Below are positions 1 through 64,000 of a stretch of 64,000 nucleotides of DNA, one piece after another. The notes beneath the pieces were generated by a model. The model did not search any database and had not been told where the DNA came from. It saw only the letters and a list, made by a program, of their open reading frames with translations. This stretch comes from Burkholderiaceae bacterium (lineage in GTDB: Bacteria > Pseudomonadota > Gammaproteobacteria > Burkholderiales > Burkholderiaceae_C). The position numbers and the translations under genes were made by a program. Each line of letters begins with the position of its first letter. The stretch's first letter is position 1. The stretch covers positions 1 through 64,000 of the forward strand of contig JAIRVR010000040.1 of NCBI GenBank assembly GCA_031253795.1. The letters are read 5' to 3'.

Positions 1-782
1 CGCAGCACCAGGTCATCCTGCTCGAAGAAGGTCTTGCAGAAGTCGGAGAAGACCACCTTCAAGTCCTTGAAGCTGATGTTCTCGCCAATCCACAGGCCTT
101 CGCACTGGTGGAACATGGGCGAGTGGGTAGCGTCCGAGTCCACACGGTAGGTGCGGCCCGGGGCAATCACGCGGATCTCGGGCATGGACTGGCCGGCATC
201 GAGCTGATTGCGGTATTTCTTCACATGCTGCACGGCGTGGCGCACCTGCATGGGGCTGGTGTGCGTGCGCAGCAGATTGGGCGCGGTTGCGGTGCCGCCT
301 TCTACATAGAAGGTGTCGTGCATGGAGCGCGCGGGGTGGTCTTCCGGCGTGTTCAGCGCTGTGAAGTTGAACCAGTCGGACTCGATCTCGGGGCCCTGGG
401 CCACATCAAAACCCATGGAGCCAAAAATGCCCTCGATGCGCTCCAGCGTCAGCGACACGGGGTGCAAACCACCGGCACCGCGGCGGCGGCCAGGGAGGCT
501 GACATCCAGCACTTCGGCCTTCAGGTGGGCTTCGAGCTCGGCGTCGGCCAGGGCTTTGCGGCGGGCAGTCAGGGCGGCCTCAATGGCCTGCTTGGCCACG
601 TTGATGGCGGCGCCGCGCGACTTCTTCTCTTCGACGGAAAGCTGGGCCATGCCCTTCATGAGCTCGGTCATCTTGCCCGATTTGCCCAGAAACTGCGCCT
701 TGGCGTTTTCCAGATCGGCAGGGGTGGCGGCCTGCGCAAACAGCTGCTGCGCGCTCTCGACCAGAGAATCCAACTCGTTCAT
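1..782 (-). CDS. pheS: Phenylalanine-tRNA ligase alpha subunit (3' part cut by window edge)
   Basis: Catalytic alpha subunit of the (alpha-beta)2 phenylalanyl-tRNA synthetase, which charges tRNA-Phe in the cytoplasm. The start [10 protein letters not shown] is at 782, preceded by AAAGAG; about 260 residues are visible before the window edge. The N-terminal coiled-coil tRNA-binding region comes first. The class II motif 2 region with [14 protein letters not shown] lies near residues 215-230. It is the fifth gene of thrS-infC-rpmI-rplT-pheS, the usual order in proteobacteria, and pheT should follow outside the window. An intrinsic-terminator-like hairpin lies between rplT and this gene, so its expression may be uncoupled from the ribosomal genes. 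Confidence 0.97.
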
Positions 783-849
783 ATCGACTCTTTATCGATT
801 TCAATACCTGGTGCTTGGGGCCTGCATGGCAGCAAAAACACCCGGTGAT

Positions 850-890
850 AAAAAAACAAGGGCTAGTGCCTTTTCAAGCCCTAGCCCTTG
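850..890 (-). terminator. Terminator or attenuator hairpin between rplT and pheS
   Basis: On the minus strand CAAGGGCTAG and CTAGCCCTTG form a perfect 10-bp stem with a 14-nt loop, followed directly by six T residues (850-856 on this strand are A-rich). It lies 50-90 nt after the rplT stop and about 70 nt before pheS, where enterobacteria have the pheM attenuator. I found no short ORF rich in Phe codons beside it, so simple partial termination is as likely as attenuation. Confidence 0.75.
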
Positions 891-940
891 CTGATAGTGC
901 GTCAGCAGCTACTACATCTGCAGCAACTACTGATCGTGAA

Positions 941-1300
941 TCAAGCAGCCAGCTTGGCCTTGACTTGTTCCACGATGCTGCCAAAGGCAGCCTTGTCGTG
1001 CACCGCGATATCGGCCAGCATCTTGCGGTCGATTTCGATGGCAGCCTTCTTCAGGCCGTTGGCGAATTGGCTGTAGGTCAGACCCAGTTCGCGAGCAGCG
1101 GCGTTGATACGGGCGATCCACAGTTGGCGGAACACGCGCTTCTTGTTACGACGGTCACGGTAGGCGTATTGGCCTGCCTTCATCACCGCCTGCTTGGCGA
1201 CGCGGAAGACATTGCCGCGACGACCGCGGAAACCCTTGGCAAGGGTCAGAACTTTTTTATGACGGGCACGAGCCGTGACACCACGTTTGACGCGAGGCAT
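941..1300 (-). CDS. rplT: 50S ribosomal protein L20
   Basis: Ribosomal protein L20 binds 23S rRNA early in large-subunit assembly and in many bacteria represses its own operon. The 119-residue product has the usual family length and begins [18 protein letters not shown], with the very basic N-terminal extension and the conserved [11 protein letters not shown] and LWIARINAA blocks. It lies 26 nt downstream of rpmI in the infC-rpmI-rplT cluster. The start codon is fixed by the conserved N-terminus. Confidence 0.98.
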
Positions 1301-1326
1301 GTATTTTCTCCTTGTTCGTCAGTGAA

Positions 1327-1530
1327 TTACAGACCAGCGCCAGGCAACATCTTTGCGATGGAGCCCATATCGCCTTCATGCACGCTAACAATGCCACGCA
1401 GGTGACGCTTGTTCTTCGTGGTCTTCTTGGTCAAGATGTGACGCTTGAAGGCTTGACCGCGCTTGACGGTACCACCGGGACGAACGCGAAAACGCTTCTT
1501 CGCGCTGCTCTTGGTCTTCATTTTGGGCAT
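1327..1530 (-). CDS. rpmI: 50S ribosomal protein L35
   Basis: Small basic ribosomal protein of the large subunit. The real start is the ATG at 1530 ([14 protein letters not shown]), giving 67 residues, close to the family length of about 65. An in-frame extension upstream to 1713 is not conserved-looking and is discarded. The upstream sequence CAACAGGAGCATTCAA gives a good ribosome-binding site. It lies between infC and rplT, as in most bacteria. Confidence 0.98.
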
Positions 1531-1606
1531 TTGAATGCTCCTGTTGATTGTGCTCGTGAGGCGGCTCGCAACACTGCGCGCACTTGCTGGCCCCGAGACA
1601 CTTCTG

Positions 1607-1658
1607 GCCGGCCCTGGGGCCGGCATGAACAGGGGACATGGCAGGCCATGTCCCCTGT
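1607..1658 (-). promoter_or_regulatory. Tandem strong hairpins in the infC-rpmI intergenic RNA
   Basis: Two stems stand side by side in the transcribed infC-rpmI spacer (1531-1731). One has 13-bp arms at 1629-1641 and 1646-1658 with a 4-nt loop. The other has 8-bp arms at 1607-1614 and 1617-1624 with a 2-nt loop. Neither is followed by a T-run, so they are not simple terminators. In E. coli L20 controls rpmI-rplT translation through structures in this region. Here they may be such an operator or an RNA-processing site; that role is inference. Confidence 0.5.
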
Positions 1659-1731
1659 ACTGCGCCGATGCGGCGATGAACGCCGCGCCAGCCCAGATTC
1701 TCTTGCCCCTCAAAAAAGGGCGAAACCGCGA

Positions 1732-2343
1732 TTATGCCTTATCGGCTGCCGCAGGTGCAGCAGAAACCTCGGCCTGCGGCTTGCCGCCTGCCGTGGGCTT
1801 CTTGCGTGCCGGAGCGATCATCATCACCATCTGGCGGCCTTCCAGCTTGGGGAACTGCTCCACCTGGATGGTATCGGCCAGATCGTCGCGCAGACGATTC
1901 AGCAGGTTCAGGCCCAGCTGCTGGTGCGTGATTTCACGGCCGCGGAAACGCAGCGTGATCTTGCACTTGTCGCCATCGGCCAGGAAACGGCGGATGTTGC
2001 GCAGCTTGATGTTGTAGTCGCCGTCATCGGTACCGGGACGGAACTTCACTTCCTTGATTTCGATGACGGTCTGCTTGGCCTTGGCTTCGGCAGCCTTCTT
2101 CTGTTCAAGGTACTTGAACTTGCCATAGTCCATCAGGCGGCAGACAGGCGGCGTGGCCGTGGCGGCGATTTCCACCAGGTCCACGTCCAGCTCGCCGGCC
2201 ATGCGCAGGGCTTCCTGCAAAGGAACGATGCCCAGCGGCTCGTTTTCAGGACCCGACAGACGCACTTCAGGCGCCATGATTTCACGGTTGAGGCGATGCT
2301 TGCGCTCTTCACGGTGGCGCCGATCACGAAATTCAGTAGCTAT
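1732..2343 (-). CDS. infC: Translation initiation factor IF-3 (AUA start)
   Basis: IF-3 binds the 30S subunit, blocks 50S joining and rejects non-canonical start codons. The product reads [14 protein letters not shown] then the conserved [22 protein letters not shown] and [17 protein letters not shown] blocks, about 203 residues. A GTG at 2352 lies inside the Shine-Dalgarno-like AAGGGTGAG, so it is a poor start. AAGGGTGAGAACC is correctly spaced for the AUA at 2343. Rare start codons (AUU, AUC, AUA) are the known basis of IF-3 autoregulation, so AUA is preferred. The N-terminus is conserved from Ala2. Confidence 0.95.
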
Positions 2344-2380
2344 GGTTCTCACCCTTGGATTTAGTTGCTACGACAGCGTA

Positions 2381-2409
2381 GCCGCTTGCGTGCAGCGCAC
2401 GCAAGCGGC
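2381..2409 (-). promoter_or_regulatory. Strong hairpin in the thrS-infC spacer
   Basis: Arms 2381-2393 and 2397-2409 are perfectly complementary over 13 bp with a 3-nt loop, within the 89-nt spacer between the thrS stop and the infC start. No T-run follows on the minus strand, so this is not an intrinsic terminator. It may stabilise or process the thrS-infC mRNA. Confidence 0.45.
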
Positions 2410-2432
2410 CATCGCCTGCGAAAGAAGCCCTG

Positions 2433-4364
2433 TCAGGCCTTGGCAGCCACGTCCTTGGCGATAAGTTCCACGAACTCATCCACCGACATCACCCCCAGGT
2501 CCTTGTTGCCCCGTGCGCGCACTGCCACTGCTCCGGCGGCCTTCTCCTTGTCGCCAGCGACGAGGATGTAAGGCAGCTTTTGCAACGAATGCTCCCGTAT
2601 TTTATACGTAATCTTTTCGTTGCGCAGATCAGTCACCACCCTAAGGCCTTGATTCGGCAGTGCTTTTTGCAGCTTTTGCGCCACTTCCCGCACATAGTCG
2701 GCCTGGGCGTCCGTGATATTGAGCACGGCGGCCTGCACGGGAGCCAGCCAGGTGGGCATGGCACCGGCGTGCTGCTCGATCAGAATGCCGATGAAGCGCT
2801 CCAGGCTGCCCACGATGGCACGGTGAAGCATCACGGGACGATGGCGTTCGCCGTCCTCGCCCACATATTCGGCATCGAGGCGCTCAGGCATGGAAAAGTC
2901 AACCTGGATGGTGCCGCACTGCCACTGGCGGCCGATGGCATCCTTGAGCGTGTACTCGATCTTGGGACCATAGAACGCGCCGTCACCCGGGGAGATCACG
3001 TATTCGCAGCCCGAAGCCTCCAGGCTGTTGATCAGCGCGGCCTCGGCCTTGTCCCAGATTTCATCGGAGCCGATGCGCGCTTCGGGGCGCGTCGCGACCT
3101 TGTAGATGATGTTGGAGAAGCCGAAGTCCTTGTAGACCTTCTGCAGCAAGGTGGTGAAGGCCAGCACTTCAGGCTGGATCTGGTCCTCGGTGCAGAACAC
3201 GTGGCCATCGTCCTGGGTGAAGCCACGCACGCGCATGATGCCGTGCAGGCCGCCCGTGGGCTCGTTGCGGTGGCACTGGCCGAACTCGCCGTAGCGCAGC
3301 GGCAGGTCGCGGTAGCTCTTGATGCCCTGCTTGAAGATCAGGATGTGGCCAGGGCAGTTCATCGGCTTGAGCGCGTAGTCGCGCTTTTCCGATTCGGTGG
3401 TGAACATGTTTTCGCGGTACTTGTCCCAGTGGCCGGTCTTCTCCCACAGGGTCTTGTCCAGGATCTGCGGACCCTTGACTTCCTGGTAGCCGTTGTCGCG
3501 GTACACACGGCGCATGTACTGCTCCACCTCCTGCCACAGCGCCCAGCCCTTGGGATGCCAGAACACCGTTCCCGGCGAATGCTCGTCGATGTGGAACAGG
3601 TCGAGTTCACGGCCCAGCTTGCGGTGGTCGCGCTTTTCAGCCTCTTCCAGCATGTGCAGGTATTGCTGCAGCTCGTCCTTGGAGGCCCAGGCCGTGCCGT
3701 AGACACGTTGCAGCATCTCATTGCGGTGGTCGCCGCGCCAGTAGGCGCCAGCCACCTTCATCAGCTTGAAGAACTTGAGCTTGCCGGTGCTGGGCACGTG
3801 GGGGCCGCGGCACAGATCCTCGAAGCTGCCCTCGCGGTACAGGCTCACATCCTCGTTGGAGGGGATGCTGGCGATGATCTCGGCCTTGTAATGCTCGCCA
3901 ATGCCCTTGAAGTAGGCCACGGCCTCGTCGCGCGGCAGCACGCGGCGCACCACGGGTTCGTCCTTGGCGGCCAGCTCGGCCATGCGCTTTTCGATGGCAA
4001 CCAGGTCTTCGGGCGTGAAGGGACGCTTGTAAGAGAAGTCGTAGTAGAAGCCGTTCTCGATCACGGGGCCGATGGTGACCTGGGCGTCGGGAAACAGCTC
4101 CTTGACCGCGTAGGCCAGCAGGTGGGCCGTGGAGTGGCGGATCACGTCCAGGCCATCGGCATCCTTGGCCGTGACGATGGACAGCGGCATGTCCTTGTCG
4201 ATCAGGTAGCTGGTATCCACCACCTTGGCCTCGTCGCCGGTGCCGATCTTGCCAGCCAGTGCCGCCTTGGCCAGGCCGGTACCGATGGAGGCTGCCACGT
4301 CGGCCACGGTGACCGGGCCGGGATACTCGCGCTGCGAACCATCGGGAAGCGTTATGTGGATCAT
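2433..4364 (-). CDS. thrS: Threonine-tRNA ligase
   Basis: Class II synthetase that charges tRNA-Thr and edits Ser-tRNA-Thr. The start [10 protein letters not shown] at 4364 gives 643 residues, the normal size; a longer in-frame reading to 4460 adds non-conserved residues. Domains in order are the N-terminal TGS domain (about 1-60), the editing domain with HSTAH at 77-81, the catalytic core with the [19 protein letters not shown] motif 2, motif 3 around [11 protein letters not shown], and the C-terminal anticodon-binding domain. It is first in the thrS-infC-rpmI-rplT-pheS operon. A threonine-rich leader ORF and terminator hairpin precede it, suggesting transcription attenuation by charged tRNA-Thr. 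Confidence 0.98.
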
Positions 4365-4534
4365 GGGATTCCTTGTCTGAAATGAAACGGCCTCAGGGGC
4401 ATGGCGCTGCGCAAGCGCCGCGAGGCGGCTGCTGCCCGCAGCCCCATCGGGGGCGTGCATGGCATGGACTACGGGGGGCGCACAGCGCCGTGGATAACGG
4501 AAAACGTCTTCGGGAGATGTACGGGGCCCAAAGC

Positions 4535-4642
4535 AAAAAAGCGCGGAGCCAGGTCCGCGCTTTTTGGAAGGTCGAGTCAGTCTCGTGCAGGCGCGAACCG
4601 CCAGCCGCTAGCGGCCGGTGTACATCTCCGATGTAGTTCGCG
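4535..4642 (-). promoter_or_regulatory. Candidate threonine attenuator upstream of thrS
   Basis: The minus-strand RNA contains four segments that pair in alternatives. Segment 1 (4635-4642, CGCGAACU) overlaps the Thr codons of the leader peptide. Segment 2 (4591-4599, GGUUCGCGC) pairs with segment 1 over 8 bp, or with segment 3 (4552-4560, GCGCGGACC) over 9 bp. Segment 3 also forms the left arm of the terminator, AGCGCGGA (4554-4561) with UCCGCGCU (4540-4547), followed by a U-run (4535-4540). A ribosome stalled at the Thr codons would hide segment 1, let 2 pair with 3 and prevent termination. The pairings are read directly; the function is inferred. Confidence 0.8.
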
Positions 4643-4658
4643 GTGTCATAACCAGCAT
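4608..4658 (-). CDS. thrS leader peptide, threonine-rich, 16 residues
   Basis: A 16-codon ORF, MLVMTPRTTSEMYTGR, runs from 4658 to the stop at 4608. Four of 16 residues are threonine and three of them lie in the run TPRTT. GAGAAAGG lies immediately upstream and could serve as the ribosome-binding site, although its spacing to the first ATG is short. The peptide overlaps segment 1 of the attenuator and its stop codon sits within a 7-bp hairpin. Codon content and position match leader peptides of attenuated amino-acid operons. It is too short for an ordinary gene call. Confidence 0.7.
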   Translation of the reverse strand: MLVMTPRTTSEMYTGR

Positions 4659-4712
4659 TGCCTTTCTCGCCCTTGTCAGTTGAAATTTGCGGCCATTTTA
4701 ACCCCAGCAAAG

Positions 4713-4745
4713 AAAAAGCGCCCGAAGCACAAGGCCCCGGACGCT
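4713..4745 (-). terminator. Rho-independent terminator of aceA
   Basis: Arms 4717-4724 and 4738-4745 pair over 8 bp (one G-U) on the minus strand and are followed by TTTTT. It lies about 45 nt after the aceA stop and should insulate aceA from the thrS leader region. A TAAAAT hexamer at 4695-4700 just beyond it is a possible -10 box for the thrS operon, but no convincing -35 was seen. Confidence 0.75.
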
Positions 4746-4787
4746 TCTTCACCCCTATTTTCTACCTGAAGCTCATGCGCTGGCGCT

Positions 4788-6119
4788 TCAGTGGAACTGC
4801 TCCTCTTCTGTGGAACCGGTCAGCGCCTTGACGCTGGACGAGCCGCCCTGGATCACCGTGGTCACGTCGTCGAAGTAGCCGGCGCCGACTTCCTGCTGGT
4901 GAGAGACGAAGGTGTAGCCCAGTTCGCGGGCCGCGAATTCGGGTTCCTGCACCATTTCAACGTAGTGCCGCATGCCTTCGCCGCGGGCGTAGGCGTGGGC
5001 GAACTTGAAGGTGTTGTACCAGTTGCTGTGGATGCCGGCCAGCGTGATGAACTGGTACTTGTAGCCCAGAGCCGAAAGCTCGTCCTGGAAGCGTGCGATG
5101 GTCGCGTCATCCAGGTTCTTCTTCCAGTTGAAGGACGGCGAGCAGTTGTAGCTCAGCAGCTTGCCCGGATGGGCGGCATGCACGGCCTGCGCGAACTCGC
5201 GGGCAAAGCCCAGGTCCGGCGTGCCGGTTTCGCACCACACCAGGTCGGCATAGGGCGCATAGGCCACGCCACGGCTGATGGCCTGCTCCAGACCGTTCTT
5301 GACGCGGTAGAAGCCTTCCTGCGTGCGCTCGCCCGTCAGGAAGGGCTTGTCGTTGGCGTCGTGGTCGCTGGTGATCAGGTTGGCGGCCTCGGCGTCGGTG
5401 CGGGCCAGCACGATGGTGGGCACGCCCATCACGTCGGCGGCAAAGCGCGCGGCGATCAGCTTTTCGCAGGCTTCCTGGGTGGGCACCAGCACCTTGCCCC
5501 CCATGTGGCCGCACTTCTTCACGGCGGCCAGCTGGTCTTCGAAGTGCACGCCGGCGGCACCGGCGGCAATCATGTTCTTCATCAGCTCGAAGGCGTTGAG
5601 CACGCCGCCGAAACCGGCTTCCGCGTCGGCCACGATGGGCAGGAAGTAGTCGATGAACTCCTTGTCGCCGGGGTTCAGGCCACGGCCCCACTGGATCTCA
5701 TCGGCGCGCTTGAAGGTGTTGTTGATGCGGCGCACCATGGTGGGCACCGAGTCATAGGCGTACAGCGACTGATCGGGGTACATGGTTTCGCTGGTATTGC
5801 CATCGGCAGCGACCTGCCAGCCCGACAGGTAGACAGCTTCCAGACCTGCCTTGGCCTGCTGCATGGCCTGGCCGGCCGAGATGGCGCCGAACGAGTTCAC
5901 GTAGCCCTTCTTGGCGCCGCCGTTGATCTTGTCCCAGAGCTTTTCCGCGCCGCGCTGCGCCAGCGTGTACTCGGGCTGCAGGCTGCCGCGCAGGCGCACC
6001 ACATCGGCGGCGCTGTAACCGCGCTTGACGCCCTTCCAGCGGGGGTTTTGCGCCCAGTCCTTTTCAAGGGCGGAAATCTGCTGTTCACGGCTCAGTTGCT
6101 GGGTCAGGGATTGGGGCAT
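4788..6119 (-). CDS. aceA: Isocitrate lyase
   Basis: Glyoxylate-shunt enzyme that cleaves isocitrate to glyoxylate and succinate, allowing growth on acetate, fatty acids and other C2 compounds. The 443-residue length is usual for the bacterial enzyme. The catalytic loop KKCGH is at 201-205 with Cys203, and the metal-binding acidic residues precede it in VHFED. The start [10 protein letters not shown] at 6119 has GGAG upstream. It stands alone with its own terminator. The 353-nt upstream region is unusually AT-rich and full of palindromes, so tight carbon-source control is expected. Malate synthase is not in the window. Confidence 0.98.
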
Positions 6120-6212
6120 GTTGCTCTCCTGGAGGTGGTTGAAACAAGCGGCTTTCTTGCGTCGGCCTTGGGATCAAATTTAAGCGCTGCGGCGGCGCAC
6201 CACATCTCTTGT

Positions 6213-6226
6213 GTCTTATATAAGAC
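6213..6226. promoter_or_regulatory. Perfect 14-bp palindrome upstream of aceA
   Basis: GTCTTATATAAGAC is a perfect palindrome about 95 nt upstream of the aceA start, in an AT-rich stretch. A partial copy (CTTATAT) follows at 6254-6260. TCTTATATAAGA-type palindromes resemble operators of GntR/FCD-family metabolic regulators; the family assignment is a guess. A role in aceA control is inferred from position. Confidence 0.5.
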
Positions 6227-6264
6227 CAAATTTTTCATCAACAAAATCAAATACTTATATAAAT

Positions 6265-6364
6265 TTTTCTCGATATGAAAACCAATTTCTCGTATTGAGA
6301 AAATTTGGCGCAATGCAGCATTTTCTTTTTTCACAATGCGAAATGAGGTTTTCACTCGATGAAA
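6265..6364. promoter_or_regulatory. Cluster of four TTTC-N7-GAAA operator-like sites upstream of aceA
   Basis: Four inverted repeats of one type lie here: TTTTC-N7-GAAAA (6265-6281), TTTC-N7-GAGA (6286-6300, with TTCTC/GAGAA arms), TTTC-N7-GAAA (6329-6343) and TTTTC-N7-GAAAA (6349-6365). Their centres are about 6273, 6293, 6336 and 6357, so spacings are near 20, 43 and 21 bp, or whole helical turns. This fits cooperative binding of one regulator on one DNA face. The 6120-6472 gap holds these sites, the palindrome at 6213 and no gene that I can support. Confidence 0.6.
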
Positions 6365-6472
6365 ATCCCTGTGCAGCCAGCCCCGGCCGGTGGCTGGCCA
6401 GCACCAGCGGGTACCATCTGGCGCCGCGGGCCCGCGCCTTTGCATTGATGCCCGCCCCTTCGCGAGCCGACC

Positions 6473-7411
6473 GTGAACGCCACCCACCGCACTTCCGCCT
6501 ACGCCTGCCTGGCCCTGAGCATGTCCCTGGTCGGCAGCTATGTCGCCCTGTCCAAGCCCCTGGCCGCCATCTTTCCCGTGCTGCTGCTGGCCTGGCTGCG
6601 CTTCGGCATCGGCGCCGTGGCCATGCTGCGCTGGCTCAGGCGCCCGGCCGACGAGGCCCCCCTGTCGCGCCGAACGCGTGGCCTGCTCTTTCTGGAATCG
6701 CTGTTCGGCAACTTCCTGTTCACCATCTGCATGGTCACGGGCGTGAGCATGACCAGCGCCGTGACCGCGGGCGTGACCATGGCCGCCATTCCGGCGGCCG
6801 TGGCCCTGATGAGTTGGCTGTTCCTGCGCGAACGCGTGGCGCCGCGCACCTGGCTGGCGATTGCGCTGGCCGTGGCCGGCATAGGCCTGTATGCGCTGTC
6901 GCGGTCCGGCGAGGCCGCCGTGGCAGACCGCGCCGACAGCCAGGCCTGGCTGGGCCAGCTGCTGCTGGTGGGGGCCGTGCTGTGCGAGTCGTTCTATGCC
7001 GTCATCGGCAAGCGGCTGACGGCCTCGCTGGGCCCCAAGCGCATCACCTCCATCGTCAACCTCTGGGGCTTCGCCCTGTCCACGCCATTCGGCCTGTACC
7101 TGGCCTGGCATTTCGATTTCACCACCGTGGCCTGGAGCACCTGGGGCCTGCTGCTGTTCTATGCGCTGGCTGCCTGCGTCTGGACAGTCTGGCTGTGGAT
7201 GACGGGCCTGCGCTCGGTGCCCGCCTCACAGGCCGGCATCTTCACCGTACTGCTGCCCATCAGCGCTGCCCTGGTCGGCATGTGCGTGCTGGGCGAGCGC
7301 ATTTCCGCCATGCAGACCCTGGCCTTTGCCATCGCCCTGCTGGGCGTGCTGATCGCGACCTGGCCGGGCCGTGGCCGCAGGGACGAGGCGCCCACACAGG
7401 TTCCGCTGTGA
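6473..7411 (+). CDS. EamA/DMT-family transporter
   Basis: Inner-membrane protein of the drug/metabolite transporter superfamily, 312 residues with about ten hydrophobic segments arranged as two EamA repeats (roughly 8-140 and 160-300). Such proteins usually export amino acids or other small metabolites; the substrate cannot be read from the sequence. The start MNATHRTSAY at 6473 keeps the first membrane segment complete. It is divergent from aceA across an operator-rich region but carries no obvious link to the glyoxylate shunt. Confidence 0.85.
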   Translation: MNATHRTSAYACLALSMSLVGSYVALSKPLAAIFPVLLLAWLRFGIGAVAMLRWLRRPADEAPLSRRTRGLLFLESLFGNFLFTICMVTGVSMTSAVTAGVTMAAIPAAVALMSWLFLRERVAPRTWLAIALAVAGIGLYALSRSGEAAVADRADSQAWLGQLLLVGAVLCESFYAVIGKRLTASLGPKRITSIVNLWGFALSTPFGLYLAWHFDFTTVAWSTWGLLLFYALAACVWTVWLWMTGLRSVPASQAGIFTVLLPISAALVGMCVLGERISAMQTLAFAIALLGVLIATWPGRGRRDEAPTQVPL

Positions 7412-7625
7412 GACAGAGGTAGCCTGCTACCGACCGCAGCAGGGTTGGAGAATCGCCCGTGGATTGCAAAAACTCCTCAAAAAGGAGCGCCACAGCAACA
7501 AATCGAGGCAAAAATTTGCCCACCCAGCTTGGAAGAGCGTTTTTTTCCCATTAGCATCAGCCTGCCAGTGGATAGCGACGGTTTTTCGCTGGTAAAGAAT
7601 CCACTCCCTACTAGGAACAAGCAAC

Positions 7626-7934
7626 ATGGCAACTGCAAAGAAGGCAACGGCTGCTCCCGCAGCTCCCGCAGCTCCGGCAAAGAAGCGCACCCCCAACGCC
7701 GCCTTCATGAAACCCCTCACCCCCAGCCCCGCTCTGGCTGCCGTGGTGGGTTCCACCCCCCTGCCCCGCACCGAGATCATCAGCAAGCTGTGGGTGTACA
7801 TCAAGGCCAACAAGCTGCAGGATGCCAGCAACAAGCGCATGATCAACGCCGACGCCAAGCTCAAGGAAGTGTTCGGCAAGCCCCAGGTCTCGATGTTCGA
7901 GATGGCCGGCCTGATCGGCAAGCACGTCAAGTGA
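7626..7934 (+). CDS. SWIB/MDM2-domain protein
   Basis: Small 102-residue protein with an Ala/Pro/Lys-rich N-terminal tail (about 1-25) and a SWIB domain (about 28-100): FMKPLTPSPALAAVVG, then TEIISKLWVYIKANKLQD and the MFEMAGLIGKHVK end. In bacteria such proteins are small basic, possibly DNA-binding, proteins of unknown role; a stand-alone SWIB gene is common in Burkholderiales. A terminator follows closely. The 7412-7625 stretch upstream is a probable 5' UTR/promoter region without a clear gene. Confidence 0.9.
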   Translation: MATAKKATAAPAAPAAPAKKRTPNAAFMKPLTPSPALAAVVGSTPLPRTEIISKLWVYIKANKLQDASNKRMINADAKLKEVFGKPQVSMFEMAGLIGKHVK

Positions 7935-7964
7935 TTCCCTAGGGGCTGTCCCCTGGGAACCCAA

Positions 7965-7988
7965 GCCGGCCCCAGGGCCGGCTTTTTT
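7965..7988 (+). terminator. Rho-independent terminator after the SWIB gene
   Basis: GCCGGCCC (7965-7972) and GGGCCGGC (7975-7982) pair perfectly with a 2-nt loop and are followed by six T residues. It ends transcription 30 nt past the stop codon. Confidence 0.9.
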
Positions 7989-8029
7989 ATGGCCTGCGGG
8001 TTGCTCCCGCCTCTTTTCCAGCATCCGCC

Positions 8030-9157
8030 ATGCGCACCGTGCCCGTACTGCAAGCCGTTCCGGACAGCATCGTCAACCTGGCGGACCACGAAGCCCACGC
8101 CCGGGCTCGGCTGGACGACAACGCCTGGGCCTATTTCGCAGGCGGGGCGGCCGACGAGATCAGCCTGACGGCCAACCGCAAGGCCTGGGACGGGCTGGCG
8201 CTGTGGCCACGCGTGCTCCGGCCACTGGCAGGCGGCCATACGCGCGTGCAGTTGCTGGGCAGGGAACTGGCCTGCCCCCTGCTGGTGGCACCCATGGCCT
8301 ACCAATGCATGGCCCATGCCGATGGCGAGCTGGCCACGGCCCACGCAGCCGCCGCCCTGGGCGCCGGCCTGGTGCTCAGCACCCAGGCCAGTCTGCCACT
8401 GGAGCAGGTGGCCGATGCCATGCGCAGCAGTGCCGGCCACGGCCCCCTGTGGTTCCAGCTCTACCTGCAGCACGACCGCGGCTTCACCCGGCAACTGATC
8501 GCACGCGCCGAGGCCGCGGGCTACGAAGCCCTGGTACTTACCGTGGATGCACCCGCCAACGGAGCGCGCGACCGCGAGCGACGCGCACACTTTCGTCTGC
8601 CGCCAGGCATTTCGGCCGTCAACCTGCAGGGCATGGCCATGGCGCCAGCCGTCGCCCCTGGCAGCAGTGCGCTGTTCGACAGCCTGCTGCGCTCTGCCCC
8701 CACCTGGGAGGATGTGGCCTGGCTGCAGGAACAGACCTGCCTGCCCGTGCTGCTCAAGGGCGTGCTCCATCCCCAGGATGCGCTGCAGGCCGCACGCCTG
8801 GGCGTGGGCGGCCTCATCGTGTCCAACCACGGTGGACGCACGCTGGACACCGTGCCGGCCACGGCCACGGCACTGCGGCAGGTGAGCCGCGTCCTGCAGG
8901 CGCAAGGCCACGGCCTGCCGTTGCTGGTCGATGGCGGCATACGGCGCGGCACCGATGTGCTCAAGGCCATGGCCCTGGGTGCATCGGCCGTGCTGGTCGG
9001 GCGCCCCGTGGTCTGGGGCCTTGTCAATGCCGGCGCCGCGGGCGTGGCCCATGTGCTGCGGCTGCTGCGCGACGAGCTGGAAATCGCCATGGCACTCAGC
9101 GGCTGCGCCCGCCTGGCCGATGCCGGACCCCAGCTACTGCAGGCCCAGGAGGACTGA
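8030..9157 (+). CDS. FMN-dependent alpha-hydroxy-acid dehydrogenase/oxidase
   Basis: Member of the lactate/glycolate oxidase family (FMN-binding TIM barrel), 375 residues, which oxidises 2-hydroxy acids to 2-keto acids. Seen are the substrate-binding N-terminal part, SNHGGR near residues 264-269 (His as catalytic base, Arg for the carboxylate), and the FMN-phosphate segment VDGGIRRGTDVLKAMALGA near 300. No membrane segment is obvious, so it resembles soluble oxidases more than membrane LldD. The exact substrate (L-lactate, glycolate, mandelate) cannot be decided from the sequence. Confidence 0.88.
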   Translation: MRTVPVLQAVPDSIVNLADHEAHARARLDDNAWAYFAGGAADEISLTANRKAWDGLALWPRVLRPLAGGHTRVQLLGRELACPLLVAPMAYQCMAHADGELATAHAAAALGAGLVLSTQASLPLEQVADAMRSSAGHGPLWFQLYLQHDRGFTRQLIARAEAAGYEALVLTVDAPANGARDRERRAHFRLPPGISAVNLQGMAMAPAVAPGSSALFDSLLRSAPTWEDVAWLQEQTCLPVLLKGVLHPQDALQAARLGVGGLIVSNHGGRTLDTVPATATALRQVSRVLQAQGHGLPLLVDGGIRRGTDVLKAMALGASAVLVGRPVVWGLVNAGAAGVAHVLRLLRDELEIAMALSGCARLADAGPQLLQAQED

Positions 9158-9232
9158 AGGGGAGGGACTCTGACGGTGGCACCGGGCTCTTTTCACAATG
9201 TAAAGACACCCCTACAGACAACCAAGAATTGC

Positions 9233-9253
9233 AAATGCGATGAATTCTCATTT
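9233..9253. promoter_or_regulatory. Fur box upstream of bfd
   Basis: AAATGCGATGAATTCTCATT (9233-9252) and the next T match the palindromic Fur pattern AAATGAGAAT/ATTCTCATTT at 17 of 21 positions. It lies about 50 nt before bfd, with AT-rich DNA following. Iron-responsive repression of bfd-tonB-exbB-exbD is expected. Confidence 0.7.
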
Positions 9254-9300
9254 ATAATTTTTTCCATTCCATCAATAGCCAGCCACTACTGCCTGTAGCC

Positions 9301-9573
9301 ATGATCGTCTGTGTATGCCGCCGGGTTTCCGACCGTGAGATCGCACGCCACGCTCACGCGGGCATGAGCTTTGACGAGATCCAATTCGAATTGGGTATCG
9401 CCATGCAGTGCGGCCGGTGTGAAAGCTGTGCCCGGGACGTGGTCGCGCAATGCTGCGCCACGCACCCGGTGGCGGCCATACACAACGAAGCCGAAGCACA
9501 GACCGTCCAGCTTGCCAACAACATCCTGGAGAGCAAAGCATGGTCCTCCTCTCAGCACTTGTCGGCAGCCTGA
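9301..9573 (+). CDS. bfd: Bacterioferritin-associated ferredoxin
   Basis: Small [2Fe-2S] ferredoxin of the BFD-like family that delivers electrons to bacterioferritin to mobilise stored iron. The 90-residue product has cysteines at 4 and 6 (CVC) and 37 and 40 (CGRC), the spacing typical of Bfd, plus an extended C-terminus. It is first in an iron-linked block with tonB, exbB, exbD and hemP and lies just after a Fur box, so it should be induced when iron is scarce. Confidence 0.93.
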   Translation: MIVCVCRRVSDREIARHAHAGMSFDEIQFELGIAMQCGRCESCARDVVAQCCATHPVAAIHNEAEAQTVQLANNILESKAWSSSQHLSAA

Positions 9574-9676
9574 TCCTCGTCGTTACATGTACTTGGTGGA
9601 TCCTGCGCAGCTGATACCACGTCTTCCGGGCGGCAGGGCCTTGCACATCGGCGCCCCTTCCGCTCCTTCTGTCTCT

Positions 9677-10387
9677 ATGTCCCAGTCTGATCGTTTTGGC
9701 CCCTCCGGGGGCTTCGGCCGTAACATGGCCATTGCGGGTTCGGTCGTCGCCCTGCACGCTGCCACCCTTTGGGCCATGCAGCACGGCCTGCTCCAGCGAG
9801 CACCCGAAGAGGTCATCGTTCCGGCCGAGGTGATCGCAGAATTCATTTCGCCGCCGGCTCCCGAGCCACCGGCCCCCGTCCCCCCTCCTCCACCTCCTCC
9901 GCCCAAGCCGCAGCCGGTGGTCAAGAAGGCGCCTCCGCTGCCCAAGGCCATTGCCGACCCCAAGCCGGCGCCGGCCGCGCCGCGCGGCACGCTGGACGAC
10001 GATCCGAAGCCCGTGGTGGAAGCGCCTCCTGCGCCGCCGGCACCGCCTGCGCCGCCAGCCCCCCCGGCTCCGCCGGCGCCGCCCGCGCCTCCGGCACCAC
10101 CCAAGATCGAGCTGCCGTCCAGCAATGCGGCCTATCTGAACAACCCACGGCCCAGCTATCCTGCGATCAGCAAGCGCATGGGCGAGCAGGGCAAGGTGGT
10201 TTTGCGCGTCTTCATCGACGAGCAAGGCATGCCGCAGAAGATCGAGGTCAACAAATCCAGCGGCTACGAGCGCCTGGACCAGCAGGCCGTGGACGCGGTC
10301 AAGCGCTGGAAGTTCGTGCCGGGCAAGCGCAACGGTGTTCCTGAAGCCATGTGGAACATCGTCCCCATCAATTTCGTTCTCGAATAA
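9677..10387 (+). CDS. tonB: TonB energy-transducing protein
   Basis: Periplasm-spanning link that passes proton-motive force from ExbBD to outer-membrane receptors. With the start MSQSDRFGPS at 9677 the protein has 236 residues: a short cytoplasmic tail, one membrane anchor (about 16-40), a long Pro/Ala/Lys-rich spacer with tandem APP units (about 60-145), and a C-terminal TonB domain with RPSYPAISKRMGEQGKVVL and the WKFVPGKRNG end. In-frame ATGs further upstream exist but give non-conserved extensions. It lies 17 nt before exbB. Confidence 0.95.
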   Translation: MSQSDRFGPSGGFGRNMAIAGSVVALHAATLWAMQHGLLQRAPEEVIVPAEVIAEFISPPAPEPPAPVPPPPPPPPKPQPVVKKAPPLPKAIADPKPAPAAPRGTLDDDPKPVVEAPPAPPAPPAPPAPPAPPAPPAPPAPPKIELPSSNAAYLNNPRPSYPAISKRMGEQGKVVLRVFIDEQGMPQKIEVNKSSGYERLDQQAVDAVKRWKFVPGKRNGVPEAMWNIVPINFVLE

Positions 10388-10404
10388 ATTTCTCAGGAGT
10401 ATCC

Positions 10405-11127
<723 letters not shown>

Positions 11128-11130
11128 GCC

Positions 11131-11544
11131 ATGGCATTCGGAACAATGGACGATGACGGCGAAGAGGTGATGAACGAGATCAACATGACGCCGCTGGTCG
11201 ACGTCATGCTGGTGCTGCTCATCATCTTCATCATCACCGTGCCGGTGATGAAGCATTCGGTCAACGTGGACCTGCCACGCGCCACCAACCAGCCCGAGGA
11301 CATCAAGCCCGCCACCGTGCGCCTGTCCGTTTCCTCGGATGGCCAGTACCACTGGAACGGCGCAGCCATCACGGACACGCAGCTCGAAGAGAACCTCAAG
11401 ACCGAGGCCGCCAAGGACCCGCAGCCCGACCTGCACATCCAGGGCGACAAGGAAGTGCGCTACGAGCGTGTGGCCCAGGCCATGGCCGCGGCCCAGCGCG
11501 CGGGCGTGCGCAAGATCGGCTTCGTGACGGATCCGGTCAAGTAG
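11131..11544 (+). CDS. exbD: Biopolymer transporter ExbD
   Basis: ExbD/TolR family, 137 residues, with one N-terminal membrane helix and a periplasmic domain. The proton-path aspartate is visible in NMTPLVDVMLVLLIIFI (residues about 18-34). It starts 3 nt after exbB ends and is followed by a strong terminator, closing the bfd-tonB-exbB-exbD unit. Confidence 0.97.
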   Translation: MAFGTMDDDGEEVMNEINMTPLVDVMLVLLIIFIITVPVMKHSVNVDLPRATNQPEDIKPATVRLSVSSDGQYHWNGAAITDTQLEENLKTEAAKDPQPDLHIQGDKEVRYERVAQAMAAAQRAGVRKIGFVTDPVK

Positions 11545-11575
11545 GACCGGTCCGCGCTCCCTCCTGGTGGAAAAA

Positions 11576-11599
11576 ACGGCTCCTTCGGGAGCCGTTTTT
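11576..11599 (+). terminator. Rho-independent terminator after exbD
   Basis: ACGGCTCC (11576-11583), loop TTCG and GGAGCCGT (11588-11595) form an 8-bp stem with a T-run to 11599. A-rich sequence on the other side makes it potentially bidirectional. Confidence 0.9.
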
Positions 11600-11664
11600 C
11601 TTGGGGCCAAGGCACCTGACAGGGGCCGTAAAACCACAATGCAAGTAAGTCTCACTTGCTTTAC

Positions 11665-11684
11665 AATTGAGAATTGTTATCATT
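11665..11684. promoter_or_regulatory. Fur box upstream of hemP
   Basis: AATTGAGAATTGTTATCATT resembles the Fur repeat (GATAAT-type hexamers) and lies about 35 nt upstream of hemP. Just before it, 11641-11659 holds another inverted repeat (GCAAGT-N7-ACTTGC) that could be a second regulatory site. Separate iron control of hemP, despite its place behind exbD, is suggested by this box and the terminator at 11576. Confidence 0.7.
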
Positions 11685-11717
11685 CAAACAACTATTCAAT
11701 TCTTGAGGAAACCCTGC

Positions 11718-11939
11718 ATGTCCGCCTCTTCCGCCGCCACCTCGCATATGTCCGGCTCCAGCGCCCAGGCCTTTGCAGCACCGTTGGCTGCAGCATCCGC
11801 TGCACTGGGCAGCGGCGCTGTGGCTGGCCTCGACAGCACCCTGCTGCTCAACGGGCAGAAAGCCGTCACCATCGTCCACAACGGCACGCCCTACCGCCTG
11901 CAGGCCACCAAGCTGGGCAAGCTCATCCTGACCAAATGA
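11718..11939 (+). CDS. hemP: Hemin uptake protein HemP
   Basis: HemP family small protein, 73 residues from MSASSAATSH at 11718. The conserved C-terminal half reads LNGQKAVTIVHNGTPYRL then KLGKLILTK. In Burkholderia HemP/HmuP is needed for transcription of haem-uptake receptor genes. The N-terminal half is low-complexity (Ser/Ala). It follows exbD with its own Fur box. No haem receptor or hmu genes are in the window. Confidence 0.92.
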   Translation: MSASSAATSHMSGSSAQAFAAPLAAASAALGSGAVAGLDSTLLLNGQKAVTIVHNGTPYRLQATKLGKLILTK

Positions 11940-12088
11940 TTGCGATGCTGCGGCCAGCCAGGCCGCCGGCATACCGGTTTCATCGTGGGGCGACCGCGGA
12001 CTTCGGGTCCAGGTCGATTAGCCAGCCAACAAGGCCTGCGGGCCTTGCGTAGCCAAGCACTTTTTACCCTACCGGATACCCCAGCAAA

Positions 12089-12114
12089 AAGCCCCGGCAC
12101 ATTGGCCGGGGCTT
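12089..12114. terminator. Bidirectional terminator between hemP and the GlcG-like gene
   Basis: AAGCCCCGGC (12089-12098) pairs with GCCGGGGCTT (12105-12114) over 10 bp. A-run and T-rich flanks on both sides suit termination of both convergent genes. Confidence 0.8.
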
Positions 12115-12161
12115 TCTGTTTCTGGCCACCGCCGGCCGGGGCCGGCACGGCGGAGCGGATA

Positions 12162-12569
12162 TCACAGGCCGAGGGCGGCGATGCCGGCGCTGGCCACCTG
12201 GGCATCCTCGTTGGCCTTGACGCCGCTGACGCCCACGGCGCCCAGGCACTGGCCATCCTTGAGGATGGCGACGCCGCCTTCGAGCAGACCGTCCACGGTG
12301 GGAGCGCTCAGGAAGGCCGTGCGGCCGTTGTTGATCATGTCCTCATAGCCCTTGGTATCGCGGCGGCCCAGTGCGGCCGAGCGGGCCTTGGCGGGAGCGA
12401 TATGGGCCGACACGGCTGCGGCGCCATCCAGGCGTTGCAGCCACAGCAAATGGCCACCGTCGTCCACGATGGCAATGGTCACGGCCCATTTGTTCTTCAG
12501 CGCTTCGGCTTCAGCGGCAGCGGCAATGGCCTTGACGTCGGCCAGTTCGAGTTCGTGCTTGGTTTTCAT
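12162..12569 (-). CDS. GlcG/HbpS (DUF336) family protein
   Basis: Protein of about 135 residues of the GlcG/HbpS family (MKTKHELELADVKAI onward; DDGGHLLWLQRLDGAA, AKARSAALGRRDTKG and the GAVGVSGVKANEDAQVA end). Family members bind haem or are found next to glycolate oxidase genes; the biochemical role is unsettled. Two starts are possible, 12569 (chosen because the family N-terminus begins there) and 12587, six codons upstream. Convergent with the iron operon, so a haem-related role is tempting but unproven. Confidence 0.82.
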   Translation of the reverse strand: MKTKHELELADVKAIAAAAEAEALKNKWAVTIAIVDDGGHLLWLQRLDGAAAVSAHIAPAKARSAALGRRDTKGYEDMINNGRTAFLSAPTVDGLLEGGVAILKDGQCLGAVGVSGVKANEDAQVASAGIAALGL

Positions 12570-12759
12570 AAGCTTGCGATTATCCATTCCATCTGAAATA
12601 TCCTATAAGCATAGCAATGCTCCGGCTGCTGACAATACGTACGCTGCGCAAAGCATTCCAAACCAAACCAGGACATGGGCTCAGGGTATTGCAAGTGGCG
12701 CCCAGGTCGCCACCTAGAATGGGCGTGTCACAACAACACTCCTTTGGAGGACTGGCCAC

Positions 12760-13452
12760 ATGAATGATCAAGTCACCACACTGGGCTCTGCGGGCTACGG
12801 TGTCTCGCAGCAAGAGCGCAACCGGGTATTGCGCAACACCTACTGGCTGCTGGCCCTGAGTCTTCTCCCCACCGTGCTGGGCGCTTGGCTGGGCGTGGCC
12901 ACAGGCATCACGCGCTCGCTGTCCGGCGGACTGGGGCTGATCGTCTTCCTGGGCGGCGCCTTCGGTTTCATGTATGTGATCGAGAAGACCAAGCATTCGT
13001 CGGCCGGCGTGGCCGTGCTGCTGGCCTTCACGTTCTTCATGGGCCTGATGCTGTCGCGCATGATCGGCATGGTGCTGGGCTTCAAGAACGGCTCCGAGCT
13101 GATCATGACGGCTTTCGCAGGCACGGCCGGCGTGTTCCTGGTCATGGCCTCGCTGGCCACGGTGATCAAGCGCGACCTGTCGGGCATGGGCAAGTTCCTG
13201 TTCGTCGGCGTGCTGGTGCTGTTCGTGGGCTCCATCATCAACGTCTTCATCGGCTCCACGGCCGGCATGATGGCGATCTCGGTGGCGGCCATCGGCATCT
13301 TCAGCGCCTACATGCTGTATGACCTCAAGCAGATCATCGACGGCGGCGAAACCAACTACATCAGCGCCACGCTGGCCCTGTACCTGGATCTGTTCAACGT
13401 GTTCCAGAGCCTGTTGGCCCTGCTGGGCATCATGGGCGGTGAACGCGACTGA
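12760..13452 (+). CDS. Bax1-I (BAX inhibitor-1/YccA) family membrane protein
   Basis: Seven-helix inner-membrane protein of 230 residues in the Bax inhibitor-1/YccA-YbhL family, whose members are pH-sensitive calcium leak channels or modulators of FtsH. Hydrophobic segments start near residue 27 (YWLLALSLLPTVLGAWLG), and the conserved AYMLYDLKQIIDGG motif with the sensor aspartates is near 185-200. The start at 12760 has GGAGGA about 10 nt upstream. Monocistronic with a terminator. Confidence 0.93.
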   Translation: MNDQVTTLGSAGYGVSQQERNRVLRNTYWLLALSLLPTVLGAWLGVATGITRSLSGGLGLIVFLGGAFGFMYVIEKTKHSSAGVAVLLAFTFFMGLMLSRMIGMVLGFKNGSELIMTAFAGTAGVFLVMASLATVIKRDLSGMGKFLFVGVLVLFVGSIINVFIGSTAGMMAISVAAIGIFSAYMLYDLKQIIDGGETNYISATLALYLDLFNVFQSLLALLGIMGGERD

Positions 13453-13481
13453 CGCCCCAACCGGGGTGGAAGACCTGCGCA

Positions 13482-13507
13482 AAGGCCTCCTTCGGGAGGC
13501 CTTTTTG
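13482..13507 (+). terminator. Rho-independent terminator after the Bax1-I gene
   Basis: AAGGCCTCC (13482-13490), loop TTCG, GGAGGCCTT (13495-13503), then Ts. A classic tetraloop terminator. Confidence 0.9.
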
Positions 13508-13576
13508 CATGGCAATCACCCTGTTTGCAGCATGTGGGCTTAACTTTTGGCGGACCCTGCCGATAATCCTTGCAAG

Positions 13577-13933
13577 ATGACCATGCCGAATCTTTCCCGC
13601 ACTTTCGCCGTCCTGCTGCTGCCCACGGTGCTCGCCGGCTGCAAGCTGGACGATATCCCGGGCCTGGGGCCCGATCCACGCGCCGTCGCCCGGGAAGCCG
13701 AGGCCAAGGCCATAGGCGGCGCCTGCCGCCACGCCCTGCGCGGGCTGGAGGACTGCTACACCCTCAATCCCAAAGCCCCCAAGGCTCTGGTGTTCGCGGG
13801 CTGGAAGGACATGGACGAGTACATGCGCGCCAACAAGATCGAGGGCACGCCTTCGGTGCTGGGCCAGAGCGACCGCCGCCGCAACGACAAGGACGAAGCC
13901 GCGGCCGACCCCTCGCCGCGCAGCCGCAGCTGA
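13577..13933 (+). CDS. Small lipoprotein of unknown function
   Basis: 118-residue product with a lipoprotein signal peptide, MTMPNLSRTFAVLLLPTVLAGC, split here as signal MTMPNLSRTFAVLLLPT and lipobox VLAGC. The mature part has two more cysteines (GACRHALRGLEDC) that could form a disulfide and an acidic/basic low-complexity tail. I do not recognise the family. It probably sits in the outer or inner membrane facing the periplasm. Convergent with rlmD. Confidence 0.75.
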   Translation: MTMPNLSRTFAVLLLPTVLAGCKLDDIPGLGPDPRAVAREAEAKAIGGACRHALRGLEDCYTLNPKAPKALVFAGWKDMDEYMRANKIEGTPSVLGQSDRRRNDKDEAAADPSPRSRS

Positions 13934-13960
13934 GGCAAGGGCCTGCACAGGCGCTCCAGC

Positions 13961-13998
13961 AAAATGCCGTGGCCGCCCCGAAGGCGCCACGGCATTTT
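13961..13998. terminator. Bidirectional terminator between the lipoprotein gene and rlmD
   Basis: Arms 13961-13973 and 13986-13998 (AAAATGCCGTGGC with GCCACGGCATTTT) pair over 13 bp, with A- and T-runs at the ends on both strands, between convergent genes. Confidence 0.9.
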
Positions 13999-14018
13999 TC
14001 ATGGCGGCCAGCGGCCGC

Positions 14019-15491
14019 TCAGTCCCCGGCGCGCTCGAACACGGCCATGCTTTCGACGTGGGCCGTGTGGGGAAACATGTTCACCACACCGGCCGCCACG
14101 CAGCGGTAGCCGGCCTGGTGCACCAGCAGGCCGGCATCGCGTGCCAGTGTGGCAGGGTTGCAGCTGACATAGACGATGCGCTCGGGGAAGGACCATGCTT
14201 CATGGCCTGCCGGCAGTTCGGGCGCGTCTTCGGCGCCCAGGCGGGCCTGGTGGATGTCGGCCAGCGCCTTGGACAGGGCGAAGGCACCTTCGCGCGGTGG
14301 ATCGACCAGCCATTTGTCGGCCACGCCGTCGGCGATCAGCATGGCGGGCGTCATCTCGAACAGATTGCGTGCAACGAAGCGCGTGGGCGCCAGCGCGTCG
14401 CCAGGCACCCTGGCTGCGTTGTTGGCCGCATAGTTTTCATGTGAACGCTGCACCAGGACATCACTGCCCTCGATGCCAAGCACCTCGCGCGCCTGGGTGG
14501 CGATCGGCAGGGTGAAATTGCCCAGGCCACAGAACCAGTCGATGACGCGATCGCTCTTTTGCGCGGCCAGCAGGCGCAGGGCACGCGACACCAGTACGCG
14601 GTTGATGTGGGGATTGACCTGGGTAAAGTCCGTGGGCTTGAAAGGCATGGTGATACCGAAATCCGGCAGGCCGTAGGCCAGCTGGCTTCCTTCGTCATCC
14701 ATGCGGTGCACGGTGTCCGGCCCCTTGGGCTGCAGCCACCACTGCACCTTGTGCTCGGCCGCGAAGGCCGCGAGCCGGGCCTTGTCGTCCTGGGACAGGG
14801 GCTCCAGGTGGCGCAACACCAGGGCCGTGACCTCGTCGCCGCAGGCCACTTCGATCTGGGGGCAGGTTTCGCGTGCGTCCAGCGAGGCGATCAGGGCACG
14901 CATGGGCAGCAGCATGGCGTCCACATGGGGAGGCAGTACCTTGCAGGTCTCCATGTCGGCGATGTAGCGGCTCTTGCGCTCATGGAAACCGACCAGCACC
15001 TTGCCCTTCTTGGCCACATAGCGCACGGAAAGTCGCGAGCGGAAACGGTAACCCCAGGTGGGGCCTTCGATGGGGCGCAGCAGCATCTCGGGCCGGACCT
15101 TGCCCAGGTGCCAGAGGTTGTCCTCCAGCACACGCTGCTTGATGGCCACCTGGGCCGACACATGCAGGTGCTGCATCTTGCAGCCGCCGCAGGCGCCCGC
15201 ATGCAGGCCGAAATGGGGGCAACCGGGCCGCACCCGCTGCGAAGACTCGCGGTGGACGGCCGTCAGGCTGGCGGCCTCCCAGTTGTTCTTCTTGCGGTGG
15301 GTGTTGGCGCTGACCAGTTCGGTGGGCAGGGCGCCATCGATGAAGACCACCTTGCCGTCGCTCTTGCGGGCCACGCCCTGGGCGTCCATGTCCATGGACA
15401 GCACGCGCAACCAGCCTTCGGGCAGTGCGGGGGCATCGGTGTCGGCGTCGGGCAGGTTGTCGGGGATCTTGTTGTCGCTGGATTCACTCAT
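14019..15491 (-). CDS. rlmD: 23S rRNA (uracil-1939-C5)-methyltransferase RlmD
   Basis: SAM-dependent RNA methyltransferase of the TrmA/RlmD family that makes m5U1939 in 23S rRNA. The 490 residues contain an N-terminal TRAM domain, an iron-sulfur cluster region ([15 protein letters not shown] near residues 88-102, with a later Cys in METCKV), a Rossmann-like methyltransferase core with [14 protein letters not shown], and the catalytic-cysteine segment [12 protein letters not shown] near 445. The length is somewhat above the E. coli protein. Divergent from the murA-like gene. Confidence 0.94.
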
Positions 15492-15692
15492 GGTGGCCCG
15501 ATTGTCTCAGGCCCGCCGTCTCCGCCCGCGGTCGGTGGCCGAAAAACCCGGTAGCACGCCAGAAAGGCCTGCGCAGGCCACGGCGGCCCCGCGCCAGGTC
15601 AATGCTGACGGCCGCGCCCCATGTCAATCGCTGGACACTAAAATCCCTGGCACTGCTGCCGTCACTTTTTGCTGCTTGCGCTGCTTTTTTTC

Positions 15693-16994
15693 ATGTCCAA
15701 TCTCATCGTCCACGGCGGCATGCCCTTGCGCGGCCGCGTCACCCCTTCCGCCAACAAGAATGCCGTGCTGCCGGTGCTCTGCGCCACGCTGCTGACCGAT
15801 CAGCCGCTGCGCCTGCACGGCGTGCCCGACATCACCGATGTGCGCAAGATCCTCGACATCTTCCGCAAGCTGGGCAGCGAGGTGCGCCTCGACGAGACCT
15901 CGCGCACCTTGGACCTGCACCACCGCGATACCCACTTCGATGCCTCGTCGCACCGCCTGCCCGAGGAAATGCGCTCGTCCATCATGCTGGTGCCGCCGCT
16001 GCTGGCGCGCTTTGGCATAGCCCGCCTCGAAGACAACGTCAAGGGCTGCACCCTGGGCGTGCGCGAAATCGACCCCCATGTGGACATCTTCCGCTCCTTC
16101 GGCGGCGAGGTGGAACGCGCCGAAGGCTCTTTGCTGATCCGCAGCGCCGGCCCGCTCAAGCCCACGCGCCACTGGCTGGACTACGCCTCGGTGACCACCA
16201 CCGAGAACTTCGTTCTGTGCGCGGCCGCTGCCCAGGGCGAATCCATGCTGACCAACGCGGCATCCGAGCCCCATGTGCAGGAGTTCTGCCGCTTCATGGT
16301 GATGATGGGGGCGGACATCCAGGGCATAGGCACGTCGCGCATCACGGTGCAAGGCGGTGGCCGGCTGGGCGGCGGCGAGTTCCGCTTCGAGGAGGACTTC
16401 CACGAGATCACCACCTTCCTGGCCCTGGGCGCCATCACGGGCGGCGACGTCGAGGTGCGCAACAGCACGCCCGACAACTTCCCCCTGATCGACCGCACTT
16501 TCGCCAAGTTCGGTGTCACGGTGGAGCACCGCGACGGCTGGTCGCGCGCTGTGCGCAATGGCCCGCTCAAGGTGCAGACGCCCTTCACCAGCAATGTGCT
16601 GACCAAGGTCGAGGCCGCGCCCTGGCCCTACTTCCCGGTCGACCTGCTGCCCATCTTCATTGCGCTGGGCGTGTGCGCCGAGGGCAATACGCTGTTCTGG
16701 AACAAGGTCTATGACGGCGCCCTGGGCTGGACCGGCGAACTGTCGAAGTTCGGTGCCCATGTGTATTCATCGGACCCGCACCGCGTGGTGACCTTCGGCG
16801 GCAATCCGCTGACACCGGCCGTGGTGGAGAGCCCCTACATCATCCGCGTGGCGATCGCCCTGTTCATGGTGGCCAGCAGCATCCAGGGCCGCTCCGAGAT
16901 CCGCAACGCCACCCCCATACGCCGTGCCCATCCGCACTTCGTGGAGAACCTGCGCAGCCTGGGCGTGCAGGTGGAGTGGACCAGCGAGGAGTGA
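15693..16994 (+). CDS. MurA-family enolpyruvyltransferase (possibly a paralogue)
   Basis: EPSP synthase/MurA superfamily, 433 residues from MSNLIVHGGM. MurA transfers enolpyruvyl from PEP to UDP-GlcNAc. Key positions are kept: Lys-Asn in SANKNAVLPVL, the catalytic-loop Cys in VKGCTLGVREIDPHV, the Asp of FPVD, and an Arg in SPYIIRVAIAL. The sequence departs from canonical MurA in many usually fixed places (SANKN for SGAKN, no GARPVDLH), so it may be a second copy with a specialised role. The start has no clear Shine-Dalgarno site. The annotation as murA should be treated with care. Confidence 0.8.
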   Translation: MSNLIVHGGMPLRGRVTPSANKNAVLPVLCATLLTDQPLRLHGVPDITDVRKILDIFRKLGSEVRLDETSRTLDLHHRDTHFDASSHRLPEEMRSSIMLVPPLLARFGIARLEDNVKGCTLGVREIDPHVDIFRSFGGEVERAEGSLLIRSAGPLKPTRHWLDYASVTTTENFVLCAAAAQGESMLTNAASEPHVQEFCRFMVMMGADIQGIGTSRITVQGGGRLGGGEFRFEEDFHEITTFLALGAITGGDVEVRNSTPDNFPLIDRTFAKFGVTVEHRDGWSRAVRNGPLKVQTPFTSNVLTKVEAAPWPYFPVDLLPIFIALGVCAEGNTLFWNKVYDGALGWTGELSKFGAHVYSSDPHRVVTFGGNPLTPAVVESPYIIRVAIALFMVASSIQGRSEIRNATPIRRAHPHFVENLRSLGVQVEWTSEE

Positions 16995-17082
16995 CCGGCA
17001 TGGCCGGCGGCCCGCCGTGCGCGGGGCCGGCCAGGACGACGGAGCCGGACAACAGGCTTGGACGCCCCGCCAGAGCCGGGTT

Positions 17083-17394
17083 TCAGGAACGCGGGCGGCG
17101 CTCCACGGTACGCTGGCGGTCCTCGCGCGCACGCGCCAATTGCTGGCGTTCGGCCAGCAGGTTGATTTCCGTGACGCAGTTGAACTCGTCCAGCGTGAAC
17201 ACCATGGTGGCGCCTGACTCGAGCCTGGTCACGGTCTGGTGCAGAGGCTGCGTCAGATCCACGGGCGGGCGGTTGGAACGGTAGATTAGCTCCTGATCGG
17301 CCCCATAGACGGAAAAGCAGGCGGCGGACGCAGCCTGCGCCATGGCGCAGATCCCCAGCACGGCGGCGGTACGCAGATATTGCACGGCAGTCAT
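17083..17394 (-). CDS. Small secreted protein of unknown function
   Basis: 103-residue product with a Sec signal peptide (about 1-25, ending AQAASA) and a basic, Gln/Arg-rich C-terminal tail. It contains two cysteines (ACFSVYG and FNCVTE). I do not recognise it beyond conserved hypothetical periplasmic protein. It is divergent from the GbsR-type regulator, and the palindrome at 17498-17523 could also control it. Confidence 0.7.
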   Translation of the reverse strand: MTAVQYLRTAAVLGICAMAQAASAACFSVYGADQELIYRSNRPPVDLTQPLHQTVTRLESGATMVFTLDEFNCVTEINLLAERQQLARAREDRQRTVERRPRS

Positions 17395-17497
17395 GGTTCT
17401 CCCCTCGATAGTGGGCCCTTGGTCTTGGAAATGGCGCGGGCCTGGCTGCTCGCCATTATGAGGCAGCGGCCGGTGGAGGTGGTTCGACCAGATCGCT

Positions 17498-17523
17498 GAA
17501 ATTTCTGTATTGACAGAAATTTC
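17498..17523. promoter_or_regulatory. Perfect 26-bp palindromic operator upstream of the GbsR-type regulator
   Basis: GAAATTTCTGT and ACAGAAATTTC are perfect 11-bp arms around ATTG, 22 nt before the regulator start. A degenerate second copy, TTTCTGT-CTTC-AGAGAAA, lies at 18108-18125 between the regulator and the SDR gene. Autoregulation by the MarR-like product is the natural reading. Confidence 0.75.
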
Positions 17524-17544
17524 AAACCTTCCCACACTGCAGAC

Positions 17545-18099
17545 ATGCAACTGACCCCCATCGCACACCGCTTCATACACCATTGGGGCGACATGGGCAG
17601 CAGCTGGGGCGTGAACCGCACGGTCGCCCAGATCCACGCCCTGCTGTTCTTCCATGGCCGCCCCCTGCACGCCGAGGAGATCGCCGAAACCCTGGGCGCG
17701 GCCCGATCCAATGTCAGCAACAGTCTCAAGGAGCTGCAGGGCTGGGGACTGATACGCAGCAGCCGTCGGCCCGGTGACCGGCGCGACTATTTCGAGACCT
17801 CGTCCGATGTCTGGGAACTGCTGCGCACCATCGTGCGCGAACGCAAGCAGCGCGAATTCGATCCCACCTCCGACATGCTGCGCGCCCTGATCGCCGAGCC
17901 CGGCTTCGAGGACGAGTCGCCCGACACCCAGGACCGCGTCCACGAAACGCTGCGGCTCATGGAATCGCTGGGCATCTGGACCGACGAGATGCTGCGCCTG
18001 TCGCCTTCCACACTGGACAAGCTGCTGCGCCTGGGCGCCAGCGTGCAGCGCTTCGTACGCGCCGAATCCCGGCCAGCTCCGCCCAAGGGCAGGCGCTGA
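17545..18099 (+). CDS. GbsR/MarR-family transcriptional regulator
   Basis: 184-residue winged-helix protein of the GbsR type (MarR superfamily). Helix-turn-helix region at about 30-75: QIHALLFFHGRPLHAEEIAE then LGAARSNVSNSLKELQGWGL and the wing RRPGDRRDYFE. The C-terminal part is helical. It heads a cluster with an SDR-like NAD-binding protein, a DoxX-like membrane protein and a DUF2269 protein, which it presumably controls through the two palindromes. Confidence 0.88.
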   Translation: MQLTPIAHRFIHHWGDMGSSWGVNRTVAQIHALLFFHGRPLHAEEIAETLGAARSNVSNSLKELQGWGLIRSSRRPGDRRDYFETSSDVWELLRTIVRERKQREFDPTSDMLRALIAEPGFEDESPDTQDRVHETLRLMESLGIWTDEMLRLSPSTLDKLLRLGASVQRFVRAESRPAPPKGRR

Positions 18100-18107
18100 T
18101 CCAGGAA

Positions 18108-18125
18108 TTTCTGTCTTCAGAGAAA
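18108..18125. promoter_or_regulatory. Second, imperfect operator copy before the SDR gene
   Basis: TTTCTGTCTTCAGAGAAA repeats the core of the operator at 17498-17523 with one mismatch between arms. It occupies the 38-nt gap between the regulator and the next gene, so it could add a second control point. Confidence 0.5.
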
Positions 18126-18137
18126 CGGGAGATCACC

Positions 18138-18998
18138 ATGCGCATCCTGGTCTGCGGCGGTTCGGGGTTCATAGGCCGCCACATCGTCAACCAGCTGGCT
18201 CTGGCCGGCCACGATCCGGTGGCCCGCAGCCGCCACACCACGCCCGCGCTGGACTTTGCCACGGCCACCACGCCCGGCGACTGGTTGCCCCACCTGGCCG
18301 GCATGGACGCCGTGGTCAATGCCGTCGGTGTGCTGCGCGACAGCGCCAGCCGCCCCATCGAGGCCCTGCATGCCAAGGCCCCCATGGCCTTGTTCGACGC
18401 CTGCGTCCAGGCCGGTGTGCGGCGTGTGGTGCAGATCTCGGCCCTGGGCATCGAGGGCAGCGCCACGCGCTATGCCAGCACCAAGCGCGCAGCCGACGAG
18501 CATTTGCTGGCGCTGACGGCCGCAGGCCGGCTGCAGGGCTGCGTGTTGCGACCCAGCGTGGTCTTCGGCGCGGGCGGAGCCAGCAGCCGGATGTTTCTGT
18601 CGCTGGCGCGCCTGCCTGTGCTGCTGCTGCCCACGCCCGTGCAGCAGGCCCGCGTACAGCCCGTGGCCGTGCGCGATCTGGCCGAGGTGGTGGCTCGCAT
18701 GGCCACCGGCGACAGTCCCGTGGGTCTGGTCGAGATCGGGGGCCCCGATGCACTGCCGCTGGCGGCACTGATTGCCAGCCTGCGCCGGCAAATGGGCCGC
18801 AGCCCGGCCCGCATCGTCACCCTGCCCGACTGGATGAGCCGGGCCAGTGCGCGCGCCGGCGACCATGTCGCCCTGTCCCCCTGGTGCAGCGAAACCCTGG
18901 CCCTGCTGGAAAAGGACAACGTGGCAGATCCCGCCACGCTCGCGCACTGGCTGGGCCGGCCCGGCGTGGCCGCGGCCCGTTTGCTGTCCACGCTCTAG
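18138..18998 (+). CDS. NAD(P)-binding SDR-like protein (atypical SDR)
   Basis: 286 residues with an N-terminal Rossmann fold, MRILVCGGSGFIGRHIVNQL (GGxGxxG at 7-13). The Tyr-x-x-x-Lys of classical SDRs appears as YASTKRAAD near 112-120, so it is close to the NmrA/NDUFA9-like atypical SDRs. Substrate unknown. Second gene of the GbsR cluster, followed 10 nt later by the DoxX-like gene. Confidence 0.82.
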   Translation: MRILVCGGSGFIGRHIVNQLALAGHDPVARSRHTTPALDFATATTPGDWLPHLAGMDAVVNAVGVLRDSASRPIEALHAKAPMALFDACVQAGVRRVVQISALGIEGSATRYASTKRAADEHLLALTAAGRLQGCVLRPSVVFGAGGASSRMFLSLARLPVLLLPTPVQQARVQPVAVRDLAEVVARMATGDSPVGLVEIGGPDALPLAALIASLRRQMGRSPARIVTLPDWMSRASARAGDHVALSPWCSETLALLEKDNVADPATLAHWLGRPGVAAARLLSTL

Positions 18999-19008
18999 GA
19001 AAAGCAAC

Positions 19009-19410
19009 ATGCCATCTCCCTTTGCTGCAGCGCGCGTGCCGCGCCCGCTGCGCGCCATGCACGCCAGCCTGATCGCCGTCTGGCTGGGTACGGCCCTGGC
19101 CAGTGCCGTGGAACACCGCGGGCTGAGCGTGCAGGTGCTGGCCGATGCCGGCGTCCATGACGCGACCTGGCAGTCCCTGCTGATCTGGAGCGGCCTGCTG
19201 GCCGACCTTGCCGTGGGCCTGGCGCTCTGGCTGCGGCCGGGCCGCGCCAGCTATGCCGCAGCCCTGGCGCTGATGCTCTGCATGACGGCCCTGGCCACGC
19301 TGCTGCAGCCCGCGCTGTGGCTGCATCCGCTGGGGCCTCTGCTCAAGAACCTGCCCATCGCCGCCATGCTGCTGTACCTGATGCCGCAGCCACTGAAAAC
19401 CGGGGAATGA
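19009..19410 (+). CDS. DoxX-like membrane protein
   Basis: 133 residues with four hydrophobic segments; pattern and context fit the DoxX-like family that often accompanies SDR/NDUFA9-type genes. Start MPSPFAAARV at 19009 follows AGGAAAAGCAAC. Its stop overlaps the start of the next gene (ATGA), so the two are translationally coupled. Function unknown. Confidence 0.75.
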   Translation: MPSPFAAARVPRPLRAMHASLIAVWLGTALASAVEHRGLSVQVLADAGVHDATWQSLLIWSGLLADLAVGLALWLRPGRASYAAALALMLCMTALATLLQPALWLHPLGPLLKNLPIAAMLLYLMPQPLKTGE

Positions 19411-19892
19411 ACGTGAATCTCTATCTGCTGCTCAAGACCCTGCATATCGCCTCCAGCGTGCTGCTGGTGGGCACCGGCCTGGGGTCGGCCTTCTACATGT
19501 TCTTCGCCAACCGCAGCGGCAGTGTGGCGGCCCAGGCCGTCGTCAGCCGCCTGGTGGTGCGCGCGGACTGGTGGTTCACCACGCCCTGCGTCCTGATACA
19601 GCCGCTGAGCGGACTGGCCATGGCCCATATGGCGGGCTGGCCGCTGACCACGCCCTGGCTGGCGCTGTCCCTGGGCCTGTATTTGCTGGCAGGTGTCTGC
19701 TGGCTGCCCGTGGTCTGGCTGCAGCTGCGCATGGCGGCCATGGCGCGCGGCGCGCACGACGCGCAGTCGCCTCTGCCGGGCCTGTACGCCATTTATGCGC
19801 GCCGCTGGGAGGCGCTGGGCTATCCCGCCTTCCTGGCCATGGCCGTGACCTATTACCTGATGGTCAACAAGCCCGCACTGTGGGGAGGATGA
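19407..19892 (+). CDS. DUF2269 family membrane protein
   Basis: 161-residue integral membrane protein starting MNVNLYLLLKTLHIASSVLL, with four predicted helices, matching the DUF2269 family of unknown function (characteristic LKTLHI...G.G.G.AF start). It is the last gene of the regulator cluster and is convergent with the TOBE gene. Confidence 0.8.
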   Translation: MNVNLYLLLKTLHIASSVLLVGTGLGSAFYMFFANRSGSVAAQAVVSRLVVRADWWFTTPCVLIQPLSGLAMAHMAGWPLTTPWLALSLGLYLLAGVCWLPVVWLQLRMAAMARGAHDAQSPLPGLYAIYARRWEALGYPAFLAMAVTYYLMVNKPALWGG

Positions 19893-19908
19893 GTGCGGGC
19901 ACCGGCGT

Positions 19909-20124
19909 TCACAGCTTGGCGATGGACACCTCGGTGGACTTGACCAGGGCCACCACGTCGGAGCCCACGACCAGGCCCAGTTCGTCGACCGAACGCGTGG
20001 TGATGACCGAGGTGACCACGCCCCAGGGCGTTTGCACGTCGACTTCGGAAACGACATCGCCGCGGATGATTTCGCGCACCTGGCCCTTGAACTGGTTGCG
20101 CACGTTGATGGCTTGGATGGACAT
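19909..20124 (-). CDS. TOBE-domain (molbindin-like) protein
   Basis: 71-residue single TOBE domain (MSIQAINVRNQFKGQVREII, with GDVVSEVDVQTPWGVVTSVIT). Such molbindins bind oxyanions such as molybdate in the cytoplasm. It is the last gene of the sulfonate operon, 48 nt after ssuB. Stand-alone TOBE proteins are frequent companions of ssu and tau operons, though their job there is unproven. Confidence 0.88.
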   Translation of the reverse strand: MSIQAINVRNQFKGQVREIIRGDVVSEVDVQTPWGVVTSVITTRSVDELGLVVGSDVVALVKSTEVSIAKL

Positions 20125-20172
20125 GGTTTTTCTCCTGGATTCAAAAACAGGGTTGGGGGAAACGGTGGGGTC

Positions 20173-21141
20173 CTAGACCGCCCAGCGCAGGCCATGGGCC
20201 GGCACGCCGGGCCAGGGTGTGGCATCGGTCAAGGGGTTGGCATCGGGTTCGGCCGCGGGCTTTTGCAGCACGCGGTCAAGAATGCGCTGCTCTATGGCGG
20301 CCAGTGCGGCACTGCCATGGGCACGCGGCCTGGCCAGGGTGATGCGCTCGTCCAGCGCGATGCGACCATCCTCGATCAGCACCACGCGATCGGCCAGGGC
20401 CACGGCCTCCTGTACGTCATGCGTGACCAGCAGGGCCGTGAAGCCGTGGCGCTGCCACAGCTGCTCGATCAGGCGGTGCATTTCGATGCGGGTCAGCGCA
20501 TCGAGCGCGCCCAGGGGCTCGTCGAGCAACAGCAACTGGGGCCGGTGCACCAGGGCGCGCGCCAGGGCCACGCGCTGGCGCTGGCCACCCGAGAGGCGGG
20601 CCGGCCATTCGTCTTCGCGGTCGGCCAGACCGACCTGGGCCAGCACCTCGCGGCCACGCTGGCGCGCCTCCTTGGGCAGGCCCAGCGTGACATTGGCCAG
20701 CACACGCCGCCAGGGCAGCAGCCGCGCCTCCTGGAACATGATGCGCGTGCCACCCTGGGCACCCTGTACGGCACGGGCGGGCGCGCCGTCGATGAGCAGG
20801 CTGCCGGCCGAGGCCTGTTCCAGCCCCGCCACCAGGCGCAGCAAGGTGCTCTTGCCACAGCCGCTGCGGCCCACGATGGCCACGAACTCGCCAGGCTCCA
20901 CCTGCAGTTGCACCTCGTGCAGCACCTCGCGCTGCCCATAGCGCTTGCTCAGCGTCCGGGCCTGCAGGCGCACGCCGCGGCGGGCTTCGAACTGCGGCGC
21001 CTCTCCCTCGTTCTGGGCCAGGCGGTCGGCGCTGTCCAGGCCCTCGGCGTCGAAAGACGCCTCCCAGGCCATGGCCGGCAAGGTAGTGTTCAGTTCCACG
21101 GCCTGGGCGATCGTGCTCTTCATGCGGTTCCATCGGCTCAT
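20173..21141 (-). CDS. ssuB: Aliphatic sulfonate ABC transporter ATP-binding protein
   Basis: ABC ATPase, 322 residues. Walker [10 protein letters not shown] near 100, signature [15 protein letters not shown], Walker [17 protein letters not shown] and the switch His in [12 protein letters not shown] are all present. The N-terminal 60 residues are longer than in E. coli SsuB and low in conservation, so the start could lie further in (for example the ATG at 21123). It follows ssuC by 16 nt. Confidence 0.93.
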
Positions 21142-21157
21142 CTCATGCCCTCCGTTG

Positions 21158-22000
21158 TCAATGCGACTGGTAGCCGGGGTGCCAGCGCAGCCACCAGTGT
21201 TCGAGCGCGCGGGCAAACCAGTCGGCCAGCTTGCCCAGCAGGGCGTACAGCAGAATGCCCACCAGCACCACGTCGGTCTGCAGGAATTCGCGTGCGTTCA
21301 TGGTCAGGTAGCCTATGCCCGACTGGGCCGAAATGGTCTCGGCCACGATGAGGATCACCCACATCAGGCCCAGCGAAAAACGCAGGCCCACGAGGATGGA
21401 GGACAGGGCCCCGGGCAGGATGACCTCGCGGTACAGCTGCCAGCGTGTCAGGCCATAGCTGCGCCCCATCTCGATCAGTGCGGGGTCCACATTGCGTATG
21501 CCATGGAAGGTGTTGAGGTAGATGGGAAAGAACACCGAGACGCTGATCAGGAACAGCTTGGCGCTTTCGTCGATGCCGAACCACAGGATGACCAGCGGGA
21601 TCAGCGCCAGGGCCGGGATATTGCGCACCATCTGGATGCTGGAGTCGAGCAGGGTCTCGGCCCAGCGCAGCGACCCCGTGAGCAGGCCCAGTGCCAGGCC
21701 CAGGCCGCCGCCTATGGCCAGCCCGCTGAGTGCACGGCCCGCGCTGACCTGCACATGCTTGAACAGCTCGCCGGATTCGGCCAGGGCCTGGGCGGCGCGC
21801 AGCACATCCAGCGGTGCAGGCAGCACGCGCGTGGACAGCCAGCCCCAGGCCGAGGCAGCCTGCCAGGCCGCGACCAGGGCCAGCGGCACCAGCCAGGGCA
21901 GCAGGCGCCGCCCCACCCCGGCCGCGAAGCGCGCCCAGGCAGACCAGGCATTGCCGCTGGCGCGCTGGGGCAGCGAGGCCACCGTGCTTGCATTGGACAT
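21158..22000 (-). CDS. ssuC: Aliphatic sulfonate ABC transporter permease
   Basis: 280-residue BPD_transp_1 inner-membrane permease with about six helices and the EAA loop region [21 protein letters not shown] that docks the ATPase. Start [10 protein letters not shown] at 22000. Lies between ssuD (11 nt) and ssuB (16 nt) in one operon. Confidence 0.95.
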
Positions 22001-22011
22001 GGCAGCCTCCC

Positions 22012-23187
22012 TCAGCTTTGCGCCGCGCGCGGCGAGTACAGATTGGCCACGGTCTCGCCCAGCGGACCGCCCGCGGCGCCCTGCCCTGCCAGCCTGTCGC
22101 GCAGCGACAGAGGCAGCAGCGGAAAGACCAGCTCGGCAAAGCGATAGGCCTCCTCCAGATGCGGATAGCCCGACAGCACAAAGGTATCTATGCCCAGGTC
22201 GGCATATTCCTGGATGCGGTCGGCCACGGTCTGCGCATCCCCGACCAGGGCCGTCCCCGCGCCCCCGCGCACCAGGCCCACGCCCGCCCAGAGATTGGGG
22301 CTGATTTCCAGGTCCGCGCGGCTGCGCGAGGCCTTGTCCCTGGCACCTGCATGCAGGGCTGCCATGCGGCGCTGGCCTTCGGAATCCATGCGCGCAAAGG
22401 CGGCCTGCGCCTGGATGACGGTATCGTCCTGCAGGCGGCTGATCAGGCGTTCGGCATCAGCCCAGGCCTCGGCTTCGGTTTCGCGCACGATGACGTGCAG
22501 GCGTATGCCGAATTTCACGCTGCGGCCATGGCGGGCGGCCCGCTCCCGCACATCGGCGATCTTTCTGGCCACCTCGGCCGGCGGTTCGCCCCAGGTCAGA
22601 TAGGCGTCGACCTGCTCGGCGGCCAGCGCATGCGCGGCCTCGGAGGAGCCGCCGAAGTACACGGGGGGATACGGCTTTTGCAGGGGTGGAAACAACAGCT
22701 TGGCGCCCTTGACCGACAGGTGCTCGCCTTCGTAGTCCAGCGCCTGGCCTTCATGGCTGCGGGCCAGGATGTCGCGCCAGATGCGCAGGAATTCGGCCGA
22801 CTGTTCGTAGCGCTGGCCGTGGTCGAGGAAGACGCCGTCACCTTCCAGCTCGGCGCGGTCGCCCCCCGTGACCAGGTTGATCAGCAGCCTCCCACCCGAC
22901 AGGCGGTCGAACGTGGACGCCATGCGTGCCGCCAGGCTGGGCTGGTGCAGGCCCGGGCGCACGGCCACCAGGAATTTCAGGCGCTGCGTGACCGGAATCA
23001 GGCTGGAAGCCACAACCCAGGGGTCTTCGCAGGACCGGCCCGTGGGAATGAGCACGCCCTCGTAGCCCAGGCTGTCGGCCGCAATGGCCACCTGCTTGAC
23101 ATAGTCGTGGCTGAGCGCTCGCGCGCCCTCGGACGTGCCGAGGTAGCGGCTGTCGCCATGGGTGGGGATGAACCAGAAAACCTGCAT
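22012..23187 (-). CDS. ssuD: FMNH2-dependent alkanesulfonate monooxygenase
   Basis: Luciferase-like monooxygenase of 391 residues that desulfonates alkanesulfonates to aldehyde plus sulfite using FMNH2 from SsuE. The N-terminus [17 protein letters not shown], the block [17 protein letters not shown] and [16 protein letters not shown] are the SsuD signature; E. coli SsuD is 381 residues. Sulfite produced feeds the cysI pathway found at 38059. Confidence 0.97.
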
Positions 23188-23200
23188 TGCACTGCTCCTG

Positions 23201-24229
23201 TCAGAGTGCGGCCAGCCGCGCGTATTCGGCGGCCGTGGGCCGCCAGACGATGTCGGCCACCCGCACCTGGCGCGGGATCAGGCCCAGACGAAAAAAGGCA
23301 TCGGCCACACGCTGCTGCTCGGCCACGGCCTGCTCGCCCAGCAGACCCACGGGCGAGCTGGGCCGGCGGCCGACGAATCGGCTGACCACGGCCACGTCCA
23401 GGCCGCTGAAGCCAGCCACCAGGGCCACGGCTTCCTGGCGTGCGGTCTGGGCCAGATGGTCGGCGCGCGTGAGCTCATCGAACAGCGCACGCAGCACCTG
23501 GGGATGGCGCTCCACCAGGCCGCGCGCGGCCAGGTAAAAGGAACTGTTGCCCGACAGGCCTTCGCCATTGGTCAGCACGCGCGGGCGTATGGCCAGTTCG
23601 GTGGCCGCGTAGAACGGGTCCCAGATGGCCCAGGCATCGACGCTTTTTCGCTCGAAGGCGGCCCGCGCATCGGCGGGCGCCAGATAGACGGGCTGGATCT
23701 CGCTCCAGGCGATGCCGGCCTTGTCCAGGGCCCGTACCAGCAGGTAGTGGGCGCTGGAGCCTTTTTGCAGGGCGATGCGCCGGCCCTTGAGCTCGGCCAG
23801 CGAGCGCAGCGGCGAATCCGACGGCACCAGAATGGCCGAGCTTTCGGGCTTGGGCGGCTCGGCGCCCACATACAGCAGATCACGTCCCGCGGCCTGGGCA
23901 AAGACCGGCGGTGAATCGCCGGTCAGGCCGAAGTCCAGGCTGCCTGCGGCCAGGGCCTCGAGCAGTTGTGGACCGGCCGGGAACTCCAGCCAGCTGACCC
24001 TGGTGCCCGCAAAGCGCTTTTCGAGCACGGCCTGCTGCTTGAGTATGACCAGGTTGACGGCCGACTTCTGGTAGCCGATGCGCAGTTGCTCGGGCCCGGC
24101 CACGGCCGTGGCCGGCTGGGCACGCGCATAGTGGCCGGCCAGGCTCCAGGCAAAGGCCGTCGTGCCCAGCAGTTGCAGGGCCTGGCGGCGCACGCGGTCC
24201 AGGCGGGGGCGGGGAAGATGAGCGGTCAT
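23201..24229 (-). CDS. ssuA: Aliphatic sulfonate-binding periplasmic protein
   Basis: 342-residue SsuA/NMT1-like substrate-binding protein with a Tat/Sec-like signal ([19 protein letters not shown], cleavage after ARA near 37). Conserved stretches [35 protein letters not shown] and the [15 protein letters not shown] block are present. It is the second of two adjacent paralogues; this one directly precedes ssuD (13 nt). Confidence 0.92.
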
Positions 24230-24249
24230 GGCGAAACTCCTTGCCGGAC

Positions 24250-25260
24250 TCAGCGGCCTGCGGCGGCCAGGTCCACGGGCGCCGCGTGCAGCAGATTGAG
24301 CTTGCGGGGGATGAGCTTGAGCTCGAAGAAGGTGTCGGCGATCTGCTGCTGCTCGGCCAGGATGTCGCGTGTCACGGCGGCCGTGCCGAAACGTGCGCGG
24401 CTCAGGTACAGCTCGGTGACGGACTTGTCCAGGCCCAGCAGGCCGGCCAGCTCGGCCGCGGCCGCCACCGGGTTCTGGGAAGCCCAGCGGTCTATGCCAT
24501 CGATTTCCTCGATGGCAATGCGCAGTACGTCGGGATTGCGCGTGGCGTAATCGCGCGAGGTGAAGTAATAGGCGCGGTTGTTGACCACGCCCGTGGCATC
24601 GGCCAGCAATCGCGCATCCAGCGTCTTTTGCGCCGCAGCCAGGAAGGGGTCCCAGATCAGCCAGGCGTCGACGGCGCCGCGTTCGAAGGCTGCGCGCGCA
24701 TCGGCAGGGGCCAGGAAGACCGATTGCACATCGCCATACTGCAGCCCATGCTTTTCGAGCAGTTTGACCAGGAAGTACTGCACGTTCGAGCCCTTGTTGT
24801 AGGCCACGCGCTTGCCCTTGAGGTCGCGCACGCTGCGGATGGGCGAATCCCTGGGCACCAGCACGGCTTCCAGCGCGGGGCGCGGCACGGTGGCACCCGC
24901 ATAGACCAGGGGAGCGCCCGCGGCCTGGGCGAAGATGGGCGGAGCTTCGCCCACGTCGCCGAAATCGATGGAACCCACGTTGAGCGCCTCCAGCTGCACG
25001 GGGCCGGCATTGAACTCGGTCCAGCGCACCGACACGCCCAGGGGCGCCAGGCGCTTTTCCAGCGTGCCGCGGCCCTTGAGAATCGACAGCCAGCCTTTCT
25101 GATGGCCCACGCGCAGCACGCGCTCGCCGGCCTTGTCGGCCTTGCCCTGTGCCAGGGCCGGAGCGGCCAGCGCGGCGGCAGCCGTGGCCAGGCCTGCGCC
25201 CAGCAGCTGGCGCCGGCGCCAGGCCGCAATCTGTTCGGGGAAAGAGTCAAACGAAACCAT
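24250..25260 (-). CDS. Second SsuA-like sulfonate-binding protein
   Basis: 336-residue paralogue of the neighbouring ssuA product, start MVSFDSFPEQ at 25260 with AAGGA upstream; an in-frame extension to 25389 is dismissed. Signal peptide to about residue 38 (RRRQLLGAGLATAAAALAAP). GHQKGWLSILKGRGTLEKRL, SIDFGDVGEAPPIFAQAAG and FERGAVDAWLIWDPF align with ssuA. Its different ligand-pocket residues may widen the range of sulfonates taken up by one SsuBC pair. Confidence 0.9.
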   Translation of the reverse strand: MVSFDSFPEQIAAWRRRQLLGAGLATAAAALAAPALAQGKADKAGERVLRVGHQKGWLSILKGRGTLEKRLAPLGVSVRWTEFNAGPVQLEALNVGSIDFGDVGEAPPIFAQAAGAPLVYAGATVPRPALEAVLVPRDSPIRSVRDLKGKRVAYNKGSNVQYFLVKLLEKHGLQYGDVQSVFLAPADARAAFERGAVDAWLIWDPFLAAAQKTLDARLLADATGVVNNRAYYFTSRDYATRNPDVLRIAIEEIDGIDRWASQNPVAAAAELAGLLGLDKSVTELYLSRARFGTAAVTRDILAEQQQIADTFFELKLIPRKLNLLHAAPVDLAAAGR

Positions 25261-25394
25261 GGCGACATCCTTGAGGTGAGGGGCCGCGCAGGCATGGCGC
25301 CGCCCTGGCATGCGCGCAACGGCCGGCATGCCTTGAAAGACAAAGGGGAGAAGAGGTGGCGGCGGGCGGCGAGGGGCCGTGCCGGCCATGGGCG

Positions 25395-25988
25395 TCAGAC
25401 GCTACATCGCACGTCGGCGAAGGCGACGGCATCGGAGGGCGCGGCTGCTGCCTGAGGCTGATGCGCGGCATCGGCCACGATCAGTTGCACGGCCTCGTCG
25501 ATGCGCGCCGAGATATCGGGAGCCACCTCATAGCCCCCTTCGGGCAGCAGGCGCACCTGGTGGTCCGTGGCATAGATGCCCGGCAGGATGTGACGCGCGC
25601 CCAGCGACTGCAGCACGGGCCGCAGCGCATAGTCCAGCGCCAGCATGTGGTGGGGACTGCCGCCCGTCGCCAGGGGCAATACGGCCTTGCCCTTGAGGGC
25701 CGACTGGGGCAGCAGGTCCAGGAAAACCTTGAGCAGGCCGCTGTAGGCAGCCTTGTAGATGGGCGTGGCCACCACCACGGCCTGGGCGCGTTCCACGCGC
25801 GCCACGGCATCGGCCACGCCCGCCTCATGGGCCTGGGCCGCCAGCAGGGCCGCCGCATCAAGCCGTGACAGCGACAGCACGGGCGCGGTGGACAGCCCCT
25901 GCAATTGCAGGCGCAGCGCCGTGGCCTGCAGCAGCGCCGTGGAGCGCGAAGGCTGGGAGGGGCTGCCAGCGATCAGGAGTATGGACAT
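25395..25988 (-). CDS. ssuE: NADPH-dependent FMN reductase
   Basis: 197-residue flavodoxin-like FMN reductase that supplies FMNH2 to SsuD. Start MSILLIAGSPSQPSRST at 25988, with the flavin-phosphate loop GSPSQPSRST and the VVVATPIYKAAYSGLLKVFL block that marks SsuE. Upstream of the two ssuA genes in the same operon; the 134-nt gap to the next gene (25261-25394) is the largest in the operon. Confidence 0.93.
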   Translation of the reverse strand: MSILLIAGSPSQPSRSTALLQATALRLQLQGLSTAPVLSLSRLDAAALLAAQAHEAGVADAVARVERAQAVVVATPIYKAAYSGLLKVFLDLLPQSALKGKAVLPLATGGSPHHMLALDYALRPVLQSLGARHILPGIYATDHQVRLLPEGGYEVAPDISARIDEAVQLIVADAAHQPQAAAAPSDAVAFADVRCSV

Positions 25989-26050
25989 GGCGGTGCCTGT
26001 ACTGGGGTGGGTTGCGCGGGCAGGTGCCGGCCGCAGCCGGCACCCGGGAC

Positions 26051-27073
26051 TCACTTCTTGGTGTAGATCTGGTCGAAGCTGCCGCCGTCGGCGAAATGGT
26101 CCTTGTCGGCCTTGGTCCAGCCACCAAAGGACTGGTCGATGGTGAACAGCTCCAGCTTGGGGAACTTGTCCGCGAATTCGGCCTTCACCTTGGCGTCGGT
26201 GGGACGGTAGTAGTTGCGACCGGCGATGCGCTGGCCTTCCTCGGAGTACAGGTACTTCAGGTACTCCTCGGCCACGGCGCGTGTGCCCTTCTTGTCCACG
26301 ACCTTGTCGACCACGGCGACCGAAGGCTCGGCCAGGATGGAGATGGAGGGCACGACGATCTGGAACTTCTCGGGGCCGAATTCCTTGAGCGCCAGGAAGG
26401 CTTCGTTCTCCCAGGCCAGAAGCACATCGCCCACGCCGCGCTGCACGAAGGTGATGGTCGCGCCGCGCGCGCCGGTGTCGAGCACGGGAACGTTCTTGAA
26501 CAGCTTGCCGATGAAGTCCTTGGCCTGTGCGTCGCCGCCGTACTTGCGCTTGGCGAATTCCCAGGCAGCCAGGTAGTTCCAGCGCGCGCCGCCACTGGTC
26601 TTGGGGTTGGGCGTGATCACCTGCACGCCGGGCTTGATCAGATCGTCCCAGTCCTTGAGGTTCTTGGGATTGCCCTTCTTCACCAGGAAGACGATGGTGG
26701 AGCTGTAGGGCGCAGAGTTGTGCGGCAGGCGCTTTTGCCAGTCGGCCTTGAGCAGGCCGCCGTTCTTGACCAGGGCGTCGATGTCACCGGCCAGGGCCAG
26801 CGTGGCCACGTCGGCATCGATGCCGTCGATGATGGAGCGTGCCTGCTTGCCCGAACCGCCATGCGACTGCTTGACGCTGACATCCTGGCCGCTCTTGGCC
26901 TTCCAGTGCTTGGCGAAGGCCTGGTTGTATTCGACATAGAGCTCACGCGTCGGGTCGTAGGACACGTTGAGCAGTTGGACCGTCTGCGCCAACGCCGGCA
27001 GAGCCGACAGGGTCAAGCCTGCGATCAGGCCGGCGGCGACAGGAAACTTGATAAAGTGGCGGCGAATTTTCAT
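26051..27073 (-). CDS. sbp: Sulfate ABC transporter substrate-binding protein
   Basis: 340-residue periplasmic sulfate/thiosulfate-binding protein: signal peptide 1-29 (ends LPALAQ), then [37 protein letters not shown], the [16 protein letters not shown] block and WENEAFLAL. These are the sulfate-pocket motifs of Sbp/CysP. It is the first gene of the minus-strand sulfur operon, though no CysTWA permease lies nearby, so it must dock to a transporter encoded elsewhere. Confidence 0.93.
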
Positions 27074-27220
27074 TGGAGTGTCGGTTGAGTGTGGAGACAA
27101 CGGTCTTGCTGCCGTTGCAATGCATTCTCAAAGCCAACTCTTAAAACACAAACCAATAAGATTTCAGTTTGTTATTCCAAAAACATCTGAATCTACACAG
27201 GACAAAGGACTGAACTCCCC

Positions 27221-27493
27221 ATGGCACGTACTGTTCACTGCATCAAGCTCGGCGTTGACGCTGAAGGCCTGGACTTCCCGCCCTATCCCGGCGAGCTGGG
27301 CAAGCGCATTTTCGAGAGCGTGAGCAAGCAGGCCTGGGCCGACTGGCTCAAGCACCAGACCATGCTGGTCAATGAAAACCGCCTGAACCTGGCCGATGCT
27401 CGCGCCCGCCAGTACCTGGCCCGCCAGATGGAAAACCACTTCTTCGGCGGCGGCGCCGATGCGGCGGCCGGCTACGTCCCGCCCTCGGCCTGA
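27221..27493 (+). CDS. yggX: Fe(2+)-trafficking protein YggX
   Basis: 90-residue YggX family protein ([21 protein letters not shown] onward, here cut to [17 protein letters not shown]; then [41 protein letters not shown]). It protects iron-sulfur proteins from oxidative damage. The conserved Cys7 is present. Divergent from sbp. Confidence 0.95.
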
Positions 27494-27512
27494 TCCGTCC
27501 GATGCCCATCTG

Positions 27513-27539
27513 CCGCCCCCGCTGCGCCGGGGGCGGTTT
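27513..27539 (+). terminator. Terminator after yggX
   Basis: CCGCCCCC (27513-27520) pairs with GGGGGCGG (27529-27536) and is followed by TTT. The T-run is short but the stem is strong. Confidence 0.65.
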
Positions 27540-27660
27540 CATTTGCGGCGCCGCAAACCGGTGGCGCCGCGATAGCGCCTACAATGCGCGCCTCGTTCCT
27601 TGGGAGGGCGCAGCGACCGCAGAACCTGCGGCGCAGGCCGGTTTTCACCAGAGGTTTTCC

Positions 27661-28329
27661 GTGCTTCCATCCGTCTCCCTGCTGGAATCGTTCCAGACAT
27701 CGCAGTTCACCGTCATGCTGGTGATCTATCTGGTGGCCATCACGGCCGAAGCCATGTCGGGCGCCCTGGCCGCGGGACGGCGCAACATGGACATTTTCGG
27801 CGTGGCCGTGATCGCCTTCGTCACCGCCCTGGGCGGCGGCACCATCCGCGATATGGTCCTGGGCCACTACCCCATTGGCTGGACCCAGCATCCCGAGTAT
27901 GTCTACCTGGTGATCTCGGCGGGCCTGCTGACCATCCTCGTGGCCCGCCACATGCACCACCTCAAGCAGGTCTTCCTGCTGCTGGATGCCATGGGCCTGA
28001 TCGCCTTCTCGCTGATCGGCTGCAATGTGGCGCTGGAGCTGGGCTATCCGCCCGTGGTCGTGGTGATGTCGGGCATGCTCACGGGCATCAGCGGCGGCAT
28101 CTTGCGCGACGTGCTGTGCAACCAGGTCCCCGTGGTCTTCCGGCGCGAGCTGTATGCCAGCGTATCCCTGGCCGTATGCCTGCTGTTCCTGGGGCTGCGC
28201 ACGCTGGACGTGGGCTCCAACACCAGCACGGCCGTGTGCTTCGCGGCGGGGCTGACGCTGCGCCTGGCCGCCATACGCTTTCGGTGGCGCCTGCCCGTGT
28301 TCTCCTACCAGCAGCGCTGGGAAGAATAG
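27661..28329 (+). CDS. TRIC/UPF0126-family cation channel protein
   Basis: 222-residue inner-membrane protein made of two repeated halves (PF03458, trimeric intracellular cation channel family). Each half has the marker glycine-rich segment: ALGGGTIRDMVLG and GISGGILRDVLC. A GTG start at 27661 is chosen; it follows AGAGGTTTTCC and keeps the first helix complete. A TACAAT box at about 27580 may be its promoter. Prokaryotic TRICs conduct K+/Na+; the physiological role here is not known. Confidence 0.88.
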   Translation: MLPSVSLLESFQTSQFTVMLVIYLVAITAEAMSGALAAGRRNMDIFGVAVIAFVTALGGGTIRDMVLGHYPIGWTQHPEYVYLVISAGLLTILVARHMHHLKQVFLLLDAMGLIAFSLIGCNVALELGYPPVVVVMSGMLTGISGGILRDVLCNQVPVVFRRELYASVSLAVCLLFLGLRTLDVGSNTSTAVCFAAGLTLRLAAIRFRWRLPVFSYQQRWEE

Positions 28330-28351
28330 CCCGCGATAGCCTGCATTTTCC

Positions 28352-30268
28352 ATGTCCGAACCCATTGACTGGCTGCCCGACGGCACCCCTTACAGCCCGC
28401 GCTTCGGCGATCGCTACCACAGCGAACTGGGCGGCCTGGACCAGGCCCGCCATGTGTTTCTCGGTGGCTGCGGCCTGCCTGCCGCCTGGGCCGATGCACC
28501 CCAGTGGCGCATCCTGGAAACAGGCTTCGGTTTCGGGCTGAACTTCCTCGCGGCCTGGGCCGCCTGGAAGGTCGACCCGCGGCGCCCGCGCCTGCTGCAC
28601 TTCGTCTCGGCCGAGGCCTTTCCCGTCAGTGCCGACGCCCTGCGCCAGGCCATGCCGCACGATCCCGTCCTGCGCCCGCTGGCCGAGGAGCTGGTCCTGC
28701 AATTCCAGGGCCTGCTGCCCGGAGTGCACCGGTTGGCCTTCGAGCAGGGCCGCGTGCTGCTGACGCTGTATATCGGCGACGCCCAGGCCATGCTGCGGCG
28801 CCAGCAGATCACGGCCGACAGCATTTATCTCGATGGCTTCACTCCGGCGCTCAATCCCGAACTCTGGAGCGGCGACACCATCAGGGCTCTTGCGCGCCAC
28901 TGCCGCCGCGGCACGCAGCTTTCCACCTGGTGCGTTGCGCGCACGGTGCGCGACGCCCTGTCCCAGAACGGTTTCCAGGTCCGCAAGGTCGACGGCGTGC
29001 CGCCCAAGCGCCACAACCTGCATGCCGTCTACGACCCGGCCTGGCAACTGCGCGGGCCGCGTGCGCAGGCCGCGCAGGCCGCCGTGCCGCAGCGCTGCCT
29101 GGTGCTGGGCGCGGGACTGGCCGGCGCAGCCGCCGCCGCCAGCCTGTCGCGGCGCGGCTGGCAGGTGACCGTGCTCGATGCCGGCGAGGCGCCGGCCGCC
29201 GGCGCCTCGGCCCTGCCGGCCGGCCTGTTCTGTCCCCATGTCTCGCCCGATGACAGCCTGCTGTCGCGGCTGAGCCGCGATGGCGTGCGCATGGTGCTCG
29301 GCCAACTGCGCACGCTTTCGCGGCAAGGCCTGCTCCAGGAGGGCAAGGACTGGGCAGCCACCGGCGTGCTCGAGCACGGCATCGAGGCGGCGCCACGGCT
29401 GCCGCGCGACTGGCAGTCGCCAGGCCCGGGCACCTACTGGAGCCGCCCGGCCAGCGCCGACCAGCTCTCGGCGGCCGGCCTGCCCGCAGGCGCCCCGGCC
29501 TGCTGGCATGTGCAGGCCGGCTGGGTACGGCCCTGGCGGCTGGTACAGGCCCAACTGGCCCTGCATGGCGTGCACTGGCAGGGCCGTGCCCACGTTGCCA
29601 GGCTCGTGCGCACGGACACCGACACGACCTGGCAGGCTCTGGATGCCGCAGGCCGTCCGCTGGCCGAGGCCGAGCTCGTGGTTCTGGCCCTGGGCCCGGC
29701 CACGAATGCATTGCTCGAATCCAGCCTGGGCCCCGAGGCCGGCTGGCCGCTGCAGGCGCTGCGCGGCCAGGTCAGCTGGGACAGGCACGACGACACCAGC
29801 CTGGCCGCCATGCCACCCTTTCCCGTCAACGGGCATGGCAACCTTGTCCCGGCCACGCCCCAGGCCTGCGAAGGCCTGCCCACCTGGGTCATGGGCTCGA
29901 CCTTCGAGCGCGACCAGACCGCACTGCCACCCAGCCCCGAAGAACAGGCCGAGGCCCACGCGGCCAACGGCGCCAAGCTGTCCCGGCTGCTGCCGCGGGC
30001 GTACGCAGGCCTGCGCGGCTTCTTCGATGCCCCGCCACGTCCGACCTGGAGTGCGGTGCGCGTGGCCTCGCCCGACCGCCTGCCCGTGGTCGGCCCCGTG
30101 GCCCGGGCCCCGGGCCTGTGGGCACTGACGGGACTGGGATCACGCGGGCTGACGCTGTCCCTGCTGTGCGGCGAACTGCTGGCTGCCCGCCTGCACGACG
30201 AGCCATGGCCGCTCGATGCCCGGCTGGCTGCGGCACTGGCCAGCGAACGCCTGGATCGGCGGCGCTGA
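28352..30268 (+). CDS. mnmC: Bifunctional tRNA 5-methylaminomethyl-2-thiouridine biosynthesis protein MnmC
   Basis: 638-residue fusion that completes mnm5s2U34 in tRNAs for Lys, Glu and Gln. The N-terminal SAM methyltransferase domain (about 1-235) shows LETGFGFGLNFLAAW and the DGFTPALNPELW block. The C-terminal FAD-dependent oxidoreductase domain (about 245-638) begins with the dinucleotide loop VLGAGLAGAAAAASL and ends with TGLGSRGLTLSLLCGELLA. Both domains are complete and in the usual order. Confidence 0.95.
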   Translation: MSEPIDWLPDGTPYSPRFGDRYHSELGGLDQARHVFLGGCGLPAAWADAPQWRILETGFGFGLNFLAAWAAWKVDPRRPRLLHFVSAEAFPVSADALRQAMPHDPVLRPLAEELVLQFQGLLPGVHRLAFEQGRVLLTLYIGDAQAMLRRQQITADSIYLDGFTPALNPELWSGDTIRALARHCRRGTQLSTWCVARTVRDALSQNGFQVRKVDGVPPKRHNLHAVYDPAWQLRGPRAQAAQAAVPQRCLVLGAGLAGAAAAASLSRRGWQVTVLDAGEAPAAGASALPAGLFCPHVSPDDSLLSRLSRDGVRMVLGQLRTLSRQGLLQEGKDWAATGVLEHGIEAAPRLPRDWQSPGPGTYWSRPASADQLSAAGLPAGAPACWHVQAGWVRPWRLVQAQLALHGVHWQGRAHVARLVRTDTDTTWQALDAAGRPLAEAELVVLALGPATNALLESSLGPEAGWPLQALRGQVSWDRHDDTSLAAMPPFPVNGHGNLVPATPQACEGLPTWVMGSTFERDQTALPPSPEEQAEAHAANGAKLSRLLPRAYAGLRGFFDAPPRPTWSAVRVASPDRLPVVGPVARAPGLWALTGLGSRGLTLSLLCGELLAARLHDEPWPLDARLAAALASERLDRRR

Positions 30269-30335
30269 GCTCCCGGACCAGTCACAGCCTGGCCTGAAAG
30301 AAAACCCGAGTCTTCCCGCAGACGGTTTTTCGCCA

Positions 30336-30363
30336 ATCGTTATGTTTTTGTATACACATCGAT
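30336..30363. promoter_or_regulatory. ModE-box-like palindrome upstream of the TonB receptor operon
   Basis: The 28-bp stretch begins ATCGTTATGTT and ends TACACATCGAT, with 6 bp between. The E. coli ModE consensus (from memory) is ATCGCTATATA-N6-TATATAACGAT; the match is 8 of 11 in each half and the total length and spacer are identical. It lies 70 nt before the receptor start. This supports molybdate-dependent control of the operon. Confidence 0.6.
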
Positions 30364-30431
30364 AGAATCCGGAACCTGTTTTCAAAAGGAAACAAATCCC
30401 CCGCAATCCCTATACAAGCCCTGCGAACACA

Positions 30432-32474
30432 GTGACCTACTCGTTCCGACCTTGCGCCCCCCGCGCCCCCATCTTCCGCCTGCGTTCCTCGTTGACCCAC
30501 TCCCTGCTGATGGCGGGCCTTGCCGTCGGCATCCAGGCCAAGGCCCAGACTCCCGCCGCGGACGACGCTGCGGCACACACCTTCCAGCTGGGAACCGTCG
30601 ACGTGCGTGAAGGCCGCGACACCGTATCCGCAGATGAACAACGACTGGGTTCTGCCGAGATGCAGCGCCGCAATGCCGACACCGTGTCCGATGCCGTGCG
30701 CCTGCTGCCCGGTGTCACGCTGTCGCGCAACAACCGCAACGAGGAAATGATTTACCTGCGCGGCTTCGACCCGCGTCAGGTACCGGTCTTCGTGGACGGC
30801 GTGCCCCTGTACGTGCCCTATGACGGCTATGTGGACTTCGGCCGCTTCACCACCTTCGACCTGGCCGAGATCCGCGTGGCCAAGGCAGGGGCCTCGCTGA
30901 TGTACGGCCCCAATACCCTGGGCGGCGCCATCAACCTTGTCACACGCAAGCCCGTGAAACCCTTCGAGGGCGATGCGCGCATCGGCGCGGGCGCGGGCGG
31001 CGAACGCAAGGCCGCCGTCAACCTGGGCGGCAACCAGGGCAGCTGGTACTACCAGATCGGCGCGTCCTACCTGGACGCCGACAGCTTCCCCCTGCCCAAG
31101 GGCTTCAAGGATTTCAAGAAACAGCCCACGGACACCGGCAACTACCGCGAGAACGCCTATCGCACGGACAGGCGCCTGTCCTTCAAGCTGGGCCTCACGC
31201 CCAATGCCAGCGACGAATACGCCCTGGGCTATGTCCGCCAGGAAGGCGAGAAAGGCAACCCCGTCTACACGGGCAGCGCCACAGGCAGGAACGTGATCCG
31301 CTACTGGCAGTGGCCCTACTGGGACAAGGACAGCGTCTATTTCCTGAGCACCACGCGCATCAATGCCGACAACCTGCTCAAGACGCGCATCTACCATGAC
31401 ACCTACAAGAACGGCCTGGACATGTACACGGACGCGAGCTATTCGCGCCACGACCCGACCAGCAGCTACAAGGACGTGAGCCAGGGCGCCAGCGTGGAAT
31501 GGGCCAACTACAGCCTCAAGGGCCATGCGCTGCGCCTGGGCGCGCACTACAAGATCGACGAGCACACGGACGCTGCCTCGGACAAGGACCCCACCAAGCA
31601 CTACCGCGACGTGACGCGCTCCCTGGTGCTGGAGGACACCATCACCCTGGCCGAGCGCTGGAGCCTGAACCTGGGCCTCAGTCATGACCAGCGCGACGCG
31701 CGCGAGGTCTACCAATGGCCCACGGGCTCGGCCAGCGCCACCAACGGCGTGGCCAGGCTCGGCTATGCGCTGGGTGCCGGCAGCGAGGCCTATGTCATCG
31801 CCTCGCACAAAACGCGCTTCCCGACCATCAAGGACCGCTACTCGGCACGCATGGGCACGGCCCTGGCCAATCCCGACCTGCAGCCCGAAACCGCCAACCA
31901 CCTGGAGCTGGGCGTGGCAGGTTCGCCCTGGCCAGGCGGCCAGGGCCAGGCCGCGCTGTTCTACAGCCGCGTGCGCAACCAGATCCAGACCGTGGTCGTG
32001 GCCTCCACGGCATGCGGTGGCACCACCTGCAACCAGGCGCAGAACGTGGGCCGCACGCGCAATATCGGTCTGGAGCTGTCGCTGGCCCAGCAGCTGTCGG
32101 CCCAGTGGGGCGTGAATGCCAGCTATACCTATCTGAACCGCCGCAACACCAGCGACTCCAGCATCACGCTGACCAACACGCCGCGCCACCGCCTGCTGGC
32201 CGGCCTGCAGTGGCGCCCGCACCAGCAGTGGGAACTCAATGCCGAAGTCGAGACCGAGAAGGGCCGCTTCGTTCCGCTGTCGGGCAGCGGCCAGTTGCAG
32301 ACGCTCAGGCTCCCGGGCTACGGCATCGCCAACCTGCGCGCGCGCTACAAGCCGCGCAGCGACATCACCGTGGACTTCGGCGTGGCCAACATCGGCGACA
32401 AGTGGTATCAGTTCGACGATGGCCTGCCCATGCCGGGCCGCAGCTGGTATGTCAATCTCGGCTACCGGTTCTGA
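30432..32474 (+). CDS. TonB-dependent outer-membrane receptor (putative oxometalate receptor)
   Basis: 680 residues: signal peptide (about 1-38, ending IQAKAQ), plug domain with SDAVRLLPGVTLSRNNRNEE and AGASLMYGPNTLGGAIN, and a 22-strand barrel ending in aromatic YVNLGYRF, the usual C-terminal sorting signal. A GTG start at 30432 is taken. It is smaller than siderophore receptors with signalling domains and lacks one. The downstream genes encode a TupA-like lipoprotein and a MolBCA/BtuCDF-type importer, so molybdate or tungstate (perhaps chelated) is the likely cargo; cobalamin or a siderophore remain possible. Confidence 0.88.
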   Translation: MTYSFRPCAPRAPIFRLRSSLTHSLLMAGLAVGIQAKAQTPAADDAAAHTFQLGTVDVREGRDTVSADEQRLGSAEMQRRNADTVSDAVRLLPGVTLSRNNRNEEMIYLRGFDPRQVPVFVDGVPLYVPYDGYVDFGRFTTFDLAEIRVAKAGASLMYGPNTLGGAINLVTRKPVKPFEGDARIGAGAGGERKAAVNLGGNQGSWYYQIGASYLDADSFPLPKGFKDFKKQPTDTGNYRENAYRTDRRLSFKLGLTPNASDEYALGYVRQEGEKGNPVYTGSATGRNVIRYWQWPYWDKDSVYFLSTTRINADNLLKTRIYHDTYKNGLDMYTDASYSRHDPTSSYKDVSQGASVEWANYSLKGHALRLGAHYKIDEHTDAASDKDPTKHYRDVTRSLVLEDTITLAERWSLNLGLSHDQRDAREVYQWPTGSASATNGVARLGYALGAGSEAYVIASHKTRFPTIKDRYSARMGTALANPDLQPETANHLELGVAGSPWPGGQGQAALFYSRVRNQIQTVVVASTACGGTTCNQAQNVGRTRNIGLELSLAQQLSAQWGVNASYTYLNRRNTSDSSITLTNTPRHRLLAGLQWRPHQQWELNAEVETEKGRFVPLSGSGQLQTLRLPGYGIANLRARYKPRSDITVDFGVANIGDKWYQFDDGLPMPGRSWYVNLGYRF

Positions 32475-32478
32475 GGCC

Positions 32479-33363
32479 GTGACGCTCGATCAGGCCGGCC
32501 GCCGCCGGCTGTTGCGCCTGGCCACGGCGCCGGCCCTGGCAGGCCTGACGGGCTGCGCGGGCTGGGCCGGCCCGCCGGCGGCCCGCGTCGACGTGGCCGT
32601 GGTCGGCGGACTGTCGCTGTGCGGCGTCTGGCCCCGCGTGGCCGAGGCTGCGGGTGCCAGCCTGGGCCTGGAACTGCGCACCGTGGCCGCCGCCCCCAAG
32701 GAAGGCGTGGTGCCGGCCATGGCCGACGGCCGGGCCCAGCTGCTGCTGATCCACGCCAGCGATGAGGCCATGGGCCTGGAAGCCGCGGACCTGGCCTCGG
32801 CGGCACGCGTCTGGGGCTGGAACCAGCATGTGTTCGCAGGCCCGTCCCATGACCCGGCCGGCGTGCGCGGCGCGGCCGATGGCATCGAGGCCATGCACCG
32901 CATCGTGGACAGCGGCTCGCCCTTCATCGGCCTGCGTGACCCCGGCAGCTATGCCGTGGTGCAGCGCCTGTGGCGCCACGCCGGCATCCGGCCCGATGCG
33001 CGCTGGCTGCGCGCCGACACCGGCCCGCGCCCCCAGGCCGTGCTGCAGCTGGCCGCCGAGCTGCAGGCCTATGCCGTGGTCGGCCACATCCCCTTGCACT
33101 TCGGCAAAATGGGCGCCGAGGGCATCTCGCTGCTGCTGCAGGGCGATCCGCTGATGCGCCGGCCCTATGTGCTGCTCGCGCCCGGTCCGCGCCACGGGGC
33201 CGATGCCGCGCAGCGCCACCATGCCGCGCGCGTGGCCGAACACCTGCTGTCCGCACGGGGCCAGCAGGAGCTGGCCTTGGCCAATGCCGAGGCAGCAGGC
33301 CCCTGGATCTTCGGACGCGACAGCATGCCCCTGGTCAACGACGCGCCGACCGGAGCGGCGTAA
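32479..33363 (+). CDS. TupA-like (PBP superfamily) lipoprotein
   Basis: 294 residues from a GTG at 32479, 4 nt after the receptor stop with GAGG upstream. The N-terminus GRRRLLRLATAPALAGLTGC has a twin-arginine start and a lipobox ending at Cys. The mature part resembles tungstate-binding TupA: LLLIHASDEAM, VFAGPSHDPAGVRGAADGIE and SGSPFIGLRDPGSYAVV match its ligand-binding blocks. It probably captures oxyanion in the periplasm, but it has no matching TupBC permease here. Confidence 0.75.
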   Translation: MTLDQAGRRRLLRLATAPALAGLTGCAGWAGPPAARVDVAVVGGLSLCGVWPRVAEAAGASLGLELRTVAAAPKEGVVPAMADGRAQLLLIHASDEAMGLEAADLASAARVWGWNQHVFAGPSHDPAGVRGAADGIEAMHRIVDSGSPFIGLRDPGSYAVVQRLWRHAGIRPDARWLRADTGPRPQAVLQLAAELQAYAVVGHIPLHFGKMGAEGISLLLQGDPLMRRPYVLLAPGPRHGADAAQRHHAARVAEHLLSARGQQELALANAEAAGPWIFGRDSMPLVNDAPTGAA

Positions 33364-33395
33364 AAAGCACGATCGCACCCAACCGCCTGCCCGCC

Positions 33396-33953
33396 ATGAA
33401 TCCTTCCTTCACCCTGCCCCTGGCTGCCCTCGTGCACCCTGATGACGACCATGCCATGGAACTGCTGCTGGAGCGCGTGGCAAGGCGCCTGCAGCAGGCA
33501 GGCTGGCGCGTGGGCGGACTGGTCCATCGCCAGGACCGCTATCCCAATGGCAACAAGCGCATGCAGCTGTTCGACCTGCGCAGTGCAGGACAGTTCGAGC
33601 TGTCCCAGGACCTGGGCAGCGACTCGCGCGCCTGCAGCCTCAATCCCCAGGGCCTGGCCCAGGCCAGTGCCGTGCTGCGCCAGGCCCTGGCCGATGGCAT
33701 GGACCTGGTGGTCATCAACCGCTTCGGCATCGTCGAGGCCTCGGGCCAGGGATTCGCCGCCGAATTCGGTGCCTTCGTGGACGCCGGCACGCCCGTGCTC
33801 ACGGCCGTGGCCGCCCGCCATCTTCAGGATTGGCACCGCTTCACGGGCGGCCTGCATGCCGAGTTGCCGGCCGACGAGGCGCTGATCGCGCAGTGGTGCC
33901 TGGAGCAGTTGGCATGCAGGCCCGGCGCAAGCCGCGATACTTGCACGCCATGA
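33396..33953 (+). CDS. DUF2478 family protein
   Basis: 185-residue soluble protein (LAALVHPDDDHAMELLLERV; RVGGLVHRQDRYPNGNKRMQ; LVVINRFGIVEASGQGFAAEF). This matches DUF2478, a family described as NTPase-like and found next to molybdate transport genes. No clear Walker A is visible. Its stop overlaps the start of the next gene (ATGA). Its recurring association with molybdenum genes is part of the basis for the operon's proposed function. Confidence 0.75.
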   Translation: MNPSFTLPLAALVHPDDDHAMELLLERVARRLQQAGWRVGGLVHRQDRYPNGNKRMQLFDLRSAGQFELSQDLGSDSRACSLNPQGLAQASAVLRQALADGMDLVVINRFGIVEASGQGFAAEFGAFVDAGTPVLTAVAARHLQDWHRFTGGLHAELPADEALIAQWCLEQLACRPGASRDTCTP

Positions 33954-35011
33954 CCGATTCTCTGCTCACCCGCCGCCGCTGGCTGGGCCATGCGCTGTCG
34001 GCGCTGGCCCTGCCGGCCGCCTTCCCCGCACAGGCCCAGACCTCGACGCTGGCCGCGCGCATCGGCCAGATGCCCGATCCCGCGCGCTTGCGCCGCGTGT
34101 TCGCGGCCGGCCCGCCAGCCGGTGTGCTGGTGGCCGCGCTGGCCCCGCACAAGCTGCTGGGCTGGCCCCAGCAGCTCGACGAAGTCTCGCGCGCCTACCT
34201 GGGGCCGGCGCTGCAGGCCCTGCCCCATCTGGGCCGCCTGTCGGGTCGGGGCAGCACCATGCCGCTGGAGTCCCTGCTCAAGCTGCAGCCCGACCTGGTC
34301 CTGGATGCCGGCACGGCCGATGCCACCTATGTGTCGGCCACCGAGCGGCTGGCACGCCAGACCGGTCTGCCCTGTGTTCTGGTGCAGGGCTCGCTGGCCG
34401 AGCATGCCCAGCAGTTGCGCGAAGTCGGCGCCCTGCTGGGCGAGACCGCGCGCGGCGAGACCCTGGCCCGCCACGCCGATGCCGTGGCCGATCTGGCCCG
34501 TCGCGCCACGCGCGGCCTGGGGCCGGATCAGCGGCCACGCGTGTACTTCGCGCGCAGCGCCAACGGACTGGAAACAGGCCTTGCCGGCTCCATCAACGTG
34601 GAAGCCGTGGACCATGCGGGCGGGCGCAACGTGGCAGCCGAGGCGGGGCGCGGCGGACTGACGCGCGTGTCCATGGAGCAGATCCTGGCCTGGGACCCCC
34701 AGGTCATCCTCACCCAGGAGCCCGGCTTTGCCGAGCGCGTGCGCCAGGACCCGCTGTGGCGCGGCGTGGCCGCCGTGCGCACCGGCCGCGTGCACTGCGC
34801 GCCGGTCTGGCCCTTTGGCTGGCTGGATGGACCGCCCGGCATCAACCGGCTGATCGGTGTGCGCTGGCTGCTGGAAAAGCTCCACCCCCAGGCACCGGCC
34901 CTGCAGGGCCTGGCCCCGCTGGAGCGCGAGGTACGCGATTTCTACCGCCTGTTCTATGGAGCCGATCTCTCGGCCGCGGCCCTGCAGAAACTGCTGGAGA
35001 CCGCGCGTTGA
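33950..35011 (+). CDS. BtuF/MolA-type ABC transporter substrate-binding protein
   Basis: 353-residue class III (helical-backbone) periplasmic binding protein with a twin-arginine signal TRRRWLGHALSALALP (cleavage near residue 28). Typical blocks are STMPLESLLKLQPDLVLDAG, the ARSANGLETG segment and the SMEQILAWDPQVILTQEPG block. Such proteins feed FecCD permeases with siderophore, cobalamin, haem or, in MolA, molybdate/tungstate. Overlaps the previous stop by 4 nt and the next start by 1 nt. Confidence 0.85.
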   Translation: MTDSLLTRRRWLGHALSALALPAAFPAQAQTSTLAARIGQMPDPARLRRVFAAGPPAGVLVAALAPHKLLGWPQQLDEVSRAYLGPALQALPHLGRLSGRGSTMPLESLLKLQPDLVLDAGTADATYVSATERLARQTGLPCVLVQGSLAEHAQQLREVGALLGETARGETLARHADAVADLARRATRGLGPDQRPRVYFARSANGLETGLAGSINVEAVDHAGGRNVAAEAGRGGLTRVSMEQILAWDPQVILTQEPGFAERVRQDPLWRGVAAVRTGRVHCAPVWPFGWLDGPPGINRLIGVRWLLEKLHPQAPALQGLAPLEREVRDFYRLFYGADLSAAALQKLLETAR

Positions 35012-36015
35012 TGCCGCGCGCCCTGGGCTGGTGGGCGGCCTTGGCCCTGCTGCTGGCCGTGCTGCTGTGGGCCCTGGCCTCCGGGCAGTTCGCCATCGCC
35101 CCGGGCCAGCTATGGCAGTCGCTGCTGGCGCGTGCCACCGGATCGCCTTCCCCGCTGGCGCCCAGCGCCGAAATCGTGCTCTGGAACATCCGCCTGCCGC
35201 GCATTGCCGCGGGCCTGGCCGTGGGCGCCACGCTGGCGGCGGCGGGCGCGGCCTACCAGGGCATGTTCCGCAACCCCCTGGTCTCACCCGACATCCTGGG
35301 CGTTTCGGCCGGTGCCGGCCTGGGCGCGGTGCTGGGCATCTTCATGGGCTGGTCCATGGCGGCCGTCCAGGCCCTGGCCTTTGGCGGCGGGCTGGCCGCC
35401 GTGGCCGTGGTCGTGGCCATCAGCGCCAGCGTGCGCCGCCACGACCCCGTCCTGGTCCTGGTGCTGGCCGGCATCGCACTGGGCGCCCTGCTGGGCGCGG
35501 GCATCGCCTTGATCAAGACCCTGGCCGACCCCAATACCCAGCTGCCGTCCATCACCTTCTGGCTGCTGGGCGGTCTGAGCGCCGTGACCCTGCCCGAGCT
35601 GAACGCCACGGTCCCCGTGATGCTGGCCGCCCTGCTGCCCCTGGTGCTGCTGCGCTGGCGCATCAACCTGCTGGGCCTGCCCGACGAGGAGGCCCTTGCT
35701 CTGGGCATACCCGTGGCGCGGCTGCGTCTGCTGCTCGTGGCCTGCGCCACCCTGGGCACGGCGGCAGCCGTGTCGCTGTCGGGCATCGTGGGCTGGGTCG
35801 GCCTGGTCGTGCCCCATGTGGCCCGCCTGCTGGTCGGGCCCAACTTCGTGCGCCTGCTGCCGGCATCGGCCCTGCTGGGCGCTGGCTTCGTGGTGGCCGC
35901 AGACACGCTGGCACGCAGCGCGGCGCGCATCGAACTGCCCCTGGGCATACTCACGGCCCTCGTCGGCGCACCGTTTTTCCTGTACCTGTTGTCACGCACG
36001 GGCCGCCATGACTGA
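35011..36015 (+). CDS. FecCD/MolB-type ABC transporter permease
   Basis: 334-residue permease with about nine to ten helices (BtuC/FecCD family). Family markers are NIRLPRIAAGLAVGATLAAAG, YQGMFRNPLVSPDILGVSAG, the SFW-like ITFWLLGGLSA and the ATPase-docking segment GIVGWVGLVVPHVARLLVG. Start ATG at 35011 shares a base with the previous stop (TGATG), indicating translational coupling. Same transport system as its neighbours. Confidence 0.93.
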   Translation: MPRALGWWAALALLLAVLLWALASGQFAIAPGQLWQSLLARATGSPSPLAPSAEIVLWNIRLPRIAAGLAVGATLAAAGAAYQGMFRNPLVSPDILGVSAGAGLGAVLGIFMGWSMAAVQALAFGGGLAAVAVVVAISASVRRHDPVLVLVLAGIALGALLGAGIALIKTLADPNTQLPSITFWLLGGLSAVTLPELNATVPVMLAALLPLVLLRWRINLLGLPDEEALALGIPVARLRLLLVACATLGTAAAVSLSGIVGWVGLVVPHVARLLVGPNFVRLLPASALLGAGFVVAADTLARSAARIELPLGILTALVGAPFFLYLLSRTGRHD

Positions 36016-36790
36016 AGCCTGTGCCCCGCCCGTGCTGCAGACCCTGGGCCTGGCCACGGGCCATGGCCGGCACCGCGTCAGCGAAGGCCTGGATCTGGCC
36101 ATTGCTCCCGGCGAGGTGCTGTGCCTGCTGGGGCCCAACGGCGGCGGCAAGACCACGCTGTTCCGCACCGTGCTGGGCCTGCTGGCACCGCTGGCCGGCG
36201 AGGTGCGCGTGCAGGGCCAGCCCGTGCAAAGCTGGCCGCGCACCGAGTTTGCGCGCCGCGTGGGCTATGTGCCCCAGGCACAGGCCGGCGTCTTTGGCTT
36301 CGAGGCCCTGGACATGGTGCTCATGGGCCGGGCCGCGCGGCTGCCGGCCCTGTCCAGGCCCTCGGATGCCGATCGTGGGCTGGCCCTGGGCTGCATGGAG
36401 CAACTGGGCATCGCCCACCTGGCACCACGGCCCTACACCGAGTTGAGCGGCGGCGAACGCCAGCTGGTGCTGATCGCACGTGCCCTGGCCCAGCAGCCCG
36501 CCCTGCTGGTCATGGACGAGCCCACGGCCAGCCTGGACTTCGGCAACCAGATCCGCGTGCTGGAACAGATCGCCGCACTGCGCAGGCGTGGCATGGCCGT
36601 GCTGCTGTCCACCCACCAGCCCGAACACGCGCTGCAGGTGGCCGACCGCATCGCACTGCTGGGGCGCAATGGCCTGCAGGACTGCGGTGCGGCCGCCCGG
36701 GTGGCCACGACCGCAGCCCTGGCCCGCCTCTACGGGGTCAGCGAAGCCGCCGTCGCGGCGCGCCTGCCGCAGGCAGGCCCTGTGGCGTGA
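36008..36790 (+). CDS. FecE/MolC-type ABC transporter ATP-binding protein
   Basis: 260-residue ABC ATPase: Walker A GPNGGGKTT near 43, Q-loop in GYVPQAQAGV, signature LSGGERQLVLIARAL, Walker B LLVMDEPTASLDFG and the switch His in STHQPEHALQVAD. Overlaps the permease stop by 8 nt. Completes the receptor/TupA-like/DUF2478/binding protein/permease/ATPase operon. Confidence 0.93.
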   Translation: MTEACAPPVLQTLGLATGHGRHRVSEGLDLAIAPGEVLCLLGPNGGGKTTLFRTVLGLLAPLAGEVRVQGQPVQSWPRTEFARRVGYVPQAQAGVFGFEALDMVLMGRAARLPALSRPSDADRGLALGCMEQLGIAHLAPRPYTELSGGERQLVLIARALAQQPALLVMDEPTASLDFGNQIRVLEQIAALRRRGMAVLLSTHQPEHALQVADRIALLGRNGLQDCGAAARVATTAALARLYGVSEAAVAARLPQAGPVA

Positions 36791-36808
36791 CGGGCGCCAA
36801 GGCGCGGT

Positions 36809-37813
36809 TCATGGCACCCAGTCCGGTGGCGGATCCAGCGGCAGACCCGCCTGCAGCAGGGTGCGCTCCAGCAACTGCTGCTCGGTCTGGATCGAGGGAT
36901 CGGCCAGCTGCCGCATCAGGGGCGCGGCCCGGTCGTTGACCGACAGGCGCGCAAACTGGTGCATCTGCCATTGAACGCGCCGGCGCCGTGCCTGCAGCGA
37001 AGCGCGCTCCTCGCCATCCCCGGCCATTTCGCGCAGCAGCGCCAGGCCCACCATCTGCTCCAGCACGATGGACGGGTGCGTGGTGAGCACATCGGCCGCA
37101 TGCCGGCAGTCGGCAAGGCGCTCTGGCGTTTCCCGCAGCGCCGGGAGCTTGCAGGCCGTCAGGAGCACGCCATAGCGGGGCATCATGGTCGCAGCCCAGA
37201 TGCCTGCCGCCGTGCTGGCGGCCAGTTCCTCGGCATCCAGCGCGCCCTCGGGCTGGAAAGCCCGTGATTCCGCCTCGGTGGGAGGCTGGCGCAGCAGGGC
37301 GGCATGCATCCAGCGCAGGCTGTCATACCAATACATCCGGGTATGGGTGGCGGAGCGCTGGGCCTGCATCAGCTGTTCGGCTGGCAGGGCCTGGTACAGC
37401 AGCGGCGCCAGATTCCAGGGTTCCAGGGCCCGCCAGCGGTCGATGGCAATGCCCCGGACCACGTTGCCCGGCACGGGTCTGGCGTCGATGAGCAACTGAT
37501 AGGCCAGCCGGTCGCCGCCCGCGCGCTCCAGGGCAGCCTGCCGCCAGGCCATGACCTGATCGGGAACGGCCTGCTCCTGCGGCATGCGCCCGTCCGGCAT
37601 CTGGCCGAGGATGGTAGCAAAGGCCAGCTCCCGCGCGTCCTGCGAGCGGCCCAGCGTCCGCGCCACACGCGCCACATAGGCTTGCCAGGCCTGCTCGCGC
37701 ACATCTTCGGAACGGGCCACGGCCACCGCGCCTTCCTGCGCTGCCTGCACATCCTGTGCCCCCGCCCCGCAGACCACGCCTGCCAGCGCCGCAGCCACCC
37801 ACCATGCTCGCAT
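36809..37813 (-). CDS. Secreted protein of unknown function
   Basis: 334 residues from MRAWWVAAALAGVVCGAGAQ (signal peptide, cleavage near 20). The mature part is mostly helical, with no domain I recognise; two cysteines (TACKLP and LADCRH). An upstream in-frame ATG at 37873 gives a non-signal extension and is rejected. Convergent with the metal importer operon, 18 nt away, and divergent from cysI. Confidence 0.7.
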   Translation of the reverse strand: MRAWWVAAALAGVVCGAGAQDVQAAQEGAVAVARSEDVREQAWQAYVARVARTLGRSQDARELAFATILGQMPDGRMPQEQAVPDQVMAWRQAALERAGGDRLAYQLLIDARPVPGNVVRGIAIDRWRALEPWNLAPLLYQALPAEQLMQAQRSATHTRMYWYDSLRWMHAALLRQPPTEAESRAFQPEGALDAEELAASTAAGIWAATMMPRYGVLLTACKLPALRETPERLADCRHAADVLTTHPSIVLEQMVGLALLREMAGDGEERASLQARRRRVQWQMHQFARLSVNDRAAPLMRQLADPSIQTEQQLLERTLLQAGLPLDPPPDWVP

Positions 37814-37913
37814 CTTCGATTTCCTCCCTGGAAGCGCACAGCATAGCGACCTCCCCGGCCAACCCGCCATCACTTATATCCATATCCACATACTTGCAGG
37901 ACAAAACAATCGT

Positions 37914-37941
37914 TTGCTTCTATAAGCGCTTTGCATACAGT
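37914..37941 (+). promoter_or_regulatory. Possible promoter of the cysI operon
   Basis: TTGCTT (37914-37919) and TACAGT (37936-37941) are 16 nt apart, 118 nt before cysI. The AT-rich stretch just upstream (37870-37912) would suit a CysB-type activator site, but no defined consensus was found. Confidence 0.3.
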
Positions 37942-38058
37942 CGCGTCCATGCAGGGTCCTGCGCGTGCACGCAGGCTGATGTCCATGGCCGGCGCCACAC
38001 CAGGGATCCATGCACCGCCGCCCCAGGCGGCCGTCGAAGACCCCACATCCGAAGCGCC

Positions 38059-39894
38059 ATGTACCAATACACCGAATTCGACAAACAGTTCATCCGTCTG
38101 CGTGCCGAGCAGTTCCGCGACCAGCTCGAACGCTGGCAGGCCGGCAAGCTCTCGGAGGATGAGTTCAAGCCCCTGCGCCTGCAAAACGGCTGGTACGTGC
38201 AGCGCTATGCGCCCATGCTGCGCGTGGCCGTTCCCTATGGCGAGCTGTCCAGCGCCCAGTTGCGCGTGCTGGCCCGCGTGGCCCGCGAATACGACCAGCC
38301 CGACGCCGCCCTGCTGGCCGAGGCCCGTGCCACCCAGGACAAGCTGGGCGATATCCCGCTGCACGACGGCCGCCGCATCGGCTCCGACCTCAAGTACGGC
38401 TACGGCCACTTCACCACACGCACCAATGTCCAGTACAACTGGATTCCGCTGTCCAAGGCCGCCGATGTCATGGACCTGCTGGCCGGCGTGAGCCTGCATG
38501 GCATACAGACCAGCGGCAACTGCATCCGCAACATCAACAGCGACGCGCTGGCCGGCATCGCCGTGGACGAGATCGCCGATCCGCGCCCTTTCACCGAAAT
38601 CCTGCGCCAGTGGAGCACGCTGCACCCCGAGTTCAGCTTTCTGCCGCGCAAGTTCAAGGTATCCATCAGTGGCTCCGAGGAAGACCGTGCCGCCCTGGGC
38701 TGGTATGACGTGGGCCTGCAGCTGCTGAAGAACGAGGCCGGCGAGCTGGGCTTTCGGGTGCGCGTGGGCGGCGGCATGGGCCGCACACCCACCATCAGCC
38801 CCGTGCTGCGCGAGTTCCTGCCCTGGAACCAGCTGATGAACTACCTGGAAGCCGTGATCCGGGTCTACAACCGCTACGGCCGCCGCGACAACGCCTGGAA
38901 GGCCCGCATCAAAATCCTGGTGAAGTCCGAAGGCCAGAACTACATCGACCAGGTGGACGAGGAGTTCCGCCAGATCGTCGAGGTCGAGGGTGGCCCCCAC
39001 ACCATCACCCAGGCCGAGTATGACCGCGTGGCGGCCAACTTCCGCGAGCCCGAGCTGGACCTGTCCCCCGCCAATGCCGAGGCCGAAACCCTGGCCCTGC
39101 TGCGCACGGCTGCCGAGGAGGACAAGGACTTCGGCCGCTGGCTGATCAGCAATGTGCGCCCGCACCGCCATCCCCAACTGCGTGCCGTACTGCTGTCGTT
39201 CAAGCGGCTGGGCTATGCGCCCGGCGACGCCACGGCCGACCAGATGGACGCCGCAGCCGACCTGGCCGAGCAGTTCTCGGCCGGCGAAATGCGCGTCACC
39301 CACGAGCAGAACCTGCTCCTGCCCTGGGTGCGCCGCGACCAGTTGCCCCAGCTGTACAAGGCAGCCAAGGCCCTGGGCCTGGCCAAGCCCAACATCGGCC
39401 TGCTCACCGACATGATTGCCTGCCCCGGCGGCGACTTCTGCTCCCTGGCCAACGCGCGTTCGCTGCCCATCGCGCAAGCCATCACCGAGCGCTACCAGGA
39501 CCTGGACGAACTCTGGGACCTGGGCGAGATCGACCTGCACATCAGCGGCTGCATCAACAGCTGCGGCCACCACCACAGCGGCCACATCGGCATCCTGGGC
39601 GTGGACAAGGATGGCAAGGAGTGGTACCAGATCACGCTGGGGGGCGCAGATGGCTCCCACCTGTCGGGTCCGGCCACGCCCGGCAAGATCATCGGCCCCT
39701 CGTTCAGCGCGGCCGAAGTGCCCGGTGTCATCGAGGCCCTGCTGGCCACCTACCGCGAACAGCGCCAGGGCGTGGAAGGCGGCCGCTACGAGACCTTCAT
39801 CGCCACCGTGCGCCGCGTGGGCATCGATCCCTTCAAGGCCGCCGGCAACGCCGCACGCCAACCCGCCAAGCACACCGAGGAAGCGGCCGCCTGA
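38059..39894 (+). CDS. cysI: Sulfite reductase hemoprotein (assimilatory, beta-type)
   Basis: 611-residue siroheme/[4Fe-4S] reductase that makes sulfide from sulfite. Two nitrite/sulfite reductase repeats are visible, and the cluster cysteines occur as CPGGDFC (about 454-460) and CINSC (about 498-502). The start MYQYTEFDKQ at 38059 is conserved; the in-frame extension to 37756 is rejected. No cysJ flavoprotein is in the window, so electrons may come from ferredoxin (fdxA and fpr lie at 43560) or another partner. Confidence 0.95.
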   Translation: MYQYTEFDKQFIRLRAEQFRDQLERWQAGKLSEDEFKPLRLQNGWYVQRYAPMLRVAVPYGELSSAQLRVLARVAREYDQPDAALLAEARATQDKLGDIPLHDGRRIGSDLKYGYGHFTTRTNVQYNWIPLSKAADVMDLLAGVSLHGIQTSGNCIRNINSDALAGIAVDEIADPRPFTEILRQWSTLHPEFSFLPRKFKVSISGSEEDRAALGWYDVGLQLLKNEAGELGFRVRVGGGMGRTPTISPVLREFLPWNQLMNYLEAVIRVYNRYGRRDNAWKARIKILVKSEGQNYIDQVDEEFRQIVEVEGGPHTITQAEYDRVAANFREPELDLSPANAEAETLALLRTAAEEDKDFGRWLISNVRPHRHPQLRAVLLSFKRLGYAPGDATADQMDAAADLAEQFSAGEMRVTHEQNLLLPWVRRDQLPQLYKAAKALGLAKPNIGLLTDMIACPGGDFCSLANARSLPIAQAITERYQDLDELWDLGEIDLHISGCINSCGHHHSGHIGILGVDKDGKEWYQITLGGADGSHLSGPATPGKIIGPSFSAAEVPGVIEALLATYREQRQGVEGGRYETFIATVRRVGIDPFKAAGNAARQPAKHTEEAAA

Positions 39895-39922
39895 CCCAGG
39901 TGAGAGCCGCAGGAGCAACCCC

Positions 39923-40306
39923 ATGAAAATCATCGCCGCCCACGAACACCAAAGCCCCGCCGAAGGCCAGCCCGGCATCCTGGCCCTGGCCAATGACGCC
40001 GACCCCTTCACCATGGACCTGGCGGGCCTGATCCGCATCGACCTGCACTTTCCCAAGTTCACCGACGGCCGGGCCTTCAGCCAGGCCCGCCTGCTGCGCC
40101 AGCGCCTGGGCTTTGGCGGCGAGATCCGTGCCACGGGCGATGTGCTGATCGACCAGCTGGTGCAGATGCAGCGCTGCGGCTTCGACGTGGCCGTGCTGCG
40201 CGAAGGCGTGGACATTTCCGACGCCCAGCGCCAGCTCGACCGCTTCCACGGCTTCTATCAGGGCGACGCCGTCCACCCCGAACCCCATTTCGTCAAGGCG
40301 GCCTGA
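39923..40306 (+). CDS. DUF934 family protein of the cys operon
   Basis: 127-residue small protein typical of beta- and gamma-proteobacterial cysI operons (IRIDLHFPKFTDGRAFSQA, LRQRLGFGGEIRATGDVL, MQRCGFDVAVLREG). AGGAG precedes the ATG at 39923. Its biochemical role is unknown; the constant link to sulfite reductase suggests an accessory or electron-transfer function. Confidence 0.9.
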   Translation: MKIIAAHEHQSPAEGQPGILALANDADPFTMDLAGLIRIDLHFPKFTDGRAFSQARLLRQRLGFGGEIRATGDVLIDQLVQMQRCGFDVAVLREGVDISDAQRQLDRFHGFYQGDAVHPEPHFVKAA

Positions 40307-40308
40307 AC

Positions 40309-41067
40309 ATGGGCGCGCAAAGCTTTCTGTCGCGCCAGGCAACGGCCAAGGCCACGGGGCTCAACGGCCGTGCCAGCAGCGGCTATGACGACAAGCTGGC
40401 CGCCACCGAGGCCCTGTTGCGCCAGGCCGCCACCTTGGGCGCCGACGCGATCACCCAGGCATCGAGCCTGGGCGCCGAGGATGTGGTCATCACCGACCTC
40501 ATCCACCGCCTGGCCCTGGACATTCCCGTCTTCGTGCTGGACACGGGTGCACTGCACACCGAAACCCTGGCCCTGCTGGAGCGCACCCAGGCCCTGCCGG
40601 GCCTGAGCGTCAAGGTCTACCGTCCCCAGCTGGAGTCGGTGGTCCATTTCATCCGCGACAACGGCCAGGACGCCATGTACCGCAGCATCGAGCTGCGCAA
40701 GGCCTGCTGCGGCGTGCGCAAGATGGAACCGCTGGCACGTGCCCTGGCCGGCAAGAGCGCCTGGATCACCGGCCTGCGCCGCGAGCAGTCGAATGCCCGC
40801 GCCGAGGTTCCTGCCGTGGACCGCAGCGAAGTCGAAAGCAAGGGCCTGACCAAGTTCAACCCGCTGCACGACTGGACCCAGGGCGATGTCTGGCACTACA
40901 TCGCCAGCCACAGCGTGGACTACAACCCGCTGCACGACCAGTTCTTTCCCAGCATAGGCTGCGCGCCCTGCACGCGCGCCATCAGCCTGGGCGAGGACTT
41001 CCGCGCCGGCCGCTGGTGGTGGGAAGACGAGGCGGCCAAGGAATGCGGCCTGCACGCCAAGCAATAA
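40309..41067 (+). CDS. cysH: APS/PAPS reductase
   Basis: 252-residue PP-loop reductase that reduces adenylyl sulfate to sulfite. It has the [4Fe-4S] cysteine pairs CC (133-134) and CAPC (218, 221) found in APS reductases and absent from enteric PAPS reductase, plus the catalytic Cys246 in ECGLH. The absence of a cysC kinase in the operon agrees with direct APS use. Starts 2 nt after the DUF934 gene. Confidence 0.95.
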   Translation: MGAQSFLSRQATAKATGLNGRASSGYDDKLAATEALLRQAATLGADAITQASSLGAEDVVITDLIHRLALDIPVFVLDTGALHTETLALLERTQALPGLSVKVYRPQLESVVHFIRDNGQDAMYRSIELRKACCGVRKMEPLARALAGKSAWITGLRREQSNARAEVPAVDRSEVESKGLTKFNPLHDWTQGDVWHYIASHSVDYNPLHDQFFPSIGCAPCTRAISLGEDFRAGRWWWEDEAAKECGLHAKQ

Positions 41068-41070
41068 AGC

Positions 41071-42033
41071 ATGCCGTACCAACTGGATTGGAAACAACAA
41101 ATGAATGCCCGTGTGGACACCTCCGTGCTGAGCCATCTCAGCAACCGCCACCTCGACGCCCTCGAGGAGGAAACCATCTTCGTGCTGCGCGAAGTGGCCG
41201 CCGCCTTCGAGCGCCCCACCCTGCTGTTTTCGGGTGGCAAGGACTCGCTGGTCATGCTGCGCTGCGCTGAAAAGGCTTTCGGCAGCGGCCGCATCCCCTA
41301 TCCGCTGCTGATGATCGACACCGGTCACAACTTCCCCGAAGTGACGGATTTTCGCGACCAGCGCGCCCGGGAACTGGGCGCCGAGCTCATCGTGCGCAGC
41401 GTGGAAGACTCCATGGCCCGCGGCACCGTGCGCCTGGCCCACCCCGGTGAAAGCCGCAATGTGCACCAGTCCGTGACCCTGCTGGAGGCCATCGAGGAGT
41501 TCCGTTTCGACGCCCTGATCGGCGGCGCGCGGCGCGACGAGGAAAAGGCCAGGGCCAAGGAACGCATCTTCAGCCACCGCGACAGCTTCGGCCAGTGGCA
41601 GCCCAAGGCCCAGCGCCCCGAGCTGTGGACACTGTTCAACACCCGCCTGGCACCCGGCGAGCACTTTCGCGTCTTCCCCATCAGCAACTGGACCGAGCTC
41701 GATGTGTGGCAGTACATCGAACGCGAAAACATCGCCCTGCCCAGCATCTACTACACGCACAAGCGCGAGGTGGTGGAACGCCGCGGCCTGCTGGTGCCCG
41801 TGACCGAGCTCACGCCGCCGCGCGACGGCGAAGAGGTGGTGGTGCGCGACGTGCGCTTTCGCACCGTGGGCGACATCACCTGCACCTGCCCCGTGGAAAG
41901 CGATGCGGCCACGGCGGCCGACATCGTGCTCGAAACCCTGGCCGCCGAAGTCAGCGAACGCGGCGCCACCCGCATGGACGACAAGACCAGCGAAGCCTCC
42001 ATGGAAAAGCGCAAGAAGGACGGATATTTCTGA
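41071..42033 (+). CDS. cysD: Sulfate adenylyltransferase subunit 2
   Basis: 320-residue PP-loop ATP sulfurylase subunit: LFSGGKDSLVMLR (SGGKDS near 52-57), DTGHNFPEV and the RRDEEKARAKERIFS block. It forms APS with the CysN GTPase. Start at 41071; an internal ATG at 41101 (MNARVDTSVL) is an alternative that fits some homologues. Its stop overlaps the cysN start (TGATG). Confidence 0.96.
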   Translation: MPYQLDWKQQMNARVDTSVLSHLSNRHLDALEEETIFVLREVAAAFERPTLLFSGGKDSLVMLRCAEKAFGSGRIPYPLLMIDTGHNFPEVTDFRDQRARELGAELIVRSVEDSMARGTVRLAHPGESRNVHQSVTLLEAIEEFRFDALIGGARRDEEKARAKERIFSHRDSFGQWQPKAQRPELWTLFNTRLAPGEHFRVFPISNWTELDVWQYIERENIALPSIYYTHKREVVERRGLLVPVTELTPPRDGEEVVVRDVRFRTVGDITCTCPVESDAATAADIVLETLAAEVSERGATRMDDKTSEASMEKRKKDGYF

Positions 42034-43394
42034 TGACCACAGCAAGCACATCCCCCGCCGCCGCGGCCTTTTCCGAGGCCGGTGCAGCCAATGCCTCGGC
42101 CCTGCGCTTCATCACCTGCGGATCGGTCGATGACGGCAAGAGCACCTTGATCGGCCGCCTGCTGGTGGACACGCGCGCCGTGCTGCAGGACCAGCTGGCC
42201 GGCGTCACCAAGAGCGGTGAGACCGACCTGGCGCTGCTGACCGACGGCCTGTCGGCCGAGCGCGAACAGGGCATCACCATCGACGTGGCCTACCGCTACT
42301 TCGCCACCGAAACGCGCAAGTTCATCATCGGCGACGCGCCCGGCCACGAGCAATACACACGCAATATGGTCACGGCCGCCAGCAGCGCCGACGCCGCCGT
42401 GGTCCTGGTCGATGCCACCAAGCTCGACTGGAAGAACCCGCAGTTGACCCTGCTGCCCCAGACACGCCGCCACAGCCTGCTGGCGCATCTGCTGCGCGTG
42501 CATTCCCTGGTGTTTGCCGTCAACAAGCTCGATGCCATCGAAGACCCCCAACTGGCCTTCGACCATATCCGCGGCGCACTGGAACGCTTCACGGCCGAGG
42601 CCGGCATCAAGGCCGCCGCCACCGTGCCCGTATCGGCCCTCAAGGGCTTCAACGTGGTCAACGCCGAGCCTGGCTGGGCCGGCTACCACGGACCCAGCCT
42701 GCTGCAATGGCTGGAGCAGTTGCCCAACACGCCGGCCGACACGGGCCTGGCGCTGGCCTTTCCCGTCCAGTGGGTGGAGAAGTTTTCCTCCTCGGCCGAC
42801 ACCAGCCAGGGTCGGCGCGTGTTCTGGGGCCGCGTGGCCGCAGGCCAGGTGCGCGTGGGCGATGCCGTGCAAATCCTGCCCAGCGGCCAGCAGGCCGTGG
42901 TGGCCCAGGTGCTGGACCATGCGCGCGTGCCCGGCAGCATCGCCGCCGGCCTGTCGGCCGGCATCACCCTGGACCGCGAGGTCGATGTCTCGCGCGGCGA
43001 CTGGATCGTTGCCGCCCCTGTGGCAGCGGTCACCGCGGCAGATGACGACTTCGATGCGCCCGAAGCCGTCAGCGCCTGGCCCAGCCGCCGCGAACTGACG
43101 GCCACCGTGGCCTGGATGGACGAAGAGCCCCTGGTGCCCGGACGCACCTACCTGGCACTGCATGGCCACCGCTGGATCAAGGCCAAGGCACGCCGCGTGG
43201 CCCACCGGCTCAACATCCACACCCTGGCCCGCGAAGAGGCCGCCCAGCTCGAACCCAATGCCATCGGCCAGGTGGAGCTGCTGCTGCAGGAAAGCATCCC
43301 CGCAGCCCCCTTCGCCCAGGCCCGCCAGCTGGGTGCGCTCATCCTCGTGGACACGGCCAGCCACGCCACGGCAGGTGCAGCCCTGCTGGATTGA
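42033..43394 (+). CDS. cysN: Sulfate adenylyltransferase subunit 1 (GTPase)
   Basis: 453-residue EF-Tu-like GTPase that drives ATP sulfurylase. G1 GSVDDGKST, G3 DAPGHEQY and G4 NKLD are present. No APS kinase domain is fused at the C-terminus, consistent with CysH being APS-specific. Last gene of cysI-DUF934-cysH-cysD-cysN. Confidence 0.96.
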   Translation: MTTASTSPAAAAFSEAGAANASALRFITCGSVDDGKSTLIGRLLVDTRAVLQDQLAGVTKSGETDLALLTDGLSAEREQGITIDVAYRYFATETRKFIIGDAPGHEQYTRNMVTAASSADAAVVLVDATKLDWKNPQLTLLPQTRRHSLLAHLLRVHSLVFAVNKLDAIEDPQLAFDHIRGALERFTAEAGIKAAATVPVSALKGFNVVNAEPGWAGYHGPSLLQWLEQLPNTPADTGLALAFPVQWVEKFSSSADTSQGRRVFWGRVAAGQVRVGDAVQILPSGQQAVVAQVLDHARVPGSIAAGLSAGITLDREVDVSRGDWIVAAPVAAVTAADDDFDAPEAVSAWPSRRELTATVAWMDEEPLVPGRTYLALHGHRWIKAKARRVAHRLNIHTLAREEAAQLEPNAIGQVELLLQESIPAAPFAQARQLGALILVDTASHATAGAALLD

Positions 43395-43416
43395 GAACCC
43401 CCAGCCCAGGCCTTCG

Positions 43417-43438
43417 CGAGCCGGCCCATGCCGGCTCG
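43417..43438 (+). terminator. Hairpin after cysN
   Basis: CGAGCCGGC (43417-43425) pairs with GCCGGCTCG (43430-43438) over 9 bp with loop CCAT. No clear T-run, so termination is plausible rather than proven. Confidence 0.4.
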
Positions 43439-43559
43439 TGGGCTTTGGGGAAAACCGCAGCGGTCCGCGTCAGAATCCTTGCCATGTGCAGGACCGCGGC
43501 CCGAAAAATTCTAGAATCCCGGGTTGATACCGACATTCACACCGCCATAAAAGATTCCC

Positions 43560-43889
43560 ATGACTCACGTCGTCACCGAAAACTGCATCAAGTGCAAATA
43601 CACCGATTGCGTGGATGTCTGCCCCGTGGACTGCTTCCGCGAAGGCCCGAACTTCCTCGTGATCGACCCCGACGAATGCATTGACTGCGCAGTCTGCATT
43701 CCCGAATGCCCGGCCAATGCCATCTTTGCCGAGGAAGATGTGCCGGCCGACCAATTGGCCTTCATCAAGCTCAATGCGGACCTGGCCCTCGAAAAGGGCT
43801 GGAAAAGCATCACCAAGCGCAAGGCCTCGCTGCCCGACGCCGACGACTGGAACGGCAAGCCTGGCAAGATCGACATGCTCGAACGCTGA
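43560..43889 (+). CDS. fdxA: 7Fe ferredoxin FdxA
   Basis: 109-residue ferredoxin with one [3Fe-4S] cluster (Cys9, 17, 50) and one [4Fe-4S] cluster (Cys21, 40, 43, 46), visible as [14 protein letters not shown] and [12 protein letters not shown]. The C-terminal extension ([20 protein letters not shown]) is typical of the proteobacterial form. A reductase gene follows, forming a likely ferredoxin/reductase pair. TAGAAT at about 43512 may be its -10 box. Confidence 0.95.
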
Positions 43890-43919
43890 GTTCGCGCCCC
43901 TTCTCCGCCACAGCTGCCC

Positions 43920-44981
43920 ATGAGCCAAGACACCCGCCTCGCCACCCCGGCCACCATCGACACCGATGCCCTGGTGATAGGTGCCGGCCCGGCAGGCCTG
44001 TTCCAGGTGTTCCAGCTCGCGCTGCAGGGCATCCGCAGCCATGTCGTCGATGCCCTGCCCCATGCGGGCGGCCAGTGCGTGCAGCTGTACGGGGACAAGC
44101 CCATCTACGACATTCCCGGCATACCGCTGTGCACCGGCCGCGAGCTGGTCCAGCAGTTGCTGCAGCAGATCGCGCCACTGCAGGCCCGGCTGCATCTCTC
44201 CCAGCAGGTCACGCAATTGCAGCGGCAGGACGATGGCCGCTGGCATGCAATGACCACGGCGGGACAGGCCTTCAGCGCGCGCACCGTCTTCATCGCTGCC
44301 GGAGTCGGAGCCTTCGTGCCCAAGGCCCTCAAGGTGGCAGGCATCGAAGACCTGGCCCCTGGACAGCTCCACTACCATCCGGCCGAACTCGGCATGGTGC
44401 ACGGCCAGGCCACCGTCATCCACGGTGGCGACGAGGAAGCCGTGGCCGCCGCCATTGCGGCCGCCGGTCAGGCAAGCGCCACCTACCTGCTGTACCGCCG
44501 CGATGTCTTCCAGGCCCCTGCGGCCCTGCTTGAACGCCTGCAGGCACTGCGCGACAGCGGCGCCATCCAGGTGCTCATAGGCCAGATCACGGCCGTTCAG
44601 GCCGATGGCGGCCAGCTGCGTTCCCTGCAATGGATGGATGGCGAAGGCCAGGAACATGCCCTGCCGCTCCAGCAGCTCATCGTTTGCCTGGGAATCTCTC
44701 CGCGCCTGGGCCCGGTGAGCGACTGGGGCCTGGCGCTGGAACGCAAGCAGCTGGTCGTGGACCCGGCCACCCAGGCCACCGATGCCGCCGGCATCTATGC
44801 CGTGGGCGACATCGTCCATTACCCCGGCAAGCGCAAGCTCATCCTCTGCGGCTTTCACGAAGCCACCATGGCCGCCTTTGCCGCGGCCGAATATCTGCAG
44901 GGGGAAAAACCGCTGCTGCAATACACCACCACCAGCGCGCGGCTGCACGCCATCCTCGGCGTGTACCACCCTCAGGACTGA
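43920..44981 (+). CDS. Ferredoxin-NADP reductase, thioredoxin-reductase-like
   Basis: 353-residue two-domain FAD/NAD(P)H protein: FAD loop [17 protein letters not shown] near 20, AHAGG-type block [21 protein letters not shown], and the [24 protein letters not shown]-terminal FAD segment, written here as [15 protein letters not shown]. The thioredoxin-reductase CxxC pair is missing, which marks the ferredoxin/flavodoxin-NADP reductase group. It lies 30 nt after fdxA. Confidence 0.88.
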
Positions 44982-45069
44982 ATGGCGCCAGCGGGCGCAA
45001 AGCTTTCCTACAGTTTGGCGCGGCCGTGTCGATAGAGTGGATAGCGTCCACTACTTTCAAATCACAGCT

Positions 45070-45342
45070 ATGACGGTTGCCACAGCAGATGCCGCCCCCC
45101 ACACCGCGGTCGCGCCCGCCGATCCCCGCAGCTTCACCTTCCAGATGCCGCTGTTTCGCCCGGGCACGCAAGTCACGCAAAACGGCAAGCAGGAAAAGGT
45201 CAGCCATGTCATCCTGCGCCGCCGCGAACTGATGGTCTACCTGGTAGGCCATGAGGACCCCGTCAAGCCGGAGCGCCTGAGCATCGCGCCCACGCTGTTC
45301 ACCACGCAGCGGCGTGCGCAGCCTCTGAGCTGGATACTCTGA
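45070..45342 (+). CDS. Conserved hypothetical protein
   Basis: 90-residue soluble protein (FTFQMPLFRPGTQVTQNGKQ, then VSHVILRRRELMVYLVGHED). No recognised family or signal. The ATG at 45070 is chosen; an in-frame extension to 44782 overlaps the reductase gene and is spurious. Probably a small beta-rich protein conserved in Comamonadaceae; that conservation is my impression and was not tested. Confidence 0.65.
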   Translation: MTVATADAAPHTAVAPADPRSFTFQMPLFRPGTQVTQNGKQEKVSHVILRRRELMVYLVGHEDPVKPERLSIAPTLFTTQRRAQPLSWIL

Positions 45343-45380
45343 GCACGGGTCCGGCCCTGCCCTGCAGCAGGGCCGCCATG

Positions 45381-45405
45381 AAAAACAGCCTCCGAAGAGG
45401 CTGTT
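45381..45405 (-). terminator. Terminator of psd
   Basis: Arms 45384-45392 and 45397-45405 (AACAGCCTC/GAGGCTGTT) with a tetraloop; on the minus strand the stem runs into TTT, giving a terminator about 35 nt after the psd stop between convergent genes. Confidence 0.75.
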
Positions 45406-45438
45406 GCCGCTTGCGGCACAGGCCGCCGCGCATCGACC

Positions 45439-46290
45439 TCAAAGGGCCTGCCGGCCCATCATCTGGCCCAGGCGCACCGGTGCGGCATGGGTCCATTCGG
45501 GATTGAAGTTCAGCCGCGCCGATGCAGGCCAGAGCATGACCACGGTGGAGCCCAGCTGGAAACGCCCCATTTCCTCACCCTGGGCCAGCTCCACGGGCTG
45601 GTCGTCGTAACGCCACTCCTGGATGCGTCCAGGGCGTGGAGGATTGACGATGCCATGCCACACCGTCCCCATGCTGCCCACGATGGTGGCCCCAACCAGC
45701 ACCAGCACCATGGGCCCGTACGCAGTATCGAACACGCAGACCACGCGCTCGTTGCGGGCAAACAGGCCGGGCACGCCGCGCGCAGTAACGGGATTGACCG
45801 AAAACAGTGCCCCCGGCACATAGATCATGCGCCGCAGCCGGCCCGCGCAAGGCATGTGGATGCGGTGGTAGTCGCGAGGGCTCAGGTAAATCGTCGCGAA
45901 ATGCCCGTCGCTGAACTGGCTGGCCAGCTGCGCATCACCGCCCACCAGGGCCGTGGCACTGTAGTGGTGACCCTTGGCCTGGAAAATCTGCCCGCCTTCG
46001 ATGGCGCCGATCTGGCTGATCGCCCCATCGACAGGACAGATCCAGTCGGCGTCAGCCAGTGGCCGCACACCGGGCTTGAGCGCCCGCGTGAAGAACGCAT
46101 TGAAGCTGGCATAGGCGGCCGGATCGGGCTCGGCCGCCTCCGACATGTCCACACCATAGCGCGCAATGAAGCGCTGGATGACGGCCGTGGTCAGGCCTGC
46201 CGCCTGTGCCTGGGCCAGGCGCCCCATGAGGGCCGTCAGTGCCTGCTTGGGCAAAAGGTATTGGGAGAGAACGGCAAGTCGGTCGGACAC
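45439..46290 (-). CDS. psd: Phosphatidylserine decarboxylase proenzyme
   Basis: 283-residue membrane-associated enzyme that converts phosphatidylserine to phosphatidylethanolamine. The LGST self-cleavage motif, which yields the pyruvoyl group, is in FQLGSTVVML near residue 250; the catalytic triad residues appear as the Asp of CPVDGAIS and the His of SPRDYHRIHMP plus the second His of VWHGIV. The start MSDRLAVLSQ at 46290 fits the family. Confidence 0.95.
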   Translation of the reverse strand: MSDRLAVLSQYLLPKQALTALMGRLAQAQAAGLTTAVIQRFIARYGVDMSEAAEPDPAAYASFNAFFTRALKPGVRPLADADWICPVDGAISQIGAIEGGQIFQAKGHHYSATALVGGDAQLASQFSDGHFATIYLSPRDYHRIHMPCAGRLRRMIYVPGALFSVNPVTARGVPGLFARNERVVCVFDTAYGPMVLVLVGATIVGSMGTVWHGIVNPPRPGRIQEWRYDDQPVELAQGEEMGRFQLGSTVVMLWPASARLNFNPEWTHAAPVRLGQMMGRQAL

Positions 46291-46692
46291 TGATTTTTGC
46301 TATAAAAGTGATAGAAGCTTTGAACGGATTCTAGCCAAGCCGCGCGGCCCGTGCCTCCAAGCAAACACGCAGCTGCCCCTGGACACCGCCCAACGGGCAG
46401 CCGCATGACCTGCCGCCGCAGGCGATGCAGGCATGCCGGCAATGTCCGCCCCTGCAATGCGCGCGATTCGGGCTGACGGGGTACAATCGACAGGTTAAGG
46501 TGTTTGCAGACTTTTTTGTCGTTGCAAACCCGATTGATCCGGCCCTCTGTTCGGTCTGCGCCTCTTGCGCAGTGCATGCACCACCACCCTTTCCTGCCCC
46601 TGCGCCCTTCATCAAGGATTGCGCGCCAGGCAAGGCCTTCGTGGTCCCGACGAACAAGCGCCGCAACCGACCTGACTTGAGAGATTGAACAC
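46291..46692. other. Intergenic region between psd and infA
   Basis: This 402-nt divergent region holds the psd promoter side and an infA leader of at least 150 nt. A TACAAT hexamer at 46482-46487 is a fair -10 candidate for infA, without a good -35. An ORF of 87 codons (46425-46688) has no ribosome-binding site and low-complexity translation, so it is not called. Long leaders are common for infA. Confidence 0.4.
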
Positions 46693-46941
46693 ATGGCCAA
46701 AGAAGAACTGATCGAAATGCAAGGCTCCGTCACGGAAGTCCTGCCCGACTCGCGCTTTCGCGTGACGCTGGAAAACGGACACCAGCTGATCGCCTACACC
46801 GGCGGCAAGATGCGCAAGCACCACATCCGCATCCTGGCCGGCGACAAGGTGTCGCTGGAAATGTCGCCCTACGACCTGACCAAGGGCCGCATCACCTTCC
46901 GTCACCTGGCCAACCGCGGCCCGGCACCGGGTTCGCGCTGA
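46693..46941 (+). CDS. infA: Translation initiation factor IF-1
   Basis: 82-residue OB-fold protein that binds the 30S A site. [39 protein letters not shown] and [11 protein letters not shown] are diagnostic. It is about 10 residues longer than E. coli IF-1 (tail [12 protein letters not shown]). Burkholderiales often keep a second infA in the ribosomal spc/alpha region, so this may be one of two copies. Confidence 0.96.
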
Positions 46942-46953
46942 TTTTTCGCGGTA

Positions 46954-46983
46954 TTGAAATACCCTCGTTTTTAACGCTACAAT
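46954..46983 (+). promoter_or_regulatory. Promoter of tRNA-Pro
   Basis: TTGAAA (46954-46959), an 18-nt spacer and TACAAT (46978-46983) form a good sigma-70 promoter 11 nt before the tRNA. Confidence 0.75.
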
Positions 46984-46994
46984 AGCTATCTTGT

Positions 46995-47071
46995 CGGAGC
47001 GTAGCGCAGCCTGGTAGCGCATCTGCTTTGGGAGCAGAGGGTCGCGAGTTCGAATCCCGCCGCTCCGACCA
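46995..47071 (+). tRNA. tRNA-Pro (anticodon TGG)
   Basis: 77 nt folding into a full cloverleaf: acceptor CGGAGCG with CGCTCCG, D arm GCGCAGCCTGGTAGCGC, anticodon stem TCTGC/GCAGA around TTTGGGA (anticodon TGG), T arm GCGAGTTCGAATCCCGC (wobble at stem) and encoded ACCA. The C at position 1 is typical of proline tRNA. Its 3' end is the left limit of the prophage-like region. Confidence 0.97.
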
Positions 47072-47078
47072 ATGAATC

Positions 47079-47109
47079 AAGGGGTTAGCTCGAAAGGGCT
47101 AGCCCCTTT
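47079..47109 (+). terminator. Terminator after tRNA-Pro
   Basis: GGGGTTAGC (47081-47089) pairs with GCTAGCCCC (one G-U) and is followed by TTTC. It lies 10 nt after the tRNA. CTTCTAACCA occurs twice just downstream (about 47109 and 47130), a short direct repeat of unknown meaning. Confidence 0.75.
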
Positions 47110-47155
47110 CTTCTAACCAAATTCAGGGCCTTCTAACCAGGAGCCCCAAAAAGAC

Positions 47156-47195
47156 AAAGCCCCCTCGGCTGCCATCGCGGCGCCGAGGGGGCTTT
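47156..47195 (-). terminator. Terminator downstream of the SRAP gene
   Basis: AAAGCCCCCTCGG (47156-47168) pairs with CCGAGGGGGCTTT (47183-47195) over 13 bp, with T-rich DNA on the minus-strand exit side. It lies about 65 nt past the SRAP stop; the opposite flank is also T-rich, so it may work in both directions. Confidence 0.7.
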
Positions 47196-47260
47196 TCTGC
47201 GTTCGGGGCGCCTACATCTGCCCTGGGGAAAATCAACATCGTCCTGGTGCAGGCGGCGCC

Positions 47261-47959
47261 CTACCCTTCGGATTTCAGCTCGGCCAGCTGCGCAGCCGGC
47301 AGCAAGGCCTCCTCCTCTGGCTTCTCCGCTCCACTCCGCAGCACGCCCAGCGGCGGCAGCTTGATCAGCGCATCAGCCTGGGCGGCCGTGCCATGCAGCC
47401 AGGCGTCCCAGTACTCCTGCTCCAGCATCGCGACCCCGCGCTTTTCCTTGCCGGGCCTGTGCATCAGAGACAGGACAGGATGCGCATCGGCGTTCTGCGT
47501 GACCATCGTGTAATTCGGGACGACCTCGCCCGTGGCCGGATCCACCCACTCGCTGTAGAGCCCTGCCAGGGCCGCGGGCTCTCCGTCCGCGCGCTGGAAC
47601 GACCACCACACATTCCGGCTGCCGAGGCCCCAATAGGGCTCCACCCAGCTTTCCACGGGAATAAGACAGCGCTGGCCCGCGCGCCAGGCGGGGGCATAGG
47701 TCCAGGACTTGGCCAGCGTCTCGCGCCGCGCGTTGTTCGTGCTCATCGGCTTGCCGTCGGCAGTCATCGGCCGCCGCGTCTTCGAGCTGCGCGGGATCAT
47801 GCCCCACTGCCCCACCTCGAGCTCGCCGCCGGGCTTGATGTACGGGCCCAGGGCCAACGGCGTGACGTGCGGCTTCCACCAGCCGTTCGGGGCCTGCCTG
47901 CCGACCCGGAATGCACGCTCGATTTCGGTCTCTCGCGGGGTGTTGTAGCGGTTGCAGAT
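47261..47959 (-). CDS. SOS response-associated peptidase (SRAP/YedK/HMCES family), AUC start
   Basis: SRAP proteins form a thiazolidine crosslink to abasic sites in single-stranded DNA through Cys2. Canonical start codons give only a truncated protein beginning MALGPYIKPG at 47857. The conserved N-terminus CNRYNTPRETEIERAF lies upstream in frame, immediately after an ATC at 47959 preceded by AGGAGG with a 5-nt spacer. No ATG, GTG or TTG occurs in frame for at least 30 nt above it. With AUC as start, Cys is residue 2 as the chemistry needs, and the product has 232 residues. NNARRET, PVESWVEPYW and HPVLSLMHR carry the other active-site residues. A LexA box lies 70 nt upstream. Confidence 0.88.
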   Translation of the reverse strand: MCNRYNTPRETEIERAFRVGRQAPNGWWKPHVTPLALGPYIKPGGELEVGQWGMIPRSSKTRRPMTADGKPMSTNNARRETLAKSWTYAPAWRAGQRCLIPVESWVEPYWGLGSRNVWWSFQRADGEPAALAGLYSEWVDPATGEVVPNYTMVTQNADAHPVLSLMHRPGKEKRGVAMLEQEYWDAWLHGTAAQADALIKLPPLGVLRSGAEKPEEEALLPAAQLAELKSEG

Positions 47960-48027
47960 GACGACCTCCTGATGACCTTGAGGCCAAGTAGGGAGTACAT
48001 GCTAACTTTCTAAGATTCATCTGAACA

Positions 48028-48043
48028 CTGTATATTTGCACAG
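48028..48043. promoter_or_regulatory. LexA (SOS) box between SRAP and the divergent gene
   Basis: CTGTATATTTGCACAG is CTGT-N8-ACAG and lies within longer arms AACACTGT/ACAGTGTT. It sits between the SRAP gene (minus) and the ORF at 48043 (plus), so both may be DNA-damage induced. Confidence 0.85.
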
Positions 48044-48492
48044 TGTTTTGCGAAATCATCGAACTCCGCCGCGCTGGCCTCAGGCTGCCGCCCAAAGACT
48101 GGCCGTCGCCCGTCCGGGGTGACCTGCGCATCTCCTACGACGAAGGCAAGACAAACAACAGCAGGCGAAACATGAGGGTGGCCATCCTCTGGGTGAACTG
48201 GAGCTGCTCACACGTAGTGCCAGGCCCCAATCTTTCCGAGCCGATCTTGCTGGACATCCTGGGCGACGCAATGCTCTGGCGCGGCCACGTCTGCGCCCGC
48301 ACAGACGATGGAATTTGCGAGTACGAGCAGATGTGGCTCATCCGCCCCTTGAGCTCCCTAGATGCCCCGCCCCTTGCCAAATTTGATGCGGCTCGCTTTT
48401 CCCCCAAGCTGCCCGCGACGCTGCCGCCCCAATCTGAGACGCAGACCGAGTGGCTTGCCAAGCACGGGCGCGAGATGGCCGCCACACGTTGA
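48043..48492 (+). CDS. Hypothetical protein divergent from SRAP
   Basis: 149 residues if read from the GTG at 48043, which touches the LexA box; an ATG at 48172 (MRVAILWVNWSCSH) would give about 106 residues and leaves room for a promoter. Not recognised. No membrane segment. It may form an SOS-inducible pair with SRAP. Codon use is compatible with coding. Confidence 0.6.
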   Translation: MFCEIIELRRAGLRLPPKDWPSPVRGDLRISYDEGKTNNSRRNMRVAILWVNWSCSHVVPGPNLSEPILLDILGDAMLWRGHVCARTDDGICEYEQMWLIRPLSSLDAPPLAKFDAARFSPKLPATLPPQSETQTEWLAKHGREMAATR

Positions 48493-48502
48493 GGAGCCAG
48501 CC

Positions 48503-48706
48503 ATGCACCCTCCGCTGATCTATCCAACCATCCTGTGCATGCACCCCTGGTTCGGCATTCCCGAGGAGGAGCTGCTGCCAGGCAGGCCCGAGGACTACCG
48601 CATCGAGCAGGAGGCATCGGACTGGTTCGTGGTGCGCGGGCCAGATGGGCGGGTCATCCACAGCGGCATCGGCCCCGTACAGATCCTGCCGGCGCACCAT
48701 GGCTGA
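48503..48706 (+). CDS. Small hypothetical phage-type protein
   Basis: 67 residues from the ATG at 48503 with GAGGAG upstream: MHPPLIYPTILCMHPWFGIP, then EDYRIEQEASDWFVVRGPDG. Not recognised. Overlaps the next gene by 8 nt, suggesting co-translation. Confidence 0.55.
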   Translation: MHPPLIYPTILCMHPWFGIPEEELLPGRPEDYRIEQEASDWFVVRGPDGRVIHSGIGPVQILPAHHG

Positions 48707-48908
48707 CGGCATGACCTGGGGCGGGTCGCCAACCGCGCCGGGCTGGTATGCCGTGGTCGTGGACTACGACCGCCTGCCCTTTCCCGCAGCCAGGCGATGG
48801 ACTGGGGCGCTATGGGACGATGAGCGCGGCATCCGCGCGTTCGATGGACCGCACCCCACTGCGGCTGACGCGCTGGACTGGGCCATGGAGATCTGTCCGG
48901 AGGGCTGA
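48699..48908 (+). CDS. Small hypothetical phage-type protein
   Basis: 69 residues, MADGMTWGGSPTAPGWYAVV, with ALWDDERGIRAFDGPHPTAA. The SPTAPGWYAV style is common in small phage and accessory proteins. Function unknown. Coupled to the preceding gene. Confidence 0.55.
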   Translation: MADGMTWGGSPTAPGWYAVVVDYDRLPFPAARRWTGALWDDERGIRAFDGPHPTAADALDWAMEICPEG

Positions 48909-48961
48909 TTGGCGGAGTAGGCGTGCATACAATGCTGATTCATTTACATACGGAAACAATC

Positions 48962-49402
48962 ATGCTCTTCAACCGAACTCTCGCAGTTGCAGCAATAGCT
49001 CTCAGCGCAGGCGCATCGCACGCATGGACCCTCGTGTACGCAAATGATGCTGCTGGCAATGCGACTGCTGGCTCGCTGCAGTCATTGAGAACAGCAGTGT
49101 CCAACGGCGCCTCTGTCAAGGTCGTGTCGGATAACGCCGGGAAACATGCTTGGTCGGTGCAATGTGCCGTGGCAGCTGTGAAATACGACGCTACACAAGC
49201 CGTGGTTTGCGCGAACAATCCCATACTCGCCGCCGACAACTCCATGGGGGCACAGTTTTCCAATGTGTACAGCCCTCCACAAAGCGTGAGCACCATGATC
49301 AACACGCAAGGACAATTCTCTCAGGCGCTAGTCCGTCTAAGCGATGGTTCTCTGATTGGCAAGACTCTCATCAACGTCCCGATGCAATGGTTCGTTGACT
49401 AA
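48962..49402 (+). CDS. Secreted hypothetical protein
   Basis: 146 residues from MLFNRTLAVAAIALSAGASH (signal peptide, cleaved near 21). Mature part has two cysteines and no recognised domain. Base composition is lower in GC than the chromosomal neighbours. An upstream in-frame ATG at 48923 adds 13 residues before the signal and is not preferred. Confidence 0.65.
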   Translation: MLFNRTLAVAAIALSAGASHAWTLVYANDAAGNATAGSLQSLRTAVSNGASVKVVSDNAGKHAWSVQCAVAAVKYDATQAVVCANNPILAADNSMGAQFSNVYSPPQSVSTMINTQGQFSQALVRLSDGSLIGKTLINVPMQWFVD

Positions 49403-49430
49403 GTACAGAAGCCTACTCCGCGATTCACAC

Positions 49431-49540
49431 TCACCCCTTGATCGGCCGCGTACACGCCGTCAACGCGGCCAGCAGCCGCACCTCGTAGCCTCGCGGCGGT
49501 CAATCTCCGCGAGTGCGGCTCGACTCTCGCAAGTCGACCC
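49431..49540 (-). pseudogene. Frameshifted remnant of a phage gene end
   Basis: On the minus strand one frame reads AALAEIDRREA and, after a one-base shift, another continues YEVRLLAALTACTRPIKG to a TGA at 49431. Together they look like one C-terminal protein segment broken by a frameshift, in a gap (49403-49624) otherwise without a gene. The identity of the parent gene is unknown. Confidence 0.35.
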
Positions 49541-49624
49541 GCTGCGGTCGCTCAATTCATAGCCAAGCGGTCACTCAGGCTAACGATAGGATTCAAAGCG
49601 CGCGATGTACCTACACTCCCGCAG

Positions 49625-49909
49625 ATGATGACCGAACCCACACCAACTCCCGAAAATGCAAGCTCTGCAAAGCCCATGTTCGACTTGGCCGGCTCCGAGG
49701 GAGTAAACGAGTCCGAGCGCGTCCTCAGCCAACTTTGTCGCAAGTCCTTTCTGCGTCTCTGGTCTCAAACCAACGTTTTCACAGATGAGGGATTCAAAGA
49801 CGGTAAGGGTGCCACCAAAGAGCTTTGTGACGCCCTGGTTGTCTTCGGCAACGACGTCATCATCTTCTCGGATAAGCACGTCGTCTTTCAAGCAGACAAG
49901 GACCTCAAC
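49625..49909 (+). pseudogene. 5' fragment of a conserved hypothetical gene
   Basis: About 95 residues look like a real protein start: MMTEPTPTPENASSAK, then GVNESERVLSQLCRKSFLRL, TKELCDALVVFGNDVIIFSD and KHVVFQADKDLN. I recall family members with the block ELCDALVVFGNDVIIFSDK that are several times longer. After about 49905 the frame enters antisense phage sequence, so the 3' part is lost. Confidence 0.6.
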
Positions 49910-50035
49910 GGCCACGCCCACCGTGATGCTCAGCCGGCCCATGTGCACGGGGCGGATGCTGCGCGTGCCACCGGCCGCGTCGCCGCCGGCGCCGTTGACG
50001 ACCGCCCCGTTGATGACCGTGCTGTTGATGCTCAT
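49900..50035 (-). pseudogene. 5' fragment of a phage structural gene
   Basis: Reads MSINSTVINGAVVNGAGGDA then GGTRSIRPVHMGRLSITVGV, a phage-like N-terminus, for about 45 codons. It then runs into antisense of the fragment at 49625-49909. It begins 13 nt after the gene at 50049, in line with the phage late operon. Confidence 0.55.
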
Positions 50036-50048
50036 GCGGTGCTCCTGG

Positions 50049-51071
50049 TCAGAATGCCGTCTGCACCATCACGCCGCGGATATAGAAGTTGCCGCGCACC
50101 GAGCCGCCCACGGCCGGCGTTTCCAACTTGGCCCGCAGGCCGGACAGCACGCGCGCCGTGGTGACAGGGATGCGCTGGGCCGTCCGGTCCGCCGTAATGG
50201 CCGACAGCGACAGGGCGTCTGCCAGCTTCACGCTGTCGGATGCTGACTCGATGGTGACAACAGGCGCCGAACTCACCCCGCTGTCGCGCGAGCGGCAGAT
50301 AAAGCCGACCTCGGACACCAGCAGCGAACAGGCTTCGGCAGCCAGCTCAAGGCCGGCAGCCAGGTCCGTTCCGATCCAGCTGCCCAGCGATTCGCCCAGG
50401 CCATCCTGCGTAGCACCCATGGCCGAAGTCGACCAGGCCGGCTCCGTGCCCTGGGACGTGATGCCCGAGCCATAGAGCGTGTAGCTGTGCTTTGACAGCG
50501 AATACTGCAGGCCGTTGGCGGCCGTGGGCCGAACGATGGAGCCCTCGGGGTAGCCCGTGCTCGGGGCCCAGGCCGGCACGGTGCCCAGCTCGACGGGGAT
50601 CGACAGCCAGACATTCTCGAAACCCTGGTTTGCCCAGGCCGCCGCACCGGTGCCTCGGTAGTCGAAGCGCTGGACCACGGGCTGCAGATTGCGCGCCATC
50701 AGGGCCAGGGAGCGCGGCACCGGCGCCGGGCCGGCCTGGAGGAAATCGGTGGGCGAGGCCTGCAGGAAGGCCGCCAGCGTGCCGGCCGTGATGCGAGCCG
50801 ACAGCCGCGATCCCGAAGGCCATTCACTGCGGGCAGTGCCTTCGCGCCCGCGGCCGATCTCGATCTGGTTGCCCGTGCGCGAATAGATCTCGACGATCTC
50901 CAGCACCTCGGGCGTGGCCGGATTGCTCAGCGTGGCCAGCTGGATCAGGTCGTCGTTGTCCCCGAAATAGCTCAGGAACGCGCCAGCGTCATCGACAGTG
51001 ACCAGGTCGTCGTTCTCCCCGATAGCGCCCACCAGGGCCGCATCAGCGTTGTTTGTGAAGCCCAGCGGCAT
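50049..51071 (-). CDS. Putative phage tail/host-interaction protein
   Basis: 340 residues, MPLGFTNNADAALVGAIGEN onward, rich in Ala/Gly/Ser/Thr, with segments such as TLAAFLQASPTDFLQAGPAP and GNFYIRGVMVQTAF. Composition and position fit a virion surface or tail-fibre-associated protein; no enzymatic domain seen. It starts 9 nt after the upstream phage gene. Confidence 0.6.
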   Translation of the reverse strand: MPLGFTNNADAALVGAIGENDDLVTVDDAGAFLSYFGDNDDLIQLATLSNPATPEVLEIVEIYSRTGNQIEIGRGREGTARSEWPSGSRLSARITAGTLAAFLQASPTDFLQAGPAPVPRSLALMARNLQPVVQRFDYRGTGAAAWANQGFENVWLSIPVELGTVPAWAPSTGYPEGSIVRPTAANGLQYSLSKHSYTLYGSGITSQGTEPAWSTSAMGATQDGLGESLGSWIGTDLAAGLELAAEACSLLVSEVGFICRSRDSGVSSAPVVTIESASDSVKLADALSLSAITADRTAQRIPVTTARVLSGLRAKLETPAVGGSVRGNFYIRGVMVQTAF

Positions 51072-51080
51072 GGCGCGACC

Positions 51081-51482
51081 TCAAACCAGGGCCAGGATCT
51101 TGCCGGACCCGTCGTTCCACTCGGCCTTCACGGCGCCGCCGTTGGCGATCATCGGGAAGCCCGTGACCTCGTCCAGATAGGCAATCAGAGGCGACGTGGT
51201 CGCATTGCCTGTGTCCACGAACAGAACAACGCCCTTGAGCGTCGGGCCCGCCGCAATTGCGCCAAAGGCCACATCGTCAGCATCGAACACGCCGCCCGTG
51301 ATGGACTTGTTGGCCAGGGACTGGGCCGTGCCCACCGTGGTACCCAGTTCGTTCAGGAACTCGTGGGCCGTGCTGAATGTGTAGCCGCTGGGAACAATGG
51401 CCGCCTTGATGGCGTCGTTGCCGAAATCGATCTGCTTGCCCAGGATCTTCTGGGCACCTTTGGGGTAGAGGACGTTGGACAT
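51081..51482 (-). CDS. Phage structural protein of unknown role
   Basis: 133 residues: MSNVLYPKGAQKILGKQIDF, GNDAIKAAIVPSGYTF, then the LAYLDEVTGFPMIANGG-like end IAYLDEVTGFPMIANGGAV. This type recurs in phage tail regions as a small beta-rich virion protein. AAGGAG precedes the ATG. The phage element at 51507-51540 lies just upstream. Confidence 0.6.
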   Translation of the reverse strand: MSNVLYPKGAQKILGKQIDFGNDAIKAAIVPSGYTFSTAHEFLNELGTTVGTAQSLANKSITGGVFDADDVAFGAIAAGPTLKGVVLFVDTGNATTSPLIAYLDEVTGFPMIANGGAVKAEWNDGSGKILALV

Positions 51483-51506
51483 GCTGCGCTCCTTTTGCGA
51501 TGGAGG

Positions 51507-51540
51507 CAGTGTCCAGACAGCGCACGCATCTGGCGAACCC
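51507..51540 (-). promoter_or_regulatory. Phage element copy D (GGGTTCG-N21-ACACTG)
   Basis: Minus-strand GGGTTCG, 21 nt, then ACACTG, flanked by CCCCGGCTA before it. It ends 24 nt before the start of the gene at 51482. CCAGA/TCTGG arms lie inside the N21. One of four copies with identical spacing. Confidence 0.75.
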
Positions 51541-51734
51541 TAGCCGGGGCAAGCGCTCCGCGAAAGTGTGCGGCCAATCACATTGCCAATCCTCAGATGA
51601 TTAGCAAAGTAATGGTTTGCTTAATAACCATTAAAACCTTCACAAATTTCCAATTTCAATAGAGCGACTCTAAAAATTCACAAGTAAAACTCTATTAGCA
51701 TGCATGGCTTCACACACTGGAGGAGTAGTTGCAA

Positions 51735-52475
51735 ATGAAATCATTCAAGAAGGTGGTGGTGTCAGTTGGAGCCGTTGCCGCGATGTTCTCGGTAGGAGCA
51801 TTCGCACAAAGCGGTGGCGTACTATTGCCTATCTCCATCACTAACGCTTCTGGCAATGTTGGCGACATGACAAAGGCTGCGGATGGAAATCCCAATACAA
51901 TTTGGAATGCTGGCGCTGGCCCCACTCAGTGGATAGATATTGACCTTGGCTCGGAACGGATGTTCTCGGTTTTTCGCATGCTCCCAGCACAGAATCCGGC
52001 AGGCAATACTGTGCACCACATTTGGGGGAGAAATGATGCGGGACAATGGTTTGATTTCGGCGAGGTGGCAGGATATACCCAAGACAATCAATGGATTGAA
52101 TTTAAAAACCTCCTTGAAATCCCAGTCAGAACAATCATCCTTCAAACTACTACCAGTCCTTCTTGGGTAGCTTGGAGGGAGTTCCAAGTCTATGACGGCG
52201 GAACACTGCTTGAGAGCTGCCACACCAACTTTCCAAATGGATGGGCCATTTATCGAACAGCTCAGCTCGGTCGTTGCTCAGACTACCAATTTAATACCAC
52301 TTACTTTATGAGAGATGTTCGCAATCAACCGAAAGGTGCTGAAATATTGGTATGCTCAACCGGCAACCTATATGGCTGGCAGTGGATACCCGGAAACGTA
52401 GTAGGTGGTGTGCCTCGTAGTGGGCGTTGCGGAGCCTTCCAATTTGATGAAGTGATGAAAATGCGCAAGAACTGA
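51735..52475 (+). CDS. Secreted discoidin-like (F5/8 type C) protein, prophage cargo
   Basis: 246 residues with a signal peptide (MKSFKKVVVSVGAVAAMFSV, cleaved after AFA near 24). The segment ITNASGNVGDMTKAADGNPN then WIDIDLGSERMFSVFRM is the classic F5/8C carbohydrate-binding pattern. The C-terminal third has four cysteines. GC is clearly lower than around it, and it is opposite in direction to the phage genes, so it is an inserted cargo (lysogenic conversion) gene. Confidence 0.75.
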   Translation: MKSFKKVVVSVGAVAAMFSVGAFAQSGGVLLPISITNASGNVGDMTKAADGNPNTIWNAGAGPTQWIDIDLGSERMFSVFRMLPAQNPAGNTVHHIWGRNDAGQWFDFGEVAGYTQDNQWIEFKNLLEIPVRTIILQTTTSPSWVAWREFQVYDGGTLLESCHTNFPNGWAIYRTAQLGRCSDYQFNTTYFMRDVRNQPKGAEILVCSTGNLYGWQWIPGNVVGGVPRSGRCGAFQFDEVMKMRKN

Positions 52476-52529
52476 CAATTTTGCGCCTCTTTTTCGCACT
52501 TGATCCCCGCGCCCGCCGAGCGCCGCTCG

Positions 52530-52619
52530 ATGATCGAGACCTACTGGCTCATCATCATCGGCCTCGGCGCCGTGGGCTTCATCTGGCAGTTCATCCGGCG
52601 CGGCGCCATCAGCCTGTGA
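52530..52619 (+). CDS. Very small membrane peptide, doubtful
   Basis: 29 codons, MIETYWLIIIGLGAVGFIWQ then FIRRGAISL, a single membrane helix with a basic tail. No Shine-Dalgarno site; its end overlaps the LPD38 gene stop by 11 nt. The frame is open further upstream to a TTG near 52500, so it could be the 3' remnant of a lost gene. Confidence 0.3.
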   Translation: MIETYWLIIIGLGAVGFIWQFIRRGAISL

Positions 52620-54582
52620 GACCGGCCACGCGCTGGGCGATGGCGTTGCGGCGCTGCTCTATCTCGTTGAGCCGCTCGCGCTTGGCCTCGCCCGACAGCA
52701 GCCGGTCGCTGTCGATCTTCTTGGCGCGCTGGCCCAGCTCCGCCATCTGCTGTTTGGCAGCGTTGATGGCCATGCGGTTGCGCAGTTTCGGCCCCTCCTC
52801 TTCCTGGATGCTCCGCGCCAGCTCGACATCGCCGGACTTGATGGCGGCCTGATGACTGGCCCAAGCCTGCTCCACGCCCTTGGCCTGCTCGTACATGGTG
52901 GTCACGTAGCGGCTGGAGCCTGTGGGCAGTTCCTCGACGAAGTTGCCAGCCAGAAAGGTATCGCGCAGGCGCACGGACGGGCGCTCGCCCCGGTCCAGCA
53001 TCGGGCGCGCAATGGTGTCCGTGGCCGTGGTGCTCACCGTGGCCAGCCAGCCGAAGTACCCGCGCAGCAGGAAGTCCACCTGTTTCGGGCTCAGGCCCGA
53101 GTACTCGCCCTTAGCCAGGCGCACCGGGTCCGGCAGACCCCAGGAGCCCAGCAGGCGCGCCACTTCCGAGGTCCGTTCGTTATAGCGGTCCTGCGGGCGC
53201 AGGCGCTCGTCGGCCATGCCCTCGATGGCCCGGCCGCTGAAGCTGTCCTTGTTGGCGTAGACGTCCAGGAAGGGCTTGATCGCCTGGGGCGTCGGGTCCA
53301 TGGCGAAGGTGTTGAACACCATGTCGCTGATGCGCTGGCCGAAGCGCTTGCCCGTCATCTCCTCGCTCATCATCAGCTCGGCCGTGCGTTCGGCCACCGT
53401 GCCGATGGCGCCCACCTCGAAGGGCTTGGGGATCCGGAAGGCCTTGTCGCCGATCTTGAACCACCAGAAATTGTCCCGGTCGAAGTCCTCGCGCTTCTTC
53501 CAGTCGTCGTCATCGGCATAGGCTGCCAGCAGGCCCAGGCTGGCCATGGACACCGCGCCGGCCATGGCGGCAAAGCGGCGCGGGTCCTCGCCGGCGGCGC
53601 GGCCCAGCTTGTACAGGCCCTGCAGCCGGGCATTCAGGAATGGCACGGTCTGGGCCAGAAAGCGCACCGTCTCCCATTTGCCGGACATGCTGAAGTCCAT
53701 CAGGTCCCGGGCCTGGAAGCTGGCCTCGGCATGGCTCAGGCCCTTGGCGCGCAGGCGCTCGTACAGCGCCGTGCGGTTCACGTTCTCCGTGCGGTCGCCG
53801 AATTCCTCGTACACCTCCCATAGGGAGCGCATCTGGTCCTTGAGCTTGTCGAAGCCCTGCTTGTCCAGCATGGTTCCGCTCAGGCGCTCGATCTGCCCGC
53901 GCAACTGGTTGGTGTTCTCCTGCGTGCCGAACTTGATGATGATTGCGGGTATCACGCTCGCGCCGCGCGCCGCAGAGACGGCTTGATCCTCCGTGGCACC
54001 GCTCTGCCTGGACAAGTCGTAGGCCGTGCCCGCAGCGTCGCCGCCAGCCATTGCAGCGTTTGCCGCAGCACCACCCACCCGGCCCGATGTCTCCAGGGCC
54101 TTGCCCGCGAGGCCAGCAGCCCGACCAGCTAGCCCCGCACCCTTCACAGCCAGGCCCGGGCCTACGAACGAGCCGGCCGCCTGCGCCGCAGCCAGCAGCG
54201 GGTTCTGTGCCACGTACTTGCCCACGGCAGCCAGCTCGCCGCCGACACCATCAGCGTCCTGCACTTCCTGGCGGAACTGTTGCTTCGAGGCCTTGACCAC
54301 ATCGCTCTGCGCGGCCTCGCCGGCCTGGATGATGTTCTTGTCGATCCAGCCCGAGACATCGTTGCCGGGCTTCACGAAGTTCGCAGCCGCCGAGACACCG
54401 CCGGCCGCAGCGTTCGCAGCCTCGATGGCCGTGTCGTTCAGGACGGCCAGGGGGTTGCGGGTCTTGGGCTTTGGCGCGCCATCGCCAACAGGCGTAGAGC
54501 CCTGCTTCCACCAGTCACCACCGGAGGCAGAGGATTCGACGGGTGTGGAGCCTTGCTTCCACCATTCATTGCTTTGTGCCAT
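52609..54582 (-). CDS. LPD38-containing phage polyvalent protein, internally shortened
   Basis: 657 residues. The N-terminus has two copies of EWWKQGSTPV/DWWKQGSTPV and an Ala-rich hydrophobic stretch (about 115-200). From about residue 212 the sequence switches to a charged C-terminal region (IIIKFGTQENTNQLRGQIER, LMDFSMSGKWETVRFLAQ, ETAELMMSE-like AERTAELMMSEEMTGKRF) that matches the large polyvalent protein-associated domain LPD38. In intact phages this region ends proteins of thousands of residues, so a large internal deletion is likely. Such proteins are carried in the virion. Confidence 0.65.
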   Translation of the reverse strand: MAQSNEWWKQGSTPVESSASGGDWWKQGSTPVGDGAPKPKTRNPLAVLNDTAIEAANAAAGGVSAAANFVKPGNDVSGWIDKNIIQAGEAAQSDVVKASKQQFRQEVQDADGVGGELAAVGKYVAQNPLLAAAQAAGSFVGPGLAVKGAGLAGRAAGLAGKALETSGRVGGAAANAAMAGGDAAGTAYDLSRQSGATEDQAVSAARGASVIPAIIIKFGTQENTNQLRGQIERLSGTMLDKQGFDKLKDQMRSLWEVYEEFGDRTENVNRTALYERLRAKGLSHAEASFQARDLMDFSMSGKWETVRFLAQTVPFLNARLQGLYKLGRAAGEDPRRFAAMAGAVSMASLGLLAAYADDDDWKKREDFDRDNFWWFKIGDKAFRIPKPFEVGAIGTVAERTAELMMSEEMTGKRFGQRISDMVFNTFAMDPTPQAIKPFLDVYANKDSFSGRAIEGMADERLRPQDRYNERTSEVARLLGSWGLPDPVRLAKGEYSGLSPKQVDFLLRGYFGWLATVSTTATDTIARPMLDRGERPSVRLRDTFLAGNFVEELPTGSSRYVTTMYEQAKGVEQAWASHQAAIKSGDVELARSIQEEEGPKLRNRMAINAAKQQMAELGQRAKKIDSDRLLSGEAKRERLNEIEQRRNAIAQRVAGLTG

Positions 54583-54587
54583 GCCCC

Positions 54588-54621
54588 CAGTGTTCCCACG
54601 CAGGGGCTGGGGCGCGAACCC
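54588..54621 (-). promoter_or_regulatory. Phage element copy C (GGGTTCG-N21-ACACTG)
   Basis: GGGTTCG-N21-ACACTG on the minus strand, ending 5 nt before the LPD38 gene start, preceded by a C/G-rich run. Same spacing as the copies at 51507, 60015 and 62691. Confidence 0.75.
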
Positions 54622-54766
54622 TGGGCGGGGGCGTGAAAAAGACTGCTGACAGCAAACCGCTCAACAACCCTTTTCTCCAGCGCCCTAGGGCGCGGCGGAA
54701 AAGGGTTCTGTTCACTACCGTGGCAATTCCCGTAGTCCAACAACGAGTTACCCGTGCTAACCTCTA

Positions 54767-55028
54767 GTTCACTGCCGCATAGGCAGCTCAGAAAAACCGT
54801 AGTTGTCGTACTTGGTGCGGATAAACGTTCACTGCCGCATAGGCAGCTCAGAAAAGACTGGCATCAACGCTGGGACGAACATCCAGGTTCACTGCCGCAT
54901 AGGCAGCTCAGAAAGCAACGATTGAGAGCGACAGTCCGACCGTGTTGTTCACTGCCGCATAGGCAGCTCAGAAAACTGGTTGTTGTCGTTGTTGATGTTG
55001 CGATCAGTTCACTGCCGCACAGGCAGCC
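54767..55028 (+). CRISPR. Orphan type I-F CRISPR mini-array (5 repeats, 4 spacers)
   Basis: Four identical 28-nt repeats start at 54767, 54827, 54887 and 54947 (GTTCACTGCC-GCATAGGCAG-CTCAGAAA). A fifth at 55007 matches for about 20 nt (one change) and then degrades. Spacers of exactly 32 nt are at 54795-54826, 54855-54886, 54915-54946 and 54975-55006. Sequence, repeat length and spacer length are those of type I-F. The degraded repeat at the right implies transcription left to right. No cas gene lies in the window. The array sits between two minus-strand phage-region genes, 7 bp from the stop of the gene at 55035, inside the prophage. Confidence 0.97.
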
Positions 55029-55034
55029 AGGCCA

Positions 55035-55877
55035 TCACGATGCGATGACCAGCCCGTGCTTACCTTCGAAGATCTTGGTCAAGGCATCCCTCACGTGCTG
55101 CAGTTCGACGCCGGTGGCCATCAGGTTCACGACGTACTGGCGTGTCCCATCCAACTCCCGTGCGACCTCCAGCGGTAAGTCGGCGCGCAGCACATTACCA
55201 TCCAAGATGACTTCAAGATCTCGCACCCTCGCTACCAACTGGTCCAGCACCATCAGCTCGATCTCGTCCTGATCGGGGAAGCGCACGAGCGAGAACACAT
55301 AGTTCGCCGTGCGATCCACGCAATACACGAGCGCCATTTCGTAGTGCTCGTCATGGGACGAGGCAGATACCTCTGCCGTCAAGGCTCTGGGGGCCTGGGT
55401 AAGATCGGTAGGAGAAAGCGAGGGAGCCGCCTCGCCGGCCAGGCCCGAGAACAGAGGTGCGGCCGGTGCCCGTGCCGAGAGGTCCTCGTCCCAGAAGGAC
55501 GAGTCGCGCCAAGTCGAGGCCAAGAACCAGGGCGTGCCGCCTGTGTCGAGCAGCACCGCCATCAAGGCCAGCACGCTGGTGACCAGGCCACCAAAGCCGA
55601 ATCCGCAGGCCAGCAAGACCAGCAGCGATCCAATGCCCGGCGCACCCGAGGCGTGAGAGAACTTGGTGAGGCCCCGAACCGTCGATAGCCACAGTGGGCG
55701 CAGGAAAGCCAGAGAGAAGTTGAACACGCCCACGGCCAGGGCCGCGCAAGCCAGCCACAGCGCCTCGTCCTGGGGATCGTTCAGGGCCTGCGCAAGCGAT
55801 ACCAGGGCCAGCCAGAGCGGCAGAAGGCCCAGCAGCAGACCTAGGCTGCGGCGTGGCCAGTTCTTCTTTTGTCGCAT
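55035..55877 (-). CDS. Membrane protein of unknown function
   Basis: 280 residues from the ATG at 55877, with AGGAGG upstream. Three to four membrane helices lie in the first 130 residues (SLGLLLGLLPLWLALVSLAQ; LLVLLACGFGFGGLVTSVLA), followed by a soluble C-terminal domain (VYCVDRTANYVFSLVRFPDQ). Not recognised. It borders the CRISPR array and lacks the phage element, so it is probably cargo. Confidence 0.7.
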   Translation of the reverse strand: MRQKKNWPRRSLGLLLGLLPLWLALVSLAQALNDPQDEALWLACAALAVGVFNFSLAFLRPLWLSTVRGLTKFSHASGAPGIGSLLVLLACGFGFGGLVTSVLALMAVLLDTGGTPWFLASTWRDSSFWDEDLSARAPAAPLFSGLAGEAAPSLSPTDLTQAPRALTAEVSASSHDEHYEMALVYCVDRTANYVFSLVRFPDQDEIELMVLDQLVARVRDLEVILDGNVLRADLPLEVARELDGTRQYVVNLMATGVELQHVRDALTKIFEGKHGLVIAS

Positions 55878-55922
55878 GCGCCCTCCTGTTGTTGGTCTGC
55901 GGCGCATGGTACGACATGGGCG

Positions 55923-55942
55923 CCAGAAACGACGAAGCCCGC
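55923..55942. repeat. 20-bp direct repeat in a terminator stem, copy 1
   Basis: CCAGAAACGACGAAGCCCGC is repeated exactly at 56301-56320. In both places it is one arm of a hairpin (GCCCGC...GCGGGC) that, on the minus strand, ends in TTCGTCGTTT and lies just past a minus-strand stop codon. A duplicated terminator, probably from gene shuffling. Confidence 0.7.
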
Positions 55943-55973
55943 CGAAGCGGGCCTTTGCCAAATGCGGCCGGAC

Positions 55974-56189
55974 TTACTTCCGCCCGCCCACGTAGTGCCC
56001 ACCCTTCCCGCTCTTGCCCGAGCCGCCGACACGCTTGCTACCTTTGCGGCCTGCTGCCTCGAAGGGCATCGATGAGGCTGCGGACTTGCCCGAGGCAAAC
56101 GTTGTGCCTGAGCCTTGACTTGGCAACAGGTCGCCGGCCTGCGCGGAAGTGGCCGCAGCCAAGGCGATTGCGAGGAATGCGATTTTCAT
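55974..56189 (-). CDS. Small secreted Gly/Ser/Lys-rich protein
   Basis: 71 residues: signal peptide MKIAFLAIALAAATSAQA, then a low-complexity basic tail ending GGSGKSGKGGHYVGGRK. Similar GGSGKSGKGG tails occur in small secreted proteins of Comamonadaceae. Function unknown. Confidence 0.6.
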   Translation of the reverse strand: MKIAFLAIALAAATSAQAGDLLPSQGSGTTFASGKSAASSMPFEAAGRKGSKRVGGSGKSGKGGHYVGGRK

Positions 56190-56300
56190 GGAGAGGCCTC
56201 CTTGTTGTGGTGAGACCATGCTATCGCTGGGCCTGGTTGTGACGCGGGAATCGCTTTCCCTACTTGCATTGCCACATGTCAGGCTCCGGCTGGGACTGCT

Positions 56301-56320
56301 CCAGAAACGACGAAGCCCGC
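56301..56320. repeat. 20-bp direct repeat in a terminator stem, copy 2
   Basis: Exact copy of 55923-55942, here downstream of the gene at 56357. Both copies form the distal arm of a minus-strand terminator hairpin. Confidence 0.7.
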
Positions 56321-56356
56321 GCGGGGCGGGCTTGTGCGGTGAAGAGAGTCAGCAGG

Positions 56357-56572
56357 CTACGCGTGAGCAGCGCGACGTTCACCAACAGTTCGTAGAGCCT
56401 CGCTCAGGTCTACATGATTCGCAACTGCCTTGGCATCAGTCGGCTTCACATCGCCTCCCTTCACAGGGGCTGCCTTCTGGTACTTGTAGTCAACAGTGCC
56501 TGGTCCTTGCCGCTTGACCACATCGGCCCGGCGGATCAGCGCAGAGTCATATGTAGCGTTGAAGTCATGCAT
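56357..56572 (-). CDS. Small hypothetical protein coupled to the Ntn hydrolase
   Basis: 71 residues, MHDFNATYDSALIRRADVVK with a charged C-terminus, no recognised domain. Its start overlaps the end of the Ntn-hydrolase gene by 8 nt, so the two are co-expressed. A terminator follows. Confidence 0.6.
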   Translation of the reverse strand: MHDFNATYDSALIRRADVVKRQGPGTVDYKYQKAAPVKGGDVKPTDAKAVANHVDLSEALRTVGERRAAHA

Positions 56573-57398
56573 TGTGTGCTCCTGGGTTCACCGAGGAATT
56601 GAAGTAGTGCTTGCGCGCAACCCACTTGAACCCCTCATGTTTTGTGATTGTAGCGACTTCGATCGGACCACCTATCGTAGGCGCAAGCAGACTGAAGTGC
56701 GAGAACTTGGCCGCTGTCTCTGCCAGATATTTCGCCAGCTCGATAGCATCCTGGATCGGCATGGCTGGAAGGTACAACGCTCGGAAGGTCCGTTCAATCA
56801 GCGCCTGCCTCACAGCCGGGACATTTTCAGGGTTCAGCCCTTCGGCTACGAGCCCGTCCAGCACACCCGTACTGAAACCTAGCACCAGCCGGTTTAGCGC
56901 CTCCCCATCGCCCGCCCAACGAACGCCGAACTCGTCCGCGTCGTAGAACCGCTGCATTGACTCTGTTTGACCATCTCCTATGAAGAATTCCCATCCCTGC
57001 GACAACACGTCACCAGTTCCATATCCAGAAACTCGATAACCCATCATCGATCCTGGCAGGCCGTCCGGATAAGCGACGTCAAATTGATCTTGAAAAAACT
57101 GTTGACATTTTTTCGCAACTTCTTCAACTGAATAGTTCTCTGGATCGAAATAATAAGGACTTTCGTGCACCGCAAACTGAGATCGAAGATCCTTTGACAA
57201 AGTTGCAATTGATGATGCGCCGATGGACCCCGATCCATAGGTCATAGCGCCGAGCGGCAAGCCCTTGACAAGATTGAATATCTTGTTGGCATTGTTGTAG
57301 ACCTTGATAGCTATCCCATTGCTATCAAAAAAGGTGGTTGCGCTATCTGAAGCAAGAACAATTCCGTCAGTGACTTTTACCGAAACGACGATGGTCAT
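56565..57398 (-). CDS. Proteasome-like Ntn hydrolase family protein
   Basis: 277 residues from MTIVVSVKVTDGIVLASDSA at 57398 (an upstream extension to 57473 is rejected). After Met removal, Thr1 is the nucleophile, Asp17 falls in LASDS, and a Lys in NNANKIFNL takes the place of Lys33, about five residues later because of an insertion. This is the pattern of HslV and proteasome beta subunits. Phage-borne members of this fold are uncommon. Substrate unknown; it is coupled to the 71-residue gene at 56357 and lies in the cargo block with the CRISPR array. Confidence 0.75.
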   Translation of the reverse strand: MTIVVSVKVTDGIVLASDSATTFFDSNGIAIKVYNNANKIFNLVKGLPLGAMTYGSGSIGASSIATLSKDLRSQFAVHESPYYFDPENYSVEEVAKKCQQFFQDQFDVAYPDGLPGSMMGYRVSGYGTGDVLSQGWEFFIGDGQTESMQRFYDADEFGVRWAGDGEALNRLVLGFSTGVLDGLVAEGLNPENVPAVRQALIERTFRALYLPAMPIQDAIELAKYLAETAAKFSHFSLLAPTIGGPIEVATITKHEGFKWVARKHYFNSSVNPGAHNA

Positions 57399-57507
57399 CC
57401 ACAGATCCTCCTGCGACGACTCTAGCATCATGCAATCCAGCCAATCGATTCGAAAGCATGGGAAGACTGCCACTATTCACTGCCTGTGGATGGTTTACAT
57501 TCCGCCC

Positions 57508-57843
57508 ATGCGCCGCCTGCTTGTACTCCCCGCCCTCCTTGCCGCCCCCGCCCTGGCCGCCAACATGGCCACATGCCTGCTGGACAAGCTCCCGGGCACG
57601 CAGAACGATGTCGCTGCCCAGGCGGTGTTCCAAGTGTGCAGCGCTGAGCACCCGGGTGGGATTCAGGCCGTGCCCCAGGGAGATGGCCGGGGCATGCTGG
57701 GATTCAAGTCCGGGCCAGAGTGCACAGTGAAAAAGGCGGGTGACACGCGGAGCACCAGAGCGGCGGAGCTGATTGGGATGGCGTGTCGGAGGCTGTATGA
57801 CGAGGACGGCTGGTGGAAGAAAAACTCCACCCCCGTCAACTAG
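57508..57843 (+). CDS. Small secreted cysteine-containing protein
   Basis: 111 residues from MRRLLVLPALLAAPALAANM (signal peptide to about 18), with four cysteines in the mature part (TCLLDK, QVCSAE, ECTVKK, MACRRL) likely in disulfides. Plus strand, opposite to the phage genes; overlaps the end of the 57840 gene by 4 nt. Function unknown. Confidence 0.65.
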   Translation: MRRLLVLPALLAAPALAANMATCLLDKLPGTQNDVAAQAVFQVCSAEHPGGIQAVPQGDGRGMLGFKSGPECTVKKAGDTRSTRAAELIGMACRRLYDEDGWWKKNSTPVN

Positions 57844-59987
57844 TTCTTCCGGTACTGCTGTCCATCCGGCGCCGTGTATAGCGTCCCAGACGGCAATGCG
57901 TTGAACTGCGCCTGATTCGTCACAGAGATTGGGCCGCCCTGCCCCGGCTGCTGCATGAACTGCCCCGTGGACCGATTGAACACCGTGGACGGCGTGTTGT
58001 AGGCCCGGCCGCTGGTCGGGTCCACCTGCTGCCCACCGGGCACCACGAGATACGGATCGGACTGCTGCGTCGCGCCCTCGATGTCCCGCATGTACTGCAC
58101 CAGGCTGCGGCGCTTGGTCGGGTCCTGCTGCTGGGCCACCTGATTTCGTGCGGCCTCCACCAGTCGGTTCGTGCGGTTCGTGTATCCCTGCGTTTCGCGG
58201 TCCATGTCCAGGCGCTGCTGGGTCAGCCCGGCCTGCATGCCGGCGCGCTGGTTCTGACCCTGCTGCTCCATGGCGGCGCGCACGAGAGCATTGCCTTGTC
58301 GCATGCCTTCTGCCTGCAGGCCTGGGGCGGCCTGCTGCAGCGCCTGGTCGGTCGTCAGCATGGCCTGGTACTTCTGCACCGCCGGGTTGTTCTCGGCGCC
58401 ACGGCCGCCCCACTGCTGAGTGTTCTTGATGGAGCTGGCCGAGACCTCGGCATTACGCAGCGCGTTGCGCGAGGCCCAGTCGTTGCCGCTATGGGCAATG
58501 GCGGCCTGCACCAGGGGGTTGCCCAGCGAGGACGACAGGCCCGGTGCGATGCCAGGCGTCTGGGTGCTGGGCACCGCGCCCGCGGGAAGCGAGTTCATCG
58601 TGCCGCCCGGAGGCTGGCCATTGATGGTGATGTTGCCACCGATGTTGGCCGGGCCGCTGTAGCTGTTGCCATCGCGCATGATGTTGGTGGGACCAGGATG
58701 TGCGGCAGGCCCAGGTATGGGAGCAGCTGCAGCACCAGGGGAGCCAGGCACACCGGCTGCACTGGCCTGTTGAGCCATGGCGGCGGCCACCAGAGGATTG
58801 GACTGGCGCGTGGTGGGCGTACGGCCAGGCGAAGCGGGGCTGTCTGCATTGGCCGCCCCCGCCAGGGCCGCGCCGCCGGCCACCACGGGCGCGTACGGGG
58901 CAGCTGCCTGGGCGGCCTGGCCCACGCCCGACATTGCAGGCTGGGCAGCGCCGAACGCCCGGGCCACCAGGCCGGTACCGCGCAGGGCTGCGCCAGGGAT
59001 CGCACCCACGCTGGGCAGGGCCGACAGATTGCGCCCCACATCGCTGTTCATGGGATTGCGCTGCGACCCGTCGGCGGCCGGGGCCTGCGGGTAGCCGTCC
59101 GTCGGGATCTGGCCCATCAGGGCAGCAGCACGGCGCTGCGCCTGTTCATCGACGATACCGCCGTCGGCAAAGCCGGGCATCGAGAGGTTCATGCTGTCCA
59201 TCACATTCCTGACAGGTGATCGCCGAGGCGGCGGGGTGACATCCGGCACGTACGCGGGTGCAACGGGCGCGCGGCCACTGGCAGAGGGTTGGCCAGTGGG
59301 TGGAGCGCCGACAACTGGGGCTGGTGCGACTGCAGGGCCTGCCAGTTGCGTCTGCGCATCCTCACGCGCCTTGCTCGGCATCAACGAGCTCGCGGTCACT
59401 TCCAGGTTGCGCCGGGCGTTGCGTTGGCTCCAGTCCATCGGCGCAGCGGTGGCACCCGAGACCGGGGGTGAGGTTGCCGAGGCCGGTGGTGCAGCGGCCG
59501 GGCTGGGCTGCCCCGGCTGTGACGTGCTTGCTGGGGCGATAGGCATGTTGGGGCGAGCGCTAGCGATTTGACTGAATGTGCCGCCCGGCTGCTGCCCATT
59601 GATCGACACATCGCCGCTCACGTTGCTGCCGCTGTAGCTGTTGCCCACGCGGGTGACCGCGCCTTGCATGGGCTGTTGGTCGTCCTGCACGACGCCTCCA
59701 TCGGCATAGCGTTGCACAGGCGTATGCGTGGCGGCGCGCAGTTCATCAAGCGCCTGTTGCCCTACTGCAGCAACAGTGTCGGCGGGCAAGACATATTCGC
59801 CGTGGGAGAGCCGTGCCTGGATGGAGTCGCTGGTGCCAGTGCCTGGGCCGCGCACCATGCCACCTGCCAAGCCTGCAGCTTCGGCGATGGGATTGGCCGG
59901 CCTGGGCCTGCCGGCCGGCGCGCGGGACGCTGCCGCAGCCAGAGCATCACGCCGCTGGGCCGCTTCGAGAAGTGGATTGGTAGCCAT
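57840..59987 (-). CDS. Large Ala/Gly/Pro-rich phage virion protein
   Basis: 715 residues. Near residue 55 is SDSIQARLSHGEYVLPADTV, a motif frequent in phage tail/virion proteins. Two related internal repeats occur: GNSYSGSNVSGDVSINGQQP near 113 and GNSYSGPANIGGNITINGQP near 440, each followed by GGT. The rest is low-complexity with a Gln-rich helical C-terminal third. Probably a structural or injected protein; no enzyme motif. Confidence 0.65.
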   Translation of the reverse strand: MATNPLLEAAQRRDALAAAASRAPAGRPRPANPIAEAAGLAGGMVRGPGTGTSDSIQARLSHGEYVLPADTVAAVGQQALDELRAATHTPVQRYADGGVVQDDQQPMQGAVTRVGNSYSGSNVSGDVSINGQQPGGTFSQIASARPNMPIAPASTSQPGQPSPAAAPPASATSPPVSGATAAPMDWSQRNARRNLEVTASSLMPSKAREDAQTQLAGPAVAPAPVVGAPPTGQPSASGRAPVAPAYVPDVTPPPRRSPVRNVMDSMNLSMPGFADGGIVDEQAQRRAAALMGQIPTDGYPQAPAADGSQRNPMNSDVGRNLSALPSVGAIPGAALRGTGLVARAFGAAQPAMSGVGQAAQAAAPYAPVVAGGAALAGAANADSPASPGRTPTTRQSNPLVAAAMAQQASAAGVPGSPGAAAAPIPGPAAHPGPTNIMRDGNSYSGPANIGGNITINGQPPGGTMNSLPAGAVPSTQTPGIAPGLSSSLGNPLVQAAIAHSGNDWASRNALRNAEVSASSIKNTQQWGGRGAENNPAVQKYQAMLTTDQALQQAAPGLQAEGMRQGNALVRAAMEQQGQNQRAGMQAGLTQQRLDMDRETQGYTNRTNRLVEAARNQVAQQQDPTKRRSLVQYMRDIEGATQQSDPYLVVPGGQQVDPTSGRAYNTPSTVFNRSTGQFMQQPGQGGPISVTNQAQFNALPSGTLYTAPDGQQYRKN

Positions 59988-60014
59988 TGAGGTTCCTTGC
60001 GGAGTTGCTCATGG

Positions 60015-60048
60015 CAGTGTGCGGATATGCTCTCGGCGCGTCGAACCC
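60015..60048 (-). promoter_or_regulatory. Phage element copy B (GGGTTCG-N21-ACACTG)
   Basis: GGGTTCG-N21-ACACTG on the minus strand, ending 27 nt before the start of the 715-residue virion gene. Same spacing as the other three copies although the N21 sequence differs. Confidence 0.75.
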
Positions 60049-60085
60049 CAGTGGGGGCATCAACAATCAAATCGAGAGGAGCACT

Positions 60086-60598
60086 ATGAGCACAAGTGAC
60101 TGGCTGGCTTTATTCAACTCAGTGGTGACCTTGATAGCTGCAGCTGTCGCTGCGGTAGTCACATACGTGATCGGCAAAGGGCAGGCAGACATCGCACGAC
60201 AGCAGGCTGCAGCAGCAGATAGAGAGGCAAAAACATCTCACAACCAGCTGAAGCTCGAGCTTTTTGAACGTCGGTGGGGAGTCTACGATGCCGTATCGAA
60301 GGCAATTGCCAACGCCGTTCACACCGGAGACTTCAATGCAGAAGACGAGAGGGCGTATCTTTTAATAATCCGTGGCGCGCGTTGGATTTTCGACCATAGG
60401 ACAGACGCATATCTCAAGAAGGAACTCTACCAAGTGCTTAACGAGCTTCATGAGACCTATCTTGCCAGCAGGGAAAGCGAAGCCAGATCATCAGATACAG
60501 AAAGAATGGCGAAAAGAAATGCTGCGACAAAAGCCGTAACCGATCACTTCCTCGCCATTGATGAAAAGTTCGGACGCTACCTTCAACTCGAAACGTAA
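60086..60598 (+). CDS. Membrane-anchored hypothetical protein (cargo)
   Basis: 170 residues from the ATG at 60086 (GAGGAGC upstream). One N-terminal helix (LFNSVVTLIAAAVAAVVTYV), then a coiled-coil-like charged cytoplasmic part. Clearly AT-richer than neighbours and on the opposite strand to the phage genes. Architecture (one helix plus soluble helical domain) recalls small phage-defence or superinfection proteins, but no family is recognised. Confidence 0.65.
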   Translation: MSTSDWLALFNSVVTLIAAAVAAVVTYVIGKGQADIARQQAAAADREAKTSHNQLKLELFERRWGVYDAVSKAIANAVHTGDFNAEDERAYLLIIRGARWIFDHRTDAYLKKELYQVLNELHETYLASRESEARSSDTERMAKRNAATKAVTDHFLAIDEKFGRYLQLET

Positions 60599-60601
60599 GC
60601 C

Positions 60602-60997
60602 TCAGTTCAGTTCTGCGCGGCCAGATTGCTGGAGAGCCTTGAGCGCGGCCCTGCAGATCTCGTCGGGCGTCAACACCAGCAGCAAGGTGGCCGTGCCGGC
60701 GTGAGCCGGCGTTGAGCCCCAGCCCCAATGCCGGGCGGCCTGCTCCAGCTCTTGCTCGAAGGCTTGGCGATCAGGGCCCGTCAGCATGTGGCCCACCACA
60801 TCGGCAGCCGCTGTCCGGTCGCTGGAGAAGAACGGCGCACCCCAGGGCCAGGCGTCGATGGCTTCGCGGGACAGGCCGAACACCTGGTGCGCAATCTCAA
60901 TGTCCAGCAACTCCAGGTGCTCCGGGATGTCCTGGCCAGGGCGGGCGACGAAGTTTGTGGTCTGGACGGCTGCATACATTTCTTCGACGGCGGTCAT
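60602..60997 (-). CDS. Hypothetical protein
   Basis: 131 residues from MTAVEEMYAAVQTTNFVARP at 60997, GAGGAG upstream. Acidic, soluble, no recognised domain. It is on the phage strand but lacks the 34-bp element. Convergent by 3 nt with the membrane-anchored gene. Confidence 0.6.
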   Translation of the reverse strand: MTAVEEMYAAVQTTNFVARPGQDIPEHLELLDIEIAHQVFGLSREAIDAWPWGAPFFSSDRTAAADVVGHMLTGPDRQAFEQELEQAARHWGWGSTPAHAGTATLLLVLTPDEICRAALKALQQSGRAELN

Positions 60998-61136
60998 AGG
61001 ACTCCTCTTCAATTGGGTATCGCCAGTCTCCAAGACCTCTCCCAACGGTCAAATCCCTGCAGGGGTGCTCGCGTCCGCTCGCCAGCCTCCGGCGCAGATG
61101 TAACAGCATGGTAGGCTCCCGTCAGAGGATCCCAAC

Positions 61137-61508
61137 ATGACCACCAGCAACACCCCCGCGGACAAGCTCGCAGCGCTGCGCCACCAGATCGACCAGTTCT
61201 CTGAAGTCAGAGACTGGGGCAAGTACCACACGCCAAAGAACCTGACCATGGCGTTGAGTGTTGAAGCCTCCGAGCTGATGGAGATCTTCCAGTGGCAAGA
61301 CGGGGCCGAAGGCTTTGCGGCCCTTTCCGACGCCAAGAAAGAGGCTGTGGCACACGAGGTGGCAGATGTGTTCATCTACCTCATGCGCTTCTGCTCCGTG
61401 ACAGGCATCGACCCACTGCAAGCAACCGAGGCCAAGCTCAAGCTGAATGACGCCAAGTACCCGGCCAGTGTGGTAAAGGGCAAATCCGAGAAATACTCCG
61501 ACTATTGA
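61137..61508 (+). CDS. MazG-like nucleotide pyrophosphohydrolase
   Basis: 123-residue all-alpha NTP pyrophosphatase of the MazG/RS21-C6 type. Metal-binding acidic residues are in EASELMEIFQW (about 38-48) and HEVADVFIYLMRF (about 75-87). Such enzymes hydrolyse dNTPs, often modified or surplus ones; phages carry them to shape nucleotide pools or blunt (p)ppGpp signalling. It is followed 3 nt later by the HNH nuclease gene, probably one cargo operon. Confidence 0.85.
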   Translation: MTTSNTPADKLAALRHQIDQFSEVRDWGKYHTPKNLTMALSVEASELMEIFQWQDGAEGFAALSDAKKEAVAHEVADVFIYLMRFCSVTGIDPLQATEAKLKLNDAKYPASVVKGKSEKYSDY

Positions 61509-61511
61509 TCT

Positions 61512-62504
61512 ATGCGTCAGATTTTCATTTTTACAGCAGGCGACAAAACAGCTCGCAAGAACCTAAACGTTTCAATTATTCAGCCGGTACCCTTCTCACT
61601 GATGGAAGAAATAGCAGGTTCTGAAAAAACCTCTTATTTCCAATCAATTTTTCCTGACAATGATGGATTTTATGCATGGGGCGCTGTCCCTGGCGCTGGG
61701 AACGAGCGGAATTGGAAATTGATGCAGCCAGGTGATTTAGTACTCACGGTTTTTGAAAAAAAATATCACTTCCTATCATCAGTTGTTGGAAAATTAAATA
61801 ACCCAGAGCTATCTCAAAGAATTTGGGGAAACAATCCAGGAGGGTACACGTGGCAATACATGTACATTTTAACGAAACCACAACCAATCGCGGTAAATTT
61901 ATCAGACAAACCCGCAATAGATTATCTTCCATCGAAATTTCAAGGTTATGCAAAAATTTCCGAAAAGAAAGTTCTTAGAATTTTAGAGAACTATGGAAGC
62001 CTGGAAAACTTCATAAAAGATGCTTTTGCGCAGAACATCCCTCCCACGCCGGCTGAAAAGGAAATTGCCCACGCCAGATCAGAAGCTGAAGCCATCCCCC
62101 CCTTCACCCCAAGCAATCTTGTTGATGGCCGCGAGAAGGTATTCCGCGAGGTGGTACGCAGAGAAGGACAGCCAATATTTCGAAGCCAATTGCTTGTGGC
62201 TTACGACAATCGCTGTGCCGTGACCGGCTGCGAGGTCGAAGCAGTGCTTGAGGCAGCCCACATTGCGCCATATCTCGGGAAAGAGTCGAACACCGTTCAA
62301 AATGGACTGCTGCTTCGAGCAGACATACACACCCTCTTCGATTTGGGCCAGCTCAAAATCACGGCAGCAGGAAAGATCGAACTCGATGAGAAGCTGTTTG
62401 GCACCATGTATGGGGAGCTTCACGGTAAGCAGATTCGCAAGCCGATCAGCAAGGCGGCTGCCCCGAGCATCGCTGCATTGGAGTTGAAGTTCGGACTGGC
62501 CTGA
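61512..62504 (+). CDS. HNH endonuclease with EVE/PUA-like N-terminus (putative type IV restriction)
   Basis: 330 residues. The N-terminal part (WGAVPGAGNERNWKLMQPGD, LTVFEKKYHFLSSVVGKL) resembles an EVE/PUA-like base-reader domain; the C-terminal part has an HNH motif: AVTGC, EAAHIAPYLGKES, VQNGLLLRADIHTLFDLGQL. This layout is seen in modification-dependent endonucleases. The gene is markedly AT-rich in its first 600 nt. It ends inside what should be the next phage gene, so the module was inserted there. Confidence 0.75.
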   Translation: MRQIFIFTAGDKTARKNLNVSIIQPVPFSLMEEIAGSEKTSYFQSIFPDNDGFYAWGAVPGAGNERNWKLMQPGDLVLTVFEKKYHFLSSVVGKLNNPELSQRIWGNNPGGYTWQYMYILTKPQPIAVNLSDKPAIDYLPSKFQGYAKISEKKVLRILENYGSLENFIKDAFAQNIPPTPAEKEIAHARSEAEAIPPFTPSNLVDGREKVFREVVRREGQPIFRSQLLVAYDNRCAVTGCEVEAVLEAAHIAPYLGKESNTVQNGLLLRADIHTLFDLGQLKITAAGKIELDEKLFGTMYGELHGKQIRKPISKAAAPSIAALELKFGLA

Positions 62505-62684
62505 CGCTTCAACTCCACTATCGCCCGGGTCGATCAAGCCAGCGGCCCAGGCACACCCGCCTCGCGCGAGCGCACCCATGGTTGGGCTGTCGTTCTTCTT
62601 GCGCAGGGTGTCGATCTGCGCGTTGGCATGGCGCTCGATGGCGCGCCACGTCGGTGAGGTGAAGTCGATGCCCGGGTTCGTCAT
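62505..62684 (-). pseudogene. Truncated phage gene next to the portal gene
   Basis: MTNPGIDFTSPTWRAIERHA, NAQIDTLRKKNDSPTMGALA reads as a proper phage protein start for about 42-60 codons from 62684. It then continues as non-conserved antisense of the HNH gene. Its expected 3' end is missing, evidently replaced by the MazG-HNH cargo. Confidence 0.55.
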
Positions 62685-62690
62685 GGCTTG

Positions 62691-62724
62691 CAGTGTCCAG
62701 AGGAACACCCTCTGGAGCGAACCC
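62691..62724 (-). promoter_or_regulatory. Phage element copy A (GGGTTCG-N21-ACACTG)
   Basis: GGGTTCG-N21-ACACTG on the minus strand, 6 nt before the ATG at 62684 and just past the portal stop. The N21 contains a perfect 7-bp hairpin (CCAGAGG/CCTCTGG). Confidence 0.75.
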
Positions 62725-62734
62725 TGGCCGGGGG

Positions 62735-64000
62735 TCAGCCCCGCGCGCCGTCAGCGGCCGGCGTCTCGATGCCCTGGCGCACGCCCAGCAGCGGGCTGTC
62801 GGGGCGCAGCGGCGTCAGCGGGTCGGTGTTGTTGGGCATGGCGCCAGGGTCGGGCTGCTGCTGGGGTGTGATCCATCCGCCCTGCGGCACGATGGGCGCG
62901 GCGTCCTTGTCCTGGAAGCCCACCGACCTGGCCAAGCCGTCGGCGAGCGTGGCCACGGCCGGATTCATCGAAATGAGCTGGCCGGTCTGCACGCCGCTGT
63001 ACAGCGTCTCCATGCCAGTGTTGGTAGCGTCGGCATCTGCCTTACGGGCCTGGGCCGCCAACAGTTGGGCCTTGGCCTGCACCGTCGGGTCCTGGCCCTG
63101 CTGCGCGCGCTGAGCCTTCTGCTCGTCCGTGTACTGGAAGTTCGTGGGGTCCAGGCGCTGGCCCTTGCACAGCTCGGCCGCCAGCTTGGCGGGGTCCAGC
63201 TCGTAGATGGGATTGGCCGACACCTGCAGCAGCGTCATCAGGAACTGCTGCTGGGCGTCCCGCTCGACCAGGGCCGAGCTGGCGCGCACGTCGATCTGGA
63301 AGTCGCCCTTGATGCTCTCGTCGTCCGAGTAGGTCATCATCCAGTCGAAGTACCGCTGGATGTGGGGCCTGGTCATGTAGTCGTCGAAGCGCTTGGCCAG
63401 GCGCCGCAGCACGCTGGTGGCGTTGTTGTTCTGCATCTGCATGCCACCCAAGGTGTTGGGCGCATTGCCGCGGATGCCCTGCAGCATGGCCGGCATGCCT
63501 GTGGTGTCCTCGGCCATCTTGAGGGCGAAGTTGATGATGTTCATCAGCGGGACCTGCACGCTGGGCACCACGAACGCATTGAAGGCAGCGCGCACGTCTG
63601 GGGCATCTGCATTGGCCTCCGCCCGCCAGACCTTGCCGGGACGCAAGGTGAAGCTGCCATCCTCGGGCGTGATCCCGTTGCCGATGACGACCTGTGGGGC
63701 CGCCGACAGGCCGGCGTTGTCCATCATGGCGCGGGCCGACCCGTTGAGCATGCGCTGCGCGGTGCGGACCTGGCGGCTGATACCGACACCCCAGGGCATG
63801 CCCGGGCGGCGCTGCCAGGCCAGCACGTCGTAGGGAAACTCGCCATCCTCCTGGGGGCTGAGCACGCGCAGGGATTCGGACAGCGACCGCATGGTGCTGC
63901 TGCGGTTCGCCAGGCTGGAAGCCTTGCCCGCCGCTTCGGCCAGCTTGCCGCGCTGCTCCTTGGTCAGTTCCTCAGCCGGGGCGCTGCGCAGGATGGCCGC
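62735..64000 (-). CDS. Phage portal (head-tail connector) protein, 5' part beyond window
   Basis: At least 421 residues are visible; the frame stays open to the window edge (upstream ELTKEQRGKLAEAAGKASSL precedes the first in-frame ATG at 63892). Blocks such as GEFPYDVLAWQRRPGMPWGV, MLNGSARAMMDNAGLSAAPQ and VPLMNIINFALKMAEDTTGM fit T7-type podovirus head-tail connectors. The Gln-rich tail near the C-terminus is typical. It is the first phage structural gene seen from the right. Confidence 0.75.
   Translation of the reverse strand, partial: AAILRSAPAEELTKEQRGKLAEAAGKASSLANRSSTMRSLSESLRVLSPQEDGEFPYDVLAWQRRPGMPWGVGISRQVRTAQRMLNGSARAMMDNAGLSAAPQVVIGNGITPEDGSFTLRPGKVWRAEANADAPDVRAAFNAFVVPSVQVPLMNIINFALKMAEDTTGMPAMLQGIRGNAPNTLGGMQMQNNNATSVLRRLAKRFDDYMTRPHIQRYFDWMMTYSDDESIKGDFQIDVRASSALVERDAQQQFLMTLLQVSANPIYELDPAKLAAELCKGQRLDPTNFQYTDEQKAQRAQQGQDPTVQAKAQLLAAQARKADADATNTGMETLYSGVQTGQLISMNPAVATLADGLARSVGFQDKDAAPIVPQGGWITPQQQPDPGAMPNNTDPLTPLRPDSPLLGVRQGIETPAADGARG

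Follow-up and report, generated by a model that had tools for sequence, protein, structure and literature searches.

A putative phage-borne type I-F CRISPR mini-array in a damaged prophage and its siblings in Delftia-type phages

Virus-borne mini-arrays and the present locus

The Sulfolobales viruses SPV1 and SPV2 carry mini-arrays that lack cas genes and are directed against competing viruses (Medvedeva et al. 2019, PMC6858448). A review (PMC11656645) and a model (PMC7099407) describe cas-less mini-arrays of viruses and prophages that target related viruses via the Cas proteins of the host. RNA anti-CRISPRs of the RacrIF1 type, in turn, are I-F repeats of prophages that are unassociated with other repeats (Camara-Wilpert et al. 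2023, PMC10651486). None of the titles and abstract openings listed in searches of the literature on such arrays named the phage family described here.

The array studied here lies on contig C43 (65,905 bp) of a Burkholderiaceae MAG (2.89 Mb, 59% complete). The whole stretch of DNA that was analyzed, i.e., the first 64,000 bases of this contig, is called the window. A short array in a viral genome, a host-matching repeat, and zero cas matches on the C43 remnant were found, and by its position, its lack of cas genes and its repeat the array is, as far as the DNA sequence tells, a virus-borne mini-array. Our preferred reading, with a probability of roughly 0.6, is that it is cas-less cargo in an accessory hotspot of a temperate phage lineage, found in Delftia-related bacteria, and adds guides against rivals.

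Several features are shared with SPV1 and SPV2 as described in PMC6858448. The array is cas-less and occupies an intergenic viral spot, related viruses have different spacers at the same position, and the repeats fit the host system. Spacers against competing viruses, as in SPV1 and SPV2, may be a further parallel, as some spacers of the sibling arrays match a putative rival. In contrast to the archaeal case, the carriers are temperate bacterial phages and the system is of type I-F. The SPV arrays have one to two spacers and a host-like leader (PMC6858448), whereas most arrays of the present family have 3 to 9 spacers, the window array lacks a host-type leader, and three sibling arrays end in a hairpin resembling an intrinsic terminator. 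As far as cited here, the papers do not ask for a leader in every such array. The SPV rival is a sister strain and the competition was experimental (PMC6858448); the rival found here has only short DNA blocks in common with the carriers, and competition with it is predicted from sequence. The arrays treated in PMC11656645 and PMC7099407 have one or two spacers and host-identical repeats, while the window array has four spacers and a repeat that is one base off. With RacrIF1, as characterized in PMC10651486, it shares a prophage-encoded I-F repeat and the lack of cas genes, here in a phage family to which host I-F spacers match, but it consists of five repeats in register with exact spacers and not of a solitary repeat.

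The array, its flanks and the host I-F system

The array spans positions 54767-55034 and has five type I-F repeats, four of them perfect and the last one degenerate, with four spacers of 32 nt in between. The array and its direct flanks are as follows:

54583..54766, + strand: gap of 184 bp upstream of the array, without similarity to the compared host leaders
54767..54794, + strand: I-F repeat 1 (perfect)
54795..54826, + strand: spacer 1, 32 nt, target search negative
54827..54854, + strand: I-F repeat 2 (perfect)
54855..54886, + strand: spacer 2, 32 nt, target search negative
54887..54914, + strand: I-F repeat 3 (perfect)
54915..54946, + strand: spacer 3, 32 nt, target search negative
54947..54974, + strand: I-F repeat 4 (perfect)
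54975..55006, + strand: spacer 4, 32 nt, target search negative
55007..55034, + strand: degenerate trailer repeat GTTCACTGCCGCACAGGCAGCCAGGCCA, identical to that of L033 (a sibling array) except for the last base
55035..55961, - strand: ORF of 308 aa, zero matches in PHROG, Pfam and NCBIfam

The 28-nt repeat GTTCACTGCCGCATAGGCAGCTCAGAAA is present in four identical copies (starts at 54767, 54827, 54887 and 54947), and the Rfam model CRISPR-DR4 gave 46.5 bits for the four perfect repeats (gathering score 35). The first-pass annotation had counted five I-F repeats; the array is real and four repeats are perfect, but the terminal one (55007-55034) is degenerate, with 6 of its 28 bases differing. 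The right end is thus at 55034 and not at 55028. As had been claimed, all four spacers are exactly 32 nt long. A 28-nt repeat with a short stem and 32-nt spacers are typical of type I-F. The window repeat folds into a stem of 5 bp, the host version, with a G at base 5, into one of 6 bp.

The gap upstream of the array contains an inverted repeat of 42 bp (54666-54707) and, as read by eye, a possible half repeat (54710-54720). A sigma-70 consensus promoter was sought in the gap (54583..54766) and was not found. Compared with the leader of the MAG's own host array (contig C68), the upstream region had a score of 18, with a shuffle mean of 18.8, and it resembled none of the host leaders compared. 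Downstream of the array, the stop codon of the 308-aa ORF abuts the trailer repeat. In the siblings a hairpin resembling a terminator lies at this spot; the window lacks it, and the ORF ends there instead. The 3' part of this ORF is 77% identical to DNA of a sibling phage (L091). Beyond the array, the closest + strand site that resembles a terminator is at 55844, and the number of such sites did not exceed that expected by chance. Anti-CRISPR proteins were also sought near the array: of 10 ORFs from the hotspots of the window and of L066, none was above an NCBIfam cut-off, and two had weak matches below it.

The six I-F Cas proteins of the MAG itself were used in a tblastn search (E 1e-3) of the complete contig C43, and zero matches were found. 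This agrees with the earlier statement that the 64 kb contain no cas genes, and the same search was negative for the rest of the contig, just beyond the window, as well. A complete operon is present on contig C68 of the same MAG, where an array with 54 repeats and 53 spacers adjoins csy4, csy3, csy2, csy1, cas3f and cas1f, and all six genes are individually over the NCBIfam cut-off. This operon could serve the mini-array, in agreement with the earlier proposal that a prophage-borne type I-F array borrows host Cas proteins. To the earlier question whether the host has a complete I-F operon with the same repeat, the answer is partly yes: the operon is complete, but the repeat of its array differs at base 5 as the sole position. 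Among the 53 genomes of the genus, 16 had a csy3 match.

An ordinary chromosomal array that came to lie next to phage genes, either in the assembly or by a local rearrangement, would also yield an array at this position. The window repeat is identical to that of the host array in G038, another member of the genus, and the contig stems from a MAG that is only 59% complete, both of which fit such an origin. However, C43 is devoid of cas matches, and a host-type leader is missing from the array, whereas the leader on C68 is similar to those of three other hosts (scores 108, 115 and 127). In addition, its trailer is of the phage type, unlike the repeat in which the C68 host array ends, and sibling phages hold arrays in the same variable region. 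Taken with these points, a chromosomal origin is highly improbable.

The C68 array (L009) also offered an observation of its own. Its spacer 30 has a perfect match with an ACC PAM on contig C33 of the same MAG (G000:C33:11455, L248). The site adjoins an integrase with 93% identity to the one encoded by the rival phage described below, in a seemingly reduced prophage. The match may represent self-targeting or a strain mixture.

The damaged carrier prophage and the sibling phages

The array is part of a prophage beside a tRNA gene. Its main features are as follows:

46995..47071, + strand: tRNA-Pro, border of chromosome and prophage, inferred attachment site
47261..47857, - strand: SRAP-domain gene at the prophage edge, matched by two G002 host I-F spacers with CC PAM (3 and 5 mismatches)
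52609..54582, - strand: phage gene of 657 aa (LPD38, phrog_18222), adjoining the gap upstream of the array
57840..59987, - strand: phage gene, closest to phrog_11341 (a family of unknown function), with weaker matches to tape-measure families
62735..63892, - strand: C-terminal part of a portal/head-tail adaptor protein, with a deletion junction (63859-63866)

To the left of the tRNA gene the genes look chromosomal, as judged from their translations. To its right matches to phage genes were found (LPD38/phrog_18222, phrog_11341, portal, small terminase), and the array does lie between phage-region genes, as had been noted before. Two internal deletions and the missing host-type leader had escaped the earlier reading, which was made from the letters alone. 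Compared with a close relative (G002 C45), 4395 and 2645 bp are missing, and short shared sequences are present at the junctions. One deletion is in frame and removed about 1460 internal residues of the LPD38 protein at about 53938-53945; the open frames of the closest relatives comprise 2137-2181 aa. At the site of the other deletion this relative has the rest of the portal gene, i.e., its N-terminal part, and a large-terminase gene. Because the large terminase (terL), part of the portal and the greater part of LPD38, a large structural-type protein, are gone, the prophage probably cannot spread. It is probably a remnant, unless the junctions were made by assembly: with a MAG as source and one junction in frame, 53938-53945 and 63859-63866 could reflect natural decay or an assembly artefact.

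Relatives of the array were found in other phages. The exact window repeat is present in two IMG/VR contigs. The 26-nt core of the trailer is present without mismatch in four viral contigs, which represent three distinct arrays, as L030 and L031 contain the same one (L031 ends at its locus end). The sibling arrays have six (L030/L031), four (L032) and five (L033) repeats, which have drifted, and all their spacers differ from those of the window. They occupy the same variable region of Delftia-type phages as the window array, and in L030, L032 and L033 the trailer continues into a hairpin with a T-run, similar to an intrinsic terminator. The hotspot sequence of L031 is the same as that of G001 C38 (Delftia acidovorans NBRC 14950). 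This genome is rated 100% complete and contains phage and array, and zero csy3 matches were found in it.

A search with the LPD38 N-terminus yielded 19 loci, at least five of them with an array (three distinct arrays); this count is a lower bound because some loci are incomplete. In the close relative G002 C45 the corresponding region has no array. Allowing up to three mismatches, the trailer was found in 4 of 399 family genomes, a sample with five genus members including the MAG itself and without G001. It was exact in the MAG only, and the other three matches, all with three mismatches, are probably due to chance. From the common trailer core, the same variable region and the different trailer of the host array, the cassette is recognized here as a phage locus.

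Additional arrays were seen in related prophages. In the MAG, another prophage that belongs to this family (C12) has a decayed mini-array of three repeats (L064:12817 onward), and the same listed repeats and first spacer are present in G002 C37 (L081:13727 onward). G012 C3 has two arrays, with 9 and 10 repeats, that flank the LPD38 gene (L076:9659-10167 and 18963-19530) and have two spacers in common, with one mismatch each.

Spacer targets and the possible use of the array

The earlier suggestion to match the window spacers with phages, plasmids and genomes of the genus did not lead to a convincing target for any of the four. At up to three mismatches the spacers matched nothing but themselves in 53 genus genomes. 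The best E values were 0.08 among the matches listed for 50,697 phage records and 0.06 for 72,556 plasmid records, and none was convincing. Further records (22 for spacer 4, 9 for spacer 2) yielded zero matches at up to three mismatches. In 244 sequences (2.8 Mb), with up to eight mismatches allowed, the sole match outside of the array was one of spacer 4 at locus L029, with seven mismatches and without CC. Wobble patterns of spacers 1 and 4, used as peptides against viral contigs, also revealed nothing.

It had further been argued that the protein-like translations of the spacers point to protospacers in coding DNA. The open frames were not informative, as all four spacers were open in 99.4% of 5000 shuffles, and this argument was rejected. 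A codon-position bias was left: three of the four spacers had a third-position G+C of at least 0.8 in their best open frame, compared with 11.4% of the shuffles and 54% of 481 host spacers, and the chance of three or more out of four was 0.005 with shuffles. The bias weakly suggests a coding origin and does not point to a particular phage.

A mini-array that is stranded in a decaying prophage, untranscribed and without function, would be in accord with the spacers that have no targets. The two prophage deletions and the lack of a host-type leader, a consensus promoter and the sibling terminator add to this. However, the four repeats are perfectly identical, whereas drift is seen in the repeats of the siblings and in those of the array on C12, and a long neutral decay should have left its marks on them as well. 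A dead relic is thus an unlikely explanation.

The sibling arrays gave a different result. CC, read here on the 5' side of the protospacer, is the PAM of type I-F. Five of the ten distinct spacers of the three sibling arrays matched one and the same temperate phage with 0-3 mismatches, all with 5'-CC. This rival, called G447 (IMGVR_UViG_2721755455_000010, a record of 63.7 kb), is matched by spacers A0 (no mismatch), A3/C3 (1/0 mismatches), C1 (1), B2 (3) and B3 (3), and the protospacers are located at 48.1-61.4 kb, towards the integrase end. G447 had been found through a pattern from C1 and B2 (contigs L170 and L171, the former being G447); A0, A3/C3 and B3 were not used to find it and are three independent matches. 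Spacers A1, A2/C2, A4, B1 and C4 had zero matches. As a control, 93 shuffled spacers had no match at up to five mismatches in 2.29 Mb. Host spacers matched G447 at this limit in 7 of 484 cases, one of them without CC (GAT), and relative to them the p value was 8e-7 for 5/10 and 3e-4 for 3/8, when C1 and B2 were left out. When all arrays of the family and the window were included, the values were 3e-4 for 5/31 and 0.015 for 3/29 (again without C1 and B2). None of the spacers of other array-bearing relatives matched G447, i.e., 0/2 of the C12-type array and 0/15 distinct ones of the two G012 arrays.

G447 and the array-bearing phages G449-G451 have common blocks only, of up to about 400 bp, and zero blocks shared with the window prophage were found. 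Integrases related to that of G447 (E 1e-60 or better) are present in 24 of 53 genus genomes, with 93% identity in the MAG of the window. One of the host-spacer sites in G447 lies between A3 and A0, another overlaps C1/B2, and the host array of the MAG itself also matches G447 (two mismatches, ACC). The start of one gene (56576-56625) is a site at which the matches of two phage-borne spacers and of one host spacer overlap, and the gene just before this site has a translation that, by eye, looks like SSB.

Two other roles of the spacers were considered and rejected. Self-regulation by spacers against the carrier phage was discarded, as no protospacer was found at up to seven mismatches in the parts of the array-bearing phages that were examined; a reported match of D2 to its carrier was the array itself. 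A0 is nearly palindromic and matches its own complement region with eight mismatches. The idea of hairpin- or terminator-like spacers was not supported, because 31 family and 481 host spacers did not differ in folding energy (p=0.78) and A0, the most terminator-like spacer, is a perfect G447 protospacer.

The arrays could also act on the host itself, as an RNA anti-CRISPR or decoy. Non-targeting crRNAs or repeat RNA would flood Cas6f and Cascade and lower the I-F immunity of the host to the phage. Host spacers of G002 and G038 match G449, G450, G451 and the SRAP gene of the window prophage, in eight of eight cases with CC at up to five mismatches, while CC was not universal at looser limits or with other relatives. 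Because of these matches, the phage family must have been encountered by I-F immunity in this genus, and a decoy is for that reason a possible reading. In PMC10651486, an I-F repeat RNA from a prophage inhibits the formation of Cascade, and non-targeting crRNA also lowers interference. In addition, the perfect self-match on C33 would be tolerable with an inhibited I-F system, but it may also stem from strain mixing in the MAG. The RNA anti-CRISPRs of PMC10651486 are solitary repeat units, whereas the repeats and 32-nt spacers of the window should yield normal crRNAs. Moreover, spacers of the siblings have matches in a rival phage next to a correct PAM, which would be needless for a pure decoy. 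All in all, a decoy appears rather unlikely.

Phage cargo genes of the kind invoked here are termed morons, and Cas6f cuts repeats. A combined scheme, which we regard as quite doubtful, is that of a transmissible, leaderless, moron-like cassette. Its spacers would change via recombination between repeats, not via acquisition that depends on a leader. It would be a guided weapon against rival phages and in addition a competitor for Cas6f and Cascade, which would let the lysogen tolerate a perfectly self-matching spacer at another place in its genome. These arrays pose the question by what route spacers are exchanged when a host-type leader is missing.

We return to the preferred reading, a cas-less cargo array that adds guides against rivals. 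With the phage integrated, the array would be transcribed, host Cas6f would cut the repeats, and the crRNAs would enter the host I-F Cascade as extra guides against rival phages. Lysogen and resident phage would both be protected, i.e., a heterotypic superinfection exclusion would result. As the carrier is probably a grounded remnant, its copy would now serve the host cell. The first-pass annotation had called the array a weapon against competing phages. The sibling spacers that match G447 with a CC PAM are in line with this; for the four spacers of the window, no convincing target was found. We infer a weapon role of the window copy by analogy with its siblings, together with transcription, processing, interference and the targets of its four spacers. 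Against the preferred reading stand these missing targets (0/4), the lack of a host-type leader, consensus promoter and sibling terminator, the damaged prophage, and the 59% completeness of the MAG.

Mini-arrays of this kind are known to function in viruses of archaea, and bacterial cases with a traceable rival are useful. Here sibling phages with different spacers match one temperate phage, which is also matched by host arrays of the genus, and this makes phage-versus-phage targeting testable. The borrowed use of a I-F system is testable in culturable Delftia strains. A census of the targets of I-F arrays in viral contigs (IMG/VR) could also be worthwhile. Two or more I-F repeats in register were seen in 67 stretches of IMG/VR contigs (L107-L169 and L030-L033), and 53 of 75 tabulated arrays, with the window and its relatives counted, had 2-6 repeats.
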